Assembly: GCA_017651315.1 (NCBI GenBank)
Contig: JAGCDE010000045.1
Coordinates: forward strand, 62,001-126,000
Direction: 5' to 3'
Source: Bacteroidaceae bacterium
Lineage (GTDB): Bacteria > Bacteroidota > Bacteroidia > Bacteroidales > Bacteroidaceae
DNA: 64,000 nt
The notes below the pieces were generated by a model that was not told the origin of the DNA, made no database searches, and saw nothing but the letters and a program-made list of their open reading frames with translations. A program made the translations under genes and the position numbers. How positions within the stretch are numbered: the stretch's first letter is position 1; each line of letters opens with the position of its first letter. Positions 1 through 64,000 of the stretch are shown piece after piece.

Positions 1-1714
1 GTGATGCAGCCCGAGCATCCATAAGACACTCCCGTATCATAGCTATATCGGCAGTTGCACCGTATAGTGTAGCCCCATGGAATCCCTTGTCGGTAATGTA
101 TTTGTTCTCTGGCGATGTAGAGGGCGATGTTATCAGCTCGCCATCCTTTTCAATGAGCCAGGCCATGCAGAATTCAGCAGCACCTTTCAATGCAGGATAA
201 TCCTTCTTCAGGCGCTCCAGGTCACGGGTAAACAGATAATGTTCCCAGATATGCGTAGCCAGCCACGGACCGGACATATACCAGTTGGCCCAGTTGGGAT
301 CACCTGACCCTAAGCCCACCGGATTGGCTGTTGCCCAGATATCGCTGTTGTGGCCCGATGCCCAGCCCTGATCCACACCCAGGAAATTCCGAGCCGTTTC
401 AATGCCCGATATGGACATGTTGTTCACATAATCCAGCATCACCTCATGCATCTCGGGCAGTGCGGCAGGCTCGGCAGGCCAATAGTTCTCCTCCAGATTG
501 ATGTTAATCGTGTAATTGCCGCTCCATGGCGGTTCCATGCTCTCGTTCCAGAGTCCCTGCAGGTTGGCCGGCACGCCGGGAGTGCGCGAACTGGAAATTA
601 GCAGATACCTGCCGTACTGGAAATAGAGAGCCTCCAGCTCCGGATTGGCCTGGTTCTCATCCGAGTAGAGCTTGAGTTGCTCATCGGTAGGCAATGCCTT
701 TATACCCGGATCGGTCTCGCCAAGGTTTATTGTCAGACGGTCAAAGAAACTTTTGTAGTCAGCAACATGTTTTTTCCGGATTTCATCGAAGTTTTTGCCA
801 CATACACGCGCCGCGTTGGCATCGGCCAGTTCACGGTATGGCTTACCCTCCAGCACAGGGTCGTGGTCAAACCCATTGAACGACGTGGAGTTCACTATCC
901 TGATGACCGCCTCCTTCACTCCTTTAAGGGACAGTGATTTACCATCGGTCTCTGTCCGGCCGTCACACTCTGCAAGCAGTATGGTACGGTAATGGATACC
1001 CCTGTCCGGAGAATACATGAAACGCTCATGCCTGGTCCGGAAATAGTTCGGGTATGAATGGTATGCCACATAGCCGTCAACAGTGATGCGCCCATCGCCG
1101 TAAACCGCCTCATGCGGATGCGGATAATCAAGCACCAGCTCTGCATCAATAGGTTCAGCGCTCTCTATCCGCACCACGATCACGGAATCAGGAGCCGATG
1201 CAAAATACTCGGTACTGAACCTCTTCCCGTCACGCAGATATGAGACCCTTGCCACAGCCTCCGAAATATCCAGTTCCCGATTGTAATCCGAAACCTCAGC
1301 TTCCGGATAACGGATAGTGAGCGTACCTAACGGCTGGTAATTCTCACTGTAATGCCCCTGTATCTTATGCTGAAGGTTTTCCGCTCTACGGTAATCCTCT
1401 GCATCAAGCGCCAAACGGATGGAATCAACGTATCTTGCAGCTTCACCCCATCGGGTAAGACCGGGATACAGTTCCATATCCACATGGCCGGCCCTGCTTT
1501 CAGGCTCCCCGGTCCATAGGGTTATATCGTTCAACGACAACTTGTCCGTGACAGTTCCGCCATACACCATTGCTCCCAACCTGCCGTTACCTATAGGCAG
1601 AGCCTCCTCAAAGTAAGTTGCCGGCCTGTCATAATGCAGTTTCATTTCTCTCTGCCGTGGGGCTCCGCATGCCATAAGCACAAGCACCATAGCTGTTATT
1701 GGAATGTATCTCAT
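1..1714 (-). CDS. GH95 family alpha-L-fucosidase, 3' end beyond window
   Basis: Glycoside hydrolase expected to release alpha-linked fucose from host glycans or plant oligosaccharides in the periplasm or at the cell surface. The frame is open from the ATG at 1714 to the window edge, giving 571 residues. The N-terminus ends its hydrophobic stretch in LMAC, a lipoprotein signal. The N-terminal domain carries the GH95-typical WTGEPES region. TININ at residues 402-406 supplies the N-x-N pair (404, 406) that activates water in this family, and E536 in SPSTSPEN is the likely general acid. The catalytic Asp base lies past the edge. A TAnnTTTG box sits 22 bases upstream. The neighbouring transporter gene is divergent. 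Confidence 0.88.
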   Translation of the reverse strand, partial: MRYIPITAMVLVLMACGAPRQREMKLHYDRPATYFEEALPIGNGRLGAMVYGGTVTDKLSLNDITLWTGEPESRAGHVDMELYPGLTRWGEAARYVDSIRLALDAEDYRRAENLQHKIQGHYSENYQPLGTLTIRYPEAEVSDYNRELDISEAVARVSYLRDGKRFSTEYFASAPDSVIVVRIESAEPIDAELVLDYPHPHEAVYGDGRITVDGYVAYHSYPNYFRTRHERFMYSPDRGIHYRTILLAECDGRTETDGKSLSLKGVKEAVIRIVNSTSFNGFDHDPVLEGKPYRELADANAARVCGKNFDEIRKKHVADYKSFFDRLTINLGETDPGIKALPTDEQLKLYSDENQANPELEALYFQYGRYLLISSSRTPGVPANLQGLWNESMEPPWSGNYTININLEENYWPAEPAALPEMHEVMLDYVNNMSISGIETARNFLGVDQGWASGHNSDIWATANPVGLGSGDPNWANWYMSGPWLATHIWEHYLFTRDLERLKKDYPALKGAAEFCMAWLIEKDGELITSPSTSPENKYITDKGFHGATLYGATADIAMIRECLMDARAAS

Positions 1715-1735
1715 AAGTGAAAAATTTTTCAGTCA

Positions 1736-1743
1736 CAAACTTA
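1736..1743 (-). promoter_or_regulatory. Bacteroidota -7 promoter box for the GH95 gene
   Basis: Minus strand reads TAAGTTTG, an exact TAnnTTTG match, 22 bases before the start codon. No clear -33 TTTG was seen at the usual spacing. Confidence 0.55.
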
Positions 1744-1785
1744 GGCAAAGTTTGGTTTATCCTACCTCCTGAAGCTCAAAAAATG

Positions 1786-1793
1786 TATTTTTG
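1786..1793 (+). promoter_or_regulatory. Bacteroidota -7 promoter box for the EamA gene
   Basis: TATTTTTG matches TAnnTTTG and ends only six bases before the ATG at 1800. Either the leader is almost absent or translation starts at the later in-frame ATG at 1830. Confidence 0.5.
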
Positions 1794-1799
1794 CAACTG

Positions 1800-2690
1800 A
1801 TGAAGAGAGATAACCACAGTCTGACAGGCATGATAGCCGGTATTGCCGCCGGGGTATCCTACGGAATGAACCCGCTGTTTGCCAAGCCGCTGTTGACTGA
1901 TGGTGTCTCCATACCTACAATGCTGTTCTTCCGATATGCTATATCGGTAATCATAATGGCAGCGTGGATGAAGCTGAAAGGAGAATCCTTCCGCGTCAAG
2001 GCCGATGAGTTCAGGCTACTGGTGGTGCTGGGCCTGCTATTCTCCCTGAGCAGCCTTTTCCTGTTTGAATCCTACAGGTTCATACCCTCCGGACTGGCCA
2101 CCACACTGGTCTATCTTTACCCCATATTCGTGGCGCTGATAATGGTGGCGCTCAAGTCATACCCCACATGGCAGACCTGGATAGCCATTGCCGTAACGTT
2201 TGCAGGTGTTATTCTGCTCAGCCTGCCCTCCGGCAGACTGTCGCTACATGCAGGGGGAATGATCCTGGCCGCCCTTTCAGCTCTAAGTTACGCTTTCTAT
2301 CTGGTAATAGTGAACCGCTCAACACGCATCCGCCACATATCCGAGCACACGCTAACATTCTATGCTCTGGCCGTAGGAACCGCGCTGTTCATCTGTTACC
2401 AACCCACCAGCGACGTGTCATTCATGAATGGAGTAAACACCTGGAAATCAGTTCTCAATCTGACAGGCCTGGCAGTATTCCCAACCATGATTTCCCTACT
2501 CATGCTGGCCATCGCCACCCGTTACATCGGCCCCACCCGAACTGCGGTCCTGGGAGTGTTTGAGCCCATAACCGCCATCCTTATCGGCACACTGCTCTTC
2601 CTGGAACCTATCACCCAGCGCATGGTCATCGGTATAACCCTATGCCTTGCCGCCGTACTCTTTATGTCTATCCACCGCAAATCAAAATAG
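1800..2690 (+). CDS. EamA/DMT family inner-membrane transporter
   Basis: Drug/metabolite superfamily permease of 296 residues with about ten hydrophobic helices in two EamA repeats. The first begins IAGIAAGVSYGMNPLF, the second near the GGMILAALSALSYAFYLV segment, and the conserved C-terminal FLEPITQRMVIG helix pair is present. Substrate is unknown; relatives export amino acids, nucleobases or metabolites. The ATG at 1800 was chosen over an in-frame TTG at 1791 because the TTG lies inside the promoter box; ATG 1830 remains possible. It is divergent from the GH95 gene and convergent with the response regulator gene, with a short hairpin repeat between them. Confidence 0.88.
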   Translation: MKRDNHSLTGMIAGIAAGVSYGMNPLFAKPLLTDGVSIPTMLFFRYAISVIIMAAWMKLKGESFRVKADEFRLLVVLGLLFSLSSLFLFESYRFIPSGLATTLVYLYPIFVALIMVALKSYPTWQTWIAIAVTFAGVILLSLPSGRLSLHAGGMILAALSALSYAFYLVIVNRSTRIRHISEHTLTFYALAVGTALFICYQPTSDVSFMNGVNTWKSVLNLTGLAVFPTMISLLMLAIATRYIGPTRTAVLGVFEPITAILIGTLLFLEPITQRMVIGITLCLAAVLFMSIHRKSK

Positions 2691-2722
2691 TACAATTGTG
2701 GCCTGACCCCTTTTGTATCATT
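2691..2722. repeat. Hairpin repeat between convergent genes, copy 1
   Basis: Near-identical to the element at 7505-7540. TACAA (2691-2695) pairs with TTGTA (2713-2717) around a G-rich/C-rich core with a CTGAC centre, followed by ATTTTA. It fills the gap between two stop codons, so it probably acts as a bidirectional terminator and may belong to a REP-like family. Confidence 0.6.
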
Positions 2723-3391
2723 TTAGTCTTTGAAGCTGATCAGTCCATTGCTGACAGCAAACGCAACGCACTCAATTATAGTATCATAGCCCAGCTTGTT
2801 CTTGATGCGCTCCTTATAGCTCTCTACGGTGTTGGATGATATGTTCATCACGGTAGCTATCTGCGAGTTGCCGTAGCCCGATGCCGCATACTGAAGTACA
2901 GCCAGTTCCTGGACCGAGAGCTGATGCGGCTTTCCGGCCATGATATTGTCGGCATTCCCGAACAGACGGGTAAGCAGGTCCTTGGAGATAGTGTCTCCAA
3001 AGAAAATGCAGCAGCCGTCGGCCACATTCTTTGATGCCGACACAATGACATCGGCTTCTGAGTCTTTGGCGATATATGCATATGCGCCTGATACAATGGC
3101 CCGACATATAAAATCCGGATTCTTGTATTGTGACAGCACAAGCGTCTTGACAGACGGATACTTATCCTTGACCTGGCGTATAAGTTCCAGTCCGTCGGCT
3201 CTCTTTTCAAGGCATACGTCAATTATCGCCAGGTTTATGTCGCCATGCAACTCCAGCATTTTGAGTGCCTGCCCGGAATTCCGTGCCTCAAATATCTCGT
3301 GCACCCAATCAGCAGCCTGGAACGCCATTCTGAGTCCCATGAGGAAAATCTGCGAGTCATCTACCAGAAGTATCTTCTTTGTCTGAGCCAT
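2723..3391 (-). CDS. NarL/LuxR-type response regulator
   Basis: Two-component response regulator of 222 residues. The receiver domain has the acidic pair DD at 11-12, the phospho-acceptor D58 in LAIIDVCL, the switch Ser in LVLS and the conserved Lys in YIAKDS. The C-terminal LuxR helix-turn-helix spans about residues 155-215 (LSVQELAVLQYAASGY through NTVESYKERI). The ATG lies one base after the stop codon of the upstream kinase, so the two are translationally coupled and almost certainly partners. Targets are unknown; nearby candidates include the GH95 gene and the secreted protein gene at 6506. Confidence 0.93.
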   Translation of the reverse strand: MAQTKKILLVDDSQIFLMGLRMAFQAADWVHEIFEARNSGQALKMLELHGDINLAIIDVCLEKRADGLELIRQVKDKYPSVKTLVLSQYKNPDFICRAIVSGAYAYIAKDSEADVIVSASKNVADGCCIFFGDTISKDLLTRLFGNADNIMAGKPHQLSVQELAVLQYAASGYGNSQIATVMNISSNTVESYKERIKNKLGYDTIIECVAFAVSNGLISFKD

Positions 3392-3392
3392 A

Positions 3393-6368
3393 TCATTGGT
3401 TTTTAAGTGTTACAGTAATTGAGCATCCCCCTTCGGGGTTATTCCTGACCGATATCCCCGCCCCCATCCTGAGCAGAAGTTCACGTGAGATGATCAGCCC
3501 CAGTCCAGTGCCTTTCTCGCCCATGGTACCCTCGGTTGAATGCATCTTGTCTATCCTGAACAGGTCATCCAGCTTATCCGGACTTATCCCTGGCCCCCGG
3601 TCATTGACCGATATCTCAGTGGCCGATCCACTATCCACCGCCAGAACCGTTACCGTTCCGCCCGGATATGAGTACTTGACCGCATTCTCCAGAATGTTCC
3701 TGAGTACCGTTACCAGCAGCTGGCGGTCACATGACACCATCAGACCGTCAGGTATCTGCTTCTCTATACCTACGCCTTTGGTTCTTGCGCGGTCACTGAC
3801 ATTTGACAGCGAACGGTTTATTATCTCATCCAGCGGAAACTGCCGGATCCCGGCCTTGATCATATCATTCTGGCTGACGGCCCAAAGCAGCAGGTCCTCA
3901 AGCATGTCCCACGTGTTGCTGGAGACGTCACGCAGGGTGTCCACTCCGCTTTTGAGAGACTCATGATCCAACGTTTCAATATTGGCCGATAACTGCGAAG
4001 CCAGTTGCGCCACCCCTGTCACAGGATTCTTGAGGTCATGCGATATGATAGAGAAGAAACGGTTACGGGTCTCTATCTCAGCCCTGAGCTCTGAGGTCTT
4101 GATATTCACTGCCTCTTCCAGCCTGGCCTTCTCATTCCTCAGATTACGCTCCCTGAGCCATACGAACAGCCACAGAAGGGATCCGGCAACCAGCAGATAG
4201 AAAATGATGAACGGCCATCTGAGCAGCAACGGAGGCCGGATGACTATGGGAAGCGATAGCTCGTCTCCGTGCTCCCATCGGCCAAAAACATCCGTACACC
4301 CCACCTTGAGCGTATATCGGCCCGGAGCCAATCCGGAATAGTTGACTTTGGCCTGCCGCCAGGTAGTGGAAATCCAATCTGAATCATATCCTTCAAGTTT
4401 ATACCTGTATTCAACATGTCGGCACAAAGGGATATCCGTGACTGAGAACGACAGCTGCAGATGCCCGCCTTCAAGGGTAAAATCACAGGCCCTGAGATGC
4501 ATACCGGAGGATGCGGCAATCAGCGTATCGGGGTTGAATGTGTCATACCCCGAGCTGCCGCCGAATGCAAGGGATCCATCGTGAAGCGGACATGAAACCC
4601 TCTCACTGAATATATCCTGCGATATACCTATCCAGGAAGGGACCTTTCCGTAGGTAGAGTCGGTATCTATAAATATCAGGCCCTCATCGGTTCCGGCCCA
4701 TATACGCCCGTTGCTGTCGGTCTCAACACTGTTAATATTCATGCCGTCGGCCATCCAACCCGTGCTGTCACCGTCACTAAGTACAAACAGTCCATGGCGG
4801 GTGCCGGCATAGACCCGGTCATCGGGAGTCTTGGCCAGATCGGTAATGTAATCATCGGTAATGTATTTCCTGACAAGCCTTGTATCAGGGTCGATTATGT
4901 TCAAACCCGCAAAAGTGGTACCGTAGTAAAGCCTGCCCTTGCTGTCCTCAATGGCACAACTGCCCAGACGGGAACTGACATAGGTGGGACTGTCCACATC
5001 GGGAGTAGGCCTTTTGAAAGGACTGAGCCACCGGGGAGGCATGAACTCACCTTTGGTGCGATCAAACAGGTTGAGTCCGTAACCCTCCCATGTTATGCAC
5101 CAGAAGTTGCCGCGGCTGTCCTCCATGAACCCGTTGTACCAGTTGGCGCCAATCAGGTCTCCCGAATAGACCTTATCCTGCAGGGGAAGTATCTCGCCGC
5201 GCAGCACATACCTGCGTGTAAGTCCTGTAGAGGGGTCAAACCTGTCAAACCCCTTGCCTAATTCCCAGTATCCGGTGTAGATGCACCCTTGACTGTCCTC
5301 ATACAGGCTGGTCACGTTCGCCTCTTTGGTGCCTACCCACATCCGGCCGTCACTTGCCTCCAGCAAAGCGGTTATGTTATCACCCTGAAGGTGGTTCTCA
5401 ACCATATTAATAAGACGCGTATATACCGCGATGCCTTTGTCGCCTCCAAACCAGATGTTTCCATGTCTGTCCTGGAGAACGCAGTAATACTCTGAAGGAC
5501 CGGGCGAGAAGGGGTCCGATGTTTCGTGCCGCAAAACCTCACTATTTATTGGATCATCCTCATCAACAATCGTAATTCCGCTGTATCCGGCAGCCCAAAG
5601 ACGCCCTTGACCGTCTCTGAGAAGGCGGCAGTGCGCCACAGGCATAGAGCCGATGTTCACGAATCTGGTGCCGTCAAACTGCTGCAACATAGTAGTAAAG
5701 TCATTGAACGCAATCAGCCCACCGTTCCTGCCGGGAGCGAAACTGCCTAAACATATGCTCCCCTCATATTCATTCAACTGTGCCGTCTGTCGGTCAATAA
5801 CCTTCTTTCCGGCCACCATACGTCCGCCTATCCAGATATCGCCCCGGGCATCGGCATACAACTGGTTGTAATAGTAATCCCCTTCAACCAGACCTGTGCC
5901 GTATGTTGACCGGGCCAAAACCGGGAATGACTCATCGGATATGTCAATCTTCTCTACTCTCCAGTCGTTGTATGTCACCCACAGATATCCGTCAGTATCA
6001 CAAAGGAGCGCCCTTACATAACCGTCGGTGCTGCACACCTTTATCTTCTGCCCCTCCATCAGGCACAGGCCTCTGGACGTACCTATCCACAGCCGGCCGG
6101 CGTTATCGGCCTCCAGGGCGTTGATCTGGTTGTCCGGCAGACCTTCGGACCTTTTGTAAACCTTGAATGTACAGCCGTCAAACCTGTTCAATCCGTTTGT
6201 GGTACCTATCCATATAAAGCCGTCACGGTCCTGAATCATGGAGAGCACAGTGTTGGAACTCAGGCCATCGGCCGATGTATAATTCATGAAACGCAGCGCA
6301 GCACCCCTGACCGGCTGCATGCCGCAGGTAAAAAGCAATATCAGGAATGTAAAAACAAATCTGCGCAT
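3393..6368 (-). CDS. Membrane sensor histidine kinase with propeller sensor domain
   Basis: Sensor kinase of 991 residues. A signal segment is followed by two beta-propeller blocks of reporter repeats (many IWIGT/LWIGT strands), a Y_Y_Y domain, one membrane helix (near FIIFYLLVAGSLLWLF), a HisKA domain with H777 in ISHDLKN, and HATPase_c with N box (NILENAVKY) and G boxes (DRGPGIS, GTGLGL). This is the architecture of Bacteroides hybrid systems, but it stops after the ATPase domain; the receiver is on a separate LuxR-type protein one base downstream. The start at 6368 was preferred to an upstream in-frame start because it opens directly into a signal sequence. The ligand is unknown, often a glycan breakdown product in such proteins. 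Confidence 0.9.
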   Translation of the reverse strand: MRRFVFTFLILLFTCGMQPVRGAALRFMNYTSADGLSSNTVLSMIQDRDGFIWIGTTNGLNRFDGCTFKVYKRSEGLPDNQINALEADNAGRLWIGTSRGLCLMEGQKIKVCSTDGYVRALLCDTDGYLWVTYNDWRVEKIDISDESFPVLARSTYGTGLVEGDYYYNQLYADARGDIWIGGRMVAGKKVIDRQTAQLNEYEGSICLGSFAPGRNGGLIAFNDFTTMLQQFDGTRFVNIGSMPVAHCRLLRDGQGRLWAAGYSGITIVDEDDPINSEVLRHETSDPFSPGPSEYYCVLQDRHGNIWFGGDKGIAVYTRLINMVENHLQGDNITALLEASDGRMWVGTKEANVTSLYEDSQGCIYTGYWELGKGFDRFDPSTGLTRRYVLRGEILPLQDKVYSGDLIGANWYNGFMEDSRGNFWCITWEGYGLNLFDRTKGEFMPPRWLSPFKRPTPDVDSPTYVSSRLGSCAIEDSKGRLYYGTTFAGLNIIDPDTRLVRKYITDDYITDLAKTPDDRVYAGTRHGLFVLSDGDSTGWMADGMNINSVETDSNGRIWAGTDEGLIFIDTDSTYGKVPSWIGISQDIFSERVSCPLHDGSLAFGGSSGYDTFNPDTLIAASSGMHLRACDFTLEGGHLQLSFSVTDIPLCRHVEYRYKLEGYDSDWISTTWRQAKVNYSGLAPGRYTLKVGCTDVFGRWEHGDELSLPIVIRPPLLLRWPFIIFYLLVAGSLLWLFVWLRERNLRNEKARLEEAVNIKTSELRAEIETRNRFFSIISHDLKNPVTGVAQLASQLSANIETLDHESLKSGVDTLRDVSSNTWDMLEDLLLWAVSQNDMIKAGIRQFPLDEIINRSLSNVSDRARTKGVGIEKQIPDGLMVSCDRQLLVTVLRNILENAVKYSYPGGTVTVLAVDSGSATEISVNDRGPGISPDKLDDLFRIDKMHSTEGTMGEKGTGLGLIISRELLLRMGAGISVRNNPEGGCSITVTLKNQ

Positions 6369-6476
6369 ATACACATTAGAGTCCGCTAAGATAGTCAATG
6401 ATTTTTTACAGGACAACAATAACTTCACCTCACGTGATGTGGCGGATTCCACCACACCTTCAATCAGGCATTTGGA

Positions 6477-6484
6477 TACTTTTG
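6477..6484 (+). promoter_or_regulatory. Bacteroidota -7 promoter box for gene at 6506
   Basis: TACTTTTG matches TAnnTTTG, 21 bases before the ATG. No good -33 element is visible. Confidence 0.5.
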
Positions 6485-6505
6485 TCATAACCAAAAATTT
6501 GAATT

Positions 6506-7507
6506 ATGAGAAATTCTGCTTTAACTGTTATGGCGTTGCTGGCAGTATGCATGCCGGCCCGTTCACAGAATGTGATTATGATTGACCGTATGAGCAGTGG
6601 CGGATTTGAACCTGTCCCCAAGGAACTGGCAAATGACGGTGTGGCTTATATGGCTGTATATGATTTCCACGGAAACAGGACTCAGGCCGAACTTATGGTT
6701 GCCCGGAGCCAATCGGATGTAAAGGTATCAGTTAATATCAACAACTCTGAGACAGCCAGTAACTACTGGCAGAAATCCGCCAACGGCACCGACTGGGAGT
6801 TTGATTTCTCCGATAATTCCGATTCCGGATATGAGCCCACCCTGCTCAGTTTTGAATATCGTGACGTGGACAACTCATATTATCCCACATCAAAGGTTAT
6901 GATCAGCCAGAACCTGTTCAACTCCGATGACAAGTGGGAGTACATTGTAGCCGATGTGGACTTTCTTGATACTCCGGACCAGGGTTCGGAATCTACTAAA
7001 GACGATATGACCTATCGCCATGTTACAAGGATCAAGGTCATCAAGGGATTCAAGATCATGAATCAGGACGGAACAGAACTGGCTTATTGCAAAATGCCGG
7101 ACAGCGAGAAACACGGCCAGTTCACTATGGAAATAACAGGATATTACATTGCCAAAATAGACGGAATGCTTTACATGTCAACCCTGGAAAAGATTGGGCG
7201 CAAAGATGATTACCGTACTGAATATCATTACGGGATGTACCTTATCAATCCCCAGACAAGCTCGGTTCAGGCAATCGGTAGAGTAAGCGCACGCATGAGT
7301 GTAAGCAGTACGGACCAGGTAATCAACGTGATGGTGTCCGATGCAGAAGCCGGCGAGAAGGTATCTGTTACAGGTATGGACGGCCGACTTATCGGCACAG
7401 CCCAGGCATCGGAGCAAATCTCCTTCCCCAGGCCCGATTCCGGTTCCGGAATCTACAACATCACTCTCCATGGAGACGGCACAAAAGAGACCATCAAGGT
7501 AAAATGA
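6506..7507 (+). CDS. Secreted hypothetical protein with possible T9SS-type C-terminal tail
   Basis: Protein of 333 residues with a clear signal peptide (first 20 residues, cleavage near ARSQ). The body, rich in Asp, Ser and Tyr, matches no family I recognise. The last 60 residues (VSVTGMDGRLIGTA, then SGIYNITLHGDGTKETIKVK) have the shape of the short beta-rich sorting domain of type A T9SS cargo, which ends in a KxxK-like strand. It is divergent from the histidine kinase gene, so the two-component system could control it. Function unknown. Confidence 0.75.
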   Translation: MRNSALTVMALLAVCMPARSQNVIMIDRMSSGGFEPVPKELANDGVAYMAVYDFHGNRTQAELMVARSQSDVKVSVNINNSETASNYWQKSANGTDWEFDFSDNSDSGYEPTLLSFEYRDVDNSYYPTSKVMISQNLFNSDDKWEYIVADVDFLDTPDQGSESTKDDMTYRHVTRIKVIKGFKIMNQDGTELAYCKMPDSEKHGQFTMEITGYYIAKIDGMLYMSTLEKIGRKDDYRTEYHYGMYLINPQTSSVQAIGRVSARMSVSSTDQVINVMVSDAEAGEKVSVTGMDGRLIGTAQASEQISFPRPDSGSGIYNITLHGDGTKETIKVK

Positions 7508-7540
7508 TACAATTGGGGTCTGACTCCTTTTGTATCATTT
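7505..7540. repeat. Hairpin repeat between convergent genes, copy 2
   Basis: TGATACAA (7505-7512) pairs with TTGTATCA (7530-7537), with an inner GGGGT/ACTCC stem and CTG loop. Its first three bases are the stop codon of the upstream gene and its end abuts the uvrA stop. T-rich sequence on both sides fits a bidirectional terminator. Same family as the element at 2691. Confidence 0.65.
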
Positions 7541-10401
7541 TAGCGGAAGAGTTCCTCGGCGAGGAACTTTGAGGTATAGCCCTTGCCGCAAGTGGCCACC
7601 TGTTCAGGAGTGCCCTCTGCTACTATCATGCCGCCGCCGCGACCGCCTTCAGGGCCGATGTCGATTATCCAGTCGGCCTGCTTGATTACGTCCATGTTGT
7701 GCTCAATCACAATCACGGTGTTGCCCTTGTCAACCAGGCGGTTGAGTACGTTCATCAGAACACGGATATCCTCAAAGTGCAGGCCTGTGGTAGGCTCGTC
7801 CAGGATGTAAAGCGTGCGGCCGGTATCGCGTTTGGAGAGTTCCGTAGCCAGCTTCACGCGCTGGCTCTCGCCACCTGAGATAGTGGTCGATGGCTGGCCC
7901 AGCTTGAGATAACCCAGCCCCACATCCTGCAGCACCTTTATCTTGTTCAGTATGTTGGGCACGTTCTCAAAGAACTCCACAGCCATATTGATGGTCATGT
8001 CCAGCACATCGGCAATGGACTTGCCCTTGTAGCGCACCTCAAGGGTCTCGCGGTTGTAACGCTTGCCGTGACAGACCTCGCAGGGCACCATGACATCGGG
8101 CAGGAAATTCATCTCGATGGTCTTGTAACCGTTGCCCCCGCAGGCCTCGCACCGCCCGCCGCTCACGTTGAACGAGAAACGGCCCGGCTTATAGGCGCGG
8201 ATCCTTGACTCCGGCAGTTCCACAAAGAGCTGGCGTATGTCACTGAACACGCCGGTATAGGTTGCGGGATTGGAACGCGGGGAGCGTCCTATGGGCGACT
8301 GGTCCACATCCACCACCTTGTCTATGAATTCTATACCCTCAACCGAATCGTACGCAAGCGGTTCCTTCAGCGAGCGGTAGAACTTTTGTGACAGTATGGG
8401 CTGCAGGGTCTCGTTAACCAGAGTCGATTTGCCGCTGCCCGATACGCCCGTCACGCATATAAGCTTGCCAAGCGGGAACTCCACGTCAATACCCTTCAGG
8501 TTATTACCCCTGCATCCATGCAGCACGATGCTCTGTCCGCTGCCCTCACGGCGGTCAGACAGGTTGCCTTGTGAAGTGTCAAGCTTGCCGTTCAGATACC
8601 CGGCGGTAAGGGTGTCGGTCTTTAGCATGTCACTGACAGTGCCCTGGAACACCACTTCGCCCCCCTTTCTTCCGGCACGCGGCCCCAGGTCTATAATCCA
8701 GTCTGCGGCCAGCATCATGTCGCGGTCGTGCTCCACCACGAGGACTGTGTTGCCCGTATCGCGCAGCTGCTTCAAAGACTCTATAAGCCTTACATTATCA
8801 CGCTGATGAAGTCCGATGCTGGGCTCATCCAGTATATAGAGCACATTGACCAGTTTGGAACCTATCTGAGTGGCCAGACGTATGCGCTGCTCCTCACCGC
8901 CGGACAAAGACTCCGCAGGACGGTTGAGCGACAGATAGTCCAGTCCGACATCGAGCATGAAATGCAGGCGGGTACGTATCTCCTTCAGTATTTCCGATGC
9001 AATCGTCCGCTGGCGCTCACCTAAGCGGGACTCAACGTTGCAGGCCCATTTATACAGGTCCTGGATATCCATCGACGCCAGCTCATATATGTTCTTGCCG
9101 TCTATGCGGAAATTCAGCGCCTCGCGGTTAAGGCGGGCTCCGCCGCACTCCGGACAGACGCGTGTCACGGCAAACTGGTCGGCCCACTTCTGTTCGGCGG
9201 CAGTCAGGTCAGTCTGCTGCTGGAGGGAGCGCACGTACTTGACCACACCCTCATACTCCATGAACACGGCATCGGCCTCGCTGTTTATGCCGGTTATCTG
9301 CACCTTAATGCGTTCATCGCTGCCGTTCAGGAGTTCGTCAATGACATCATTGGTCATCTCCGAGACAGGAGTGTCAAGTGTGTAGTCGTACTTGTTGAGC
9401 AGAGCTGTTATCTGCCTGAATATAAGCGTATTCTTAAACGGTCCCAATGGTGCTATGGCACCTTTGCGGACAGAAAGCGAGCGGTCCGGGAGCACCTTGT
9501 CCTCATCCACAGCCGTTATATATCCTAAACCCTTGCACTTGGGGCAGAATCCCTGCGGTGAGTTGAACGAGAAGTTGTGCGGTGCGGGATCACGGTAAGA
9601 CAGGCCTGTCACAGGGCACATGAGCCGCTTGCTGTAATGACGCAGCACACCCTGCTCCGGACGGCCCGGAATTGTCTCCTCCGGCATGGAGAGGACCATC
9701 ATCAGACCGTCACCCTGCTTCATGGCCAATGCCACGCTGTCAGTCAGGCGGTGGTGATATTTCCCGTTCACCACGAGTTTCTCTATCACCACCTCGATAT
9801 CGTGGTTGCGGTAACGGTCCAGCTTCATGCCGGGCCTTACCTCACGCATCTCGCCATCCACACGCACGTTCAGGTACCCCTTGCGGCGTATCCCCTCGAA
9901 CAGCTCCTTGTAGTGACCCTTACGGTTACGCACCAAAGGTGCAAGCACGTAGATACGCTGGCCTTCATAGTCGCTGATTATCCGCTCCACGATCTGCTCC
10001 TCAGTGAACTTGACCATCTTCTCGCCACTCAGGTAGGAGTACGCCTCACCCGCACGGGCAAACAGAAGACGCAGATAATCATAAACCTCAGTGACGGTCC
10101 CTACAGTCGAGCGCGGATTGCGGTTGGTGGTCTTCTGCTCTATTGAAATAACCGGGCTCAGTCCTGTAATGCGATCCACGTCGGGACGCTGGAGATTACC
10201 TAAGAAATTACGGGCGTAAGCCGAGAATGTCTCGATGTAACGGCGCTGTCCCTCGGCATAGATGGTATCGAACGCCAATGATGACTTGCCGCTCCCGCTC
10301 AGTCCCGTGACCACTGTCAGTGACTTGTGCGGTATCTCCACATCAATGTTCTTCAGGTTGTTGGACCTGGCACCAGTTACAACTATCCTGCTTTTCTCCA
10401 T
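7540..10401 (-). CDS. uvrA: Excinuclease ABC subunit A
   Basis: DNA damage recognition ATPase of nucleotide excision repair, 953 residues, normal family length. Both ABC modules are present: Walker A GLSGSGKS at 33-40 and a second GVSGSGKS, with ABC signatures LSGGEEQRI and ISGGESQRV and matching Walker [17 protein letters not shown]. The C-terminal zinc finger is complete (CEAC and CEVC). In the first finger the leading pair is degraded to CPVT while CPKC remains. ATG 10401 was chosen because GGAGG at 10410-10414 lies 8 bases ahead; an in-frame GTG at 10410 overlaps that site. It starts five bases after the stop of the CHU_C-type gene. Confidence 0.97.
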
Positions 10402-10406
10402 CCCGA

Positions 10407-11201
10407 TCACCTCCGTATTCCGGTTCCTGTCAGCACGTTTATATCGGCTTTCCTCTCATACACCTTACCGCCGGCACCCACAGCCTTGACATTGATGAAA
10501 TAGACACCGTCGCTCACCACCTTGCCATTGTGATTTCCATCCCAACAGTTGATGAGGTAACCGCCGTCGGCATCGCGTGTAGCCTCATCCTCGGGGGTAA
10601 GGATATCCTCGGTCTTTCCCGAAATGCTCTTTATGACCTGTCCCCAGCGGTTGAAAATGGCAATCTCAAGCCTTGCTATGGAACGCACATAGATACGGTA
10701 GTCATCGTTAATCCCGTCATCATTGGGCGAGAAGGCGTTGAAAAGCTTCACCTCCGAATCGTCAATCATAAAACTCATGGGAGCTATATCGTAACCGGGA
10801 ACGGTATTCAGGGAGTCCCTGTCCCTGTATGACCATGAGAACGACACCTGGAAATTGCCCCAGTCCGTGAATTCATATTCCGTGTTGCTCTCCTGACGCT
10901 TGAGGTAGTTCTCTGACCTGGGTGTCTCTCCGTCAGTATATGTCCTCAGCACCTGCCATTCCGGAAACAGCACATACTCCCTGCCGTCATCCGATGTTAG
11001 GGATGAACTGAACTCCACCCTGAGCGGCACTGTGTATGATTCGGAGCCGGACTCTCCGGGATTGATGTATGTGGTGTCACTGGAAACCGTTATCAACGTC
11101 AGTTTCACGTTCGGGACAGGCACGCCTGCAAAGCAGGTCATGCATCCCTGCAGAGCCGCGAGAAACGTCATCAGAAATACTTTTCCGGCTGATTCTTTCA
11201 T
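10407..11201 (-). CDS. T9SS type B cargo protein with CHU_C (gliding-motility-associated) C-terminal domain
   Basis: Secreted protein of 264 residues. A signal peptide ends near CFAGVP. The middle has no recognised domain. The last 90 residues form a CHU_C domain: [26 protein letters not shown], then the [18 protein letters not shown] block. In this family the domain directs export by type IX secretion and surface attachment. The gene precedes uvrA by only five bases and is probably cotranscribed with it, an unlikely functional pairing. It is divergent from the LysM protein gene. Confidence 0.87.
10410..10414 (-). promoter_or_regulatory. Strong Shine-Dalgarno site of uvrA
   Basis: GGAGG on the minus strand, 8 bases from ATG 10401. 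Strong Shine-Dalgarno sites are uncommon in Bacteroidota, and this one settles the uvrA start. Confidence 0.65.
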
Positions 11202-11298
11202 ATTGTCTTCTGTTTGGACATGAAATCCTTCTTTATAATAAAACGCAAAATTACTCAGAATATTCTCTCATCATTCCATTCGGGTGAACCCTTTTTTG

Positions 11299-11306
11299 TA
11301 CTTTTG
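11299..11306 (+). promoter_or_regulatory. Bacteroidota -7 promoter box for the LysM gene
   Basis: TACTTTTG matches TAnnTTTG, 24 bases before ATG 11331. It lies inside a longer in-frame extension, which argues against starts upstream of 11331. Confidence 0.6.
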
Positions 11307-11330
11307 CAGATTAAGAAAACAAATCACGAG

Positions 11331-13178
11331 ATGACACGATATCTGAAATCCTTTCTGACCGCCCTGCTGTTGCTTGCGACCATGTCTTTATCAACACTCC
11401 GTGCACAGGAACAGCAATATTTCCTGCACACTGTGACAGCAGGCCAGGGACTTTACTCCATATCCAGAATGTACGGCGTGACCGAGGAGGAGATCATCAG
11501 GCTCAATCCCGGGAGCGAAACCGTGATCCGCATAGGACAGGAACTCAGGATACCGGTTGCCCGAAGTACCGGTTCAGAGCAGGCATCCGGCAGATTCCAT
11601 ACCATCGTCCAAGGCGAGACCCTTTACCGTCTGTCCGTTGACAACAACGTATCTGTCAAGGAGATAATGGATGCCAATCCAGGACTCTCCGCCCAGAATT
11701 TCAAGATAGGCCAGGTAATAACCATACCTGCCCCGACAGGCTCCGCCCCCCTCGCATCGACCATCGAAACCGCCGAGGAGGAGATTCCGGAAGCCATCGC
11801 GAACGCTAACGAATCACTTGATGCCGAAGAGCAGCCGTACAAATGTATCCACGTAGTGAAACGCCGCGAGACGATTTACCGCATCTGCAAGACCTACGGC
11901 ATAACCCAGGCCGAGTTCCTTGAGGCCAATCCCCAGTACCGCAAGTCCAAACTCCGCAACGGAGCGGAGGTAATCATACCATTCTCCTCCAGCGAGCGTG
12001 CCGGGAAAGAGCAGACCCGCAAGCAGGCGGAGACAGTACTCGAATCCATTCCTGACAGCACCCTCTTCCGGCTTAACACCCCGAAACGCAGGCATGAGCC
12101 GGGCAAGGTGAATGCTGCCCTGATACTTCCCTTCTCACTATCCGATGAATCCTCGGTTGACCAGATGAAGATGGTTGAGTTCCTGCAGGGAGTGCTGCTC
12201 GGCATAGAGAAACTCAAGGATGAGAGGATTTCGGTCAACCTGAAGGTCCTGGATTCCGGCAGGACCGATGCCGACGGCATCAGGCGGATCCTCGCCCTGG
12301 AGGGCATGGATGAGATGGACCTCGTCATCTTCGGCTCAAAGGATGCCGCACAGATAGGCGAGGCGTCAAGATGGTCGTCCGAGAAGGAGATACCTCTCGT
12401 TCTCCCGCTCAACTCCAACTCCGACTATGTTTTCGCCAACCCACACGTCTTCCAGCTCAACACACCGCAATCCTACATTTACAGGGAGGTTTATGACCAG
12501 TTCTTCAAGCAGTTCAGGAAACCCAATGTAATAATAATCGATGCGGCCGACGGTTCCCGAAACGAATTCCTGAACGGACTCATCATAGAGATGGACGACA
12601 GGAAAGTCCCGCATGAGACCATTGCGCTCAGAAACCTTAACGAATCCGTCAAAAGCAGGCTGAAGCCGAACCTCCAGAACATCTTCATCATCAACTCCAA
12701 GGAGGCCAGCCCCCTCATCACGGCACTGCCCATGCTCCAGCTTATCAGCAGGAACAAGGACGAGGGGGTCGAGACCCATCTGTTCGGCTATCCTGAGTAC
12801 CAGACATATACCATCGACCACCTTGATGAGATGTACGAGGTTGACACATGGTTCTACAGTTGGTTTTACACCAACAACATGCTCAAGGAGTCAATCGATT
12901 TCGGCAATTCATTCCGCCGCGCATTCGGCCGTCAGATGATTATCAGCTACCCCAGCTATGCCTCATACGGCTACGACACCTCCTATTATTTCCTCAAGGG
13001 AGCCTCACAATACGGTGAGCAGCTTGAAGACAACCTGGGACGCATCAGGAGCAACCCCGTACAGATGGGGTTCAAGTTCGAGAGGGTGAACAACTGGGGA
13101 GGTTTCATAAACCGCAAAGTGTTCTTCATCCATCTCTCCGACAACTACGTGGTGGAAAAGATTGATTTTGACCGATGA
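11331..13178 (+). CDS. LysM peptidoglycan-binding protein with periplasmic ligand-binding-like domain
   Basis: Exported protein of 615 residues. After a signal peptide (cleavage near LRAQ) come three LysM repeats, starting near HTVTAGQGLYSISRMYG, HTIVQGETLYRLSV and HVVKRRETIYRICKTYG. A large C-terminal domain resembles type I periplasmic binding proteins (KVNAALILPFSL, VIFGSKDAAQIGEAS). It probably sits in the periplasm on peptidoglycan; the ligand, if any, is unknown. The start at 11331 opens directly into the signal peptide. It shares ATGA with the following PorT-like gene, suggesting the two act together in the envelope. Confidence 0.88.
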   Translation: MTRYLKSFLTALLLLATMSLSTLRAQEQQYFLHTVTAGQGLYSISRMYGVTEEEIIRLNPGSETVIRIGQELRIPVARSTGSEQASGRFHTIVQGETLYRLSVDNNVSVKEIMDANPGLSAQNFKIGQVITIPAPTGSAPLASTIETAEEEIPEAIANANESLDAEEQPYKCIHVVKRRETIYRICKTYGITQAEFLEANPQYRKSKLRNGAEVIIPFSSSERAGKEQTRKQAETVLESIPDSTLFRLNTPKRRHEPGKVNAALILPFSLSDESSVDQMKMVEFLQGVLLGIEKLKDERISVNLKVLDSGRTDADGIRRILALEGMDEMDLVIFGSKDAAQIGEASRWSSEKEIPLVLPLNSNSDYVFANPHVFQLNTPQSYIYREVYDQFFKQFRKPNVIIIDAADGSRNEFLNGLIIEMDDRKVPHETIALRNLNESVKSRLKPNLQNIFIINSKEASPLITALPMLQLISRNKDEGVETHLFGYPEYQTYTIDHLDEMYEVDTWFYSWFYTNNMLKESIDFGNSFRRAFGRQMIISYPSYASYGYDTSYYFLKGASQYGEQLEDNLGRIRSNPVQMGFKFERVNNWGGFINRKVFFIHLSDNYVVEKIDFDR

Positions 13179-13873
13179 ACAGAGCCCTGACCGTCACTAT
13201 TGTCCTGTTCCTGCTTGCTGCGGCAGCCAATCCCGTGAGAGCCCAGGTGGGCGATCCGAGAAACACTGTCTCTGTGGGTGTCAGCGGTGGCATGGGAACC
13301 AACAGCGTCACTTTCGTACCCTCCATCAAACAGGACATAAGCTTAGGCCCCGTGGCTGGAGTGACCTTACGTCATATCTCCGAAAAATACTTCTTTCTCA
13401 TCAATGGCCTCCAGATGGAGTGCAACTGGGTCACACGCGGATGGACAGAGTTTATCGATGACGGCTCGGACAATGAGTACACCCGCCAGCTCAATTACAT
13501 AGAGGTGCCTTTCTTTGCGCACCTGGGGTTCGGACGGGAATTCCGGGGGTTCCAGGGCTACTTCAATCTCGGTCCTCAGATATCATACCTGCTCTATGAG
13601 GTACAGAAGAAAGGCGGTCTCGAGCCCTGGAACACAGCCAACCGTCCCAACCGCGTGGTCTATCAGTATGACCGTCCGATAGAGAACAGGCTGGATTACG
13701 GTATCTCGGCCGGATTGGGAGTGGAACTGAGGACCGGTTTGGGAGTGTTCGGAATAGAGGGGCGTTACTATTTCGGTCTCGGCAATATCTACGGAATCAC
13801 CAAGAGCGACTATTTCGCACGTTGCGCGAACAGTTCCATCTCTGTCCGCGCAACATATCTGATAAATCTGTAA
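13175..13873 (+). CDS. PorT-like outer-membrane beta-barrel protein
   Basis: Protein of 232 residues with a signal peptide (cleavage near VRAQ) and alternating-hydrophobicity strands typical of the small OMP_b-brl/PorT family: GVSGGMGTNSV, YIEVPFFAHLGFG, YFNLGPQISYLLYE, GISAGLGVELRTG, terminal VRATYLINL. True PorT takes part in type IX secretion, but many paralogues do not, so a secretion role is only inferred. Start and upstream stop overlap as ATGA. It converges with the DUF4293 gene nine bases away. Confidence 0.83.
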   Translation: MNRALTVTIVLFLLAAAANPVRAQVGDPRNTVSVGVSGGMGTNSVTFVPSIKQDISLGPVAGVTLRHISEKYFFLINGLQMECNWVTRGWTEFIDDGSDNEYTRQLNYIEVPFFAHLGFGREFRGFQGYFNLGPQISYLLYEVQKKGGLEPWNTANRPNRVVYQYDRPIENRLDYGISAGLGVELRTGLGVFGIEGRYYFGLGNIYGITKSDYFARCANSSISVRATYLINL

Positions 13874-13882
13874 AGGAGAGGT

Positions 13883-14356
13883 TCAGTCCCTCAGGCGGAA
13901 CCCGCTCGCCTTGGCAAGGATATCCGCTTCGGCCTTGGATATGCCGTGAACCGACATATACTCCAGAATCAGGCATACAAGCGGCAGCACGACCGGTATT
14001 CCGGGAATGAATGAAGCATTGCCCTTGAGCAACAGCACATAAATCACAAGAACCAGGTAATAGCCCACCGTCAGCAGCATCATGAATATGATAAGCCTCT
14101 TCTGCAGAACAAAATTCCTGAATCCCGACAGAAGCAGTTCGAATATCCCCACTCCGAGATTAAGGATCAGTATCACGCCTAACCCCCACAGGGCACCCTT
14201 GGCGGTTCCATCCTCATAAAGAAGGCGGAAATTGGTGAGCCTGATAAGCTCGCCTCCATCGACCACGAACGTGGCGATGGGAAAAACAAGGCTGACAATC
14301 ATCAAAACGCAGATGAGGGTCAGCCATACCTGATGCAAGTAGAACTCTATCTTCAT
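13883..14356 (-). CDS. DUF4293 family membrane protein
   Basis: Integral membrane protein of 157 residues with four predicted helices (LTLICVLMIVSLVFPIATFV; LWGLGVILILNLGVGIFEL; LIIFMMLLTVGYYLVLVIYV; FIPGIPVVLPLVCLILEYM). This Bacteroidota family usually follows rpoZ and has no known biochemical role. Start and upstream rpoZ stop overlap as TGATG, so it is translationally coupled. Last gene of the bamD-rpoZ-DUF4293 operon. Confidence 0.85.
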   Translation of the reverse strand: MKIEFYLHQVWLTLICVLMIVSLVFPIATFVVDGGELIRLTNFRLLYEDGTAKGALWGLGVILILNLGVGIFELLLSGFRNFVLQKRLIIFMMLLTVGYYLVLVIYVLLLKGNASFIPGIPVVLPLVCLILEYMSVHGISKAEADILAKASGFRLRD

Positions 14357-14688
14357 CAGATGTTCTCCTTGTCCTTGGCAGGATTGCGCCAGTAAATCTT
14401 GCCATCCTCAAACTCCTGGGCGGCAATCAGAGTGGGTTTGGGAAGACGCTCATAGTAGCGGGATATCTCTATCTGCTCCCTGTTCTCGAACATCTCCTCC
14501 AGATTGTCGGTGGTCGAGCTGAACTCGTCAAGTTTCTGCTTCAGTTCCTCCTTCATCTCCGCAGAAATCTGATTGGCGCGCTTGCCCATAATGACGACAC
14601 TCTCGTAGATATTGCCGGTATCCTTCACGAAATCAACCAGGTCACGTGTCACGGTGTTGGTTGAGGCATTTGTTTTCTTGAAATCCAT
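14356..14688 (-). CDS. rpoZ: RNA polymerase omega subunit (Bacteroidota type)
   Basis: Small subunit of 110 residues that assists RNA polymerase assembly. The family signature is NIYESVVIMGKRANQIS followed by an acidic helix (EELKQKLDEFSS) and the YYERLPKPTLIAAQEF tail typical of the divergent Bacteroidota omega. It begins one base after the bamD stop, and its own stop overlaps the next start, so expression is coupled through all three genes. Confidence 0.9.
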   Translation of the reverse strand: MDFKKTNASTNTVTRDLVDFVKDTGNIYESVVIMGKRANQISAEMKEELKQKLDEFSSTTDNLEEMFENREQIEISRYYERLPKPTLIAAQEFEDGKIYWRNPAKDKENI

Positions 14689-14689
14689 C

Positions 14690-15523
14690 TTATTCGTCTT
14701 GAATTTGTTCTTTACCCTCTAAGTTCCTTGTGGAGATCCTGAATATCCTCTCAGCCTCCTTCATGTACTTGCTTTCAGGAAATTCGTTCTTGAAAGCGTA
14801 ATATTCGTCAATGGCGTCCCTGTAGCGTTCATCCTTCCTGGACGCCACGCTCTCCTCTGCCAGCTGGAATTTCGCCCTGAGCACCAGTGCGGACAGATCC
14901 TCGCGATACCTGGTGTAAGGATAGTCCCTCATGGCATTCTGAGCCACAATTATGCATGACCTGTAGTTGTTGCCGAGATAGAGCCCCATGTTGTAGTAGA
15001 GCTCTGCCGAGCGTTTCTCCTTCTCAACCAGACGGTCATACATCTCATATATCATCCCTTCGGCCTCACTGCGGTAACGGCTCCGCGGATAGGTCTCCAC
15101 GAACCTTTGCAGGGAAGATATGGCATTGTTAGTACTCGTGGCATCCAAACGCGGGTCAGGCATATCCAGAAACAGGCTCTTGCCCATCATGAAGAGGCTG
15201 CTTTCCGAGTAATCACTGTTCGGATACCGCGTAAAGCAGCTCTGGAAATACTGTGAAGCCGACAGGTAGTCACCCAGGTTGAAATAGCACGATGCCAGCA
15301 GGTACATCGACTCCTCACCCTGTGGAGTACCGTGGAGCATCACCACACACTCCTCAAGCACGGAACTGCAAGTGGTGAACCGACCCTCAGCATAGAGGTT
15401 CTTTGCCAGACTGTACTTGGTGCCGTAATCCGATGCCTTGAGTATCTTGTTGTACCCGCCGCATCCGGTAAGCGTCACCACCGCGAGGACAGCCGAAATA
15501 AGAAGTGTAATACCCCTGCGCAT
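14690..15523 (-). CDS. bamD: Outer-membrane assembly lipoprotein BamD
   Basis: Periplasmic TPR lipoprotein of the BAM complex, 277 residues. The signal sequence ends in the lipobox LTGC (Cys at about 21). Five TPR-like helical pairs follow, including EESMYLLASCYFNLGDYLSA, a pattern typical of BamD/YfiO. It heads an operon with rpoZ and the DUF4293 gene; TTTG-N20-TAATTTTG lies 24 bases upstream. Confidence 0.92.
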   Translation of the reverse strand: MRRGITLLISAVLAVVTLTGCGGYNKILKASDYGTKYSLAKNLYAEGRFTTCSSVLEECVVMLHGTPQGEESMYLLASCYFNLGDYLSASQYFQSCFTRYPNSDYSESSLFMMGKSLFLDMPDPRLDATSTNNAISSLQRFVETYPRSRYRSEAEGMIYEMYDRLVEKEKRSAELYYNMGLYLGNNYRSCIIVAQNAMRDYPYTRYREDLSALVLRAKFQLAEESVASRKDERYRDAIDEYYAFKNEFPESKYMKEAERIFRISTRNLEGKEQIQDE

Positions 15524-15546
15524 TATGCCTTTTCTGTTTCAACCTG

Positions 15547-15578
15547 CAAAATTATCTAATTTGGCCGAACAGAACAAA
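15547..15578 (-). promoter_or_regulatory. Promoter of the bamD operon
   Basis: On the minus strand, TTTG (15578-15575), 20 bases, then TAATTTTG (15554-15547): both boxes of the Bacteroidota sigma-ABfr consensus at good spacing, 24 bases before the bamD ATG. Confidence 0.65.
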
Positions 15579-15598
15579 CTTGTAACCCTTATTTAATA

Positions 15599-17245
15599 TT
15601 ATTTACGTATCCTGAGTATGTCGCCGTGATCCCGGACCACACTCTCCTTCCACTTGTCGGAATACTCCTCCTGTATGGGAAATTCCGGTATGTTCCTGTC
15701 GTATCCGTTATCCCTGAATGAGCCGTCCTCATTCTGGCGCTTTATGTTTCCGTCAATATATTTTACCAACAGATACTTGTCTAACCCCTGCCATCTCACG
15801 AACAGGTCCGAAGCGTTGTCCACACCGAAAGCGGTGAGATACCTGTTCGCCTCCGTTTCGGCCATGCCCGCAGCCCTGGAATATGCGCCGTCAGCCTTCG
15901 CTATCATTTCGTTCTCATACCTGTCAATCACATCACGCACCTCCGCGCCAATCCTGTCATAACGCAGGTAAGCGAATTGGGCTATCCTGCTGACAGCCCA
16001 GTACATGGAGGTCTCCGAATACTCGATTAAAGAGCCGTTCCCCTCACGCAGGCACTCTGGAACAGCATTTGTACAGCTAAAGAAAGGCATCAGCGGCGAA
16101 GTCCCCGCATCGTCCACACCGAACCAGAAAATACCGTATTTCCTGTCCGGACGGGACTGCGCCACATACCACCAGCCAGTCTGCTGGGTGGCTATGGCAC
16201 GTTCGTTCACATACTCCCAGCCCTGATACTCGAACTCCATGGGACGCCAGCGATACGGCAGACGGCTGCCTCCGGCACCTATATCTGTGGTCATGTCAAG
16301 AGGCGTCCCTTCAAAATGGTCACGCATCATGTCAGCCAGCTCTTTTGTTGATATTTTTTTATTCGGCTTAACATACAGCGGCATATGTTTCTTCAAGTCA
16401 TATCCCATTGCGTAATCCAGATATTCATCCATTCCGTCGGCAAACCGGTTGAAGAATGACCATACCCTGGCCTCACATCCGCGTGCCGCACCGAAATCCA
16501 GAGGGTTATAGACATCGCAGAAACTGAACTCCTCGTCCGTGCCGCTGAAAATGCCCTGCTCCCTGGCATGCTTTATCACGTCCTTGGCATAGAGGCAGTT
16601 GTCCGGATCATTAAAATCAATGGTGGTTATGCGCGACTGGTTGGCATGGCCTGAGATATAACCGTCAGGAATACGTTTGGCCACCCATACGGCACCACGG
16701 TTCACGTTGCGCCCCTTCTTGTCGAACCTGGGGTTCTTGCCCATAATGTCCATAATCCATATCTCGTTCGGGTCACAGAGCGTGAACGATTCCCCCTCCG
16801 ATGCATATCCGTACTCCTGCATCAGATTGTCTATCAGCAGGATGGCCTCGCGCGCAGTCCTGCATCTCTCCAATGCGATATATATCAGCGAGCCGTAATC
16901 CAGTATGGCCGTAGTGTCAATGAACTCCCGTCCGCCATACGTGGTCTCCCCTATCACCAGCTGGTGCTCGTTCATATTGCCTATAACCGAATAGACATGG
17001 GCAGCCTGCGGAATCTCACCGAGCCTCTTGCCGCTGTCCCAGTCGATTATCTCCCTCATCGTCCCTGCCGGGAAGTCGGCGGCGGGACTGTAATGCAACG
17101 TTCCGTAAAGCTGGTGCGAATCGGCCGCGTATGTACACATGTTCGAGCCGTTGGCCGATGCACCTTTTGTCACAATCAGATTGGTGCAGGCAAATGCACC
17201 TGCCGTGCAAAGCACTGCTGTAAAAGTAAGAATCAGTCTTTTCAT
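15599..17245 (-). CDS. C69 family dipeptidase (PepD-like Ntn hydrolase)
   Basis: Secreted peptidase of 548 residues. The signal sequence runs to about residue 19 and is followed directly by CTNLIVTKGASANGS, so Cys20 becomes the N-terminal nucleophile, as in dipeptidase A (family C69). Other family blocks are visible, such as SFTLCDPNEIWIMDIMGKN, RVWSFFNRFADGMDEYLDY and YVAQSRPDRKYGIFWFGVDD. It probably degrades peptides in the periplasm. The AFAC junction does not fit a lipobox well, so cleavage by ordinary signal peptidase is more likely. It stands alone between bamD and an ATPase gene. Confidence 0.9.
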   Translation of the reverse strand: MKRLILTFTAVLCTAGAFACTNLIVTKGASANGSNMCTYAADSHQLYGTLHYSPAADFPAGTMREIIDWDSGKRLGEIPQAAHVYSVIGNMNEHQLVIGETTYGGREFIDTTAILDYGSLIYIALERCRTAREAILLIDNLMQEYGYASEGESFTLCDPNEIWIMDIMGKNPRFDKKGRNVNRGAVWVAKRIPDGYISGHANQSRITTIDFNDPDNCLYAKDVIKHAREQGIFSGTDEEFSFCDVYNPLDFGAARGCEARVWSFFNRFADGMDEYLDYAMGYDLKKHMPLYVKPNKKISTKELADMMRDHFEGTPLDMTTDIGAGGSRLPYRWRPMEFEYQGWEYVNERAIATQQTGWWYVAQSRPDRKYGIFWFGVDDAGTSPLMPFFSCTNAVPECLREGNGSLIEYSETSMYWAVSRIAQFAYLRYDRIGAEVRDVIDRYENEMIAKADGAYSRAAGMAETEANRYLTAFGVDNASDLFVRWQGLDKYLLVKYIDGNIKRQNEDGSFRDNGYDRNIPEFPIQEEYSDKWKESVVRDHGDILRIRK

Positions 17246-17306
17246 TATTGTTGTTTTAACTTCGTTGACTTTTGTTGCGAAAGGCTACGGGCCAATATTC
17301 AAAACA

Positions 17307-18551
17307 TCAGAATGACTTTATTGGAACGACATTAATCTTATAGCCGTTCTTCTCAATAATACGCTCATCATCATTTGTCACAATCATAAGATTACGGCAT
17401 TCCAGTTCCTCGGCACATTCCATAAGGCTTTCCACTTCACGTTTTTCAGTCTTTGGGCTACTCATGTCATAACATACCTGAACCAGACTTTCTATTTGAG
17501 TCCCTTTGCGAAGTACAAAATCCACCTCCTTGTCATTGCGTGAACGATAATAGAATACAGTCCTGTCTGTATCATAACCGCGTCTAACCAGTTCTATGAA
17601 CACCTGGTTTTCAAGCAGGCGTCCCAGATTATCGCTCAGAGAGAATGATTTGGCCGCAACAAACCCATTATCGACCACATAGACCTTCCGGGGAGCCTTC
17701 TTCATCAGTTTCAACTTTTTGTTGTAACGTGCCAGATAATAAAACAGGTATGGTTCATGTAGATAGTCCATGAACTTTTTTGTGGTATTGACGCTGGAGA
17801 ACCCCAATTCCACGGTCAGTTCATTGGCGCTGACAGGATTACAGAAGTTTGACACAAGATACATGGCAAGGTCATTCAGATCCGATATATTGCGGACATT
17901 ATGACGTTTGGCCACATCCTTCCAAACTATGGAGTCAAACAGAGTGTCAAGATAGCTGCGCGTAAGCGAACGTGACGCAACCGCCTCAGGGTAGCCTCCG
18001 TTCCTTAAATAGTCATCGGTCAACACAGTAACATCGGTCTCCTGTCCTGCCTTAGGTTTGTTAAGTTCTATCTTGTTCCAGTCAAAGAACTCCTCAATAC
18101 TAAACGGCAACATCTCTATCTGGATAAACTTACCTGTCAACACCGTTGCCATTTCACTTGACAACATCTTGGCGTTACTACCCGTAATGACAAGATTCTT
18201 GCCGAGCCTATAAAGCTCACTTACCCACAAATCCCAACCATCAAGATTCTGCACCTCATCAAGCAGCAGGTATTCATAGCCTGGATAGACATCGTCCAGC
18301 ATCCGAATAACAAGATTGGCATCCCAAACATCCAAAAGCGGCTGACTGTCAAAATTCAGGTAAGCAAAATTCCTGTCTCGCAACAACAGAAGAGCCTGCG
18401 TGGATTTACCTACACGCCTAGGGCCGGTTATCAGCTTGATAAGGTGACTGCCCAGCAACAGTTCCGTATCCTGACAGTTCCGGCGTGTAAGATATTGGCG
18501 CGACAGCAGTTCATCACGTTCTTTCCGTTGGTTGAGAATGATTGTCTTCAT
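17307..18551 (-). CDS. AAA_14/DUF4143 ATPase, orphan (copy 1)
   Basis: Cytoplasmic protein of 414 residues. The N-terminal P-loop ATPase has Walker A GPRRVGKST at 43-51, Walker B YLLLDEVQN and sensor VITGSNAKML. A winged-helix region follows, then a DUF4143 C-terminus with a PD-(D/E)XK-like pattern: EVDFVLRKG, then LVQVCYD, where the usual EVK is QVC, so nuclease activity is doubtful. Function in this family is unknown. The gene is monocistronic and its upstream region holds an operator-like inverted repeat. Sequence looks AT-richer than the flanking genes. Confidence 0.87.
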   Translation of the reverse strand: MKTIILNQRKERDELLSRQYLTRRNCQDTELLLGSHLIKLITGPRRVGKSTQALLLLRDRNFAYLNFDSQPLLDVWDANLVIRMLDDVYPGYEYLLLDEVQNLDGWDLWVSELYRLGKNLVITGSNAKMLSSEMATVLTGKFIQIEMLPFSIEEFFDWNKIELNKPKAGQETDVTVLTDDYLRNGGYPEAVASRSLTRSYLDTLFDSIVWKDVAKRHNVRNISDLNDLAMYLVSNFCNPVSANELTVELGFSSVNTTKKFMDYLHEPYLFYYLARYNKKLKLMKKAPRKVYVVDNGFVAAKSFSLSDNLGRLLENQVFIELVRRGYDTDRTVFYYRSRNDKEVDFVLRKGTQIESLVQVCYDMSSPKTEKREVESLMECAEELECRNLMIVTNDDERIIEKNGYKINVVPIKSF

Positions 18552-18574
18552 TTCCTTATCTCAATCTGTGAGTA

Positions 18575-18604
18575 CAAAGAAACCGATTTTATTCCATTCG
18601 GCAA
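18575..18604 (-). promoter_or_regulatory. Promoter of ATPase copy 1
   Basis: Minus strand TTG (18604-18602), 19 bases, then TTTCTTTG (18582-18575), one mismatch from TAnnTTTG, 24 bases ahead of the ATG. Confidence 0.45.
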
Positions 18605-18641
18605 TATCTATTGCATAAAAAAGTATGTATTTTATGCAATA
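18601..18641. promoter_or_regulatory. Operator-like inverted repeat upstream of ATPase copy 1
   Basis: TATTGCATAAAA (18609-18620) and its exact complement (18630-18641) flank a 9-base spacer. A second small dyad GCAAT/ATTGC spans 18601-18614. Both abut the -33 box. A regulator binding site is inferred. Confidence 0.5.
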
Positions 18642-18676
18642 CAGATTTCTTATTGATTAAAAAGTAAAAAATGTTG

Positions 18677-19126
18677 TTATTCCAATTTACGGGCCACTAT
18701 CCCGGCGGCAATTGAGCAAAGTTCTCCGCAGGGACGCTTTTTGTAATATTCAGGAGTGCGGTCAGACGGGACCGGTGTGCCCTCCGGCTTAGTCAGCCCC
18801 AGCAGCTCCCGGCAGATTATGCTGCCGTTCATGGCACGGAACTCACCCGCCATATCCTGCACAAGAGCGTAGTTTGCAGTCTTGGCAGCCTTGTCATTCA
18901 CATCACTGGCCGGAATCAAGGCACCAGCCACCATAGTCATGGCCGATACCGTGCCGCACACCTCGCGCATACGCCCCATCCCGCCGCCGAATCCGCTTGC
19001 CAGCCGGGCCACCTCACTCTCCGGCAGCCCAATCACATCGGCAAAAGTCATTGCCACCGCCTGGCAGCAGTTATATCCGGCCTTGAACAATTCACCGGCT
19101 CTCCGTTCTCTCTCTTCAACCGTCAT
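18677..19126 (-). CDS. C_GCAxxG_C_C family protein
   Basis: Protein of 149 residues with the family's spaced cysteines and glycines: AGYNCCQAV, GFGGGMGRMREVCGTVSAM, CRELLG, and a C-terminal CGELCSIAAG. Members are often linked to redox or metal metabolism, without a defined reaction. There is no signal peptide, so it is probably cytoplasmic. It lies 30 bases downstream of ATPase copy 2 in the same direction and could share its transcript. Confidence 0.88.
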   Translation of the reverse strand: MTVEERERRAGELFKAGYNCCQAVAMTFADVIGLPESEVARLASGFGGGMGRMREVCGTVSAMTMVAGALIPASDVNDKAAKTANYALVQDMAGEFRAMNGSIICRELLGLTKPEGTPVPSDRTPEYYKKRPCGELCSIAAGIVARKLE

Positions 19127-19156
19127 GAAACCAAATCAAAATTTATTAGTGAAACA

Positions 19157-20491
19157 TCACATATCTTCAAGTGTAAGGCATCCGTAATCAACAGGATGAC
19201 CGCCAAACAGCTTATCGGACATCTCCTTGACTTTGCTCCCGAACTCAGGATGGCTATATTTCCGGCGTTGCCTTTTCACCTCATAAGCATGAGGCCTTCC
19301 GTCTAATCTTACAGCCACGATATCTATTTCACGCGGGTCCTGGTTTGCCCCCTTGACAGGTTTCCACCATCCCCCTATCTCCATGTAATCCTGTGACTCC
19401 ATCATCTTCTGCCGGAACCAACGCTCAAGGATTCGCCCGGAATAGTTACAGTAATCATCCTTTATTATATTCCCGAGAGCCTTGTAGTTCTTTATCTCGA
19501 TAAGCGGCCGATACCTGTCAAAATAGCGGAACCAGAATCTCAGGAAAACATCCGATATCTCATAACGCACATCCTTGGAATTCTCTCCGCTTCTCAACGG
19601 ACGTTTCTTGGCTATCAGCTTGTAATCTTCCTCCAGAAGTTTCATCTGCCCCCCAAGACTCTTGTTTCCCATAGCACCCTCTATCTGCGGCAAAGTCACC
19701 TCGCCACCCGCTATCCGGTTCAATATGGAGAAGTAAGTGCCGTAGTTCTTGCCTATCTCCTGAATAAGCATTTTCTCGCCCTCCTCAATGAACTGTGAAC
19801 CTGGAAGAACCATAAAATCCACCATTAACTCCATATCGGTACATCCGTTGTCCATCAGCAACTCCACATACTTGGGTATGCCGCCGGTAAAACAATAGAG
19901 AGCCAACAGGTCATCATTGCTGTAATCGGCCTTATAATCAGCTAATATCTCCTTCAGAACAGAGGTTGCAAACGGCTCCAGCTCCAATGTCAAGTCGGCC
20001 CTGCCGAACAACGGCTCCCTCTCATCCCTGAATATCTTATCCATAAGGGTATAGGTTGAACCACTGAACACCAGATTCACGTGGGTACTCCGCCGCTTAC
20101 GGTCCCATATATCCTGAATCTCGGAGAACACCTCCTTATTTATGTAATAGAACTCCTGGAACTCATCAATAAACAGATTGAACGGGCGAGTCTGGCCCGC
20201 ATCCATAATAATCTCAAAAATATCCCGGAAACGCTTTACGCCGTCGGGCACAAACACCCCGAGCACCCTGCGTATCTCCGCGGCAAATACCTGACAGAGG
20301 TCACTCTCAGCCTTGCGGGCCACAAACAGATAAAGGGTATCATTGCCACCCATGGCAAGCATGCCCAACGTAGTCTTACCAATACGGCGCCTCCCCTTGA
20401 GAAGCGTCATCTTAGAGAACTCGCTGAAAGACCTCTCCTGAGCGTCCTTTAACTGCCTGAGTTCAACATCCCTGTCATAATATCTTTTCAT
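19157..20491 (-). CDS. AAA ATPase with DUF234-like nuclease-fold C-terminus, orphan (copy 2)
   Basis: Cytoplasmic ATPase of 444 residues. Walker A is GRRRIGKT at 33-40 and Walker B FNLFIDEFQEF; a winged-helix segment follows, then a DUF234-like C-terminus with EIDIVAVRLDG and YEVKRQRR, an intact E-x-D...EVK nuclease-like motif. In-frame ATGs at 20542 and 20527 would give an unusual hydrophobic leader, so ATG 20491 (MKRYYDRDVELRQL) is preferred because it fits the family N-terminus. The promoter is an excellent match and the 5' leader contains repeated sites. Function unknown. Confidence 0.85.
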   Translation of the reverse strand: MKRYYDRDVELRQLKDAQERSFSEFSKMTLLKGRRRIGKTTLGMLAMGGNDTLYLFVARKAESDLCQVFAAEIRRVLGVFVPDGVKRFRDIFEIIMDAGQTRPFNLFIDEFQEFYYINKEVFSEIQDIWDRKRRSTHVNLVFSGSTYTLMDKIFRDEREPLFGRADLTLELEPFATSVLKEILADYKADYSNDDLLALYCFTGGIPKYVELLMDNGCTDMELMVDFMVLPGSQFIEEGEKMLIQEIGKNYGTYFSILNRIAGGEVTLPQIEGAMGNKSLGGQMKLLEEDYKLIAKKRPLRSGENSKDVRYEISDVFLRFWFRYFDRYRPLIEIKNYKALGNIIKDDYCNYSGRILERWFRQKMMESQDYMEIGGWWKPVKGANQDPREIDIVAVRLDGRPHAYEVKRQRRKYSHPEFGSKVKEMSDKLFGGHPVDYGCLTLEDM

Positions 20492-20510
20492 ACACCAGAA
20501 AAATGCACCT

Positions 20511-20549
20511 GCAAAGTTTATCGCCATAAACTTTACAGCCATAAACTTT
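20511..20549. repeat. Repeated 12-mer in the leader of ATPase copy 2
   Basis: GCCATAAACTTT occurs at 20523-20534 and 20538-20549, and a partial inverted copy GCAAAGTTTAT at 20511-20521. The array lies just downstream of the promoter, suiting a repressor site or RNA structure. Confidence 0.55.
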
Positions 20550-20550
20550 G

Positions 20551-20582
20551 CAAAAGTAACACATAGATTATTTATTGCAAAA
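20551..20582 (-). promoter_or_regulatory. Consensus promoter of ATPase copy 2
   Basis: Minus strand TTTTG (20582-20578), 19 bases, TACTTTTG (20558-20551): a full match to the Bacteroidota consensus. Confidence 0.7.
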
Positions 20583-20691
20583 CTTTTTGGAGCTGTTTTT
20601 TCCTATCCGATAATGTCTGTCCCACCTCTTTTTTCTATACTCGGAGGAATGCATCCTTATGATACATAAAGCTGAAATTGTAATTTTTGAG

Positions 20692-20765
20692 CAGCGTGTG
20701 GGCTGTGGATGCCGCAGGGCGCCCCGTCAGGAGGTCGCCCGCTGGCATCCACAGCCCACACGCTG
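20692..20765. repeat. Large GC-rich hairpin downstream of FISUMP gene A
   Basis: A perfect 22-bp inverted repeat (20692-20713 with 20744-20765) around a 30-base GC-rich loop that can fold further. It starts 41 bases past the stop codon. No T-run follows on the coding strand, so it is not a plain terminator. The hairpin at 27093-27168 is its counterpart. Confidence 0.8.
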
Positions 20766-20806
20766 AATGTTTGGTTCTATTTGCCTGTTTTGGGGAAAGA
20801 CAAATC

Positions 20807-22507
20807 CTACGGGCACACGGGCCGGACAGATCGTCCGTTGCTGCGGCTGTTGTCGCCCGTGTCGTTATAGTCCGAAATGAAGCAGAGGTTCCTGGCATCG
20901 TACGGATCGTCCGTGCCGAGCGAACTTGACCAGTAGCAGCCCCAAATACCATCGTAGTTGAGATCCGCATCGCGGCGCCACCCGCCTGCAGGCAGGAAAA
21001 TGGAGCGGTCGGTATAACCGGACTTCTTACTTGTAACCCTGCAACCATTGATTCCGTTCTGAGAAGTCCATTTCCAGGTGCAGTTTATTAACAACTCTTC
21101 GAATTCTGCTTGTGTGGGCATACGCCAATCTCCGCCCCACTTCACATGAGCTACGTCATCCTCAGAATCTAGTGTGGTCTTTTTATCAACAGTGCCATAA
21201 CTAATGTAATAGTTATACTTGGTAAGACTTGTATATGAACCTTTGCAGTGTTTATAGGTGGACCAGCCATATTCGGCCTTAGGTTCCGTCTCTCCCCAAG
21301 CGTAATAGTTACCATATTCTTCAGGGGCAGATGCGCCTACATTACATGTCGCCCACAAAACGGACAATCCTAAATCCACAAACTCGTAACCATTTGATAC
21401 ATTTCTTGTCCCAATGAATGACTTGATTTCACCATAATGGGCCACATTGTCTATCATTACGTATGAGCGATAATAAACTGTGCCTGAAGATATTGTAACT
21501 AATGTAAGAACGTAGTTGTTCTCATCATCAACCTCATTTGTGGAAACCTTCCGACCATTCACCGTAGGTGTTTCATTGTTTCCATAACAAACGCCTAACT
21601 CCGATGTACTGTATGCTTCACTGCCTATCTTCAGGGTGGATTTGACTGTATAAGTGGTTATGTCAATGTCACCGGTTATCACAACATCATCGTCCTTTGT
21701 GGTGAAACAATGGATTGGTCCGTATGAAAGATAGTTGTCAACGTAAGCGTATGAGCGGTAATAATAGGTGGTTGAGCCAGCCAGGGCATGGAGCTGGCAT
21801 GTGTAATTCCCATCGTTGTCCTTACTGTCTGCCTGTACTCTACTGTTATAGACTGTCGGTTGCGCATTAGTGCTGTAACAGATACCGTATGTGAGGTTTG
21901 TGTACTGTGTGGCTTGATCAATACTGATTGCTCCAGTAACATTTGCGCTATAGCATGTGACTTTGGTTGCCTCGCCACTGACTAAATCAACGCCCTGACC
22001 CTTTGTGGTGAATGACTCGACGTTACCGTAGAACCATATGCCGCTCTGATACACGAAAGAGCGGTAGTAATATGTGGTGGTTGGAGCAAGATTTGTCAAG
22101 CTGACTGTGTATTTGGCATCACGGCTCAGACTGGAAGTGCTCACGGTTATCTGTGTGCCGTTACTATTGCTCGGGGTACCCTGTGAGGTGTAGATTATTC
22201 CCACCTTCAAGTCTGTGGAATGGTTATCAAGAATGTTTGCCCATGAGGTAATCTTAGCTGTACAATTGGTAATGTCTGATGCACTGCCGGTTACGGTCGT
22301 TTCATCCTCATCATTACCATCATCATCGGATTCCATAAGTTCGAAATACACGCTTTCAATACTATCCACGTTGAATGGAGTGACGAGGCCATCAAGTGTG
22401 CGGACCTTCATCTGGTAATACTGCCCGGATGCTGTTAAGGAGAATAATGCAAACAATAAAACTGTTGCAAAACGAAGAATCTGAGATTTCTGTTCTATCT
22501 GTTTCAT
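20807..22507 (-). CDS. Surface protein with FN3-like repeats and C-terminal FISUMP domain (A)
   Basis: Exported protein of 566 residues. A signal segment (to about residue 28) leads into three FN3-like repeats of about 95 residues, each closing with a TTYYYRS(F/Y) or TVYYRSY strand, about residues 70-370. A C-terminal FISUMP (Fib_succ_major) domain follows: VDLGLSVLWATCNVGA, then WGGDWRMPTQAEFEELL, SIFLPAGGWR, and an end GRSVRPVCP. A stalk plus lectin-like tip suggests surface binding. The last 44 codons (20810-20941) differ greatly from those of the remnant at 26581. It overlaps the upstream small gene as ATGA. Confidence 0.85.
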   Translation of the reverse strand: MKQIEQKSQILRFATVLLFALFSLTASGQYYQMKVRTLDGLVTPFNVDSIESVYFELMESDDDGNDEDETTVTGSASDITNCTAKITSWANILDNHSTDLKVGIIYTSQGTPSNSNGTQITVSTSSLSRDAKYTVSLTNLAPTTTYYYRSFVYQSGIWFYGNVESFTTKGQGVDLVSGEATKVTCYSANVTGAISIDQATQYTNLTYGICYSTNAQPTVYNSRVQADSKDNDGNYTCQLHALAGSTTYYYRSYAYVDNYLSYGPIHCFTTKDDDVVITGDIDITTYTVKSTLKIGSEAYSTSELGVCYGNNETPTVNGRKVSTNEVDDENNYVLTLVTISSGTVYYRSYVMIDNVAHYGEIKSFIGTRNVSNGYEFVDLGLSVLWATCNVGASAPEEYGNYYAWGETEPKAEYGWSTYKHCKGSYTSLTKYNYYISYGTVDKKTTLDSEDDVAHVKWGGDWRMPTQAEFEELLINCTWKWTSQNGINGCRVTSKKSGYTDRSIFLPAGGWRRDADLNYDGIWGCYWSSSLGTDDPYDARNLCFISDYNDTGDNSRSNGRSVRPVCP

Positions 22508-22971
22508 TTCTTGAGGATTTTGACGGTTAGTGATTCGGAACTGATTATGTAAGTGCCTTCCGGCAACTCTGCTATACTGAATGTTACCGAGCCTGCCTCA
22601 TCTGTCTTGCAGGAATGCAGCTGCCTGCCATCCGATGCAATGAGGCGGACAGTGTCACCGGCCTTTGCTCCGGTTATGTTTACGGTGTATTCGTCAAGGG
22701 TGATGCTGGCTTTCGTGGAATCTTCCTTGATTCCCTCAACAGCGGATTCCTTACTATCGAAAGTAAACCTGGACACTTTGGCCAGTTCATACCGGAGCTC
22801 TGTCTTAGTGGATTTGACTACCAGCTCGGTTTCAGTGAAAGTCACTACGGGTTTGTCTTCGAACCCGAAGCTGAACTGCTCCCCGTTCTTCTGGTGGACC
22901 GTCAGGGTGTTCTGGCCAAATGCTGTCAATGAGGTAAGCATCAGCACACAGGAAAGGATTGTAAGTTTCAT
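22504..22971 (-). CDS. Secreted protein with T9SS-like tail, operon partner of FISUMP gene A
   Basis: Protein of 155 residues; the ATG at 22971 opens a signal peptide (cleavage near AFGQ). The body matches the short Bacteroidales module LTVHQKNGEQFSFGFEDKPV, in which a backbone strand is followed by VKSTKTELRYELAKVSRFTF. The C-terminal half ends with a strand-rich tail (GDTVRLIASDGRQLHS to GTYIISSESLTVKILKK) like type A T9SS sorting domains. Its stop overlaps the start of the FISUMP gene. Related pairs occur in surface-protein operons; the exact role is unknown. Confidence 0.78.
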   Translation of the reverse strand: MKLTILSCVLMLTSLTAFGQNTLTVHQKNGEQFSFGFEDKPVVTFTETELVVKSTKTELRYELAKVSRFTFDSKESAVEGIKEDSTKASITLDEYTVNITGAKAGDTVRLIASDGRQLHSCKTDEAGSVTFSIAELPEGTYIISSESLTVKILKK

Positions 22972-23005
22972 TCTGTAAGTCCAATTTGATTTATTGATAA
23001 TACCA

Positions 23006-23013
23006 CAAAGATA
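23006..23013 (-). promoter_or_regulatory. Bacteroidota -7 box for the FISUMP operon
   Basis: Minus strand TATCTTTG, an exact TAnnTTTG match, 35 bases before ATG 22971. Confidence 0.5.
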
Positions 23014-23135
23014 TGCACTTTGACTGGAACTACATTTTTTATGGTAATAAAATGTCAAAAGTTCTATTGAACCATTCAACTCCCTTACCTTGGCAGACAG
23101 AGACGGACGCTCAACCTTAACAAAAAGAACAGATT

Positions 23136-25151
23136 CTAAGCCATCGACTGCCGGAGGGATTCGAGCTTGAACATCTCGTCGCGGTATTGGGCGGCCTCCA
23201 TGAAGTCCATGCGCGAGGCGGCCTCATTCATCAGGCGGCGGGTTCGGGCGATGGCTTTGTCAAGCTGCTGCGGGGTCATTGTAGCGATTACGGGGTCGGC
23301 CACGGCTCTTGTGCGTTCTTCTATACCGTATGGTCTGGGCTCATCCTCCTGAGTGTTCTGTATCAGCAGCGAGGTGTTGAGCGCCTTCTCAATCTGCCTG
23401 GGCGTTATGCCGTTCTCGGCGTTGTAGCGCATCTGCTTGTCGCGGCGGCGGTTGGTCTCGTTTATGGTCAGGCGCATGCTTTCGGTAATCTTGTCGGCAT
23501 AGAGTATCACCTTGCCGTTCACGTTGCGGGCTGCCCGGCCTGCAGTCTGCGTAAGTGAGCGGTGGTCACGCAGGAAACCCTCCTTGTCGGCATCGAGAAT
23601 GGCTACCAATGAAACCTCGGGCAGGTCAAGACCCTCGCGCAGGAGGTTCACGCCAACGAGCACGTCATACAGACCTTTCCTAAGGTCGGTCATGATCTGG
23701 ATGCGTTCAAGCGTATCGACATCGCTGTGGATATAGTTACAGCGTACCCCATTCTTGAGCAGATAGTCGTTCAGCTCCTCGGCCATGCGTTTGGTCAGGG
23801 TAGTTACCAGTACACGCTCGTCACGTTCGGAGCGGACTGCAATCTCCTCTAAGAGGTCATCTATCTGGTTCTTGCTGGGACGCACCTCTATCTCGGGGTC
23901 GAGAAGTCCTGTTGGCCGTATCACCTGATCCACCACCACGCCCTCGCTCTCAGCCAGTTCATAATCGGCCGGGGTGGCGCTCACGTATATGGTCTGGCCT
24001 GTCAGCTCCTTGAACTCGTCGAATTTGAGGGGACGGTTGTCCAGCGCTGCCGGCAGACGGAACCCGTACTCCACAAGGTTTATCTTGCGGGCGCGGTCAC
24101 CACCGTACATGGCGTGCAGCTGAGGTACGCTCACATGGCTCTCGTCAATTACGGTCAGGAAGTCCTTGGGAAAGAAATCCAGAAGGCAGTAGGGACGGGA
24201 GCCGGCGGCACGGCCGTCGAAATAACGGGAGTAGTTCTCTATGCCGCTGCAGTGGCCAAGCTCGCGTATCATCTCTATGTCATACTCCACACGCTCTTTC
24301 AGACGTTTGGCCTCAAGCAGCTTGCCTATCTCCTGAAAATATTCCACACGCTCAACAAGGTCATCCTGTATGGCTCTGATGGCACGCTCCTGACTCTCCT
24401 TGGTGGTCATGAACAGGTTGGCAGGGTAAATCCGGTAAAAATCGTATGTCTCTATCCGTTCGCCGGTCAGCACATCGAATTCCTCGATGGAATCAATCTC
24501 ATCATCCCAGAACTGGATACGGACAGCGGTGTCATTGTAGGCCAGGTTGATATCCACATTCTCGCCCTTGACGCGGAAACAGCCGCGTGACAGCTCTATG
24601 TCGTTGCGCGTATAGAGACTGTCTATCAGTTTGCGCAGCAGTACGTTACGGTCTATCCTGTCGCCTCGGTGGAGTTCAATCACGTTGTTGTAGAAATCGG
24701 CAGGATTGCCCATGCCGTATATGCAGGATACCGATGATACCACAATCACGTCATTACGCCCTGAGAGCAGGGCCGATGTGGCCGACAGCCGGAGCTTGTC
24801 AATCTCATCGTTTATGGCCAGGTCCTTCTCTATATAGGTGTCGGTGGCAGGCAGATAGGCTTCCGGCTGGTAGTAGTCATAGTATGACACATAATATTCT
24901 ACGGCATTGTCGGGGAAGAATGCCTTGAACTCGCTGTAGAGCTGGGCGGCCAAGGTCTTGTTGTGGCTCAGGACCAGGGTGGGACGCCCTATGTTCTTAA
25001 TCACGTTGGCTATGGTGAATGTCTTGCCCGAGCCGGTTACGCCGAGCAGGGTCTGCGCATGGGCACCGCTGAGCAGGCCTTCAGTAAGTTGCTGTATGGC
25101 CTGCGGCTGGTCGCCGGTGGGCTGGAACGGTGAAACGAGCTTGAACTCCAT
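23136..25151 (-). CDS. uvrB: Excinuclease ABC subunit B
   Basis: Damage-verifying helicase of nucleotide excision repair, 671 residues, normal length. Walker A GVTGSGKT is at 37-44; the beta-hairpin region follows (VSYYDYYQPEAYLP), then helicase motifs including DESHVSVPQ, TLTKRMAEEL, REGLDLPEVSLVAILDADKEG and QTAGRAARN. A UvrC-binding UVR motif closes the protein (MDFMEAAQYRDEMFKLE). An orphan ATPase gene ends seven bases upstream and reads in the same direction, so uvrB may be cotranscribed with it. Confidence 0.97.
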   Translation of the reverse strand: MEFKLVSPFQPTGDQPQAIQQLTEGLLSGAHAQTLLGVTGSGKTFTIANVIKNIGRPTLVLSHNKTLAAQLYSEFKAFFPDNAVEYYVSYYDYYQPEAYLPATDTYIEKDLAINDEIDKLRLSATSALLSGRNDVIVVSSVSCIYGMGNPADFYNNVIELHRGDRIDRNVLLRKLIDSLYTRNDIELSRGCFRVKGENVDINLAYNDTAVRIQFWDDEIDSIEEFDVLTGERIETYDFYRIYPANLFMTTKESQERAIRAIQDDLVERVEYFQEIGKLLEAKRLKERVEYDIEMIRELGHCSGIENYSRYFDGRAAGSRPYCLLDFFPKDFLTVIDESHVSVPQLHAMYGGDRARKINLVEYGFRLPAALDNRPLKFDEFKELTGQTIYVSATPADYELAESEGVVVDQVIRPTGLLDPEIEVRPSKNQIDDLLEEIAVRSERDERVLVTTLTKRMAEELNDYLLKNGVRCNYIHSDVDTLERIQIMTDLRKGLYDVLVGVNLLREGLDLPEVSLVAILDADKEGFLRDHRSLTQTAGRAARNVNGKVILYADKITESMRLTINETNRRRDKQMRYNAENGITPRQIEKALNTSLLIQNTQEDEPRPYGIEERTRAVADPVIATMTPQQLDKAIARTRRLMNEAASRMDFMEAAQYRDEMFKLESLRQSMA

Positions 25152-25157
25152 GGGGCA

Positions 25158-26477
25158 TCAAATAGTCGTCAGGTTAATCAGTTCTTTTGTACGGTCAGCC
25201 ATAAACAACGGCAGATTTACAAGATTGTTGTAGCGTTTGAGATTCTGCATGGAAAACCGCAGGCGGAGTGGCGGGGCATACGTATTGTTGTATTGAGTAA
25301 GGCTTTTCCCCGAAAGACTTGTCCCGGATTTTACTTCAACAGGTATAATGGCTGTTCCGTTCTGTAACAGAAACTCTATCTCAGCTTTGTTGCCGGAAGC
25401 CCAATAACGGAAATCATCGGATATTCTGTATAGGAAACTCTGCAGGATATAGTTTTCGGCCAGTGCTCCCTTAAACTCCTTGAACAAATCTGTAGATTGC
25501 ATATATACATCCGGAGTCATTCCCGCCAAGCGTCGGAGCAGACCTATATCATTGGCATACACTTTAAAAACAGCGAGGTTATCGTATGCTTTAAGAGGCA
25601 GCCGCGGCTCACGGCACAGACGGACTTGATGTATCAGCCCTGCACTTTTAAGCCAAATCAATGCATCTTCATATTCTCTGGCGCGTGCACCCGGGCGGAC
25701 CAGCTGATATACGAACTTCCGGTTCTCTTTGGCGAGCTGTGAAGGCAGGGATTGCCAGACATGTCCTATCTTGTTGGCCATGACCGGGGTGGTATGCTTA
25801 ATGAAATCAAGCGAGTAGTCTTTCAGTATGTTTGCCAGTTTTTCCTCTACAAGCTGCACTTGGCCGTTGAGCATGGCAGATGTGACCTCCGGCATACCTC
25901 CACAAATACGATATGATGTAAACGCTTCCGATAACCTGTCAAAAAAGACCTGTGGTATTGGTTCTATGGTGTCGATGGATATATAATATTCATATAACCG
26001 GCTGTCCCTGGCTTTCAGGAACTCTGAGAATGAAACAGGACGCAAATCCATGTGATCAACCTTGCCGACAGGGAATGAAACGCCGTTATGTCCTACTGTC
26101 AGGCCTAACAGTGAGCCTGCACATGCAACGGCATATTCCGGTGCGTTTTCACAGAAATATTTAAGTGCGCCCAAAGCCTCAGGACATTCCTGGATTTCAT
26201 CCAGAATAAGCAATGTGTTGTGTGGTTTGATAGGAACGTCAGTCAGGTATGAGAGTTGTCCCACAATCCGGTGAGGGTCCTTGGTGCGTCTGAAAATTTC
26301 GCCTACGCTTTCCTCTTCGTCAATGCTGAAATATGCACAATGTTCAAAATGGGTTTTCCCAAAATGCTTTAACACCCAGGTCTTTCCTACCTGACGAGCC
26401 CCGAACAGCAATAGCGGTTTACGGTCCGCCTTGTCTTTCCAGTTCTCCAATTGTCCGTTTATGCTACGCTCTATCAT
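25158..26477 (-). CDS. AAA_14/DUF4143 ATPase, orphan (copy 3)
   Basis: Cytoplasmic protein of 439 residues. Walker A GARQVGKT is at 26-33 and Walker B LLILDEIQECPEALG; sensor CAGSLLGLTV follows. The DUF4143 C-terminus carries EIEFLLQNG and IPVEVKSG, an intact PD-(D/E)XK-like core. Substrate and role are unknown. It precedes uvrB by six bases. Its upstream region has a 16-bp inverted repeat enclosing the promoter. A truncated FISUMP gene begins directly behind that promoter, so the ATPase gene may mark a recombination junction. Confidence 0.88.
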   Translation of the reverse strand: MIERSINGQLENWKDKADRKPLLLFGARQVGKTWVLKHFGKTHFEHCAYFSIDEEESVGEIFRRTKDPHRIVGQLSYLTDVPIKPHNTLLILDEIQECPEALGALKYFCENAPEYAVACAGSLLGLTVGHNGVSFPVGKVDHMDLRPVSFSEFLKARDSRLYEYYISIDTIEPIPQVFFDRLSEAFTSYRICGGMPEVTSAMLNGQVQLVEEKLANILKDYSLDFIKHTTPVMANKIGHVWQSLPSQLAKENRKFVYQLVRPGARAREYEDALIWLKSAGLIHQVRLCREPRLPLKAYDNLAVFKVYANDIGLLRRLAGMTPDVYMQSTDLFKEFKGALAENYILQSFLYRISDDFRYWASGNKAEIEFLLQNGTAIIPVEVKSGTSLSGKSLTQYNNTYAPPLRLRFSMQNLKRYNNLVNLPLFMADRTKELINLTTI

Positions 26478-26481
26478 GTTT

Positions 26482-26553
26482 ATGTGTCGAAAATGTGAAA
26501 TTTTTCACATAATTGATACTTGTTTTGTGCAAAAATACACATTTTCGACACAT
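26482..26553. promoter_or_regulatory. Inverted repeats enclosing the promoter of ATPase copy 3
   Basis: ATGTGTCGAAAATGTG (26482-26497) and its exact complement (26538-26553) flank the -7 box TATTTTTG (minus strand, 26537-26530). A smaller dyad TGTGAAA/TTTCACA lies at 26494-26509. The layout fits a two-site operator, possibly autoregulatory. Confidence 0.6.
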
Positions 26554-26580
26554 GATCTCTGTTCCCCGGAAAAAAGTTAA

Positions 26581-27060
26581 GGTTCTTTCCAGATTATATA
26601 TAGCTGGTCTACCTATAAATACGGCAGCTCCAGTACATTAACCAAGTATAATAGCGATATTTGGAGTACAGGAGATAACAAGACAGTTCTTGATCCTGAA
26701 GATGACGTAGCTCATGTGACTTGGGGCGGAGATTGGCGTCTGCCTACAGTTGCGGAGCTGGATGAATTGAATAATAATGCCAACTGCACTTGGACTTGGA
26801 CTTCAAAAAACGGCACGTATGGTTATATGGTAACAAGTAAGAAATCCGGTTATGAAGGAGCTTCCATTTTCTTGCCCGCTGCCGGGTGTCGCTACGATTC
26901 GAGTCTGCTCTACGCCGGATCCTTCGGCTACTACTGGTCCGGTTCTCTCGGTACGGACTACCCGGGCCGCGCGTGGTGCCTCAGCTTCAATTCCGACGAT
27001 CACAACACGGGCAACATCCTCCGCTACTACGGTCTATCTGTGCGGCCTGTTCTTCCGTAG
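26581..27060 (+). pseudogene. Truncated FISUMP domain gene (B), 3' fragment
   Basis: An open frame of 159 codons begins right after an in-frame TAA and has no plausible start, signal peptide or promoter. It aligns with the FISUMP domain of gene A from WSTYKYGSSSTLTKYN onward: DPEDDVAHVTWGGDWRLP, SIFLPAAG, ending GLSVRPVLP. The stalk and front of the domain are missing. It is either a recombination remnant or a silent donor cassette. The last 44 codons (26926-27057) differ from gene A at 19 positions, while the 3' noncoding flank is similar. Translation from GTG 26716 cannot be excluded. Confidence 0.72.
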
Positions 27061-27092
27061 GATTTGTCCTGTTTCCCCAACAGGCAAGCATT

Positions 27093-27168
27093 CAGCCGCA
27101 GGGCTGCCTGATGCAGGCGGGGTGGCAATGCCAAAGCCACCCTGCGGCATCAGGCAGTCCTGCGGCTG
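27093..27168. repeat. Large GC-rich hairpin downstream of FISUMP fragment B
   Basis: A 22-bp inverted repeat (27093-27114 with 27147-27168, one G-U pair) with an inner GGGTGGC/GCCACCC stem, starting 32 bases past the stop. Same position and shape as the hairpin after gene A, with partly different stem sequence. Confidence 0.8.
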
Positions 27169-27332
27169 CGTTCAAAAAATATCCGTGGTCCAAAAAAGAT
27201 GGGTAAGCTATTGTCGTTCCCGAAAATTCAGCATACTTTTGTGTTAACTGATACCGAAGGGCACTCCGCTGCACATTTAAAGTGTCAGGCGAGTGCCCTT
27301 CAATATTATTAATACCTAACAATAAAACCATT

Positions 27333-28268
27333 ATGAAAACAAACAAGTATTCAGAAAATGAGCACGATGCCATCCTGAGAGAGGCTGAGCGCTTGGGTAT
27401 CAAATTCATTGACCTGAAAAGTGATTTTGGTTTCAAGTATGTCTTCGGAATGAAAGGCCGTGAAAAAGAGTTGCTTAAACTTATCAACTGTATCCTGCCT
27501 GAGAAGCACATTGTCAGAGTTGAGTTGGGGCCGCAGGAACAGGTGGGTGACCGTCCTGATGCCCGCAAGGCAATATATGATATCCATTGTACCACCGAAA
27601 CAGGAACGTTGGTCGATATAGAGATTCAACGCGGTGAACATGGCGATTTTGGCAAACGTATGGTTTTCTACTCCAGTTTCGCTATACGCAACAGCTTGAG
27701 TGTCGGAGTGAAGTATTATGATGAGATTCCAGAGATATATGTGATAGGCATATTGGATTTCATTATGCCGGGTGTGAAGTTAAATCCGGAGTTAATAAAC
27801 CATTACAGTCTGCGAAATGACCGTGAAGGGATGATAACCTTGACAGACACTGTACATTATGTTACAGTGGAATTGCCTAAGTTTACGAAAAACGAATCCG
27901 AACTGAATGTCGATGCGGACATTATGTGGTATTTGTTCCGTAATCTTGACAAACTGGAGGAAATACCGAAAGAAATTCTGAACAAAGGTTTTGATAATAT
28001 AATCAAAGTGAGTAAGTTTGCGGGTATGAAACCCGAAGAGCAAGATAGATATTTCCGTGAGGTCATGTATGAGATGGACGAACGTGACCGTCTGCGTACT
28101 GCCCATAGACGCGGCGTATCAGAAGGTGAGGCCCGTGGTGAGGCCCGTGGAATAGTGAAGGGTAAAGAAGATGTAGCTCGTGAAATGAAAGCCATAGGCT
28201 TGTCAGTGGACATCATTGTCAAGTGTACTGGGTTGACCGAGGAACAGATTGCCGGACTTCATATATGA
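27333..28268 (+). CDS. Rpn family recombination-promoting nuclease (PD-(D/E)XK)
   Basis: Protein of 311 residues in the Rpn/putative-transposase family, whose members cut DNA and promote RecA-independent recombination in E. coli. The ATG at 27333 was chosen because it opens into the family start (ILREAERLGIKFIDLKSDFGFKYVFG). The nuclease core is visible as D-x-E-x-Q in TLVDIEIQRGEHGDFGKR, followed by YYSSFAIRNSL-like helices. The C-terminus has the typical Gly/Arg/Glu repeat (GEARGEARGIVKGKED) and closing helix. Despite the annotation often used, it is not an insertion sequence. Confidence 0.88.
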   Translation: MKTNKYSENEHDAILREAERLGIKFIDLKSDFGFKYVFGMKGREKELLKLINCILPEKHIVRVELGPQEQVGDRPDARKAIYDIHCTTETGTLVDIEIQRGEHGDFGKRMVFYSSFAIRNSLSVGVKYYDEIPEIYVIGILDFIMPGVKLNPELINHYSLRNDREGMITLTDTVHYVTVELPKFTKNESELNVDADIMWYLFRNLDKLEEIPKEILNKGFDNIIKVSKFAGMKPEEQDRYFREVMYEMDERDRLRTAHRRGVSEGEARGEARGIVKGKEDVAREMKAIGLSVDIIVKCTGLTEEQIAGLHI

Positions 28269-28347
28269 CAAACGGGCTTTACAGTCACGCGGGTATCGTC
28301 GTGCGAGAGGAAGGAAAGTGGAAAATCGTCCATGCTGTCTTGAGGAT

Positions 28348-28500
28348 GTGGTGAAAAAGGCTTTAACGGCTCTTCAGAAGTGTAACTATGATGCTTTTGC
28401 ATCCACATACAACCTTTCCGCCGAAAAACAGAAGCAACTATCCGCTTTAGTTAAGGAGAAGATTTCCCAGTCGCTGGAAAACAAGGGTGGTATCAAGTGA
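28348..28500 (+). CDS. Possible small protein or gene fragment
   Basis: Open reading of about 50 codons from adjacent GTG codons, VVKKALTALQKCNYDAF and on to NKGGIK. The residues look protein-like (helical, with Lys and Gln) but no start signal or family is evident. The same frame is open upstream to a TTG at 28249 that overlaps the Rpn gene end. It may be the 3' scrap of a lost gene. Uncertain. Confidence 0.25.
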   Translation: MVKKALTALQKCNYDAFASTYNLSAEKQKQLSALVKEKISQSLENKGGIK

Positions 28501-28537
28501 AATGACAAAAAGCCAAGCTCAAACCCGCCGGACGGAA

Positions 28538-28561
28538 GCCAAAGCCAAAGCCAAAGCCAAA
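28538..28561. repeat. Hexamer tandem repeat (GCCAAA)x4
   Basis: Four perfect GCCAAA units followed by a degenerate GTAAAG, directly next to the long palindrome that closes purU. Confidence 0.85.
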
Positions 28562-28564
28562 GTA

Positions 28565-28610
28565 AAGAACAAGACTGTCGTTTTCAGCTGAAAACGACAG
28601 TCTTGTTCTT
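28565..28610. terminator. 46-bp perfect palindrome over the purU stop codon
   Basis: 23-base arms (28565-28587, 28588-28610) with no spacer. The last codons of purU and its TGA lie inside. A transcript would form a very stable hairpin; only short T-runs follow, so termination is likely but not certain. Confidence 0.65.
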
Positions 28611-29441
28611 ATAAACCAGAATCTTGTGCTCAATATGCTTCTGGACGGCGTGGGACAGGACTATCTTCTCCAGGTCCTTGCCCTTGTTGACCAGGTCCTT
28701 GGGCATATCCTTGTGTGAGATCCTGACCACATCCTGACAGATGATCGGCCCTGCATCGAGCTCGGCGGTCACATAGTGGCTGGTTGCACCGATGATCTTC
28801 ACCCCACGGTCAAAGGCTGCCTGATATGGTTTGGCGCCCACGAACGCCGGCAGGAACGAGTGATGGATATTGATTATCTTGTTGGGATAGGCGGCTATCA
28901 TGCGGTCGCCTATTATCTGCATATATCGCGCCAGAACGATGAAATCGATATTGTTCTCCTTGAGCAGGTCCAGCATGGCGCTCTCCTGCTCCATCTTGTT
29001 CTCCTTGGTGATAGGATAAAGATAATATGGTATGCCGAACATCTCCGCCACATGCTGCATGTCGGGATGGTTGCTCACTATGAGCGGAATCTCCACGTTC
29101 CACTCACCGGCGCTGTAGCGTGCCAGCAGGTCGAACAGGCAGTGGGACATCCTGGACACGAATATCGCCATTCGCGGCCTGGTGTCGCTGAAATAGAGAC
29201 GGAAGTTCATGTCATATTTCCGGGCGTACAGGGTGCCGAAATAGTCCGAAATCTTCTCCTTCGGGATCAGGAAATCATCTATGCTCCATTCGATACGCAT
29301 GTTGAACACGTTCTCCACATGATCCACGAACTGTGCCAGATAGACCACGTTACCGCCGTTCTCGGTAATGAAATTCGTTATGTCGGCAATGATTCCCGGT
29401 CTGTCGGGACAGTGCAATAAAAGTGTTACGGTCATAGCCAT
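28584..29441 (-). CDS. purU: Formyltetrahydrofolate deformylase
   Basis: Hydrolyses 10-formyl-THF to THF and formate, balancing one-carbon pools and feeding formate to PurT-type purine synthesis. 285 residues: an N-terminal ACT domain (TVTLLLHCPDRPGIIADI) and a formyltransferase-like C-terminal domain with NIHHSFLPAF, GATSHYVTAELDAGPII carrying the catalytic Asn-His-Asp set, and ISHKD. ATG 29441 fits the family start; a TAATTTTG box lies 37 bases upstream. The 3' end lies in a perfect palindrome. The SDR gene is divergent. Confidence 0.95.
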   Translation of the reverse strand: MAMTVTLLLHCPDRPGIIADITNFITENGGNVVYLAQFVDHVENVFNMRIEWSIDDFLIPKEKISDYFGTLYARKYDMNFRLYFSDTRPRMAIFVSRMSHCLFDLLARYSAGEWNVEIPLIVSNHPDMQHVAEMFGIPYYLYPITKENKMEQESAMLDLLKENNIDFIVLARYMQIIGDRMIAAYPNKIINIHHSFLPAFVGAKPYQAAFDRGVKIIGATSHYVTAELDAGPIICQDVVRISHKDMPKDLVNKGKDLEKIVLSHAVQKHIEHKILVYKNKTVVFS

Positions 29442-29477
29442 TCTTTTTTCAAGGCGCGAAATTACACAAAAAGGACA

Positions 29478-29485
29478 CAAAATTA
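29478..29485 (-). promoter_or_regulatory. Bacteroidota -7 box for purU
   Basis: Minus strand TAATTTTG, an exact TAnnTTTG match, 37 bases from ATG 29441. Confidence 0.5.
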
Positions 29486-29559
29486 TCCTATTATGCCATG
29501 AAAACCGTTTCATTAACGACAAATGACAAAAAAACATTACCTTTACGGCGTATTACCGA

Positions 29560-30429
29560 ATGGAAACGATGGACAACAGGAACTACTTCAAGGATAAGGT
29601 GGCGATAGTTACCGGGGCAAGCTCGGGAATAGGTCTCGCCACAGCCAGGCTGCTGGCCGGATACCAGGCTAAGGTCGTTCTTGCCGCCCGATCGGAGGAC
29701 AAGCTGGAAGCCATCTGCAATGAGCTCTCTGCTCTCTCCCAAGTCATATTCGTAAAAACCGATGTCTCAGTCGAATCCGACTGCCGCAACCTCATAGAAC
29801 AGACGGTAAAACGGTTCGGCCGTATCGACATCCTGATAAACAACGCGGGAATATCCATGCGCGCCATGTTCAGGGACCTTGACCTGAACGTGATACGCCG
29901 CCTCATGGACGTGAACTTCTGGGGCACTGTCTATTGCACCAAATACGCCCTGCCCTTTCTGCTGGAATCCAAAGGCTCCGTGGTGGGAGTCATCTCCACC
30001 GCAGGATACAAGGGACTGCCGGGACGTACCGGCTATTCGGCATCGAAGTTCGCCATAAACGGTTTCCTTGACACCCTGCGTTCCGAACATCTGTACGACG
30101 GCCTGCACGTCATGATATATGCTCCGGGGTTCACCGAGTCCAACATCCGCAAGACCGCGCTTCTGGCCGACGGTTCCCAGCAGGGCGAGACCCCGCGCGA
30201 AGAGGGCAAGATGATGTCATCCAGGCGTGTGGCCGAGATCATGCTAAACCATATACGCAAGCGTTCCAGACGTGCCACCCTCACATTCACCGGCAAGCTG
30301 CTGCTTGTCCTGACACGGCTCTTCCCCACCATAACCGACCACATGGAGTACTGGTATATGGCCCGGGAGCCGGACTCGCCCTTCAAGCGCCGCCGTGAAA
30401 TAATGAAAGAAAGGAAAAAAAGATCCTGA
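29560..30429 (+). CDS. Short-chain dehydrogenase/reductase
   Basis: NAD(P)-dependent oxidoreductase of 289 residues, classical SDR. The cofactor motif TGASSGIG is near residue 20, NNAG near 91, and the catalytic Ser (VISTAG) and Y-x-x-x-K (YSASK) follow. The C-terminal extension is basic with a hydrophobic stretch (TGKLLLVLTRLFP), so it may be membrane-associated, as in DltE-like or steroid/lipid-acting SDRs. Substrate unknown. The start could also be the ATG at 29569. It is divergent from purU; degenerate GGAAGCC repeats lie downstream. Confidence 0.9.
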   Translation: METMDNRNYFKDKVAIVTGASSGIGLATARLLAGYQAKVVLAARSEDKLEAICNELSALSQVIFVKTDVSVESDCRNLIEQTVKRFGRIDILINNAGISMRAMFRDLDLNVIRRLMDVNFWGTVYCTKYALPFLLESKGSVVGVISTAGYKGLPGRTGYSASKFAINGFLDTLRSEHLYDGLHVMIYAPGFTESNIRKTALLADGSQQGETPREEGKMMSSRRVAEIMLNHIRKRSRRATLTFTGKLLLVLTRLFPTITDHMEYWYMAREPDSPFKRRREIMKERKKRS

Positions 30430-30445
30430 AAAAGCCTTAGCAACC

Positions 30446-30503
30446 CAACCAGCCGGAAGGAAGCCAGAGCTAAAGCCCTACCCCGCAGGATGGAAGCCTG
30501 AGC
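30446..30503. repeat. Two degenerate GGAAGCC-type repeats
   Basis: Units near 30446-30466 and 30480-30499 resemble one at 28524-28543 (core C-GCcGGA-GGAAGCC). Together they lie outside both ends of the purU/SDR pair. Confidence 0.45.
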
Positions 30504-30507
30504 CCCC

Positions 30508-31857
30508 CTACCAGGAGTAATTAAAATTAAGCGTCAGGAACTCCTTATACTGATGATACCCCATCAGATCCCCGTTCTTGTTGGTCTTCCGCTTCACGCT
30601 GTCATCGAACCTCCAGTGGCAGAAGAACTGAAGCGAGAAATACTTGTTGAGCTGATAGTCTATCGTGTTCTCCAGATTGGACTCCACACTCTCGTAATTG
30701 GTGAAATACATCGCCTTGGCCGTCCAGGTGAAATCCTTGTATTTCCATTTGAAGTTGGATTCCACGCGGGAACCTATAGTCTTGAGGAAATTCTCACCCT
30801 CCTTTATGCCGAAACTTGTCACGATGCTGTCAACGCTCACATAACGGCAGTTGTAGGATAGCGGAGAGATCTGTGCGGAGAGCGTGATGTTGTTGTTCTT
30901 GAACTTGGGTTTGTAGTCCATACCTATGGAGATGTTGCCGTAGGCCGGGGCGAAGAACTTGGACTTGAGCTTTGTGGGCACCTTCTTGTCATAGACGGCC
31001 ATGAACTGGGTATATCCCTGTACCTGAGCGGAATAGTACCAGCTCTGCCACGCCTTCAGGCCGTACTTGGAGGTGAAGCGCAACAGGTCCTCATTGGTCT
31101 TCATCTTGGTCTCCCCGTCCACCTCGGTGGTGTAGTAGCCGAGTTTCATCTCCAGTTTGTTGTCCAATGTCGCCTGATTCTTGGCGTAATTGGCTTCCAA
31201 TGTCACCTGCGCCAGAACCGAATGGTTGCTCTCGCCGCCCTTGTACCAGTTTTCCGAATACTGGCTTTGGGTATATTTGCCTGAGAACTTGCCGAATTTC
31301 TTCCAGTATTTCGGTTTTATGTTGACAGGTTCGGGCTCATACTTGTCCGACAGCCTTTGTCCCTGGTTCGTGGTCTGCTGGATAAGGCCGTTCGCAAGTC
31401 CCTCCGTGTCTATGTTGACTGAACCGGTAATGGTACGCAGCTCCTGCTCCGTCATTCTCACCATGTCCGGACGTTCCAGATAGATATTCATCAGGACGTT
31501 GTTGATTTCGCTTTCGAGTTCGTTCTCCTTCCCGGAGAAATCCTCAATCGGAAGCAGGTCGGAATCATCCCTCCCGGTCTCCTCCTCGCCGAAGACGAAC
31601 TCACCGGGCAGATTTACAGCGTCATCGATTACCGAGCCGTATAGGGTCAGAGGCATGAAAAGCCTGAAATAGAAGGGATTGTCCGAAATATCCGAAATGC
31701 TGACCGGAGCATTGTATGCCGCAAGGACAGAGTCCTGCCGCACAGTTAAGGAATCGGTCGCCGGCAAGGTCTCACCGGCAGCCGACGACTCCTGTGCCCG
31801 CACGGACACGGCCAGTGCCGACATAACAAGAAGTGACAGAAAAAAGCTCTTTTTCAT
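30508..31857 (-). CDS. DUF3078 domain outer-membrane-type protein
   Basis: Exported protein of 449 residues with a signal peptide ending near VRAQ. An acidic, probably disordered N-terminal part leads into the DUF3078 domain with WYKGGESNHSVLAQVTLEANY and NKLEMKLGYYTTE, then alternating beta strands to a terminal FLTLNFNYSW, whose aromatic end fits BAM-dependent outer-membrane insertion. Role unknown. ATG 31857 is chosen for the signal peptide; an upstream in-frame start lies beyond it. A TAACTTTG box is at 31922-31915 on the minus strand. Confidence 0.87.
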   Translation of the reverse strand: MKKSFFLSLLVMSALAVSVRAQESSAAGETLPATDSLTVRQDSVLAAYNAPVSISDISDNPFYFRLFMPLTLYGSVIDDAVNLPGEFVFGEEETGRDDSDLLPIEDFSGKENELESEINNVLMNIYLERPDMVRMTEQELRTITGSVNIDTEGLANGLIQQTTNQGQRLSDKYEPEPVNIKPKYWKKFGKFSGKYTQSQYSENWYKGGESNHSVLAQVTLEANYAKNQATLDNKLEMKLGYYTTEVDGETKMKTNEDLLRFTSKYGLKAWQSWYYSAQVQGYTQFMAVYDKKVPTKLKSKFFAPAYGNISIGMDYKPKFKNNNITLSAQISPLSYNCRYVSVDSIVTSFGIKEGENFLKTIGSRVESNFKWKYKDFTWTAKAMYFTNYESVESNLENTIDYQLNKYFSLQFFCHWRFDDSVKRKTNKNGDLMGYHQYKEFLTLNFNYSW

Positions 31858-31914
31858 ATCCGGCTCTCCTATTTTGACTTCCTTTACGCTACCGATGGAT
31901 ACTGTTTCAAAAAG

Positions 31915-31922
31915 CAAAGTTA
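31915..31922 (-). promoter_or_regulatory. Bacteroidota -7 box for the DUF3078 gene
   Basis: Minus strand TAACTTTG, 57 bases before the ATG at 31857. Confidence 0.5.
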
Positions 31923-32005
31923 GCCAATTCAATTCATTTTACCGTTGAAACGAGAAAAAAAATCTTATAACTCCTTCATTATGGACCACGCTCGCATCTT
32001 TTTTG

Positions 32006-32013
32006 TAACTTTG
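32006..32013 (+). promoter_or_regulatory. Bacteroidota -7 box for yidC
   Basis: TAACTTTG, 30 bases before the GTG at 32044. Its position inside an upstream in-frame extension supports the GTG start. Confidence 0.6.
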
Positions 32014-32043
32014 CACTCCGTTAATCCAAACAAGAGAAATCAA

Positions 32044-33933
32044 GTGGACAGAAGAAATTATTTCGGCCTTTTGGCAATATGCCTGGCAATGGCTGCAATC
32101 ATATTGTGGACCAACCGCTCAACAAAGAAATCCGGCGCGGACATGAGTGCCTCAAGACAGCAGACTGCCATCACCGAGACCGTACAGGAACAGAATCAGG
32201 AACAGGAGATGCCATCATTTACAACCGAGAACACCGCGACAGCCGAGCCTGCCGATTCCGCAGCACCTCTGTTCTACGCCATGAACGGCAATGCCCGCAC
32301 AGTCACCCTGAAGAACGGGAAGGTCAGCATAGACATCTCCACCAAGGGTGCAATTCCCGTATCGGCAGTCCTCTACGGATACAAGGAGCAGGACGGGACC
32401 GATGTGACACTTTTCAAGCAGGATGAGATAAGCCTCAATTTCATGATTGACGGCAAGAACGAGAATATCAGGACAAGGGACCTCTATTTCGAACCCGTCA
32501 CTCAGACAGACCGCTCGGTGGTGATGCGCCTTGCAGTCCAGGGCCACGGTTACATAGACTTCAGCTATGAGCTTAAGCCCGACAGCTATCTTCTCGACTT
32601 CAGCATGCAGGCACATGGAATGGACAATTTCTTCAGCACCGACCTAAGCAGCATCTCCATGGACTGGATCCAGAACCTGCGTCAGCATGAGAAAGGTTTC
32701 GAGTTCGAACAGAGATACACCACCCTCACCTACAAGCTTACAGATAAGGTAAGGTCCAAGATCTTCGGCATGAGGAAGACCTCCTCCAAGACCGGAGTGG
32801 AGGAGCCGGTTGACTGGATAGCATACAAGAACCAGTTCTTCTCATGCATCCTCGCCTCTGACCAGACCTTCACCGGAACAAGCCTGTCCGGCCTGACATA
32901 CCAGAAGGGTAAAGGCTACATGAAGAAATTCCAGACCAAGGCCTACACCTCCTTTGACCCCACAGGCGGCGTACCCACCACCATGCACTTCTACTTCGGG
33001 CCCAATGACTACGCCCTCCTCAAGGCCGAGAGCAAGCTGATATCCTCCGCCGACAGGAAATTCCGTCTCAACAGGGTGATAGACCTGGGCTGGCCGGTTG
33101 TGCGCGAGATGAACCGTTTCCTCATCATGCCGCTCTTCAACCTGCTCTCCAAGTGGAACCTCAACATGGGTATAGTGATACTGCTCATGACACTCATAGT
33201 CAAGGCACTGGTATTCCCCGCACAGTTCAAGTCCTTCATGTCATCGGCCAAGATGCGTGCCCTCAAGCCTTACGTGGACGAGATAAGCGCCAAATACCCC
33301 AAGCCCGAGGATGCCATGCAGAAACAGCAGGAGACCATGGCCCTGTATAACAAATACGGTGTGGGACTTATGGGAGGCTGCCTGCCTTCACTGGTGCAGA
33401 TGCCCGTATGGATGGCTTTCTTCTTCTTTGTCCCCAACGCCATAGAGCTGCGTCAGGAGAGTTTCCTCTGGGCTACCGACCTTACCGGATTTGACGACAT
33501 CATCAGCTGGGGCAAGGCCATTCCTCTCATAGGCACGCATCTGAGCATCTTCTGCGTACTGTTCTGCGTAACCAACATCATCAATACTGTTATCTCCATG
33601 AGGCAGCAGCAACAGGCTCCTGGACAGGAGGAGCAGATGAAGATGATGAAATGGATGATGTACCTCATGCCGGTAATCTTCTTCTTCTCGTTCAACAACT
33701 ACTCCTCCGGACTCTGCTACTACTACTTCATTTCAGGTCTGGTGAGCATCCTCACCATGATCTGGCTGCGCCGCTCAACCGATGAGAAGGAGATTCTCGC
33801 CAAGCTCGAGGCCAACTACCAGGCTTCGCGCAACGATCCTCAGAAACAGAAGAAGGCGAGCAGCATGATGGCCCGCCTTGAAGCTATGCAGAAGGAGCAG
33901 CAGCGCCTTCAGGAACAGCAGAAACGCAGATAA
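32044..33933 (+). CDS. yidC: Membrane protein insertase YidC
   Basis: Inner-membrane insertase of 629 residues. A first helix (YFGLLAICLAMAAIILW) leads to the large periplasmic domain of Bacteroidota YidC, about residues 60-350, then the 60KD_IMP core with IMPLFNLLSKWNLNMGIVIL, LMGGCLPSLVQMPVWMAFFF and FSSGL-like YYSSGLCYYYFISG. A Gln/Lys-rich basic tail probably binds ribosomes. The GTG start matches the family N-terminus and lies downstream of the promoter box. Its stop is four bases from that of the convergent S9 gene. Confidence 0.95.
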   Translation: MDRRNYFGLLAICLAMAAIILWTNRSTKKSGADMSASRQQTAITETVQEQNQEQEMPSFTTENTATAEPADSAAPLFYAMNGNARTVTLKNGKVSIDISTKGAIPVSAVLYGYKEQDGTDVTLFKQDEISLNFMIDGKNENIRTRDLYFEPVTQTDRSVVMRLAVQGHGYIDFSYELKPDSYLLDFSMQAHGMDNFFSTDLSSISMDWIQNLRQHEKGFEFEQRYTTLTYKLTDKVRSKIFGMRKTSSKTGVEEPVDWIAYKNQFFSCILASDQTFTGTSLSGLTYQKGKGYMKKFQTKAYTSFDPTGGVPTTMHFYFGPNDYALLKAESKLISSADRKFRLNRVIDLGWPVVREMNRFLIMPLFNLLSKWNLNMGIVILLMTLIVKALVFPAQFKSFMSSAKMRALKPYVDEISAKYPKPEDAMQKQQETMALYNKYGVGLMGGCLPSLVQMPVWMAFFFFVPNAIELRQESFLWATDLTGFDDIISWGKAIPLIGTHLSIFCVLFCVTNIINTVISMRQQQQAPGQEEQMKMMKWMMYLMPVIFFFSFNNYSSGLCYYYFISGLVSILTMIWLRRSTDEKEILAKLEANYQASRNDPQKQKKASSMMARLEAMQKEQQRLQEQQKRR

Positions 33934-33937
33934 CCGG

Positions 33938-36061
33938 CTACTTCAACCATCTGTCCAGCCAGCCGAAGAAGGTTCTCTGCCACAGGACTCCGTTCTGCGG
34001 TTTGAGCACCCAGTGGTTCTCGTCAGGGAACAGCAGCAGTTCCGCCGGAACGCCTCTCAGTCGGGCAGCCTGGAAGGCCGCTACAGCCTGCGAATAGAGT
34101 ATCCTGTAATCCTTCTCTCCGTGGATGCAGAGTATGGGTGTATCCCATTTATCTACAAACAGGTGCGGCGATGAAGCGTAGGTACGCTGAGCCGTGCTGT
34201 TGTCCCTCTCCCAGTACGGCCCCCCCAGATCCCACTCGGGGAACCACATCTCCTCAGTCTCCACATACTGCTGCTCGCAGTTGAAGATACCGTCATGGGC
34301 GATGAAAGCCTTGAACCGCCCCTCATGGTTGCCGGCAAGCCAATATACGGAATAGCCTCCGAAACTTGCCCCCACGCACCCGAGACGCTCCCTGTCAACG
34401 TACGGTTCGCGGCATACATCATCGATTGCCGACAGCAGGTCCTTCATGCACTGCCCGCCGTAGTCCCCGCTTATCTGCTCGTTCCACTCGTGTCCGAAAC
34501 CAGGCAGTCCCCTGCGGTTGGGAGCCACCACTATATAACCCTGGGCTGCCATGATGCGGAAGTTCCAGCGGTAGCTCCAGAACTGCGAGACCATACTCTG
34601 CGGACCGCCCTCGCAGAACAGCAGCGTGGGATACTTCTTAGAGGGGTCGAACTTGGGAGGATAGACCACCCAGGTGAGCATATCCTTGCCGTCCGTGGTT
34701 GTGACATGCCTCTCCTCCACCCTGATGTTGTCAAGCTGGCTGAAGATATGGTCATTCTCATGGGAGAGCTTCTGGGCCAGGCCTTTCTTCACATCGAACG
34801 AATAGATTTCGGTGGCATACTGCATGGACTGCCTGGTCACGACGAGGCGGAAATCATTGCCCATGGCGAGCGAGTTGTAATCGGCCTCGTCGTCGCTGAG
34901 CGCATTCACCCGGCCTGTAAGGTCCGTGCTGAACAGAGCCATCCTGCCGTTCCAGGAGCCTATGAAATAGAGGTCATAGCCGTCCTTGTCCCAGATGAAG
35001 GCATCCACGTTGCTATCAAACCTCTCGGATACCGACCACTTGCGCTTAGATTCCAGATCCATGACATAGAGCCTGTTCCTGTCACTCTCGTAACCGTCAT
35101 GTTCCATGCTCTGCCACGCTATCAGCTTGCCGTCGGCACTGAACTGCGGATTGGTGTCATACCCCATGTTCATGTCCTCCGTCCCGGAGAGCTTGCACAG
35201 GTTGACAGTCTCACCGCTCTGTATCCTATATAGGTATATATCCGAATCGGTACTCTTAGAATACTCCTGACCGGACTTCTTCCGGCAGGTATAGGCCACA
35301 CCAGTGCCGTCGGGAGTCCAGGCGAACTGTTCGATTCCTCCGAACGGCAGCATGGGGCTTTCGTACGGCTCACCTTCCAGCAGGTCGATAGCATTCTCAG
35401 AGACCTTCTTTCCGTCGAATGCAGCCACATAAGGATGCGGCAGGGCTGTCACCCAACTGTCCCAGTGCCGGAACATCAGGTCATCGGCCACCATGCCGGA
35501 CGCCTTGGGCAGGTCCTCATACTGTTTCTCCCTGACGAGCGGGTTGGGCACGCTCATGACCATGAGCACATTGGCCATGTCGGGTGCGAAGAGGAACCCC
35601 TCCACATCCCGGTCCGTGTCCGATAACCTCGAGCGGTGTCCGCCATCCTTGTCCATGACCCATATCTGCTGGCTGCCGGACTCACCCGACAGGAAAGCTA
35701 TCCTGTCATTGCCAATCCATGCAGGACTGTGTTCGGACCAGTGTTCCTTAGTAAGCAGTCTGACATCCTTGCCATCGGAGGACATCACGTAGATAACAGT
35801 ATGGGACGCGTTCTCACTCACGCTGTAGTACGACACCTGATATGCCACCCTGGAACCGTCGGGCGATACTGACACGCCTCCTATACGCCCCATCGCCCAG
35901 AGCACCTCCGGGGTAAGACGCCCGTCACTGATGGTGATTTCACTCCTTCCGATGTTTACGGAACTTTCATTTTTCTCCTTCATGCCGAAAATGCTGATAC
36001 ATGCGGCTACAACAAGTGCCACAATGATGAGAGTTGATAAGAATAAGTTTCTTTTGTTCAT
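33938..36061 (-). CDS. S9 family prolyl oligopeptidase-like peptidase
   Basis: Exported serine peptidase of 707 residues. A single N-terminal hydrophobic helix (FLSTLIIVALVVAACISIF) either anchors it or, through VVAAC, makes it a lipoprotein. A WD40/propeller domain (VSVSPDGSRVAYQ, AWTPDGTGVAY, PQFSADGKLIAWQ) precedes the alpha/beta hydrolase with nucleophile Ser in GASFGGYS, Asp in GEKDYRI and His in DENHW. It resembles dipeptidyl-peptidase 5-like enzymes that take dipeptides from oligopeptides in the periplasm. ATG 36061 opens the signal segment. Confidence 0.92.
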   Translation of the reverse strand: MNKRNLFLSTLIIVALVVAACISIFGMKEKNESSVNIGRSEITISDGRLTPEVLWAMGRIGGVSVSPDGSRVAYQVSYYSVSENASHTVIYVMSSDGKDVRLLTKEHWSEHSPAWIGNDRIAFLSGESGSQQIWVMDKDGGHRSRLSDTDRDVEGFLFAPDMANVLMVMSVPNPLVREKQYEDLPKASGMVADDLMFRHWDSWVTALPHPYVAAFDGKKVSENAIDLLEGEPYESPMLPFGGIEQFAWTPDGTGVAYTCRKKSGQEYSKSTDSDIYLYRIQSGETVNLCKLSGTEDMNMGYDTNPQFSADGKLIAWQSMEHDGYESDRNRLYVMDLESKRKWSVSERFDSNVDAFIWDKDGYDLYFIGSWNGRMALFSTDLTGRVNALSDDEADYNSLAMGNDFRLVVTRQSMQYATEIYSFDVKKGLAQKLSHENDHIFSQLDNIRVEERHVTTTDGKDMLTWVVYPPKFDPSKKYPTLLFCEGGPQSMVSQFWSYRWNFRIMAAQGYIVVAPNRRGLPGFGHEWNEQISGDYGGQCMKDLLSAIDDVCREPYVDRERLGCVGASFGGYSVYWLAGNHEGRFKAFIAHDGIFNCEQQYVETEEMWFPEWDLGGPYWERDNSTAQRTYASSPHLFVDKWDTPILCIHGEKDYRILYSQAVAAFQAARLRGVPAELLLFPDENHWVLKPQNGVLWQRTFFGWLDRWLK

Positions 36062-36148
36062 AAGAACCGTATTAATCACGCGAAGATATAAAAATTCTGC
36101 ATTCTCACCGTTTTTTTTTAATTTCGCCGCCATAACAATTCCTCTATC

Positions 36149-38059
36149 ATGATACTGTCAACCATACTGTCAGCATTAACGGGCATGCTCCTCTCAGCTC
36201 CCCAGCTGATGAACACTTCAGCACCCGTAAAGGCCAAAGAGTCCTTGACCCGGGTTTCGACCGATACCGTAAGCATCCGTTTCACCATCGACATAACCAA
36301 GGGATGGCACGTCTATTCCACCTCGCTGCCCGACGGAGGGCCCATCTCGGCCGAAATGAGATATGACTCCGTTTCCGGAGCCGTACCGGTTCCTGAACTA
36401 CGTTTCAACGGGAACGAGAAGGAGGAGTACGATGCGGTGTTCGACATGAAACTCCGCTATTTCGAGAACAAGGTCACGTTCATCCAGGATTTCGTGCTGA
36501 CGGCTCCGGAATGGCATATCGAAGGGGCCCTCAGATACGGGGCGTGCAACGATGAGAGCTGCCTCCCGCCCCAGTATTCCGAATTCAGCCATTCGTCCGG
36601 GCAGTCACAGGCCGCGCCACCGGCAGGCTCCGCCTCCGGAATGTCGATGATTGAAGGCTATGACCCTGTGCTCTGGGAACCCGTCTCCTACAGCAATGAC
36701 ATTCTCACCAAAGGAAGGAACGGTCTGTTAGGGCTGTTTCTCACCAGCTTCCTCGGCGGGCTTATAGCATTGCTCACCCCTTGCGTCTGGCCTGTCATCC
36801 CCATGACAGTCAGTTTCTTCCTGAAGAGGTCGCAGGACAGGCGAAGAGGAATCAGGGACGCTATCCTGTACGGTCTCTTCATCATTGCCGTCTATGTGGC
36901 ATTAGGACTCGCCATAACCGTGATTTTCGGTGCCAACGCCCTCAACTCACTGGCCACCAATGCCGTGGTTAATATCATCTTCTTCCTGATACTGGTCGTG
37001 TTCGCACTCTCTTTCTTCGGAGTGTTTGAGATCACCCTACCATCGGGATGGAGCACCGGAACCGACCGTCGTTCTGCCTCCGGAGGCATCGGCGGCATAT
37101 TCTTCATGGCCCTCACTCTCACCATAGTGTCATTCTCCTGCACCGGTCCCATCATAGGTTTCCTTCTCGTCGATGCCGCATCAACCGGAAGCATACTTGC
37201 CCCTACCGTCGGAATGCTGGGTTTCTCGGTTGCACTGGCCATCCCGTTCGCGCTTTTCGCCATGTTCCCCGGCTGGCTCAAGTCCCTGCCCAAATCCGGA
37301 GGCTGGATGGACAAGGTCAAGGTCATACTCGGATTCATTGAACTGGCTTTCGCACTCAAGTTTCTCTCCGTGGCCGATATGGCATACGGTTGGGGCATAC
37401 TGCCGCGCGACCTCTTCATACTGCTCTGGATAATCATGGCGCTCCTGCTGGGACTCTATCTCCTGGGATTATTCAGTTTCAGGCATGGAGCGAAACGCAC
37501 CCGTCCGGGGATAATCTCCATAGTACTGGCTGCCGTATCATTCATATTCGCAGCTATGCTTGTTCCAGGCCTGTGGGGAGCCCCGCTAAAGGGGATAAGC
37601 GCCTTCACCCCACCCATGAACACACAACTGTTCGGCAGGAACAGCGGGACCGTAGAGCCGCAGTTCACCGATTACGGCGAAGCTCTCCGTGCCGCAGACT
37701 CTAACGGGAAACCCGTGTTGATAGATTTCACCGGATACGGTTGCGTCAACTGCAGGAAGATGGAAGCCGCCGTATGGACCGACCCGCAGGTGGCCAGTCT
37801 GATACGCAGCCGTTTCATACTCGTCTCACTTTATGTCGATGACAAGACACCCCTCCCCAAACCGGTCACAATAGAGGAAAACGGCACCAACGTCAAGATA
37901 CGTACCGTCGGTGACAAATGGAGCCTGCTCCAGCGTCACAAGTTCGGCGCCAACGCCCAGCCCTTCTATGTCATCGTCGATTCCAAGGGCAGGCTGACAG
38001 CGGGCCCCTATACATTCGACCCCGACCCGGACAGATTCTCAAGGTTCCTGAATCAATAA
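36149..38059 (+). CDS. DsbD-like thiol:disulfide interchange protein
   Basis: Moves reducing power across the inner membrane to periplasmic thioredoxin-like partners. 636 residues: signal peptide, an N-terminal DsbD-alpha-like domain (ITKGWHVYSTS, GACNDESCLPP), eight or so helices of the cytochrome-c-biogenesis transmembrane domain (about 190-480, with LTPCVWPVIPMTVSFF and FSCTGPIIG supplying its two cysteines), and a C-terminal thioredoxin domain with C532-V-N-C535. The domain order is complete. The gene is divergent from the S9 peptidase gene. Confidence 0.93.
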   Translation: MILSTILSALTGMLLSAPQLMNTSAPVKAKESLTRVSTDTVSIRFTIDITKGWHVYSTSLPDGGPISAEMRYDSVSGAVPVPELRFNGNEKEEYDAVFDMKLRYFENKVTFIQDFVLTAPEWHIEGALRYGACNDESCLPPQYSEFSHSSGQSQAAPPAGSASGMSMIEGYDPVLWEPVSYSNDILTKGRNGLLGLFLTSFLGGLIALLTPCVWPVIPMTVSFFLKRSQDRRRGIRDAILYGLFIIAVYVALGLAITVIFGANALNSLATNAVVNIIFFLILVVFALSFFGVFEITLPSGWSTGTDRRSASGGIGGIFFMALTLTIVSFSCTGPIIGFLLVDAASTGSILAPTVGMLGFSVALAIPFALFAMFPGWLKSLPKSGGWMDKVKVILGFIELAFALKFLSVADMAYGWGILPRDLFILLWIIMALLLGLYLLGLFSFRHGAKRTRPGIISIVLAAVSFIFAAMLVPGLWGAPLKGISAFTPPMNTQLFGRNSGTVEPQFTDYGEALRAADSNGKPVLIDFTGYGCVNCRKMEAAVWTDPQVASLIRSRFILVSLYVDDKTPLPKPVTIEENGTNVKIRTVGDKWSLLQRHKFGANAQPFYVIVDSKGRLTAGPYTFDPDPDRFSRFLNQ

Positions 38060-38060
38060 G

Positions 38061-38078
38061 GATCTGTTTTGATTTGTT
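38061..38078. repeat. Interspersed repeat AGAATCTGTTTTGATTTGTT, copy a
   Basis: GATCTGTTTTGATTTGTT just after the DsbD-like gene stop. Member of a family of 18-20 base repeats in the right half of the window. Confidence 0.6.
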
Positions 38079-38098
38079 TACACGGTTTTCTTACAGCC

Positions 38099-38695
38099 TC
38101 ACTTCCCGGGTTTCCTCTCCCGCCTGATGACCTTTTTCCGCCGGACAGACCATCCGAAGAATCCCGCCGGGTTGGTGACGTCGAAGTATTCGCCGTGAGC
38201 GTACGCGATAAGCTGCATCGCAGCCATGTCAATCCTGCCGTCCCCGTCAATATACCTTTCATCGACCAGTACGTTCACGACCTCAGCGAGGAACATGTCA
38301 TGGGAGCCGAGCGGCTTAACATCCACCACCCTGCACTCGATCGAGACAGGAGACTCCTCAATGGTCGGGGCATTCACCACCTCAGCCTTGCCGGGAGTGA
38401 TACCCGCCAGGCTGAACTTGTCGCAGTCACGGCCTGAACGGACCCCGCACAGGTCAGTGGCCCGTGCCAGAGCCTTGTTGGTCAGGTTTATCACGAAACA
38501 GCCGCTCTTTCTTATGATATCGTACGAATATCTTTCAGGGCGTACTGAGATATAGCACATGGGAGGATTGCTGCATACAGTCCCGGTCCATGCCACCGTT
38601 AACACGTTATACTCCCCGGGGGATGCGCCGCAGCTTACCAGAACCGCCGGAAGCGGATAAATCATGGTACCCGGCTTGAAACTTCTCTTTTTCAT
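38099..38695 (-). CDS. Flavin reductase family protein (FMN-binding split barrel)
   Basis: Flavoprotein of 198 residues, probably cytoplasmic. The split-barrel FMN-binding fold shows in VLTVAWTGTVCSNPPMCYIS, VRPERYSYDIIRKSGCFVIN, and DMFLAEVVNVLVDERYID. Such proteins reduce flavin with NAD(P)H or act as oxidoreductases of unknown substrate. The ATG overlaps the stop of the pseudouridine synthase gene as ATGA, so they are coupled. Confidence 0.88.
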   Translation of the reverse strand: MKKRSFKPGTMIYPLPAVLVSCGASPGEYNVLTVAWTGTVCSNPPMCYISVRPERYSYDIIRKSGCFVINLTNKALARATDLCGVRSGRDCDKFSLAGITPGKAEVVNAPTIEESPVSIECRVVDVKPLGSHDMFLAEVVNVLVDERYIDGDGRIDMAAMQLIAYAHGEYFDVTNPAGFFGWSVRRKKVIRRERKPGK

Positions 38696-39600
38696 TTGTC
38701 TGAGGTCAGTTTTCTGAACATGGAAGGGGTGGAAAGCGAGAAGCGCATCATTTCACCTGTCACAGGATGAATGAACGCCAGCCTGTAGTTGTGGAGCATC
38801 AGCCTTCTCCCGGGGTTTGTCTCTGCCCCGTATTTCATGTCTCCGGCTATGGGACAGCCTATTTCGGACATGTGAACCCTTATCTGGTTCTTCTTGCCGG
38901 TGAAAATCTCCACATCCACAAGAGCATATCTTCCGCGGGACTGTATCACACGGTAATGTGTCACCGCCCTGCTGCCCTCCTCATCGTTATCGGTCGAGAA
39001 CATCTGCATACGGGAGTTCTGCACGAGGAAACTCTCTATGGTGTCCTCCTTCACCGAAGGAATGTTTTCTGTCACGCACATATACCTGCGCTCCTTCACG
39101 TAGAAATCCCAGTTGGAACGCATCTCCCTTGTCAGCTCCTCGTCCTTGGAGAATATGAGTATTCCGGATGTGAACTGGTCAAGCCTGTGACATACGTAAA
39201 GCCGGGCTTCGGGATTGCAGTGCCGTACATAGTCGCCGACAATCCGGAATGCGTTCCTGTCCTTAGAGGTGTCATTAGCCACAGAGAGGAGACCGGAAGC
39301 CTTCTCTATGACGATTATCCAGTCATCCTCATACATGATCCTCACCTGCGGATTGCTGAACTTGTAAAATGAACGCCCGAAATTGACCTGGACTGTGTCA
39401 CCGGGTTCAAGCGGGGTGTCAAACTGAGTGACAGCCTTGCCTTGTATGGCCACATGCCTGTATTTGAGCATCGATTTCACCTCAGTCCTGCTCAGGTTGC
39501 CCAATACGGAAAAGAGGAAGGGGAGCAGGGTTGTCTCCTCCTCAACTCTGTAACTTCTTATATTATCAGGTGTCCGATGACCTGTATTGGCTCCTTTCAT
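38692..39600 (-). CDS. RluA family pseudouridine synthase
   Basis: RNA-modifying enzyme of 302 residues that isomerises uridine in rRNA or tRNA. An N-terminal S4-like domain (LSRTEVKSMLKYRHVAIQG) precedes the catalytic domain with the family motif HRLDQFTSGIL, whose Asp is catalytic, and the KKNQIRVHMSEIGCPIAGD block. Exact target site is not predictable; RluA, RluC and RluD types share this layout. A TAATTTTG box lies 35 bases upstream (39642-39635, minus). Confidence 0.92.
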   Translation of the reverse strand: MKGANTGHRTPDNIRSYRVEEETTLLPFLFSVLGNLSRTEVKSMLKYRHVAIQGKAVTQFDTPLEPGDTVQVNFGRSFYKFSNPQVRIMYEDDWIIVIEKASGLLSVANDTSKDRNAFRIVGDYVRHCNPEARLYVCHRLDQFTSGILIFSKDEELTREMRSNWDFYVKERRYMCVTENIPSVKEDTIESFLVQNSRMQMFSTDNDEEGSRAVTHYRVIQSRGRYALVDVEIFTGKKNQIRVHMSEIGCPIAGDMKYGAETNPGRRLMLHNYRLAFIHPVTGEMMRFSLSTPSMFRKLTSDK

Positions 39601-39634
39601 TATATATCTCTGTCAAAAAAAAATTTTTTCACTG

Positions 39635-39642
39635 CAAAATTA
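39635..39642 (-). promoter_or_regulatory. Bacteroidota -7 box for the RluA-type gene
   Basis: Minus strand TAATTTTG, 35 bases before the ATG at 39600. Confidence 0.5.
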
Positions 39643-39660
39643 AAAAAAACGCATGAACTC

Positions 39661-39691
39661 TTGGAAGGAATAAATAAGTGTATTATATTTG
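39661..39691 (+). promoter_or_regulatory. Promoter of small RNA unit 1
   Basis: TTG (39661-39663), 20 bases, then TATATTTG (39684-39691): both boxes of the Bacteroidota consensus, with no start codon or open frame behind them. Confidence 0.6.
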
Positions 39692-39694
39692 CAT

Positions 39695-39762
39695 CGTGTT
39701 TTTCATGGTATTAGATTTTATTTCAAGGTGAGCGGAACTGTGAAGTCCCGCTCTCTTTTTTA
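39695..39762 (+). ncRNA. Candidate small RNA 1, about 68 nt
   Basis: Begins shortly after a consensus promoter and ends in a hairpin (GAGCGG 39730-39735 with CCGCTC 39748-39753, ACT/AGT inside) followed by a T-run. The 5' part, GTGTTTTTCATGGTATTAG, looks like a recurring Bacteroidales small transcript leader from memory, which I could not check. No coding potential. Could also be the attenuated leader of a lost gene. Confidence 0.55.
39730..39762 (+). terminator. Rho-independent terminator of small RNA 1
   Basis: Stem GAGCGG/CCGCTC with inner ACT/AGT and a GTGA loop, followed by TCTTTTTTAT. Confidence 0.7.
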
Positions 39763-40062
39763 TATATACCGTACATTATCCTCCCTTTGCGCTAACCTTT
39801 AGAACCGGTAGAACCGGCTATTTCATTTGTTTCGTGAAATATTCCATGGCCTGTCGGAATCTGTTCAAACCTGTTTTCGTGTTATTCCTCAGAGGTTTCG
39901 CCGGTTTCAAGCCTGAAAGGATGGCCACAACATGCTATTGGCCCTAAAGTCAGCAATCAGTTTCATAGGTTTTAAGCATGGAAAAAAGGCTGCGGCCTCG
40001 GATTTAACTAAAATTAAGCAATTTTTGATGGCTTTTACAGCACAATTTTAAATAATTGGTTA
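39763..40062. other. Noncoding stretch between the two small RNA units
   Basis: No credible open frame, promoter or hairpin gene. It contains a short direct repeat TAGAACCGG near 39801-39817 and a partial match to the interspersed AATCTGTT repeat near 39865. Otherwise nothing is recognised. Confidence 0.5.
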
Positions 40063-40070
40063 TATCTTTG
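40063..40070 (+). promoter_or_regulatory. -7 box of small RNA unit 2
   Basis: TATCTTTG matches TAnnTTTG; no coding region follows before the terminator at 40146. Confidence 0.55.
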
Positions 40071-40074
40071 CAAT

Positions 40075-40186
40075 GCAAACAAGGAAGAGAAGATTGGTTG
40101 TGAAACCGGTTCATCTATTTCAATTATTGGAAAAGGACTATTGAGAACAGGAAGATCCGCTTTGGTAGCGGGTCTCTTGTTTTTAT
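40075..40186 (+). ncRNA. Candidate small RNA 2, about 110 nt
   Basis: Lies between a -7 box and a strong terminator on the plus strand. No open frame with a convincing start. Layout parallels small RNA 1 some 380 bases away. The 5' end is set by promoter position only. It runs convergent to the RND efflux gene and ends 10 bases before its stop. Confidence 0.5.
40146..40186 (+). terminator. Strong terminator of small RNA 2
   Basis: Left arm 40146-40160 pairs with right arm 40168-40181 (core GATCCGC/GCGGGTC, loop TTTGGTA), followed by a T-run to 40185. It may also terminate the convergent RND gene. Confidence 0.75.
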
Positions 40187-40195
40187 ACCCCCCAT

Positions 40196-43100
40196 TCATC
40201 TTGAGCCGATGCGGTGGTACTCTATAGGTATCAGGAACACGCTTGCCACTGTCCCTGTGGCAAGACCGGCAATCACAGCTACGGAAAGAGGATATTGCAG
40301 GTCGCTTCCCATATCTCCCCTGACCAGGAACGGGGCCATGGCGAGAACAGTGGTGAGCGATGTCATGACTATGGTCTTGAAACGCATCTCGCCTGCCGCA
40401 ACCACAGAGCCGGTCAGTTCCCCACCCGCCTTACGCAGCCGGTTTATAGTATCCACCTTGAGAATCGAGTCATTTATCACTATTCCGCACATGACGATTA
40501 TTCCCGTCATGGACATGATGTTGACGCTTATTCCGATACACCACATCACTGTAAATGCGGCAGCTATGTCAACAACGAGTTCAGAGAGGACAATGACAGG
40601 CTGGAGGAGACTCTCGAACTGAGCCGCAAGAATCAGATAAAGCAGCAGGACTGAAACCGTAAGTATCCTGCACAGTTCCCGCATAAGCTCCCTGCTGCTG
40701 AAGAAGGAGCCTGAGAAACCGGCACGGAACACACCAGACTCCCCGACAGTCCTCTCCACCGCCGCCACTGTCTCAGGGACACGTCCTCCGGGTACATCAA
40801 GACTCACGGGGTAATACTCTCCCTCCGAGTCCGACAGGATAACCTTCAGGTCCTGTTTCCTGTTCTCCTTAAGCAGGAGCCCGGCCGGTACGGACACATC
40901 TCCGGCAGGCATTCGGAAACCCTCCCTCCATATCCCGGCATAATCCGTTCCACCGTCCATCACCACAGGAAGCAGAGTCCCGCCACGTGAAACAGTCTTG
41001 ACAGTATTGCCGCTCTCGCCTCCTATCTTAGAAGCGATAGCGCCCATCGTGATGTTGTAGAGAGTCATCAGTTCAGGGTCGGCAGTCAGTTCAACATACC
41101 TGTTCCACCCGACAGGCTGGACTGCCGCCCACGGCACACTCTCACCTATTCCGGACACCAGCGCGTCAAGTTCGCCCGGTTCAGGGGCGCTGCCGTCACT
41201 CTTTCTGAGTCTTACGGTTATGGCAGGTTCCTCATCGGGAAACAGCATGTCGAATACATTCCCTGACGTATGGAACGAATATACCGCCGAAGGCCATCTT
41301 GAGCCTATATAGTCCGAGACACGCTGTTCCATTGCTTCCTCCGCGTCAGCAGAGACGCTTTTCAGATAGAGAGTGGCACCGTTCAGCTGGTTTTCCCCCA
41401 ACTGTGGAAGCCTGAACTGCTGCACTCCGCTCAGGCAGGTATAATCACAGAGGAGCTCCCCGACCGACGCTGCCAGCTCCTCGCAGCGTTCCCTGTTCTC
41501 CCCGGCGGAAAGGTATTCGTTCCAGCCCACCTTGAGCAATATATCCTGACGGGTTATCGGGGGAAGCTTCTCCTTGTCCATCATTGTGAACATGGCCATC
41601 CCCACGGCTATCCCGGCCAACGGCACGACCCATGTCCTTCTGCAGCCTTCAAGCATTCTCCCAAGGATTCGCTCATACCCATCCCTCACTCTGCCGAATG
41701 CTCTTGAACCGGCGTTTTCCCTCATCAGTGCATCAGCAGGATTGGCCTCATATACGGCACGGCAATAAACCGGTATGACAAACAGAGATACTGCCAGTGA
41801 CGAAAAGAGCGTTACCGCCACAGCAACCGCCTCATCATGAAAGAGTGCACCGCCAGTCCCGCTCATAAGCGACAGGGGCAGGAACATGGCACATGTGGTA
41901 AGGACGGAGCTGAACATGGGGGCAGCCACTTCACGGGTTCCTGACACGCACGCGTCGCTGACCTGTTCACCCCTCCTGACATGTCCCGCTATACTGTCAA
42001 GCACTACTATGGAATTGTCAACCATCATACCCATCCCCATGACAAGTCCGGAAAGGGACAGGATGTTCAGGGAAATTCCCAAACACCTGAAAGAGAGGAA
42101 GGAGAGCATAAGTGATAAAGGTATAGAGAATGCCACGAGGAGCGCGGAAAAAAGATTGTTCATGAACAGGAAGATTACGGCCAACGCGAACAGTGCCCCA
42201 TAAACCAGGTTCCTCGTCATGTTACCCATTGAGTAGTCAAGCAGTCCTGTCTGGTCCCGCGTTACCTTGAACTCCATCTCCGGACGGTCAGCCTCAATAT
42301 CCCGCAACACCTCCGAAACCGCCCTCTTCAGGTCGGACATCCTGGCATCGGATCTCTTGATGACAGCCAGCGTCACTGCCCTCCTGCCGTCCGAAGAGAC
42401 CATCCCCTCGACCTTCCGTGGCTCCTCCCGCACCTGTGCCAGATCCTTTATCCGGAACCCGCTGCCGTTTACATTGAGCCAGACATTCTCCACATCCTCC
42501 CGATCCTTCACGGATGCGTCATAGCGCACATTATACTCACAGGCGCCGTCCCTGACCGTGAAGCCGCCGAGAGTGATATCGGCCGTAAGGATAGCCATGG
42601 AGAGCATCTCTCCCGTAATACCGGCCGATTCAAGCATATTCCGGTCTGGAACTATTCGCAGTTCGGGAAGGAGATAGCCGGATGCATCGACCATAGCCAC
42701 CTGCGGCAACTGCTCCAACCTGCGGTGAACGACATTCCTCACATAAGAGCTCATTCCGGCAAACGAGCCCTCATCAGAGTCCGTCATGAGCCTGACGTCG
42801 ATGTAGAATGCAGGTATATCCGATGCGCTGAGACGTGACACCGACGGTCTCTCCTCATCCCTTGGCCACATGTACATAGCCCTGTCTATGCGCTCGCCTA
42901 TATCCATCATCACGTATCCCATGTCTGCGTCATATCCGAATTTCATGGATATGCTGCCACGCCCGTCTTCGGCCGAACAGATGATATCCGTCAGTTCCGG
43001 AGTCTGGGAAAGATACTGCATCAACGGATAGACGAGTGTCTCATAAACATCCCTCGCCGACCTTTCAGGCGATGAAATCCTGACGACAGCCTCCGGAACG

Positions 43101-43216
43101 TCAATTTCCGGGACCAATGATACGGGGAGTCTCTTCAATGCCATGACACCGAGTACCGAAACGGCCGTCACGACCATCGATACCAGAACAGGCCGGTTTA
43201 CCAATCCTCTGAACAT
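40196..43216 (-). CDS. RND efflux transporter permease subunit
   Basis: Inner-membrane proton-driven efflux pump of 1006 residues, HAE1/AcrB-like. The first helix (LVNRPVLVSMVVTAVSVLGV) and large periplasmic loops are visible, with a first transmembrane block from YGALFALAVIFLFMNNLF to GMGMMVDNSIVVLDSI holding the proton-relay acidic residue, and a second from LLLYLILAAQFESLLQPVIV to MCGIVINDSILKVDTI. Substrate unknown. The adaptor gene lies three bases upstream; no outer-membrane TolC-like gene is adjacent, so the third component must be encoded elsewhere. Confidence 0.92.
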   Translation of the reverse strand: MFRGLVNRPVLVSMVVTAVSVLGVMALKRLPVSLVPEIDVPEAVVRISSPERSARDVYETLVYPLMQYLSQTPELTDIICSAEDGRGSISMKFGYDADMGYVMMDIGERIDRAMYMWPRDEERPSVSRLSASDIPAFYIDVRLMTDSDEGSFAGMSSYVRNVVHRRLEQLPQVAMVDASGYLLPELRIVPDRNMLESAGITGEMLSMAILTADITLGGFTVRDGACEYNVRYDASVKDREDVENVWLNVNGSGFRIKDLAQVREEPRKVEGMVSSDGRRAVTLAVIKRSDARMSDLKRAVSEVLRDIEADRPEMEFKVTRDQTGLLDYSMGNMTRNLVYGALFALAVIFLFMNNLFSALLVAFSIPLSLMLSFLSFRCLGISLNILSLSGLVMGMGMMVDNSIVVLDSIAGHVRRGEQVSDACVSGTREVAAPMFSSVLTTCAMFLPLSLMSGTGGALFHDEAVAVAVTLFSSLAVSLFVIPVYCRAVYEANPADALMRENAGSRAFGRVRDGYERILGRMLEGCRRTWVVPLAGIAVGMAMFTMMDKEKLPPITRQDILLKVGWNEYLSAGENRERCEELAASVGELLCDYTCLSGVQQFRLPQLGENQLNGATLYLKSVSADAEEAMEQRVSDYIGSRWPSAVYSFHTSGNVFDMLFPDEEPAITVRLRKSDGSAPEPGELDALVSGIGESVPWAAVQPVGWNRYVELTADPELMTLYNITMGAIASKIGGESGNTVKTVSRGGTLLPVVMDGGTDYAGIWREGFRMPAGDVSVPAGLLLKENRKQDLKVILSDSEGEYYPVSLDVPGGRVPETVAAVERTVGESGVFRAGFSGSFFSSRELMRELCRILTVSVLLLYLILAAQFESLLQPVIVLSELVVDIAAAFTVMWCIGISVNIMSMTGIIVMCGIVINDSILKVDTINRLRKAGGELTGSVVAAGEMRFKTIVMTSLTTVLAMAPFLVRGDMGSDLQYPLSVAVIAGLATGTVASVFLIPIEYHRIGSR

Positions 43217-43219
43217 GGG

Positions 43220-44299
43220 CTAATCATTCAGTACCACGGCGGTATTGTCCCCGAGGTTGTAGTTTCCGTCAACTATCACCAGATCGCCCTCACGGAGGAC
43301 CGCGTCACGCGACTTGTCCGCCTCCACGGCATATTCCGAGCCGTTGCCCATCAGTATGTTCACGTATGTCCAGACGCTTCTCCCTTCCCGGAAGAGGAAC
43401 ACGACATCACGGCCGTCGCGGCTTACGACAGCGTTTTTCGGAATTACGAACATGTCCGGGACGCTCTTCCTGAGAATCACCCTCACATTCATGCCGTCCA
43501 GCAGCTGCGGTGTGCCGGGCACTTCGGCGCACACCGAAATCTGTCCGTTCTGCCCGACAAGAGGATTGATGGAGACAATCCTGCCGTCTAAGGCGACAGA
43601 GCTGTCATAGAAGGGCATGACTGACACGACGCCACCTTTCTCTATCAGTGAATACTCTGTCTCAAGAATGTTGAACCGTACCCTGTATCGGTTCCCGTCT
43701 ATCAGGGTGCATATCCTCTTTCCGGCCGGCTCATACTCCTGACATTCAAGATTGGCGATGACCCCACTGAAAGGCGCCCTGATTTCACATTTGCCGAAAC
43801 CCGATTCAGCCTGTTCAAGCCCTATCTCGGCATCGGTCAATCCGGACATCATCCTTATCAGCTTCATCTGCGAAGGGCTGACCATGCCGGTGTCGGAGAG
43901 CGAATAGCCGTAATCCAGCAGCCTCTCGCTCATGGAGACTATGGCCCGGTCGTATTCGAGCCTGGCCCTGCGCAGGGATATCGCAGCCTGAATTCGGTCG
44001 GTCGAGGCAATCACGTCACCTCTCTTCACATGGTCCCCCTCACCGACATTCACCGATTCTATCCTGCCGTATCCTTCGGCAATGATGTCAACCTTGCGTA
44101 TGGCTTCAAGGCGTCCATTGCATACTGTTTCCCTGTTGAATATACCGCGCCGCAGTTCAATGACAGAGACCTCGTACGGTTTTGGGGCCGGTATCACGCT
44201 CTCCACACGGCCTGAAGAACGGCTATCCCCTGCTCCCATCCCGCATGCGGCGGGAGACATGCAGAGAATGATTCCTAATAATCTGACATTTGGTTTCAT
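43220..44299 (-). CDS. RND efflux periplasmic adaptor subunit
   Basis: Membrane fusion protein of 359 residues that links the RND pump to an outer-membrane channel. The signal sequence ends SPAAC, a lipobox-like site. The lipoyl half-motifs (GYGRIESVNVGEGDHVKRGD and, after a short helical hairpin, CEIRAPFSGVIANLE) and a beta-barrel domain (LLDGMNVRVILRKS) are present. A TATATTTG box is at 44335-44328 on the minus strand. It forms an operon with the pump gene. Confidence 0.92.
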   Translation of the reverse strand: MKPNVRLLGIILCMSPAACGMGAGDSRSSGRVESVIPAPKPYEVSVIELRRGIFNRETVCNGRLEAIRKVDIIAEGYGRIESVNVGEGDHVKRGDVIASTDRIQAAISLRRARLEYDRAIVSMSERLLDYGYSLSDTGMVSPSQMKLIRMMSGLTDAEIGLEQAESGFGKCEIRAPFSGVIANLECQEYEPAGKRICTLIDGNRYRVRFNILETEYSLIEKGGVVSVMPFYDSSVALDGRIVSINPLVGQNGQISVCAEVPGTPQLLDGMNVRVILRKSVPDMFVIPKNAVVSRDGRDVVFLFREGRSVWTYVNILMGNGSEYAVEADKSRDAVLREGDLVIVDGNYNLGDNTAVVLND

Positions 44300-44327
44300 G
44301 GCTTGTGCCGCTACTTATGACTGCCGG

Positions 44328-44335
44328 CAAATATA
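44328..44335 (-). promoter_or_regulatory. Bacteroidota -7 box for the RND operon
   Basis: Minus strand TATATTTG, 28 bases before the ATG at 44299. Confidence 0.55.
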
Positions 44336-44428
44336 GCACTGCAGCACAAGCCACAAGGACTATTCCGTAAAAACATTCCCGGCCTGAATGTTTTTATAAC
44401 TCTATCTGACCAAATGGATATCCGCCTG

Positions 44429-46216
44429 TCAGAGCGGGCGTGTCTTCTCCTTCAGCCATGAGGCATCGGCGGCATCCAGCAGAGGGGAGATCTCCGCCGC
44501 TACCGTGGCATTGAACGAATTGAGCCAATCCAGTTCCGCGGCATCCATGAGTCCGGGGATGACAGCCGACGTGTCTATGTAAGTTCTGGTAAGGGTCTCG
44601 AAAGAGAGCCAGCCGCCGAATCCGTTCTCACAGTCTTTCACACAGAGGATCATGTTCTCATGACGTATCCCGTGGAAGCCTTCCCTGTAGATACCCGGTT
44701 CATCGGAAGTGACCATGCCCGGAAGCAACGGTTGCGGATTCAGGTTCTGCCTGATGGTCTGGGGCCCCTCATGGACAGAGAGGAGATTACCCACGCCATG
44801 TCCAGTTCCATGTCCGAAATTGCGTCTGGTCTGCCAGAGAGGCCTGCGGGCAACGGCATCAAGCCTGCCGCCGGGGGTTCCCTCCGGGAAGACGGCCATG
44901 GCAAGGTCAATCATGGCCTTCAGGCAGATGGTGTAGTCCTCCCTCTCCAGTTCAGTCAACGGGCCGAGAGGTACGGTCCTCGTTATATCGGTCGTTCCGT
45001 AGCGGTAGTGGGCTCCACTGTCGTTCAGATACAGTCCGTGCGGTTCCAGAACGGCATCCTCACCCCGCACAGTAGAGTAGTGCGGCAGTGCGGAATTGGC
45101 TCCGTATGCCGAAATCGTCTCAAAACTCTCATCGAGGAAGTCCGGCATGGCCCTCCGGAACTCATGCAGCTTGTCCGACGCGTCCGACTCCGTTATCCGC
45201 CGGCCGGAAGCCATCTCGCCCTCTATCCAATGGAAGAACCGGGTCTGGGCCACTCCGTCCTGTATGTACGCCTTACGGAAGCCTTCAATCTCTGTCTCAT
45301 TCTTCACTGACTTCATCAGCGCTATCGGGGATGCGGCGGCGCATATACCTCCTGCACCGAAGACTCCCTTCACCGCCTGGCCTATATCGAAGTTCAGAGA
45401 GGAGGGGCTGATCAGGATTCTTCCGTCAGGGTTCATCGAACCGATGAATCCGCTGACACCGGAATACGGAAGTATCTCTATGCAGGATTCAGACAGCACC
45501 CGACGCACGTCGTCCGTGAATTTCGATTCCCTCGCAAACAGCCAGGTCCGCGAGGGACCCACTATCGCGAACGAGATTACGAACGGACAGTAAAGGACGT
45601 CATTGGAACGGATGTTGAGAAGCCATGCTATCTCATCCAGACAACTCACAAGCATGTAGCGGCATCCGAGGGAATCCAGCTCTCTCCTCAATTCCGAAAG
45701 CTTCCAGTCCCTGCTTCGGCCTGCGTAACAATCCTCATGTATCCATACCGGATCATCGGGAAGGCCGGGACGGTCAAGCCACAGGGCGTCCAGGAAATCA
45801 GGTTTGGAGACCACCCTTGCACCCTTTCCATCCGAAAGGCGTTGCAGTTCCGATGCGTCACCCATACTCATGCAGAGACCGTCCACACCTATGGTCCCAT
45901 CCTCCCTGACATTGCAGACAATCCATTTCATCCAGTCACGATCCTCTACAGAGACGGTCCTGTGGAGCTCTATCCCGCTCCCTTCGAGCTCATGCGACGC
46001 CTGGATCCAATATCTGGAATCGGTCCAGAGCCCTGCATGGTCCTTTGTTACTATCACCGTGCCGGCCGACCCGGTGAAACCGCTGATGAACTTTCTCTGA
46101 CACCAGCGCAGCGGGGTATATTCACTGTCATGGGGATCGGAACCGGACACAACGGCGGCATCCCAGCCCCACTCCTCCATGCAACGGCGCAACTCACGGA
46201 TTCTTTCCTTTATCAT
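44429..46216 (-). CDS. M24B family aminopeptidase P (Xaa-Pro aminopeptidase)
   Basis: Metallopeptidase of 595 residues removing N-terminal residues before proline; no signal peptide, so cytoplasmic. Two creatinase-like N-terminal domains (residues about 1-300) precede the pita-bread catalytic domain, with metal ligands in YLNDSGAHYRYGTTDITRT (two Asp), GHGTGHGVGNLLSVHEGP (His), and TSDEPGIYRE and ENMILCV (Glu). Length fits the three-domain APP class. A TAATTTTG box lies at 46262-46255; a copy of the interspersed repeat sits in the leader. Confidence 0.94.
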   Translation of the reverse strand: MIKERIRELRRCMEEWGWDAAVVSGSDPHDSEYTPLRWCQRKFISGFTGSAGTVIVTKDHAGLWTDSRYWIQASHELEGSGIELHRTVSVEDRDWMKWIVCNVREDGTIGVDGLCMSMGDASELQRLSDGKGARVVSKPDFLDALWLDRPGLPDDPVWIHEDCYAGRSRDWKLSELRRELDSLGCRYMLVSCLDEIAWLLNIRSNDVLYCPFVISFAIVGPSRTWLFARESKFTDDVRRVLSESCIEILPYSGVSGFIGSMNPDGRILISPSSLNFDIGQAVKGVFGAGGICAAASPIALMKSVKNETEIEGFRKAYIQDGVAQTRFFHWIEGEMASGRRITESDASDKLHEFRRAMPDFLDESFETISAYGANSALPHYSTVRGEDAVLEPHGLYLNDSGAHYRYGTTDITRTVPLGPLTELEREDYTICLKAMIDLAMAVFPEGTPGGRLDAVARRPLWQTRRNFGHGTGHGVGNLLSVHEGPQTIRQNLNPQPLLPGMVTSDEPGIYREGFHGIRHENMILCVKDCENGFGGWLSFETLTRTYIDTSAVIPGLMDAAELDWLNSFNATVAAEISPLLDAADASWLKEKTRPL

Positions 46217-46230
46217 GATTTCTTTGTTTT

Positions 46231-46250
46231 AGAATCTGTTCTGATTTGTT
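46231..46250. repeat. Interspersed repeat, copy b
   Basis: AGAATCTGTTCTGATTTGTT, one base different from copy c, in the leader of the aminopeptidase gene. Confidence 0.6.
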
Positions 46251-46254
46251 TCCC

Positions 46255-46262
46255 CAAAATTA
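46255..46262 (-). promoter_or_regulatory. Bacteroidota -7 box for the aminopeptidase gene
   Basis: Minus strand TAATTTTG, 38 bases before the ATG at 46216. Confidence 0.5.
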
Positions 46263-46294
46263 TCACTTTTCACGTAACAAATCCAAACAGTTTG

Positions 46295-47107
46295 TCAATT
46301 TCCCCTTCTTTTACGGTTCTGCGGCACTATACCTATTATGAAATCATCCGGGACAAACCCCCAGAAACGGCTGTCCTTGGAGTTGCAGGAGTTGTCCCCC
46401 AACGCGAAATACCAGTCATGACGGAAAGTGTATGTCCGGAGACTGTCCGCCGGCAACCCGGTCTCATATTCGATGGCATGCCTGTACAGCTCCCTGAGGA
46501 AATCATTCAGGACAAAGGTCATTCCCTTTCCGGGTACAGTGAGAGGCCCCATGTTCTTGACATTCCAGACAGGCCTTGACAGCGGGATGGCATCGTACCA
46601 GCTTATGAGAGCTATCAGACTGTCACCCATCCTCTGCAACCGCATCTGCCTCTCCTTCACCCCTATCATACCGCTCACGCTCCCGTTCCAGAAAATACCG
46701 TCGCTTATCCCTATGACATCCCCGGGGGTGCCTGCCATCCGCTTGCAATAGACATAGTTCAGGCGGAATTCTATCCTGCTCCAGTCATCATAGCCGAAAG
46801 GGAAATTGAACACCGCGATGTCACCGGGACGGATTCTCCTCAGCCCGGGGAGCCTGACACACCTGAGGGGTGCATGTTCACTGAACTCGAACGACGTGTA
46901 GAGACGCGGCCCGTACAGCAGCTTGTTCACATAGACGAACTCCCCCGGCTCGATTGTCGGGAACATCGACTCCGAAGGGATGAAGAACCTGTCTGTCACG
47001 AACACCCTCAACACATAATGCATCGTGACAAGGCCCGATGCCGCAAGCAGCAGCCATCCGCACACCCTCCCCGCAGACAGCAATCCCTTTCCGATATCCT
47101 TCAGCAT
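46295..47107 (-). CDS. lepB: Signal peptidase I
   Basis: Membrane peptidase that removes signal peptides of exported proteins, 270 residues. One N-terminal helix (GWLLLAASGLVTMHYVLRV) precedes catalytic Ser47 in SESMFPTIEPG, the general-base Lys in VYCKRMAGTPGD, and the GDNSCNSKDSRFWGFVP box. ATG 47107 begins one base after the stop of the transglutaminase-like gene; an in-frame GTG at 47125 is less likely. The two genes are coupled. Confidence 0.93.
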   Translation of the reverse strand: MLKDIGKGLLSAGRVCGWLLLAASGLVTMHYVLRVFVTDRFFIPSESMFPTIEPGEFVYVNKLLYGPRLYTSFEFSEHAPLRCVRLPGLRRIRPGDIAVFNFPFGYDDWSRIEFRLNYVYCKRMAGTPGDVIGISDGIFWNGSVSGMIGVKERQMRLQRMGDSLIALISWYDAIPLSRPVWNVKNMGPLTVPGKGMTFVLNDFLRELYRHAIEYETGLPADSLRTYTFRHDWYFALGDNSCNSKDSRFWGFVPDDFIIGIVPQNRKRRGN

Positions 47108-47108
47108 G

Positions 47109-49049
47109 TCACCACCACTCCACATTACCGGAACCGTCGGTCATGAACGGACGCTCATCCCATCCTCTGGTGTAGTCTCTCATCCACATCAGTGTCCCGG
47201 ACGGGACGCTGTCAAACCTGAGCACATTGTCTGTGGCCGTGAATCTTCCCGAGGAGACCCACACATCCCCGTCCCAGTATTTGAATTCATATTCATCGCC
47301 CGGACAGATGTCGTTGTCGTCGCTGCGGGGAACTATCCTGACCGATGTCACCCTGACAGGTGACCCCGCATCGGCACCCACCCATGCGCCATCCGGGTTC
47401 CCGCTCTCGAAATTGGTAAGCCTGTCACCGTCGAAAGCCAAGCGGGCCACCTCCTCCGGCACATCCCCGCAACAGACAGCCTTCCCCTCCATCACCGTCG
47501 AGTCATTCAGGAAGAATGTGAGTTCCGACAGGCTTCCGTATGTCCCGTCAGCACCGCGGTAGCGCCAGTATCTGTGAGGTCCGGAGACTATCCCTATCCT
47601 GTCAGGTATTATCACCGTATCAATAACCGACAGCGTTCGGGCATCGGCAAAATCCGGGCGGTCGGCACATTCTATCCTTCCACCGAGCAGCCGCCGGCGC
47701 ATGTTCACCACATTGGTTGACTGCGGATATTTCCGTCGGACCTCCACCGTCCGCAAATCCTCATGGTCAGGAACGATGTACCTGACAGTCCCGTCCTTAC
47801 GCAGTATGAACGGATCGCACAGCGCCTCATAGCCGTTTTCCGTCACGCCGAACACACAGTAGAGCACATTCACCCCCATATCCCGGAATCTCGCCTTGCC
47901 GAAACGTGCCATACCCCAGTCAACTATGCTCCAGTCCGTGAAATAGCCATTGAAAATAGAGATATACACATATTTGTCCTTGAGTCGTCCGCCCTTCGTT
48001 ATGGGAATAACCGGATCGGCCGTTTTGGTGAGTTGGGAGGTTATGTCCTTCTGGCACAGGTTGAAATGATATCTGTATTTTGCGTCATTCATGTAACGGA
48101 CCATCCGCCGGTTCACCGCGTATGTGTTGCGGAATGCCTTGGGAATCCTTTCATACGGAAAGAATCCCCAGCCCGGGACGGAACCCAGATCCCACTCCGC
48201 CCTCAGTTCCTGACCCCGGTCACCGAGAATGGCGTACCATGTGTGCCCCGCCCTGAAACGTCCCCAGAAAGGAACCTCCTCCATCACGGCAGGAAGCCCC
48301 AGACTGCGGTATGTGAGCACCGCAAGCGTGACATAGTCGGCACATCTGCCGAATGTCTGGTGCGCAATCCCGGACGCGCTGAGGACAGGAGCGCCCCCAT
48401 GGTCATATATACCGTGCATGTGTATCTTGTCTATCAGCTCATTGCGTACTATATCCACATTCTTGAATATAGTGTTGTATTCCACGTCATCGGGGATATC
48501 GGCTTTCATACGTTCAGAGAAACAGGACGACAGAGTGTCACGCCATGCATCGAACTCCTGTTTCTCCACGGCTTTGTAGGGAAGCAGCCATTCAAGGAAA
48601 TCATCGTAGGGGATATCCCTGGCCCATGGGCGGTTCTTCCATACATCGAAGGCATGGTCAATACTGTAGATAAGGAAACCGGCAGTCATCACCCTCACGT
48701 CCGGCACCGAGCACTCCTCCAGGTCAGGAAGATTGTCATCGCTCCATTTACGCAGGGAATCAGCCTGCTCATCAGGAGTCAGGCCGGATTGGAAGAGCCG
48801 CTCCGCGAGCCTGTAGTACTCCCTTATCGCTGGGCAGTCGTAGGAGGTGTGGGCGGGCATGTTCTCTATCAGGAAACGTGCAGCCGAGAGTTTTTCCGGT
48901 TCATTGCGGTAATGTTCCAGGACCGATTCAAGCTCAGCGCGGTTTTCACCGGCGGCCTTCAACGCATAATCAAGATAACTGTTTCTGCCGCAGGCAGCCA
49001 GCAACTGGGTGACCAATGCCGCGACAATGATGGAATTTCCGGGTTTCAT
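47109..49049 (-). CDS. Transglutaminase-like lipoprotein
   Basis: Exported protein of 646 residues; the signal ends LLAAC, a good lipobox. A papain-fold transglutaminase core is visible: Cys in FGRCADYVTLAVLTYRSLG, His in RAGHTWYAI, Asp in RAEWDLGS. A beta-rich C-terminal half (GTYGSLSELTFFLND, PVRVTSVRIVPRSDDNDI) may bind carbohydrate or protein. Such Bacteroidales proteins probably act as proteases or amidases in the periplasm. ATG 49049 opens the signal; TATTTTTG lies at 49083-49076 on the minus strand. It is one base from lepB. Confidence 0.85.
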   Translation of the reverse strand: MKPGNSIIVAALVTQLLAACGRNSYLDYALKAAGENRAELESVLEHYRNEPEKLSAARFLIENMPAHTSYDCPAIREYYRLAERLFQSGLTPDEQADSLRKWSDDNLPDLEECSVPDVRVMTAGFLIYSIDHAFDVWKNRPWARDIPYDDFLEWLLPYKAVEKQEFDAWRDTLSSCFSERMKADIPDDVEYNTIFKNVDIVRNELIDKIHMHGIYDHGGAPVLSASGIAHQTFGRCADYVTLAVLTYRSLGLPAVMEEVPFWGRFRAGHTWYAILGDRGQELRAEWDLGSVPGWGFFPYERIPKAFRNTYAVNRRMVRYMNDAKYRYHFNLCQKDITSQLTKTADPVIPITKGGRLKDKYVYISIFNGYFTDWSIVDWGMARFGKARFRDMGVNVLYCVFGVTENGYEALCDPFILRKDGTVRYIVPDHEDLRTVEVRRKYPQSTNVVNMRRRLLGGRIECADRPDFADARTLSVIDTVIIPDRIGIVSGPHRYWRYRGADGTYGSLSELTFFLNDSTVMEGKAVCCGDVPEEVARLAFDGDRLTNFESGNPDGAWVGADAGSPVRVTSVRIVPRSDDNDICPGDEYEFKYWDGDVWVSSGRFTATDNVLRFDSVPSGTLMWMRDYTRGWDERPFMTDGSGNVEWW

Positions 49050-49075
49050 AGGTATAGGATTATCTGTTCCGGCCA

Positions 49076-49083
49076 CAAAAATA
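49076..49083 (-). promoter_or_regulatory. Bacteroidota -7 box for the transglutaminase-lepB operon
   Basis: Minus strand TATTTTTG, 26 bases before ATG 49049. Confidence 0.55.
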
Positions 49084-49185
49084 GGGCCTGAACGTACGCA
49101 CGTCAAGACATCCCCGTCAAAAAGAGAGGATTCCTGACGTATTTGAACAGAAAATGAACAAATGAACAGTAAAAGACGATATTGC

Positions 49186-50376
49186 CTACCGGTAACCGGC
49201 CATTATGTTTTCAGCCAATGTCCGGATAGCCTCCAGGTCATGCTCCTTCATTCTGCTCCTGACGGTCACCAGAGGCTCAATGACATTCACATTCTTCATG
49301 GAGCCCAGCATCTCCTTCATCACCCTGCCTGCCGAAGGTGCCCAGGAGCCGTTTTCCACGAGGCCCACGGTACGGTTGGAGTAACCTTTTATCTGGAGCC
49401 GGTGAAGGAAACCGTGCATGGGCGTGAACAGGCCGCCGTCGTATGACGATGCCGCCAGTATCATCCTGGAATACCTGAAGGCATCCTCCACGTTCTCCGC
49501 GATATCGGAACGGCAGATATCGCTAAGGGAGGTCCTGACACCCTTTGACTGGAGAATCTCCTCCAGCTTCCGGGCCACCTCCATGGTACCTCCATGTATT
49601 GAGGCGCATGCTATGAACACGCCTTCGGTTTCAGGCATGTAGCTGCTCCAGGTGTCATACAGGCTTATGTAGCTCTCTATGTTGTCCTCAAGCAGCGGGC
49701 CGTGCAATGGCCTGATGGACTTCACATTCCTGCGGAGGACCTTGCCAAGCAGAGTCCTGACCTGAATCCCGTACTTTCCAACTATATTGAAATAGTAGCG
49801 GCGTGCCTCACATGTCCAGTCATTGTCATCCCTGCCATAAAAACCGCATTTCTCCAGCGCACCGAACTTCCCGAAGGCATCAGCGCTGTAGAGGGTCCCG
49901 TCAGCGGCATCATAAGAGACCATCACTTCCGGCCAATGTACCATGGGAGCGGCTATGAACTCCAGCTTATGTGAACCCAGGTCAAGCACGTCACCCTCCT
50001 TCACTGCCATCGTACGGCCGTCAAGCGATATGCTGTCGAAGAACTGGGGAATCATCTGAATGGCCTTGGCACTGGCCACTATCTTCAATCCGCTGTATCT
50101 TGCAAGCAGTTCAGCTATCATGGCTGAATGGTCAGGCTCCATGTGATGTACCACAAGATAGTCAGGAGTGCGGCCTTCGAGAGCCTCCTCAAGATTCCTG
50201 AGCCACTCCTCACCCTTCCGGGCATCCACAGTATCAAGTATGGCCGTCCTGTCATCGGAAACCAGATATGAGTTGTAGGATATACCATCGGGTACGATGT
50301 ACTGACTCTCAAAAAGATCGCATTCAAGGTCATCGACACCTATGAATCTGACTCTGTCACTCAATTGTCTGAACAT
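49186..50376 (-). CDS. Flavodiiron protein (FprA family A-type flavoprotein)
   Basis: Cytoplasmic oxygen or nitric oxide reductase of 396 residues. The metallo-beta-lactamase domain holds diiron ligands in HHMEPDHSAM and APMVHWPEVMVSY, with further ligands in YSADAFGKFG and the His of RPLHGP. A flavodoxin domain follows (VFIACASIHGGTMEVARKL, ASSYDGGLF). In anaerobes this enzyme removes O2 or NO. It starts 12 bases after the AraC-type regulator gene. Confidence 0.94.
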   Translation of the reverse strand: MFRQLSDRVRFIGVDDLECDLFESQYIVPDGISYNSYLVSDDRTAILDTVDARKGEEWLRNLEEALEGRTPDYLVVHHMEPDHSAMIAELLARYSGLKIVASAKAIQMIPQFFDSISLDGRTMAVKEGDVLDLGSHKLEFIAAPMVHWPEVMVSYDAADGTLYSADAFGKFGALEKCGFYGRDDNDWTCEARRYYFNIVGKYGIQVRTLLGKVLRRNVKSIRPLHGPLLEDNIESYISLYDTWSSYMPETEGVFIACASIHGGTMEVARKLEEILQSKGVRTSLSDICRSDIAENVEDAFRYSRMILAASSYDGGLFTPMHGFLHRLQIKGYSNRTVGLVENGSWAPSAGRVMKEMLGSMKNVNVIEPLVTVRSRMKEHDLEAIRTLAENIMAGYR

Positions 50377-50388
50377 ATCTGCTGTATT

Positions 50389-51534
50389 TTACTGATTTGT
50401 ACTCTTGTTACTATTCATCCATTCGGCGGGAGTCATCCCTGTTATCTTACGGAAATGACGGTAGAAAGTGGCGTCGTTCCTGTACCCCACCTCCTCGGCA
50501 ACCAGCTTGATGGGCTTGTTCTCAGGCAGTACGGCCAGCTTGGACTTGGCCTCCTCCACACGCAGCCTGCTGATGTATTCCAGGAATGACATCTGAAGCC
50601 CATGGTTGATGGCATTCGACACGTATGTACGGTTCGATGCCAAGGCATCCGCCACATCGGTTATCTTGAGATTGGGGTTCCTGTATATCCTCTTCTCCTT
50701 CATAAGGTTATCCAATCCCATGAGAAGTTCGGAATAGTCCATGGACAGGGTGTCCTCCTCCGTGCCCTCCTCCGTGTCCTTCAGAAGAAAGAATGAGGGT
50801 CTCTTCCAGTATTTCAGTATCTGGTTTACATCCAACTGGTCGGAAGCTGCATCCTCGGCCGAGAATTCTATTCTCAGCCCCTCATAGAAGAACATGAAAA
50901 TGATGGCGCTTATCAGCAGAGAAGGAATGACCCAAAGAAGGCTGCCATAGAAATAGTTTTTCCCTATGAAATTAACGCAGACGGTGAGGAGTGACGAGAA
51001 CAACAGCAGGAAGAGCACCCACAGCATTTTGCCGAATGTCTTGCTGGTGATGTCAGAATAGAAATTCCTTATCTGACGGTTGTACCTTACTATACAGATT
51101 GAGGATTTGACGCTGACATACAGCAAAACCACCAGATACATGGGATCAATCCATACCAGTAACCCGGTATGGACAGAACCTGTCATCCTGAAAGCCAGGA
51201 TACAGACCACGCCTGCCATAAAAGGCAGGAATAGGAGTAAATCATATATATCGGCGTTCCTGGAAGTTGTGATCTTTTTTATGAAAAGATAGAACACAGG
51301 ATAGATAGTGAGCTTGCAGACATTTGTGAACAGCCATATATTACTCGTCATGCCGTCGGGAACAAGACGATAGAACGCCTCTCCAAACAAGAACACAGAA
51401 CAGACCGAAGAGCTCAGGAGCAGGTTCGGCATGAACCCTTTCCTCCATCCATGGATATTCTCAAGCACGATTACGGCTGTCCAGAAAAGGGCAACCATGA
51501 AGGGCAGGAATGAGAACAGACTATATGCGAACAT
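50389..51534 (-). CDS. AraC family regulator with membrane-spanning N-terminus
   Basis: Protein of 381 residues. Six or seven hydrophobic helices occupy about residues 1-225 (FSFLPFMVALFWTAVIVL through LLWVIPSLLISAIIFMFF). The C-terminal AraC-type helix-turn-helix pair follows (LKITDVADALASNRTYVS and LVAEEVGYRNDATFYRHFRK). This membrane-bound type is common in Bacteroidales. It is the first gene with the flavodiiron gene downstream, so it may regulate that gene in response to an envelope or redox signal; this link is inferred. Confidence 0.9.
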   Translation of the reverse strand: MFAYSLFSFLPFMVALFWTAVIVLENIHGWRKGFMPNLLLSSSVCSVFLFGEAFYRLVPDGMTSNIWLFTNVCKLTIYPVFYLFIKKITTSRNADIYDLLLFLPFMAGVVCILAFRMTGSVHTGLLVWIDPMYLVVLLYVSVKSSICIVRYNRQIRNFYSDITSKTFGKMLWVLFLLLFSSLLTVCVNFIGKNYFYGSLLWVIPSLLISAIIFMFFYEGLRIEFSAEDAASDQLDVNQILKYWKRPSFFLLKDTEEGTEEDTLSMDYSELLMGLDNLMKEKRIYRNPNLKITDVADALASNRTYVSNAINHGLQMSFLEYISRLRVEEAKSKLAVLPENKPIKLVAEEVGYRNDATFYRHFRKITGMTPAEWMNSNKSTNQ

Positions 51535-51580
51535 CCGGTCCTGTTTTTTTGTTTAGGCTTGCGAAGATAGCAAAAAACTC

Positions 51581-51600
51581 AGAATCTGTTTTGATTTGTT
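51581..51600. repeat. Interspersed repeat, copy c (reference copy)
   Basis: AGAATCTGTTTTGATTTGTT in the gap upstream of the AraC-type gene, followed by CCGTGAA, a sequence also seen after the partial copy near 57219. Confidence 0.65.
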
Positions 51601-51650
51601 CCGTGAAAAAACCGGCTGCATAGAATCTTTGCTACCGGGAAAGACAAGTT

Positions 51651-52448
51651 TCAGTTGACATAGAACAGGACACCTACGCGGAAACCTAACCCCGTCCTGT
51701 CATAAAGAAGCGATGTGGAGAACGCATACTGCTCCGTGATGCCGCATTTGAAATTGACGCCGCCGCGCAGGTATCCCCTCCAGCCGCTGACAGCCGTATC
51801 CACATGGTCGAACCATACTCCGGAGTATCCTATCTGCGGGGTGAGGCGGAAACGGTTGAGACGGCCCATCATGAATCCGTAACCGACATTTCCTTCAAAC
51901 GACACCGTATTTGATATACCTATGTGTACAACTGTAGTCTGTTCCAGGTTGATGTTCCTGAAATATCCGCCCCAGGAGTTACCAACGCCCCACCCTTCGG
52001 CATTCATCCCGCTGTTCTCGTAAATCAGCGTGGTATATAGCTCACGGCGGTCGAAAAAGAAATGCTGTCGGGGTTGCAGTCCCGCGGTCACATTGGACTG
52101 GAGCGTGGCGGCCACATCGAACACAGTGTAATAGTTCAGGTAGCCCTCCTTCTCGAAACGCGCGTTATAAGTCCCGTCGGCCACATTGTCAATAAGGAGC
52201 GGAGTCTCACCCTGATAAACATCATCAATGAAAACCTTCGCACCGGGAGGGTTGGTCACGAACACCACCGAGCCTATGCCAGAAGGAGGTCTGCCTATCT
52301 CAAGCGGGGCACCCTCCTCCAAAGGATACTCGTAATGCCTGTAATTGTCATCAATGACCAGAGGGTCCTCCCATTGCGCATAAACCGTACCGCACAGGCA
52401 CAAAGCCAGCACGGCGCAAGCGGTTCTGATCCGGGAACATATCTTCAT
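51651..52448 (-). CDS. PEGA domain outer-membrane-type protein
   Basis: Exported protein of 265 residues; the signal peptide ends near VYAQ. A PEGA domain follows (FVTNPPGAKVFIDDVYQGETP and FEKEGYLNYY), then a beta-barrel-like C-terminal half (GNVGYGFMMGRLNRFRLTP, ending in GVLFYVN). It is probably a surface or outer-membrane scaffold of unknown function. ATG 52448 was chosen for the signal peptide. It is divergent from the DPP-IV-like gene. Confidence 0.83.
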   Translation of the reverse strand: MKICSRIRTACAVLALCLCGTVYAQWEDPLVIDDNYRHYEYPLEEGAPLEIGRPPSGIGSVVFVTNPPGAKVFIDDVYQGETPLLIDNVADGTYNARFEKEGYLNYYTVFDVAATLQSNVTAGLQPRQHFFFDRRELYTTLIYENSGMNAEGWGVGNSWGGYFRNINLEQTTVVHIGISNTVSFEGNVGYGFMMGRLNRFRLTPQIGYSGVWFDHVDTAVSGWRGYLRGGVNFKCGITEQYAFSTSLLYDRTGLGFRVGVLFYVN

Positions 52449-52510
52449 ACAATAGTTAGATGTAACTAACGTCAAATGGTTTAACTCCCCTGTCACATTG
52501 AATAATTGGC

Positions 52511-52518
52511 TATTTTTG
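52511..52518 (+). promoter_or_regulatory. Bacteroidota -7 box for the DPP-IV-like gene
   Basis: TATTTTTG, 15 bases before ATG 52534, leaving a very short leader. Confidence 0.5.
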
Positions 52519-52533
52519 CAAAAAAAATGAACT

Positions 52534-54612
52534 ATGGACAGGAACAGGACCATATTGTCTATTCTGACATTCACCCTCATAGTGACCACACCCCTGAAAG
52601 CCGTGGCCGATACGTTTGAGGATCACTACAAGGATGCAGTTGAACGTGTGAACAGATATCTGCACAAGGACAGATACGGTGCCGTAACCCCTAATTGGAA
52701 GGACCCGTACACATTCTCCTACCAGACGGACGGCAAGGACAGCACGGAATTTTACAAGGTGGACCTCAGGAGCATGACAAGGACACAGGTTCCCCGTGAC
52801 ACGGCCGATGCCTACCGTACCCCCGCACGCCTCCGCGGAGCGACGGGCGGATTCAACGGCGGTTTCGGCGGCTTTCCCGGCCGCAGCGAGACCGGCACCA
52901 GATCACCTGACGGCCAGTGGGAGTGCATGGTCCGCGACCATAACATCTGGGTGCGCCGAGTGGAGGACGGACAGCTCACGCAGCTGAGCTTCGACGGTAA
53001 CGAACAGGATTACTACACACAGTATTTCTGGTCCCCTGACTCCAGGTATATCTCCGCCCTGCGCAAGCAGGAGCACAAGCAGCGCCAGATACTGCTCCGC
53101 AACTCCCGTCCCGACAACCAGGTTCAGCCCACTTACCGCTGGCTCGACTATGACAAGCCCGGTGATCCGCTGCCGCAGGCCGTTCCCGCACTGTTTGACG
53201 TGACCACACTCAGGCAAGTACCCGTTGACGCCACGAAATGGCCCAACCAGTATGACCTCACGCTTGGCCGCTGGTCACCTGACTCCGGATTCTTCACCTT
53301 CGAGTACAACCGGCGCGGCCACCAGCTCTACCAGCTTGTGGCCATCGGGACAGACGGCACAGACCGCATACTGGCCGAGGAGAAATCATCCACATTCGTC
53401 TATTACAATGATCTCTACCGCCGCTGGATGAATGACGGGCGACACATACTATGGATATCGGAGCGTGACGACTGGCGACACCTCTATATGATTGACACAG
53501 CTGACGGCAGCATCCGCCAGCTGACAAAGGGCCAATGGAACGTCAGGGAGATACAGCGCATCGATGAGGAGCAGGCTTACATCCTCTTCTACGCCAACGG
53601 TTACAACTCCTCCCGGGGTGAAGACCCCTACAACAAGCATCTCCTGCGCCTGGACCTGAACAGCGGCAAGGTCACTGACCTCACCCCCGACAACGGCAAT
53701 CATCAGGTCCATTTCAACCCCGACTACACAGCTTTCGTGGACAACTGGTCCCGTCCGGACCAGCCGTATGAGAGCGTGGTACGCAGCACCTCCGACGGCA
53801 GGCTCCTCCTCAGGCTACAGAAACAGGACATCAGCGGGATGCTCAAATCCGGATACGTCCTGCCGGAGGTGTTTCACGCCAAAGGACGTGACGGCAAGAC
53901 CGACATCTGGGGCAACATATACCGTCCCACTAACCTTGACCCCCAAAAGAAGTATCCTGTAGTGGAATACATCTATTCAGGGCCGCATGACTCTTTCGTG
54001 ACCAAGGATTTCAGCACCTACGAGCGTTTCAGCTATCTTGTCGAGATGGGTTTCATTGTCGTCACCATTGACGGTATGGGCACCGACAACCGCTCCAAGA
54101 GCTTCCAGGACGTGGCTTTCCGCAATCTCAAGGATGCAGGCTTTCCTGACCGGATACTCTGGATCAGAGCCGCACAAAAGGAATATCCCTATATGGACAC
54201 ATCGGAAATGGGGATATACGGCTATTCGGCAGGCGGTCAGAACGCCCTCTCCGCCCTGCTCTTCCACAATGATTTCTACAAGGTATCAGTGGCTCTATGC
54301 GGATGTCACGACAACCGCATGGACAAGATATGGTGGAACGAGCAGTGGATGGGCTGGCCCATCGGTCCCTGGTACTCCGAGAACTCCAATGTGGACAACG
54401 CGTGGCGCATGGAAGGCAAGCTCTTCCTCATAAACGGTGAGATGGATGACAACGTGGATCCCGCCTCCACCCTGCAGGTGGTTTCGGAACTGGTCAGGCA
54501 CAACAAGGATTTCGAGCAGCTGTATCTGCCCGGTTTCACCCATAACCTGGGCGGTGAGTATATCAATTTACGTATCTTCCGTTTCTTTTACCGCAACTGC
54601 ATTACACAATAG
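52534..54612 (+). CDS. S9B dipeptidyl-peptidase IV-like peptidase
   Basis: Exported serine peptidase of 692 residues; signal peptide ends near TPLKAVAD. The DPP-IV propeller domain (LRGATGGFNGGFGGFPG loop, SPDSRYISALRKQ, WSPDSGFFTFEYNRRG) precedes the hydrolase domain with nucleophile Ser in YGYSAGGQ, Asp in NGEMDDNVDP and His in GFTHNLGG. It cleaves Xaa-Pro-type dipeptides from peptide N-termini in the periplasm. The Gly/Phe-rich insert at residues 106-118 is unusual. It is followed by a phosphatase gene on the same strand. Confidence 0.92.
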   Translation: MDRNRTILSILTFTLIVTTPLKAVADTFEDHYKDAVERVNRYLHKDRYGAVTPNWKDPYTFSYQTDGKDSTEFYKVDLRSMTRTQVPRDTADAYRTPARLRGATGGFNGGFGGFPGRSETGTRSPDGQWECMVRDHNIWVRRVEDGQLTQLSFDGNEQDYYTQYFWSPDSRYISALRKQEHKQRQILLRNSRPDNQVQPTYRWLDYDKPGDPLPQAVPALFDVTTLRQVPVDATKWPNQYDLTLGRWSPDSGFFTFEYNRRGHQLYQLVAIGTDGTDRILAEEKSSTFVYYNDLYRRWMNDGRHILWISERDDWRHLYMIDTADGSIRQLTKGQWNVREIQRIDEEQAYILFYANGYNSSRGEDPYNKHLLRLDLNSGKVTDLTPDNGNHQVHFNPDYTAFVDNWSRPDQPYESVVRSTSDGRLLLRLQKQDISGMLKSGYVLPEVFHAKGRDGKTDIWGNIYRPTNLDPQKKYPVVEYIYSGPHDSFVTKDFSTYERFSYLVEMGFIVVTIDGMGTDNRSKSFQDVAFRNLKDAGFPDRILWIRAAQKEYPYMDTSEMGIYGYSAGGQNALSALLFHNDFYKVSVALCGCHDNRMDKIWWNEQWMGWPIGPWYSENSNVDNAWRMEGKLFLINGEMDDNVDPASTLQVVSELVRHNKDFEQLYLPGFTHNLGGEYINLRIFRFFYRNCITQ

Positions 54613-54620
54613 GGATTAAG

Positions 54621-54656
54621 GATCTGTCTCCATGGAACAAATTTAAACAGATTCCA
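54621..54656. repeat. Interspersed repeat pair, copy d (inverted)
   Basis: GATCTGT at 54621-54627 and the reverse-orientation unit AACAAATTTAAACAGATTCC at 54637-54656 form an imperfect dyad after the DPP-IV-like gene. Confidence 0.5.
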
Positions 54657-54680
54657 AACCGGGATGTAAACCAACCAGCA

Positions 54681-55172
54681 ATGAAAACCCATAGCAGCCT
54701 CAACGACAAAGTGCCGATACACATCTTGTTCGTGTGTCACGGAAACATCTGCCGCTCCCCCATGGCCGAGTTCATACTCAAGGATATGGTCCGTTCCAGG
54801 GGAGATGCTGACCGTTTCCGCATAGAGTCCGCCGCAGTATCCACTGAGGAGACCGGCAACTCCATCTACCCGCCCGCCAAGCGTTGCCTGAACGCTCACG
54901 GCATACCGTTTGACAGAAGCAAGACCGCACGCCAGATAACACGTGCTGACTATGACCGCTTTGACCTTATCATCTGCATGGACCGCATGAACCTGCGCTG
55001 GCTCCGCTATATCATCCCGGATGATCCGCAGGACAAAGTTTGTCTCATGATGTCATTCGCAGGCATTGAGCGCGATGTGGCCGACCCCTGGTACACCGGG
55101 GACTTCGAGACCACATACCGTGACATAACACGGGCCTGCGAGTCGTTACTCAACACCATCCCGGTACGATAG
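54681..55172 (+). CDS. Low-molecular-weight protein-tyrosine-phosphatase
   Basis: Cytoplasmic phosphatase of 163 residues. The P-loop C19-H-G-N-I-C-R25-S is intact, and the general-acid Asp sits in VADPWYTGDFETTY. Such enzymes often counteract a tyrosine kinase of exopolysaccharide export; no such kinase gene lies nearby. It sits 68 bases downstream of the DPP-IV-like gene with a repeat dyad between, so it may have its own transcript. Confidence 0.94.
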   Translation: MKTHSSLNDKVPIHILFVCHGNICRSPMAEFILKDMVRSRGDADRFRIESAAVSTEETGNSIYPPAKRCLNAHGIPFDRSKTARQITRADYDRFDLIICMDRMNLRWLRYIIPDDPQDKVCLMMSFAGIERDVADPWYTGDFETTYRDITRACESLLNTIPVR

Positions 55173-55197
55173 AGTCAAACCGGCCGTACCGCCACCG

Positions 55198-56583
55198 TCA
55201 TAGCCTCACACCCTGCAGCTCCTGATAGAGGTCGATGGCGTCACGGTCGTTCAGGCTGGTAATGAAATCCACCACCATGCGGATCCTGTTGTACAGGTCG
55301 TTGGGGTAAGTCTCAAACTGTTCATAGTTCTGGCGGAAATTGACGGAGATAATGTTGTAGAGGTGCGATGCGAGAGTATTGCTCGTGGCATTGAACAAAT
55401 CATCTTCACACCCCTTCATGAAGATACCCAGAAGACCGTGTATGACCTCCCAGCCTGCAAGTTCCTTCTTCACCTTAGCCTTGTGCCGGAACATCAGCCG
55501 CTGGATGCTGCTCAGGGAATCGTGTATGTCGGAGGCATCGGACACATCGATGATATCGTGTTCCAGACGGCTCTCCATGATGTCGTCATAGCGGCAGACG
55601 AAACAGTCGATGACGGCGTTCAGCATCTCACGCTGCAGATAAGTGCCTATGCTCTGCACCACAAGAGCGTCCTTCAGCTTACCTTCGCCGCGGAAGCGGT
55701 TGAGGAAGGCCTCGGTCTGTGCCATCACGCGGTCATGATTATCGGTCAGATTCCCGTCAAGGATGTCACAAAGCTGACTGACGGTGACAGCACCTATTTT
55801 CACGCCATCCTCCACGTCGGCGGCACAATAGGCTATGTCGTCGGCCGCTTCCAGAAGGTAGGCCATGGGGCTGCGACGGTCGCCCAGCTGAAGATAGTCA
55901 CTGATCTCGCGGTACCGGTCCGCCTCGGTAACAAAATAGCCGAATTTCTTGCGTGCTATCTCGGCATAGTCAGGACCCTGGTTGCCTACGAGCGAGTTGC
56001 AGGGGTACTTGATAATGGCGGCAAGCGTGGAGTATATGAGGTTGAAACTGGCCTTGTCGCCATAGTAATAGAGTTTTGAAAGAATACGGAAGGTCTGCAC
56101 GTTGCCATCAAAATTCTCCAGGTCGGCCCGTTCCAGAGCACTAAGTCCGTGGTTCCCGTTCCGCAGATAGCCGTGGAAGAAATCCTTGATGGCCTCCTCG
56201 CCGAAATGGCCGAAAGGAGGGTTGCCCAGGTCATGCACAAGCCCGGCGGCACGGAGCAGCGAGCAGAGCCATCCCCTCTTCCCCTCAGGCAGTTCACCGG
56301 CATCAACGAGCACCTGTTCAATGTTCTGCCCGATAAGCCCGGCGATGTACGAGACCTCCAATGAATGAGTCAGCCTTGTGCGTATATAAGTGCTGCGCTC
56401 CAGCGGGAATATCTGTGTCTTGTTCTGGAGACGGCGCAAAGGCACACTCATGACGAGCCGCCCGTAATCTGTCTCGAACGGGTTGCAGCCGTCAGGAGTT
56501 ATCGTCGGTCCTATATCACTTTGCCGCTTCTCGGACAGCAGCAGTTCCCATTTTTCCCTGTAGTGGTTCATTGTATATTCCAT
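55198..56583 (-). CDS. dGTPase-like HD-domain triphosphohydrolase
   Basis: Protein of 461 residues in the dGTPase family, which hydrolyses dGTP (or other dNTPs) to nucleoside and tripolyphosphate. The HD-domain metal ligands appear in RTRLTHSLEVSYIAG and GLVHDLGNPPFGHFGEEAI, and the last Asp in AADDIAYCAADVEDG. Length fits the type with tetrameric or hexameric assembly. The start may be ATG 56583 or ATG 56571, as a GGA precedes the latter. It converges with the phosphatase gene. Confidence 0.92.
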   Translation of the reverse strand: MEYTMNHYREKWELLLSEKRQSDIGPTITPDGCNPFETDYGRLVMSVPLRRLQNKTQIFPLERSTYIRTRLTHSLEVSYIAGLIGQNIEQVLVDAGELPEGKRGWLCSLLRAAGLVHDLGNPPFGHFGEEAIKDFFHGYLRNGNHGLSALERADLENFDGNVQTFRILSKLYYYGDKASFNLIYSTLAAIIKYPCNSLVGNQGPDYAEIARKKFGYFVTEADRYREISDYLQLGDRRSPMAYLLEAADDIAYCAADVEDGVKIGAVTVSQLCDILDGNLTDNHDRVMAQTEAFLNRFRGEGKLKDALVVQSIGTYLQREMLNAVIDCFVCRYDDIMESRLEHDIIDVSDASDIHDSLSSIQRLMFRHKAKVKKELAGWEVIHGLLGIFMKGCEDDLFNATSNTLASHLYNIISVNFRQNYEQFETYPNDLYNRIRMVVDFITSLNDRDAIDLYQELQGVRL

Positions 56584-56656
56584 TTAAAATGCTGCGGCTA
56601 CTGTCAATAATGTTTTTTTCATCATTTATGTTTTCGAATAAAAACCATCCGCTGTT

Positions 56657-56674
56657 TTAGAATCTGTTACGATT
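56657..56674. repeat. Interspersed repeat, copy e, overlapping a stop codon
   Basis: TTAGAATCTGTTACGATT: the AGAATCTGTT core is kept and the right half has diverged. Confidence 0.5.
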
Positions 56675-57115
56675 CAAGAGCTTCACTATCGGGGCGTTTA
56701 AGTTCTTTGAGTTCTTTTTTAATGATTTCTTCAGTCTTCTACTCAGTTTTTTATTTTCCCTTTCATTCTTCTTTTGCTTTTTCTCCAGGTCTTTGAGCAG
56801 TTTCTTGTGAGCCTCCTCCCGTGCCTTGTTGTCATATTTATCTCCATACAGTCTGTTCATGACGCTGTCCAACTGACAGAAAAGAGCATCATACATTTCT
56901 TTTTTGCTGTAATTATCTCCTTCTATTGTCAGTCTGAACTCAAAGGAACTGTCTGACGGATTGACTTCATTGATTGAGTAAATGTCATATCCTTCTAATT
57001 TTTCATGATTAAATTCAATCTGAGCTCCGGTATATTCAATCTGAGCTTCGGCTGCTATCGGTAAACAGGCTGAAGAAATAAGACAGAATAATCTAAGGGC
57101 TAAGAATCTTTTCAT
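56657..57115 (-). CDS. Exported basic protein of unknown function
   Basis: Protein of 152 residues; signal peptide ends near AEAQ. The first half has beta character; the second is a strongly basic helix (EEAHKKLLKDLEKKQKKNER and on) with coiled-coil potential. No family is recognised. The final codons AACAGATTC and the stop TAA fall inside a copy of the interspersed repeat at 56657-56674, so the repeat supplies the stop. ATG 57115 is preferred over the TTG at 57121. The sequence is AT-rich. Confidence 0.65.
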   Translation of the reverse strand: MKRFLALRLFCLISSACLPIAAEAQIEYTGAQIEFNHEKLEGYDIYSINEVNPSDSSFEFRLTIEGDNYSKKEMYDALFCQLDSVMNRLYGDKYDNKAREEAHKKLLKDLEKKQKKNERENKKLSRRLKKSLKKNSKNLNAPIVKLLNRNRF

Positions 57116-57218
57116 AATCAATGAAGGTTTAATCGTGAATTCTAATTTAAAGTGAACTGGTCTTGTAAAATTTCAAATTGTAAAAATACAAAAAAACATA
57201 GGTTGTCATTATCGGATT

Positions 57219-57274
57219 AGAATCTTTTTTGTTCCGTGAATTTAGAATCTGTTTTTCAAATCAAAACAGATTCT
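57219..57274. repeat. Interspersed repeat cluster, copies f and g
   Basis: A partial unit at 57219-57240 (AGAATCTTTTTTGTTCCGTG) and an inverted pair at 57244-57255 and 57263-57274 whose right unit reads CAAATCAAAACAGATTCT. The dyad could act as a terminator for the basic protein gene's region or as a REP-like hairpin. Confidence 0.6.
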
Positions 57275-57360
57275 TACAATGTAGCCGCTCTCATCAATAA
57301 TGCCGGCACCTCTTCAGATGCTCTGGAAGTGACGCAATGAGAACAATCCCTTTGCGTCAC

Positions 57361-57391
57361 TTGGAATATTGCAAAACTATGTCTATCTTTG
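57361..57391 (+). promoter_or_regulatory. Promoter of the 1474-residue surface protein gene
   Basis: TTG (57361-57363), 20 bases, TATCTTTG (57384-57391): a two-box Bacteroidota match, 68 bases before ATG 57459. Confidence 0.6.
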
Positions 57392-57458
57392 ACTTTGAAA
57401 ACGTTACCTTCAATTTAGAAAACACGTTTTCTGATATTGATACTAAAACATTTCAACT

Positions 57459-60400
57459 ATGCTATTTCCAAGCCAACAAAAAACATTTGCCAAGCGCACG
57501 CTATGTCTCATCCTCATCACCTTAATGTCATTGCCTGCCTGGACAGCGGATTATATCACAGATGTAACGGTCATCGGTTTCAATGTAAACAGTTTTCAAA
57601 TGGTTATAAAAAAGTACTTACAATGGAAGTCTTTTTCCGTAAACCTCAATGAAGGATGCAGTTCGAGTATGATTATCAACCTCCTGTACAAGACATCACG
57701 CAGCAATGACAGTGAAGTAATCACGGATTTCCTACTCCGTCAAGGCAACAATCCGCCTGACAGTCTTACCTACCAGGGACGCACCTATCACCTTACACCT
57801 TACGACGGCAGCTATACTTTTACAAACAGCAAGGGCGACCTTAACAATGGTGCAGGTGGCGACTATATCTACCTCTATTACACAAAGGATGACTTCCCTG
57901 ACGGGCGTGCAGTTGATGGCATCACCTTCAATTCAATCAAGGATGGTGCAGTGGGTGATTATGGGGGCACTGAGGGCTATGACCTGAATGAAGGAACAGA
58001 AGGGAGCAAAATCTACATGCATCTCTCCACCATGAAGGTTCCTACTACAGGAAGTGGCACTGAAGCCGATCCCTATGTGATTCACAACTTAGGTGGATGG
58101 AACGACCTGGCCGTCAATGTCAGCAATGGAAATTCGTACAGTGGGGAATATTTCAAACTTGGAAAGAACATCAGCGGGATTACAACCGTAGTAGGCAATA
58201 CAACATATCCTTTCAGCGGTCATTTTGACGGCAACGGAAAGACACTCAATGTTAATACTACCGACCCTCCATTCTTATACATCAATGAAGCCACAATACA
58301 GAATCTCACCGTTACAGGTTGTGTAAGCAGTAACAGGACATGGAGCTCAGGTCTTGTGGGCATACTTGAAGGGGAAGCGAACACCATCCAAGATTGTATC
58401 GTGAAGGCAACTGTCAGCGGACCAACTAACGTTGGCGGTTTCGTTGGAGCCAGTGCAGGTGGAACAACCGATTCCGTAACCATCAGGAATTGTATATTCG
58501 ATGGTACTTTGGAAACCGGTAATGCTGATGGTTTTGCAGGTGGACTGATAGGCTGGTGTAACACCATTGCATTCAACGTTTCCGACTGTCTGATCAAGGG
58601 AACGTATTCCGGTACCGGACACATGCACTCCGTAGATTGCCGCCAGCCGGAAGACCAGACCAGAGGATATGTTTCAGACACCTATTATTTAAATACCATT
58701 GACCTTACTGATTTTCCTGACGACCACACCGTCAGTAAAACAGAAGGTATAGCAGTCAGCAATACGATGGTCGATGAATTGTGGAACATTCCAGTGACAG
58801 CAACAGACGGAAGAACATATTACAGATCTGGCTCAGCGACTATAGTTGACGAACCTGTAAAATTACCCGAAGAGGCTGTTGTCCAAAGCGGATGGGCCAT
58901 TATCAGTAACTTTTACATGTCTATGACTACTTTAGATTACGACCGCTACATTGAGGTAGCTTTCCATAACAATGACATTTACATCAAGGGACTGTCTTTA
59001 TTTTTCCCCGACTCTTGGCTAAAAGGTAAACTAAACGGTAATACAGCTGTTTTCGCCAACGGTCAATTCATGGGTGAAAACGAAAGCGGGAAACACTATA
59101 TGACAGGTTTCGACGGCCACAACTTTACTGATATTGAGTTCAGCTACAATGATATAGCCAACACCTTAACTCTCACCACCTACAGACTGTTTGATTCCCC
59201 GGAAAGAAATTCGCTATTGGTATGGGGATATTTTTTAAACCTCATGGTTTCCGGTCCTCAAACAGATCAATTGATTCAAGTGCCGGAAGGTGTTGAGATT
59301 GAAACAGACTGGGTTATTGATGGCAACTACATTCTCGAGTCATCTGCCAATTTCGGTATAAACCAGGCTACAGAGGTTGCATTCGACGGCAATGATGTAT
59401 ATATAAAAGGACTGTCTTATTTTCATCCGGAAGCATGGGTTAAAGGAACGCTTACCGATAACAAACTTTCTTTATACTATGGTCAGTATTTAGGAGAAAC
59501 AAACGGAAAGAAAACCTATTTGATTGGCTTGGACAATGGAGCCATTGTTGACATTGTGTTCAATTATGACCGTAACGACAAGACCTTATCGCTCACTACA
59601 CCGTATATCCTTGAAAACGACAACCCCAAGTTATTCAGTAACATCAGGGGTTACTATGATGGTCTGAAGGTCTATAAAGGCATGCTTAAAACAATATTAC
59701 CCCAAGGTATTGAAACGCAAGAATACATGTGTTCCGGACGTAGCGTACATCTGTTTGATGGCTCCCCAAGATACTTCAATTTTTATTTTGAAACTTACAA
59801 AATAGGTTTCGACGGTAACGACGTCTATATACAGGGACTCAGTTACGAAATTCCCGATGCTTGGGCTAAGGGAACACTTGACGGGAACACCATCACCTTC
59901 CCCAAAGGACAGTTCCTTGGTCATGACGAATACAATCATTCACACTATCTTTTAGGAATGAAAGATTCTGAATTGTGTGATGTGACATTCAGTTACGATG
60001 ACCAAGCCAAGACATTGACCTCTAATACATGGGTAGTGGATAATCGTAATAAGTATAGTGTCAATTCATTCTACGACTACTCCTATATCCATGCTGACAA
60101 TAGTGTCTGGGAACCTTTCAAAGAGCCTGAAGCTACGCCCGTAAATCCAACGGTCGTCTCAGAAGAATGTCAGTTTGTTTGGATGGAAGCATTTAAACTT
60201 ATAGGAATAGTCTTAGACGTTCCTTATTATGACATAGATGGGAATAAGATAAACCCGAACAAACTGTATTACCGCATTTATGAAGATTGCAACAACCAAA
60301 TCCAGCATGTTGAGAACATATTAAATGCTTTTACCACAGGATTAAATGATTCATACGAGACACCTATTCTTGGCTCTAACCATTATTCTTATATGAGTGG

Positions 60401-61883
60401 TAACAGATTAACCTTTTATTACCCGATTCTTGATGACATTGACCGTGTAGGCGTACAGTTAATCTATTACGGAGGTTTGGAAGAAGGGGAGTCTGGCCAT
60501 ACAAGTGATATTGTATGGTATAACATTCAAGAGTCTGACAAAGTTGATTATACAAATGCTCCTGACATTTCATATATCAAAGCTGATGGAACAACAGGCA
60601 TCCACAAAGCAATACCTATTTCAACAACACAAGGAGCTACTACACTGGCTTCGGGATGGTATGTGATAGACCGTGATGTAGATTATACTGAAATGGTGGT
60701 TTTTGAAGGCGATGCCAATATCATCCTTGCAGACGGCTGCACCATGACTGTTGGCACGGCCGGCAATCCTATTACGAGTGAATACGGCATAGCGGGCGGA
60801 TCTTTAAAAATATATGGACAGAGCGGAGGTACCGGACAACTTATTACAGCAGGTACAGATGCCGGCATAATCTGCTCATATATCACCATCAACGGAGGTA
60901 ACGTAACGGCAACTGCATATAAAAACAACGGAATCTACATCTACGGTAACATAAATATCAACGGAGGTAACATAACAGCAAATAACAGTATTCTCACCTT
61001 ATTTGGAAACATCAACCTTGCCGGCGGCACCGTAACCGCCACAAATATAACAGCACAAAGAGGCTTAGTCAAACTGGCAGGAAACACATCGCTGAATACT
61101 CTGAACATCCCTACAGATGTCACGGTTAACAGCATTTCGCTGGACCGCACATTCACAGCAGGAAAGACCGCCACACTCATGCTGCCATTAAGCATGAGTG
61201 TAAGCGACATAAGTGGAGGTTCTTTCTATACCTTTGGTGGTGTGAAGAAAGATAATGGTCAGTGGGTTGCCATAATGAATCAGCTAACAGACTCGCTTAC
61301 TGCCAACACACCGTATCTGGTAATGCCTACAGAAACATCGCTCACATTCAACGTTTCTGACAATGGTGTGACGCTTAACACCACGGGCGGCGGAAACGGC
61401 CAGACGGCCGATCCGGGCAGTCACTGGACGTTTAAGGGAACGTATGACTACATGAAGTGGACCACCGACACGGAAGACCCCGACTACAGCACCGAGCGTG
61501 CTGACGAGATTGGCAAGGTCTATGGATTTGCCGGAGTAGCGAATCCTGAGAACAGCATTGACGTGGGTGACTTTGTGAAGGTGGCCAACGGCGCCAGGAT
61601 ACGCCCCATGAGCGCATACCTGATGTGGAACGACACCAAGAACGCAGTTCCTTTACGCGGCATCAACTTATCGGGGGCTGCCCAGGAACTGCCTAACCGT
61701 ATAATGGTACGCCTGGTTGGCATCGATGGCACATTGACCGGCATAGGTACGCTTGACACCCAGACTGGCCAGATTAGCTTTGATGCCGACGGCTGGTACA
61801 CACTTGACGGCATCCGATTAGAAGGAGAGCCCATAAAGAGCGGCATATACATTAACAACGGAAAGAAAATTGTAATAGAATAA
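57459..61883 (+). CDS. Large GLUG/beta-helix surface protein with three tandem repeats
   Basis: Exported protein of 1474 residues; signal peptide ends near PAWTAD. A GLUG-type beta-helical part covers roughly residues 190-470 (GGFVGASAGGTTD, GFAGGLIGWCN). Three tandem repeats of about 130 residues follow (about 474-605, 610-745, 750-890), each with the core DVYIKGLSYxxPxAWxKGTL. A second beta-helix follows near 1075-1210 (ITINGGNVTATA). The end, GWYTLDGIRLEGEPIKSGIY to KKIVIE, is the short C-terminal tail seen on many Prevotella-like surface proteins and probably directs T9SS export. Probable adhesin or matrix protein. It overlaps the next small gene as TAATG. Confidence 0.85.
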   Translation: MLFPSQQKTFAKRTLCLILITLMSLPAWTADYITDVTVIGFNVNSFQMVIKKYLQWKSFSVNLNEGCSSSMIINLLYKTSRSNDSEVITDFLLRQGNNPPDSLTYQGRTYHLTPYDGSYTFTNSKGDLNNGAGGDYIYLYYTKDDFPDGRAVDGITFNSIKDGAVGDYGGTEGYDLNEGTEGSKIYMHLSTMKVPTTGSGTEADPYVIHNLGGWNDLAVNVSNGNSYSGEYFKLGKNISGITTVVGNTTYPFSGHFDGNGKTLNVNTTDPPFLYINEATIQNLTVTGCVSSNRTWSSGLVGILEGEANTIQDCIVKATVSGPTNVGGFVGASAGGTTDSVTIRNCIFDGTLETGNADGFAGGLIGWCNTIAFNVSDCLIKGTYSGTGHMHSVDCRQPEDQTRGYVSDTYYLNTIDLTDFPDDHTVSKTEGIAVSNTMVDELWNIPVTATDGRTYYRSGSATIVDEPVKLPEEAVVQSGWAIISNFYMSMTTLDYDRYIEVAFHNNDIYIKGLSLFFPDSWLKGKLNGNTAVFANGQFMGENESGKHYMTGFDGHNFTDIEFSYNDIANTLTLTTYRLFDSPERNSLLVWGYFLNLMVSGPQTDQLIQVPEGVEIETDWVIDGNYILESSANFGINQATEVAFDGNDVYIKGLSYFHPEAWVKGTLTDNKLSLYYGQYLGETNGKKTYLIGLDNGAIVDIVFNYDRNDKTLSLTTPYILENDNPKLFSNIRGYYDGLKVYKGMLKTILPQGIETQEYMCSGRSVHLFDGSPRYFNFYFETYKIGFDGNDVYIQGLSYEIPDAWAKGTLDGNTITFPKGQFLGHDEYNHSHYLLGMKDSELCDVTFSYDDQAKTLTSNTWVVDNRNKYSVNSFYDYSYIHADNSVWEPFKEPEATPVNPTVVSEECQFVWMEAFKLIGIVLDVPYYDIDGNKINPNKLYYRIYEDCNNQIQHVENILNAFTTGLNDSYETPILGSNHYSYMSGNRLTFYYPILDDIDRVGVQLIYYGGLEEGESGHTSDIVWYNIQESDKVDYTNAPDISYIKADGTTGIHKAIPISTTQGATTLASGWYVIDRDVDYTEMVVFEGDANIILADGCTMTVGTAGNPITSEYGIAGGSLKIYGQSGGTGQLITAGTDAGIICSYITINGGNVTATAYKNNGIYIYGNININGGNITANNSILTLFGNINLAGGTVTATNITAQRGLVKLAGNTSLNTLNIPTDVTVNSISLDRTFTAGKTATLMLPLSMSVSDISGGSFYTFGGVKKDNGQWVAIMNQLTDSLTANTPYLVMPTETSLTFNVSDNGVTLNTTGGGNGQTADPGSHWTFKGTYDYMKWTTDTEDPDYSTERADEIGKVYGFAGVANPENSIDVGDFVKVANGARIRPMSAYLMWNDTKNAVPLRGINLSGAAQELPNRIMVRLVGIDGTLTGIGTLDTQTGQISFDADGWYTLDGIRLEGEPIKSGIYINNGKKIVIE

Positions 61884-62023
61884 TGATGGATACCACTATG
61901 GATACAAAGAAGATATACTTGAAGCCCACTGTTGAGGTGATAAAGCTGAATGCCGACACCACCCTGTTACAGGGTAGCCCAACACCGCCCAATGCACCCG
62001 GTTTTAGTGGCTGGTTGGGTTGA
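61883..62023 (+). CDS. 46-residue small protein coupled to the surface protein gene
   Basis: ATG overlaps the TAA of the large upstream gene (TAATG). The protein has no signal peptide. It reads KKIYLKPTVEVIKLNADTTL, then LLQGSP, and a 14-residue tail PTPPNAPGFSGWLG that is rich in Pro, Gly and aromatic residues. The K-P-x-V-E-V pattern ending in a small-residue GS site resembles many anonymous Bacteroidales short proteins I recall beside surface proteins; none has a known function to my knowledge. A leader/core peptide arrangement is one reading. Confidence 0.6.
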   Translation: MMDTTMDTKKIYLKPTVEVIKLNADTTLLQGSPTPPNAPGFSGWLG

Positions 62024-62126
62024 TATTTACCCCGAAGATTGATGTAGGTACACTGAGGGATACTTTCTTTATCGATCAATTGAGTAAAGAAAACTTGAGA
62101 TTTTTGTGTTTTTGGGCTTAATAAAT

Positions 62127-62158
62127 TTTGAGGTGTTATAGATTTGAGGTGTTATAGA
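62127..62158. repeat. Tandem 16-bp direct repeat
   Basis: TTTGAGGTGTTATAGA occurs twice back to back (62127-62142, 62143-62158) in noncoding DNA downstream of the small gene. Confidence 0.85.
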
Positions 62159-62185
62159 TTGGTATTATGTCTGTATGGGGGATGT

Positions 62186-62204
62186 ACAAATCAAAACAGA
62201 CTCT
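62186..62204. repeat. Interspersed repeat, copy h (reverse orientation)
   Basis: ACAAATCAAAACAGACTCT, the reverse complement of AGAGTCTGTTTTGATTTGT, one base off the reference copy. Confidence 0.6.
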
Positions 62205-62259
62205 AAATAGTTCAATCAAAAAAACGCACAATAATATTCTACAGGTTGTGGGATATCCT

Positions 62260-62267
62260 TATTTTTG
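62260..62267 (+). promoter_or_regulatory. Bacteroidota -7 box for gene at 62307
   Basis: TATTTTTG, 39 bases before the ATG. It overlaps an upstream in-frame start, which is therefore rejected. Confidence 0.55.
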
Positions 62268-62306
62268 CAGAAAGAAATAACTATAGTAATAATTAACTAT
62301 AACAAT

Positions 62307-62864
62307 ATGAGAAAATCAGTTTTTACAGTAGCAGCAGCCATAATGATGGCTACTTGTGTACTTGCCCAGGACATTCCTGCAGGCATGCGTATGGAGATTA
62401 TTGAGAGTGAAGATGACAGCCGTGACCAGTACACGATATTCAAATACAAGGAAAAGAACGGCAACACCGGTTATTACATGGGTGTAGGCAATAAGATTGA
62501 ACTCTTGGGTCTGGTGCGTGACGATATAACAGACATGTCCATATCACACATGGATGAGGTATGTCTGCCCATGGGCAGCACAAGACAGGAGGTGATTGAC
62601 AACCTGGATTCTTACCTTGAACTGCTTGGCAAGCCCGCAGGCACTACCGTTGAGTTCCCGTGCAGGATAGACAATTACGCTGGATTGGGCGAGGAGTCAA
62701 AAACGACATGCATAGTAACCAAGCGCTTCCTGCAAGGTAAGAGACTCTGTTTCCACTTTACCAGCGGTAATCGTACAGCCAAGGCCGACCTGCGCAAATC
62801 ATCTGTCAAATCGATGAAGTTAAGTGTAAAGCTGGACATAAAACTGCACCCTAATAAGGACTGA
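62307..62864 (+). CDS. Exported hypothetical protein
   Basis: Protein of 185 residues with a signal peptide (VFTVAAAIMMATCVLAQ). The mature part (GMRMEIIESEDDSRDQYTIF, TGYYMGVGNKIELLG, and a basic tail ending KLDIKLHPNKD) matches no family I recognise. It lies between two large GLUG-type surface protein genes on the same strand and may belong to their system. ATG 62307 opens the signal peptide. Confidence 0.72.
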   Translation: MRKSVFTVAAAIMMATCVLAQDIPAGMRMEIIESEDDSRDQYTIFKYKEKNGNTGYYMGVGNKIELLGLVRDDITDMSISHMDEVCLPMGSTRQEVIDNLDSYLELLGKPAGTTVEFPCRIDNYAGLGEESKTTCIVTKRFLQGKRLCFHFTSGNRTAKADLRKSSVKSMKLSVKLDIKLHPNKD

Positions 62865-62915
62865 AATGCCATTTTACAGTAAGGTTACGATCAAATAAGG
62901 ACTATCCCGTTGTTT

Positions 62916-64000
62916 ATGAAGAAGACTGTATTGTTTACTCTTTCTTTGCTGTGCACAATGGCACAGGGAGTTAGAGCATGGGACGGCTCAGGAACCGTTG
63001 AAAATCCCTACCAGATCCGTAATTCGGCCGACTGGCAGACATTGGCGGCCGAAGTAAGTAACGGTAACGTTGCCGTAGGAACCGCATTCAGGCTGATGGG
63101 CGACATCAGCATCACTACGCCTGTGGGTACAAGTGACCATCGGTTCAGCGGAATCTTTGATGGCGGGGGACACACCATAACGGCAAGTCTGTCGGTTCCA
63201 AGTGGACGCACTGCACCTTTTGCCTACGTTGAGGATGCCACCATCAGCCATCTGCACGTGGATGGAACCATACAGGGCGGAAAGCACACTGCAGGTATCA
63301 CCAGCAGCGTAACGGGTACAGACAACAGGATAGAGGACTGCCATGTATCGGCCGATATAACCACGTTCATCGAGAGCGGAATAGTTATTGCCGCCGGTAT
63401 AGTAGGTCACGGAAATACTGCCACACTTACCATTGAGGGCTGTCTGTTTGACGGTACAATCACTTCAACCGGCGTCATTGATGACAGCTATGCTGGCTCA
63501 ATAGTGGGCTGGTGCACCACACCTGTAACAAACATCACCGTAAAGAACTGCATAGAGAACGCTACCTACACCAATATACGGCACGCAGGATTCAGTTATG
63601 CCGATGACAGAAGCGCCTATACTGTTTCCCGGACAAACTGCTATTCACTGAACCACAACTGGGGAGAGGTAAAGCACGGCTACAGGATTATCTATCTCTC
63701 TGACACATTCATTCCCCTTTATGCTCCTGTCAAGGCCTACAGCACCAGCGGCATTGAGGCATCTCAGGTAGGATTGAAACAGGGCGGCACTTTCTATGCC
63801 GGAAGTGGCGAGAGAGTGGTGATAGAATCATCTTATTATTTTGACGCAGGGCTTATTGGATACAACTTCAGTTCAGGTGACATAACCGTTGAGAGTGGTG
63901 ACGAGATACTCACTATGCCTGCCCAGGACGTTTATATGTCAGCTTATCATGAATATGAGGGCGACGGTGATGAAGCCCATCCTTATTTGATTGAAAATGA
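62916..64000 (+). CDS. GLUG-type surface protein, 3' end beyond window
   Basis: Open frame of 361 codons to the right edge; signal peptide ends near VRAWDG. The first mature residues (GSGTVENPYQIRNSADWQTLA) and repeats such as GIFDGGGHTITASLS and HTAGITSSVTG match the GLUG/beta-helix arrangement of the 1474-residue protein at 57459. After about residue 240 comes a segment without clear repeats, then a second GDGDEAHPYLIEN start-of-unit at the edge. It is probably a second adhesin-like cargo of the same export route. Confidence 0.82.
   Translation, partial: MKKTVLFTLSLLCTMAQGVRAWDGSGTVENPYQIRNSADWQTLAAEVSNGNVAVGTAFRLMGDISITTPVGTSDHRFSGIFDGGGHTITASLSVPSGRTAPFAYVEDATISHLHVDGTIQGGKHTAGITSSVTGTDNRIEDCHVSADITTFIESGIVIAAGIVGHGNTATLTIEGCLFDGTITSTGVIDDSYAGSIVGWCTTPVTNITVKNCIENATYTNIRHAGFSYADDRSAYTVSRTNCYSLNHNWGEVKHGYRIIYLSDTFIPLYAPVKAYSTSGIEASQVGLKQGGTFYAGSGERVVIESSYYFDAGLIGYNFSSGDITVESGDEILTMPAQDVYMSAYHEYEGDGDEAHPYLIEN

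Follow-up and report, generated by a model that had tools for sequence, protein, structure and literature searches.

Variable C-terminal tails in an uncultured Bacteroidales genome as candidate orphan targets of a diversity-generating retroelement

Introduction

The diversity-generating retroelement (DGR) of Bordetella phage BPP-1 comprises a reverse transcriptase (RT), a template and a variable region (VR) that forms the 3' terminus of the target gene. Its 3' homing signal is not the same in template and VR, and a hairpin lies downstream of the VR. The hairpins described below are longer (~30 base pairs) than that of the phage element and lie farther downstream. DGRs with several VRs and with a downstream hairpin or cruciform have been described (PMC3521204).

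The closest parallels to the present locus come from Treponema denticola, in which DGR target genes persist in isolates without RT and template, some targets are remote, and multiple gains and losses of DGRs have been proposed (PMC4891356). Unlike those remnants, the targets described here belong to an uncultured Bacteroidales genus and number seven in a single genome, where they fall into at least two template clusters and are accompanied by an RT remnant and by an orthologue pair that suggests freezing. In cyanobacteria, C-terminal variable domains are dispersed on varied N-terminal parts, and one paralogue retains remnant template–VR homology with no RT nearby (PMC7517822). Our case shares this dispersal of C-terminal VRs on varied N-terminal parts, but it concerns another lineage and other domains, and an orthologue comparison is available.

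Domains of the Fib_succ_major and DUF1566 types are DGR targets (PMC4159848, PMC8143477). The C-terminal target domain studied here is of the same kind; those targets were assigned together with DGR templates or complete DGRs, whereas ours are orphaned in their own assembly. The available portion of PMC8144416 contains no orphan-target case of comparable kind. We found no paper linking FISUMP domains to DGRs, and a limited literature search returned no published description of the present case. Orphan DGR targets are already known; the present one is a new and well-resolved case.

Here, we analyzed a stretch of 64,000 nucleotides (the window) from contig 42 of a Bacteroidaceae bacterium, the assembly of which (the source genome, G000) has 2.69 Mb in 59 contigs and is 83% complete.

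Results

Two variable tails in the window

A preliminary description of this DNA compared two C-terminal tails of 44 codons each, 20941-20810 (minus strand) and 26926-27057 (plus strand). Our counts agree with it in that 19 residues differ and nine codons differ only synonymously. The likeness that it reported for the surrounding sequence is more limited. Identity in the upstream domain is moderate (59/88 aligned residues), and the 3' flanks agree over the first ~27 bases, beyond which the hairpins are similar in form and largely different in their letters. The FISUMP label also proved weak, as both proteins match TIGR02145 (FISUMP) and PF07603 (Lcl_C) below the curated cut-offs, with Lcl_C scores of 21.7 bits for the gene carrying VR1 and 31.3 bits for the fragment carrying VR2. 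Among the proteins scanned, the contig 13 protein described below is alone in exceeding the Lcl_C cut-off. We take PF07603 to be the former DUF1566. PF09603, the FISUMP family of Pfam, had no match at the window and one sub-cut-off match, on contig 41, across the whole source genome, and a search by sequence for solved structures of the target domain gave none at E <= 1.

Both VRs are 3'-terminal in their reading frames, reach the stop codon, and fall within a domain of the kind that DGRs diversify (Table 1). Behind the gene carrying VR1, neither a template nor an RT was found. The reading frame with VR2 is closed on its 5' side by a stop and hence is no complete gene. An ORF of the PDDEXK_2 transposase type (27282-28268) starts ~220 bases past VR2, and ORFs of AAA_14 ATPases are found nearby at 25158-26477 (with DUF4143) and 19157-20542 (with DUF234). 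With such neighbors, the headless VR2 fragment therefore lies among possibly mobile genes.

Table 1. Coordinates of features in the window and of the DGR in the congener G018 (locus L057)
Feature	Location	Strand	Remarks
Target-type gene, 566 aa	20807..22507	-	ORF; VR1 terminates its C-terminal Lcl_C/FISUMP-like domain
VR1 (DGR variable region that looks frozen)	20807..20998	-	Adenine-site counts against VR2 and orthologue L092
Upstream partner ORF	22504..23079	-	4-base overlap with start of target gene
TAGGATTTGTC, stop codon and conserved 3' motif after VR1	20799..20809	-	Common to VRs
Long GC-rich hairpin after VR1	20692..20765	-	132-nt flank, -45.3 kcal/mol, z -9.3
Headless Lcl_C/FISUMP-like fragment carrying VR2	26581..27060	+	160 codons with stop; N-terminal part missing
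VR2, DGR variable region	26869..27060	+	Template cluster common with contig 27 and contig 54 copies
TAGGATTTGTC, 3' motif after VR2	27058..27068	+	Motif search
Long GC-rich hairpin after VR2	27093..27168	+	122-nt flank, -47.5 kcal/mol, z -9.25
G018 partner ORF	L057 1555-2040		Precedes target gene
G018 target gene ending in VR	L057 2037-3965		Hairpin after VR
G018 accessory ORF	L057 4137-4670 (about)
G018 template	L057 4835-5026
G018 reverse transcriptase	L057 5056-6243

A complete DGR in a genome of the same genus, located with an inferred template

In a codon alignment of the VRs of the source genome, the variable codons have the form NNC or NNT, so the inferred template was written with AAC or AAT at these codons. 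This template matched 12/37 genomes of the genus (E <= 1e-5). A strong match in G018, a genome of the same genus that is ~100% complete, lies beside an RT on a short contig of 8 kb (C52). Template and VR of G018 differ at 24 positions in a 192-base core, and all 24 are adenines in the template, which has 52 adenines there (p = 1.9e-16). Just beyond this core the two differ at other bases as well, the template ending in TAGCACTTGTCC and the VR in TAGGATTTGTCC; the homing sites of template and VR differ in a similar manner in known DGRs. With an RT, a template, a VR and adenine-specific differences, the DGR of G018 is complete.

The partner ORF in the window and the ORF ahead of the G018 target gene share 67% identity over 162 columns, and the window gene therefore stands in the same two-gene arrangement as the G018 target; the partner ORF has no Pfam match. 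Unlike in the BPP-1 element, the accessory ORF of G018 encodes a protein for which no family match was found in Pfam, NCBIfam, or PHROGs at the thresholds used. Homologues of this ORF occur at 13 of the 29 loci searched, a set in which two places are included twice, and we regard its product as an unnamed conserved DGR accessory protein.

Seven targets and a lone cassette in the source genome

A query of 281 bases taken from VR1 had 12 matches in the source genome, namely seven of VR type, one lone cassette on contig 20, and four short matches to domains of the same family. The seven VRs, two on contig 42 and one each on contigs 27, 55, 54, 13, and 23, are borne by different proteins. The contig 27 gene (L071:9649-10785) encodes an N terminus that we read as LytTR-like, for which there was no Pfam call, followed by a transmembrane stretch and a FISUMP-like domain; contig 14 holds a homologue of its N-terminal part, 65% identical over 63 aa. 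The contig 55 protein, of 1080 aa, has seven BACON stretches and two FISUMP-like domains, and the contig 13 protein (L069:5567-7948) is fimbrillin-like (Mfa_like_1) and is followed by a weaker hairpin. By eye, the contig 54 protein has probable leucine-rich repeats. The contig 23 gene is cut by the contig edge.

Several copies are broken: the VR2 gene is beheaded, the contig 54 copy has a premature stop before its VR, and the contig 20 cassette is frameshifted, although single-base breaks in a metagenome-assembled genome (MAG) may be assembly errors. The cassette (L067:827-1013) is VR-sized and has no upstream domain; it starts near the position of the G018 template border and carries the VR-type 3' motif with no hairpin. 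It may represent a copy that inserted at a non-target site. We considered it as a template and rejected it because of the frameshift, the low number of AAY codons (three in its matched parts), the VR-type motif, and the missing hairpin.

Differences concentrate at template adenines

The G018 template was used as the adenine map (51 adenine sites and 138 others); it differs from the VRs of the source genome at 14-24% of the non-adenine sites. On this map, VR1 and VR2 differ at 29/51 adenine sites and at 29/138 others (p = 5e-6). All seven VRs together are variable at 48/51 adenine sites and 64/138 others (p = 3.6e-10), and 34/51 adenine sites and 18/138 others vary in the cluster formed by the copies on contigs 27, 42 (VR2), and 54 (p = 2e-12). 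The adenine pattern that the preliminary description discussed as the mark of a DGR is real, and the template inferred from the variable codons led to the complete element in G018.

Codon positions were compared separately. At AAY codons of the template, the pairwise differences at first, second, and third positions amount to 0.64/0.54/0.25 among the seven VRs and to 0.63/0.52/0.067 in the VR2 cluster, whereas non-AAY codons give 0.19/0.18/0.32 and 0.09/0.08/0.13, respectively. For comparison, five related domains of the source genome that have no 3' motif, three of them internal and two ending a frame, give 0.46/0.43/0.69 over all codons.

The non-adenine distance is 0.05-0.13 among the copies on contigs 27, 42 (VR2), and 54, with VR2 at 0.05 and 0.09 from its sisters on contigs 27 and 54, and 0.12 between those on contigs 55 and 23. 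VR1 and the contig 13 copy are each 0.16-0.31 away from the other VRs and from the G018 template. VR1 and VR2, 0.21 apart, therefore belong to different clusters. These distances bear on the nine synonymous differences, which the preliminary description had held against adenine mutagenesis from one template: part of them would go back to separate templates, an alternative that it had itself named (0.21 compared with 0.05-0.13 within the cluster), and part to drift (20/138 sites between VR1 and its orthologue, see below). They fit a combination of separate template lineages and drift, the latter in a copy whose rewriting has ceased.

A shared 3' motif and hairpins

Each VR in the window is followed by the 3' motif and a downstream hairpin; the hairpin is weak or absent in some relatives. 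The motif TAGGATTTGTC sits at the expected place of the homing-initiation (IMH) sequence. At up to one mismatch it occurs twice in the window, both times exactly and at the end of a VR, a number of sites also reached in 32/100 shuffles. Across the source genome, CGTAGGATTTGTC has six exact matches, every one at a VR, and four further matches with one mismatch, two of them at VRs (8/10 at VRs in total at <=1 mismatch); the reversed control pattern has two matches in the same genome.

None of 200 shuffles of the 132-nt flank of VR1 was equally stable. Sequence relatives of the VR2 hairpin comprise nine matches at five loci of the source genome, beside VRs only. Six of the eight flanks folded from this genome reach z -5 or lower, with contig 13 at z -2.8 and the contig 20 cassette at z +1.3. 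Among flanks with GGATTTGTC in the examined loci, 15/22 fold at z < -3 and 7/22 do not. The letters of the hairpin vary among clusters and its form is kept. The motif and the hairpin are candidate cis signals, with possible roles in homing or transcription termination.

An RT remnant in the source genome

The preliminary description proposed a search of the whole genome for an RT and a template. Such a search returned no intact RT or template, one of the two findings which that description had named as jointly refuting a DGR, but it did return a 3' remnant of an RT, in an assembly that is 83% complete; the DGR reading of the tails is upheld by their adenine pattern, whereas present activity is not supported. 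PF00078 has no match in this assembly. The G018 enzyme matches a C-terminal piece only (contig 41:6067-6219, E 1.4e-9), which is 57% identical to it over 51 columns and lies within a 75-codon ORF between other genes. The homology of this remnant extends beyond the stop of the G018 frame. A hidden template was also considered: of the nine matches of the inferred template in the source genome, seven are the VRs, one is the contig 20 cassette, and one is a domain on contig 11; none of them reads as a template. With 83% completeness, 59 contigs, and repeats like the VRs, which break assemblies, an intact RT and template may be merely missing.

Across the genus, PF00078 matches are found in 7/37 genomes. 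They occur in four of the 12 VR-positive genomes (G011, G016, G018, and G027), and the other 8/12 have no match. The G018 enzyme itself finds counterparts in 5/37 genomes at E <= 0.001, that is, the full enzyme in G018, the remnant in G000, distant matches in G011 and G024, and a weak one in G016. The RTs of G011 and G024 (24-31% identity) are probably not the cognate writer, as the templates beside them read as another type. The G018 accessory protein matches G018 itself alone among the 37 genomes, with no match in the source genome. In three loci (L035, L059, and L066, from G011, G027, and G001), VR-like NNC-rich segments occur in which the frame continues and GGATTTGTC is lacking; these are probably internally duplicated former VRs.

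Family-wide, the G018 enzyme has matches in 22/399 genomes (E <= 1e-30), and 10 of 25 loci beside related RTs have a template of the same type, as judged by reading of the translations. Among viral contigs, three relatives of the enzyme turned up in a scan, one of which has a template of another type. In the other two, L142 and L144, template and VR differ at adenines only (22/22 and 16/16 substitutions, with 186 bases compared). These two loci have nearly the same template, different VRs, and RTs 48-49% identical to that of G018, and they apparently represent an active phage DGR.

VR1 looks frozen

The gene carrying VR1 has an orthologue in a Bacteroidales MAG of UBA1192 (L092; 79% identity over residues 1-565) and a deeper one in L093 (59% identity). 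VR1 differs from the VR of L092 at 6/51 adenine sites and 20/138 others, and from that of L093 at 29/51 and 37/138. An even spread of substitutions over all bases, which the preliminary description would have counted against a DGR, is what VR1 and its closer orthologue show; among the paralogues it does not hold (29/51 against 29/138).

To put the L092 pair in context, 53 distinct VR-type domains from the examined loci were compared, which yielded 20 pairs with >=78% identity upstream and enough aligned sites; the pairs share members and so are not independent. In 19/20 of them, the VRs differ at 0.41-0.69 of the adenine sites. The remaining pair is that of the window gene and L092, with 0.12 of adenine sites and 0.14 of non-adenine sites (18/132 in this comparison). 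At a rate of 0.41, the probability of six or fewer differences at 51 adenine sites is 5e-6. L092 has lost the 3' motif, whereas the window copy retains it. Judged from this single orthologue pair, VR1 looks frozen, with a tail that has come through almost unscrambled in both species. Within the genus, the genes on contigs 27 and 13 have either no orthologue or a partial one, which precluded a repeat of the freeze test for them.

For the window gene and L092, dN/dS takes values of 0.46 for the VR (63 codons), 0.16 for the upstream domain, and 0.13 for the N-terminal part, which may suggest inheritance under weaker constraint. The corresponding dS values are 0.27, 0.29, and 0.89. Because silent divergence is uneven along the gene, the two species may have exchanged the C-terminal region after their split. 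In that event the freezing would be younger than the species split and as old as the exchange, dated by its own silent divergence.

Discussion

That the tails originate from a DGR, whether its writer is intact or lost, we regard as very nearly certain. Beyond this, the explanation we prefer, with modest confidence, is that they are DGR VRs whose writer has been lost from this genome, leaving orphan targets behind, VR1 among them as a frozen copy. A DGR RT would have copied template RNA while misreading adenines, and the cDNA would have replaced the 3' ends of target genes marked by TAGGATTTGTC and usually by a long downstream hairpin; these copying steps are modeled on the biochemistry of known DGRs. 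The element would have written several proteins of this Bacteroidales lineage, mostly of surface or secreted type, with the changed residues presumably forming a ligand-binding face. After loss of the writer, of which a 3' remnant of the RT would be left, the targets would have aged in different ways, becoming frozen, beheaded, stopped, or frameshifted.

Two other readings concern the writer. The system may be intact, its writer and template lying in the 17% of the genome that the assembly lacks or being carried by an unbinned mobile element, with at least the targets of the VR2 cluster still being rewritten; this we consider possible but less than probable. The incompleteness of the assembly favors it, as do the short 8-kb contig that holds the G018 DGR and the occurrence of related DGRs on viral contigs. 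Pairs within the VR2 cluster, moreover, differ at 0.47-0.51 of adenine sites and at only 0.05-0.13 of non-adenine sites; because the adenine sites are far more divergent, rewriting in this cluster must have been recent. Against an intact system stand the recovery of the RT only as a remnant, with no PF00078 match, the failure to find the accessory gene in the source genome, the broken copies, and VR1, which shows no recent rewriting. Alternatively, writer and targets may live apart across the genus, the VRs retaining motif and hairpin as landing pads, being rewritten only on the passage of a mobile DGR, and then staying locked and inherited until the next one. This we hold to be rather unlikely, and equally doubtful is its corollary that VR1 is a locked variant common to two species. 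It would account for VR-like matches in 12/37 genomes of the genus when a full matching RT is found only in G018, and for G007 (97% complete; no PF00078), in which the differences between two VRs amount to 0.53 of the adenine sites and 0.17 of the remaining ones. The assemblies are, however, incomplete, and G011, G016, and G027 do have some RT match.

Explanations that dispense with adenine misreading fare worse. Exchange of mosaic blocks among silent cassettes by gene conversion, with the contig 20 cassette as donor, would suit a VR-sized cassette that has no upstream domain and starts near the template border, and silent divergence that varies along the VR1 gene gives a hint of some exchange; but converted blocks would carry non-adenine sites with them, whereas the adenine sites are scrambled and their neighbors are cluster-specific, and the cassette carries a frameshift and only a small number of AAY codons. 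We judge gene conversion very unlikely. The least credible of the readings, and a highly improbable one, involves no retroelement: paralogues would have diverged in the ordinary way, a possibility that the preliminary description had left open, with positive selection acting on residues that contact the ligand. The nine synonymous differences and the behavior of the VR1/L092 pair are what this reading would give. The third base at AAY codons is near-fixed in the VR2 cluster (0.067, compared with 0.63 and 0.52 at the other positions), and the reading is disfavored because selection on amino acids alone produces no such fixation; the five motif-less domains show the opposite (0.46/0.43/0.69). 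The variable codons are, in addition, the AAY codons of a real template beside an RT, and for the family as a whole the 24/24 adenine substitutions in G018 contradict this reading.

Should the preferred reading of a lost writer hold, the genome may show the aftermath of DGRs, which have mostly been studied while running, with scrambled binding surfaces that persist, break down, or become locked after loss of the writer. A handle on the idea that a good variant is found by a DGR and then kept would come from the pair formed by the window gene and its orthologue in another species. The contig 13 gene, which joins the target domain to a fimbrillin-like domain, compares with a published target joined to a fimbrial (Mfa2) domain (PMC4159848, PMC8143477). 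Diversified tip pilins of Bacteroides are mentioned in PMC12632263, where they are cited from another study, and the contig 13 protein is reminiscent of such DGR-diversified pilus tips.
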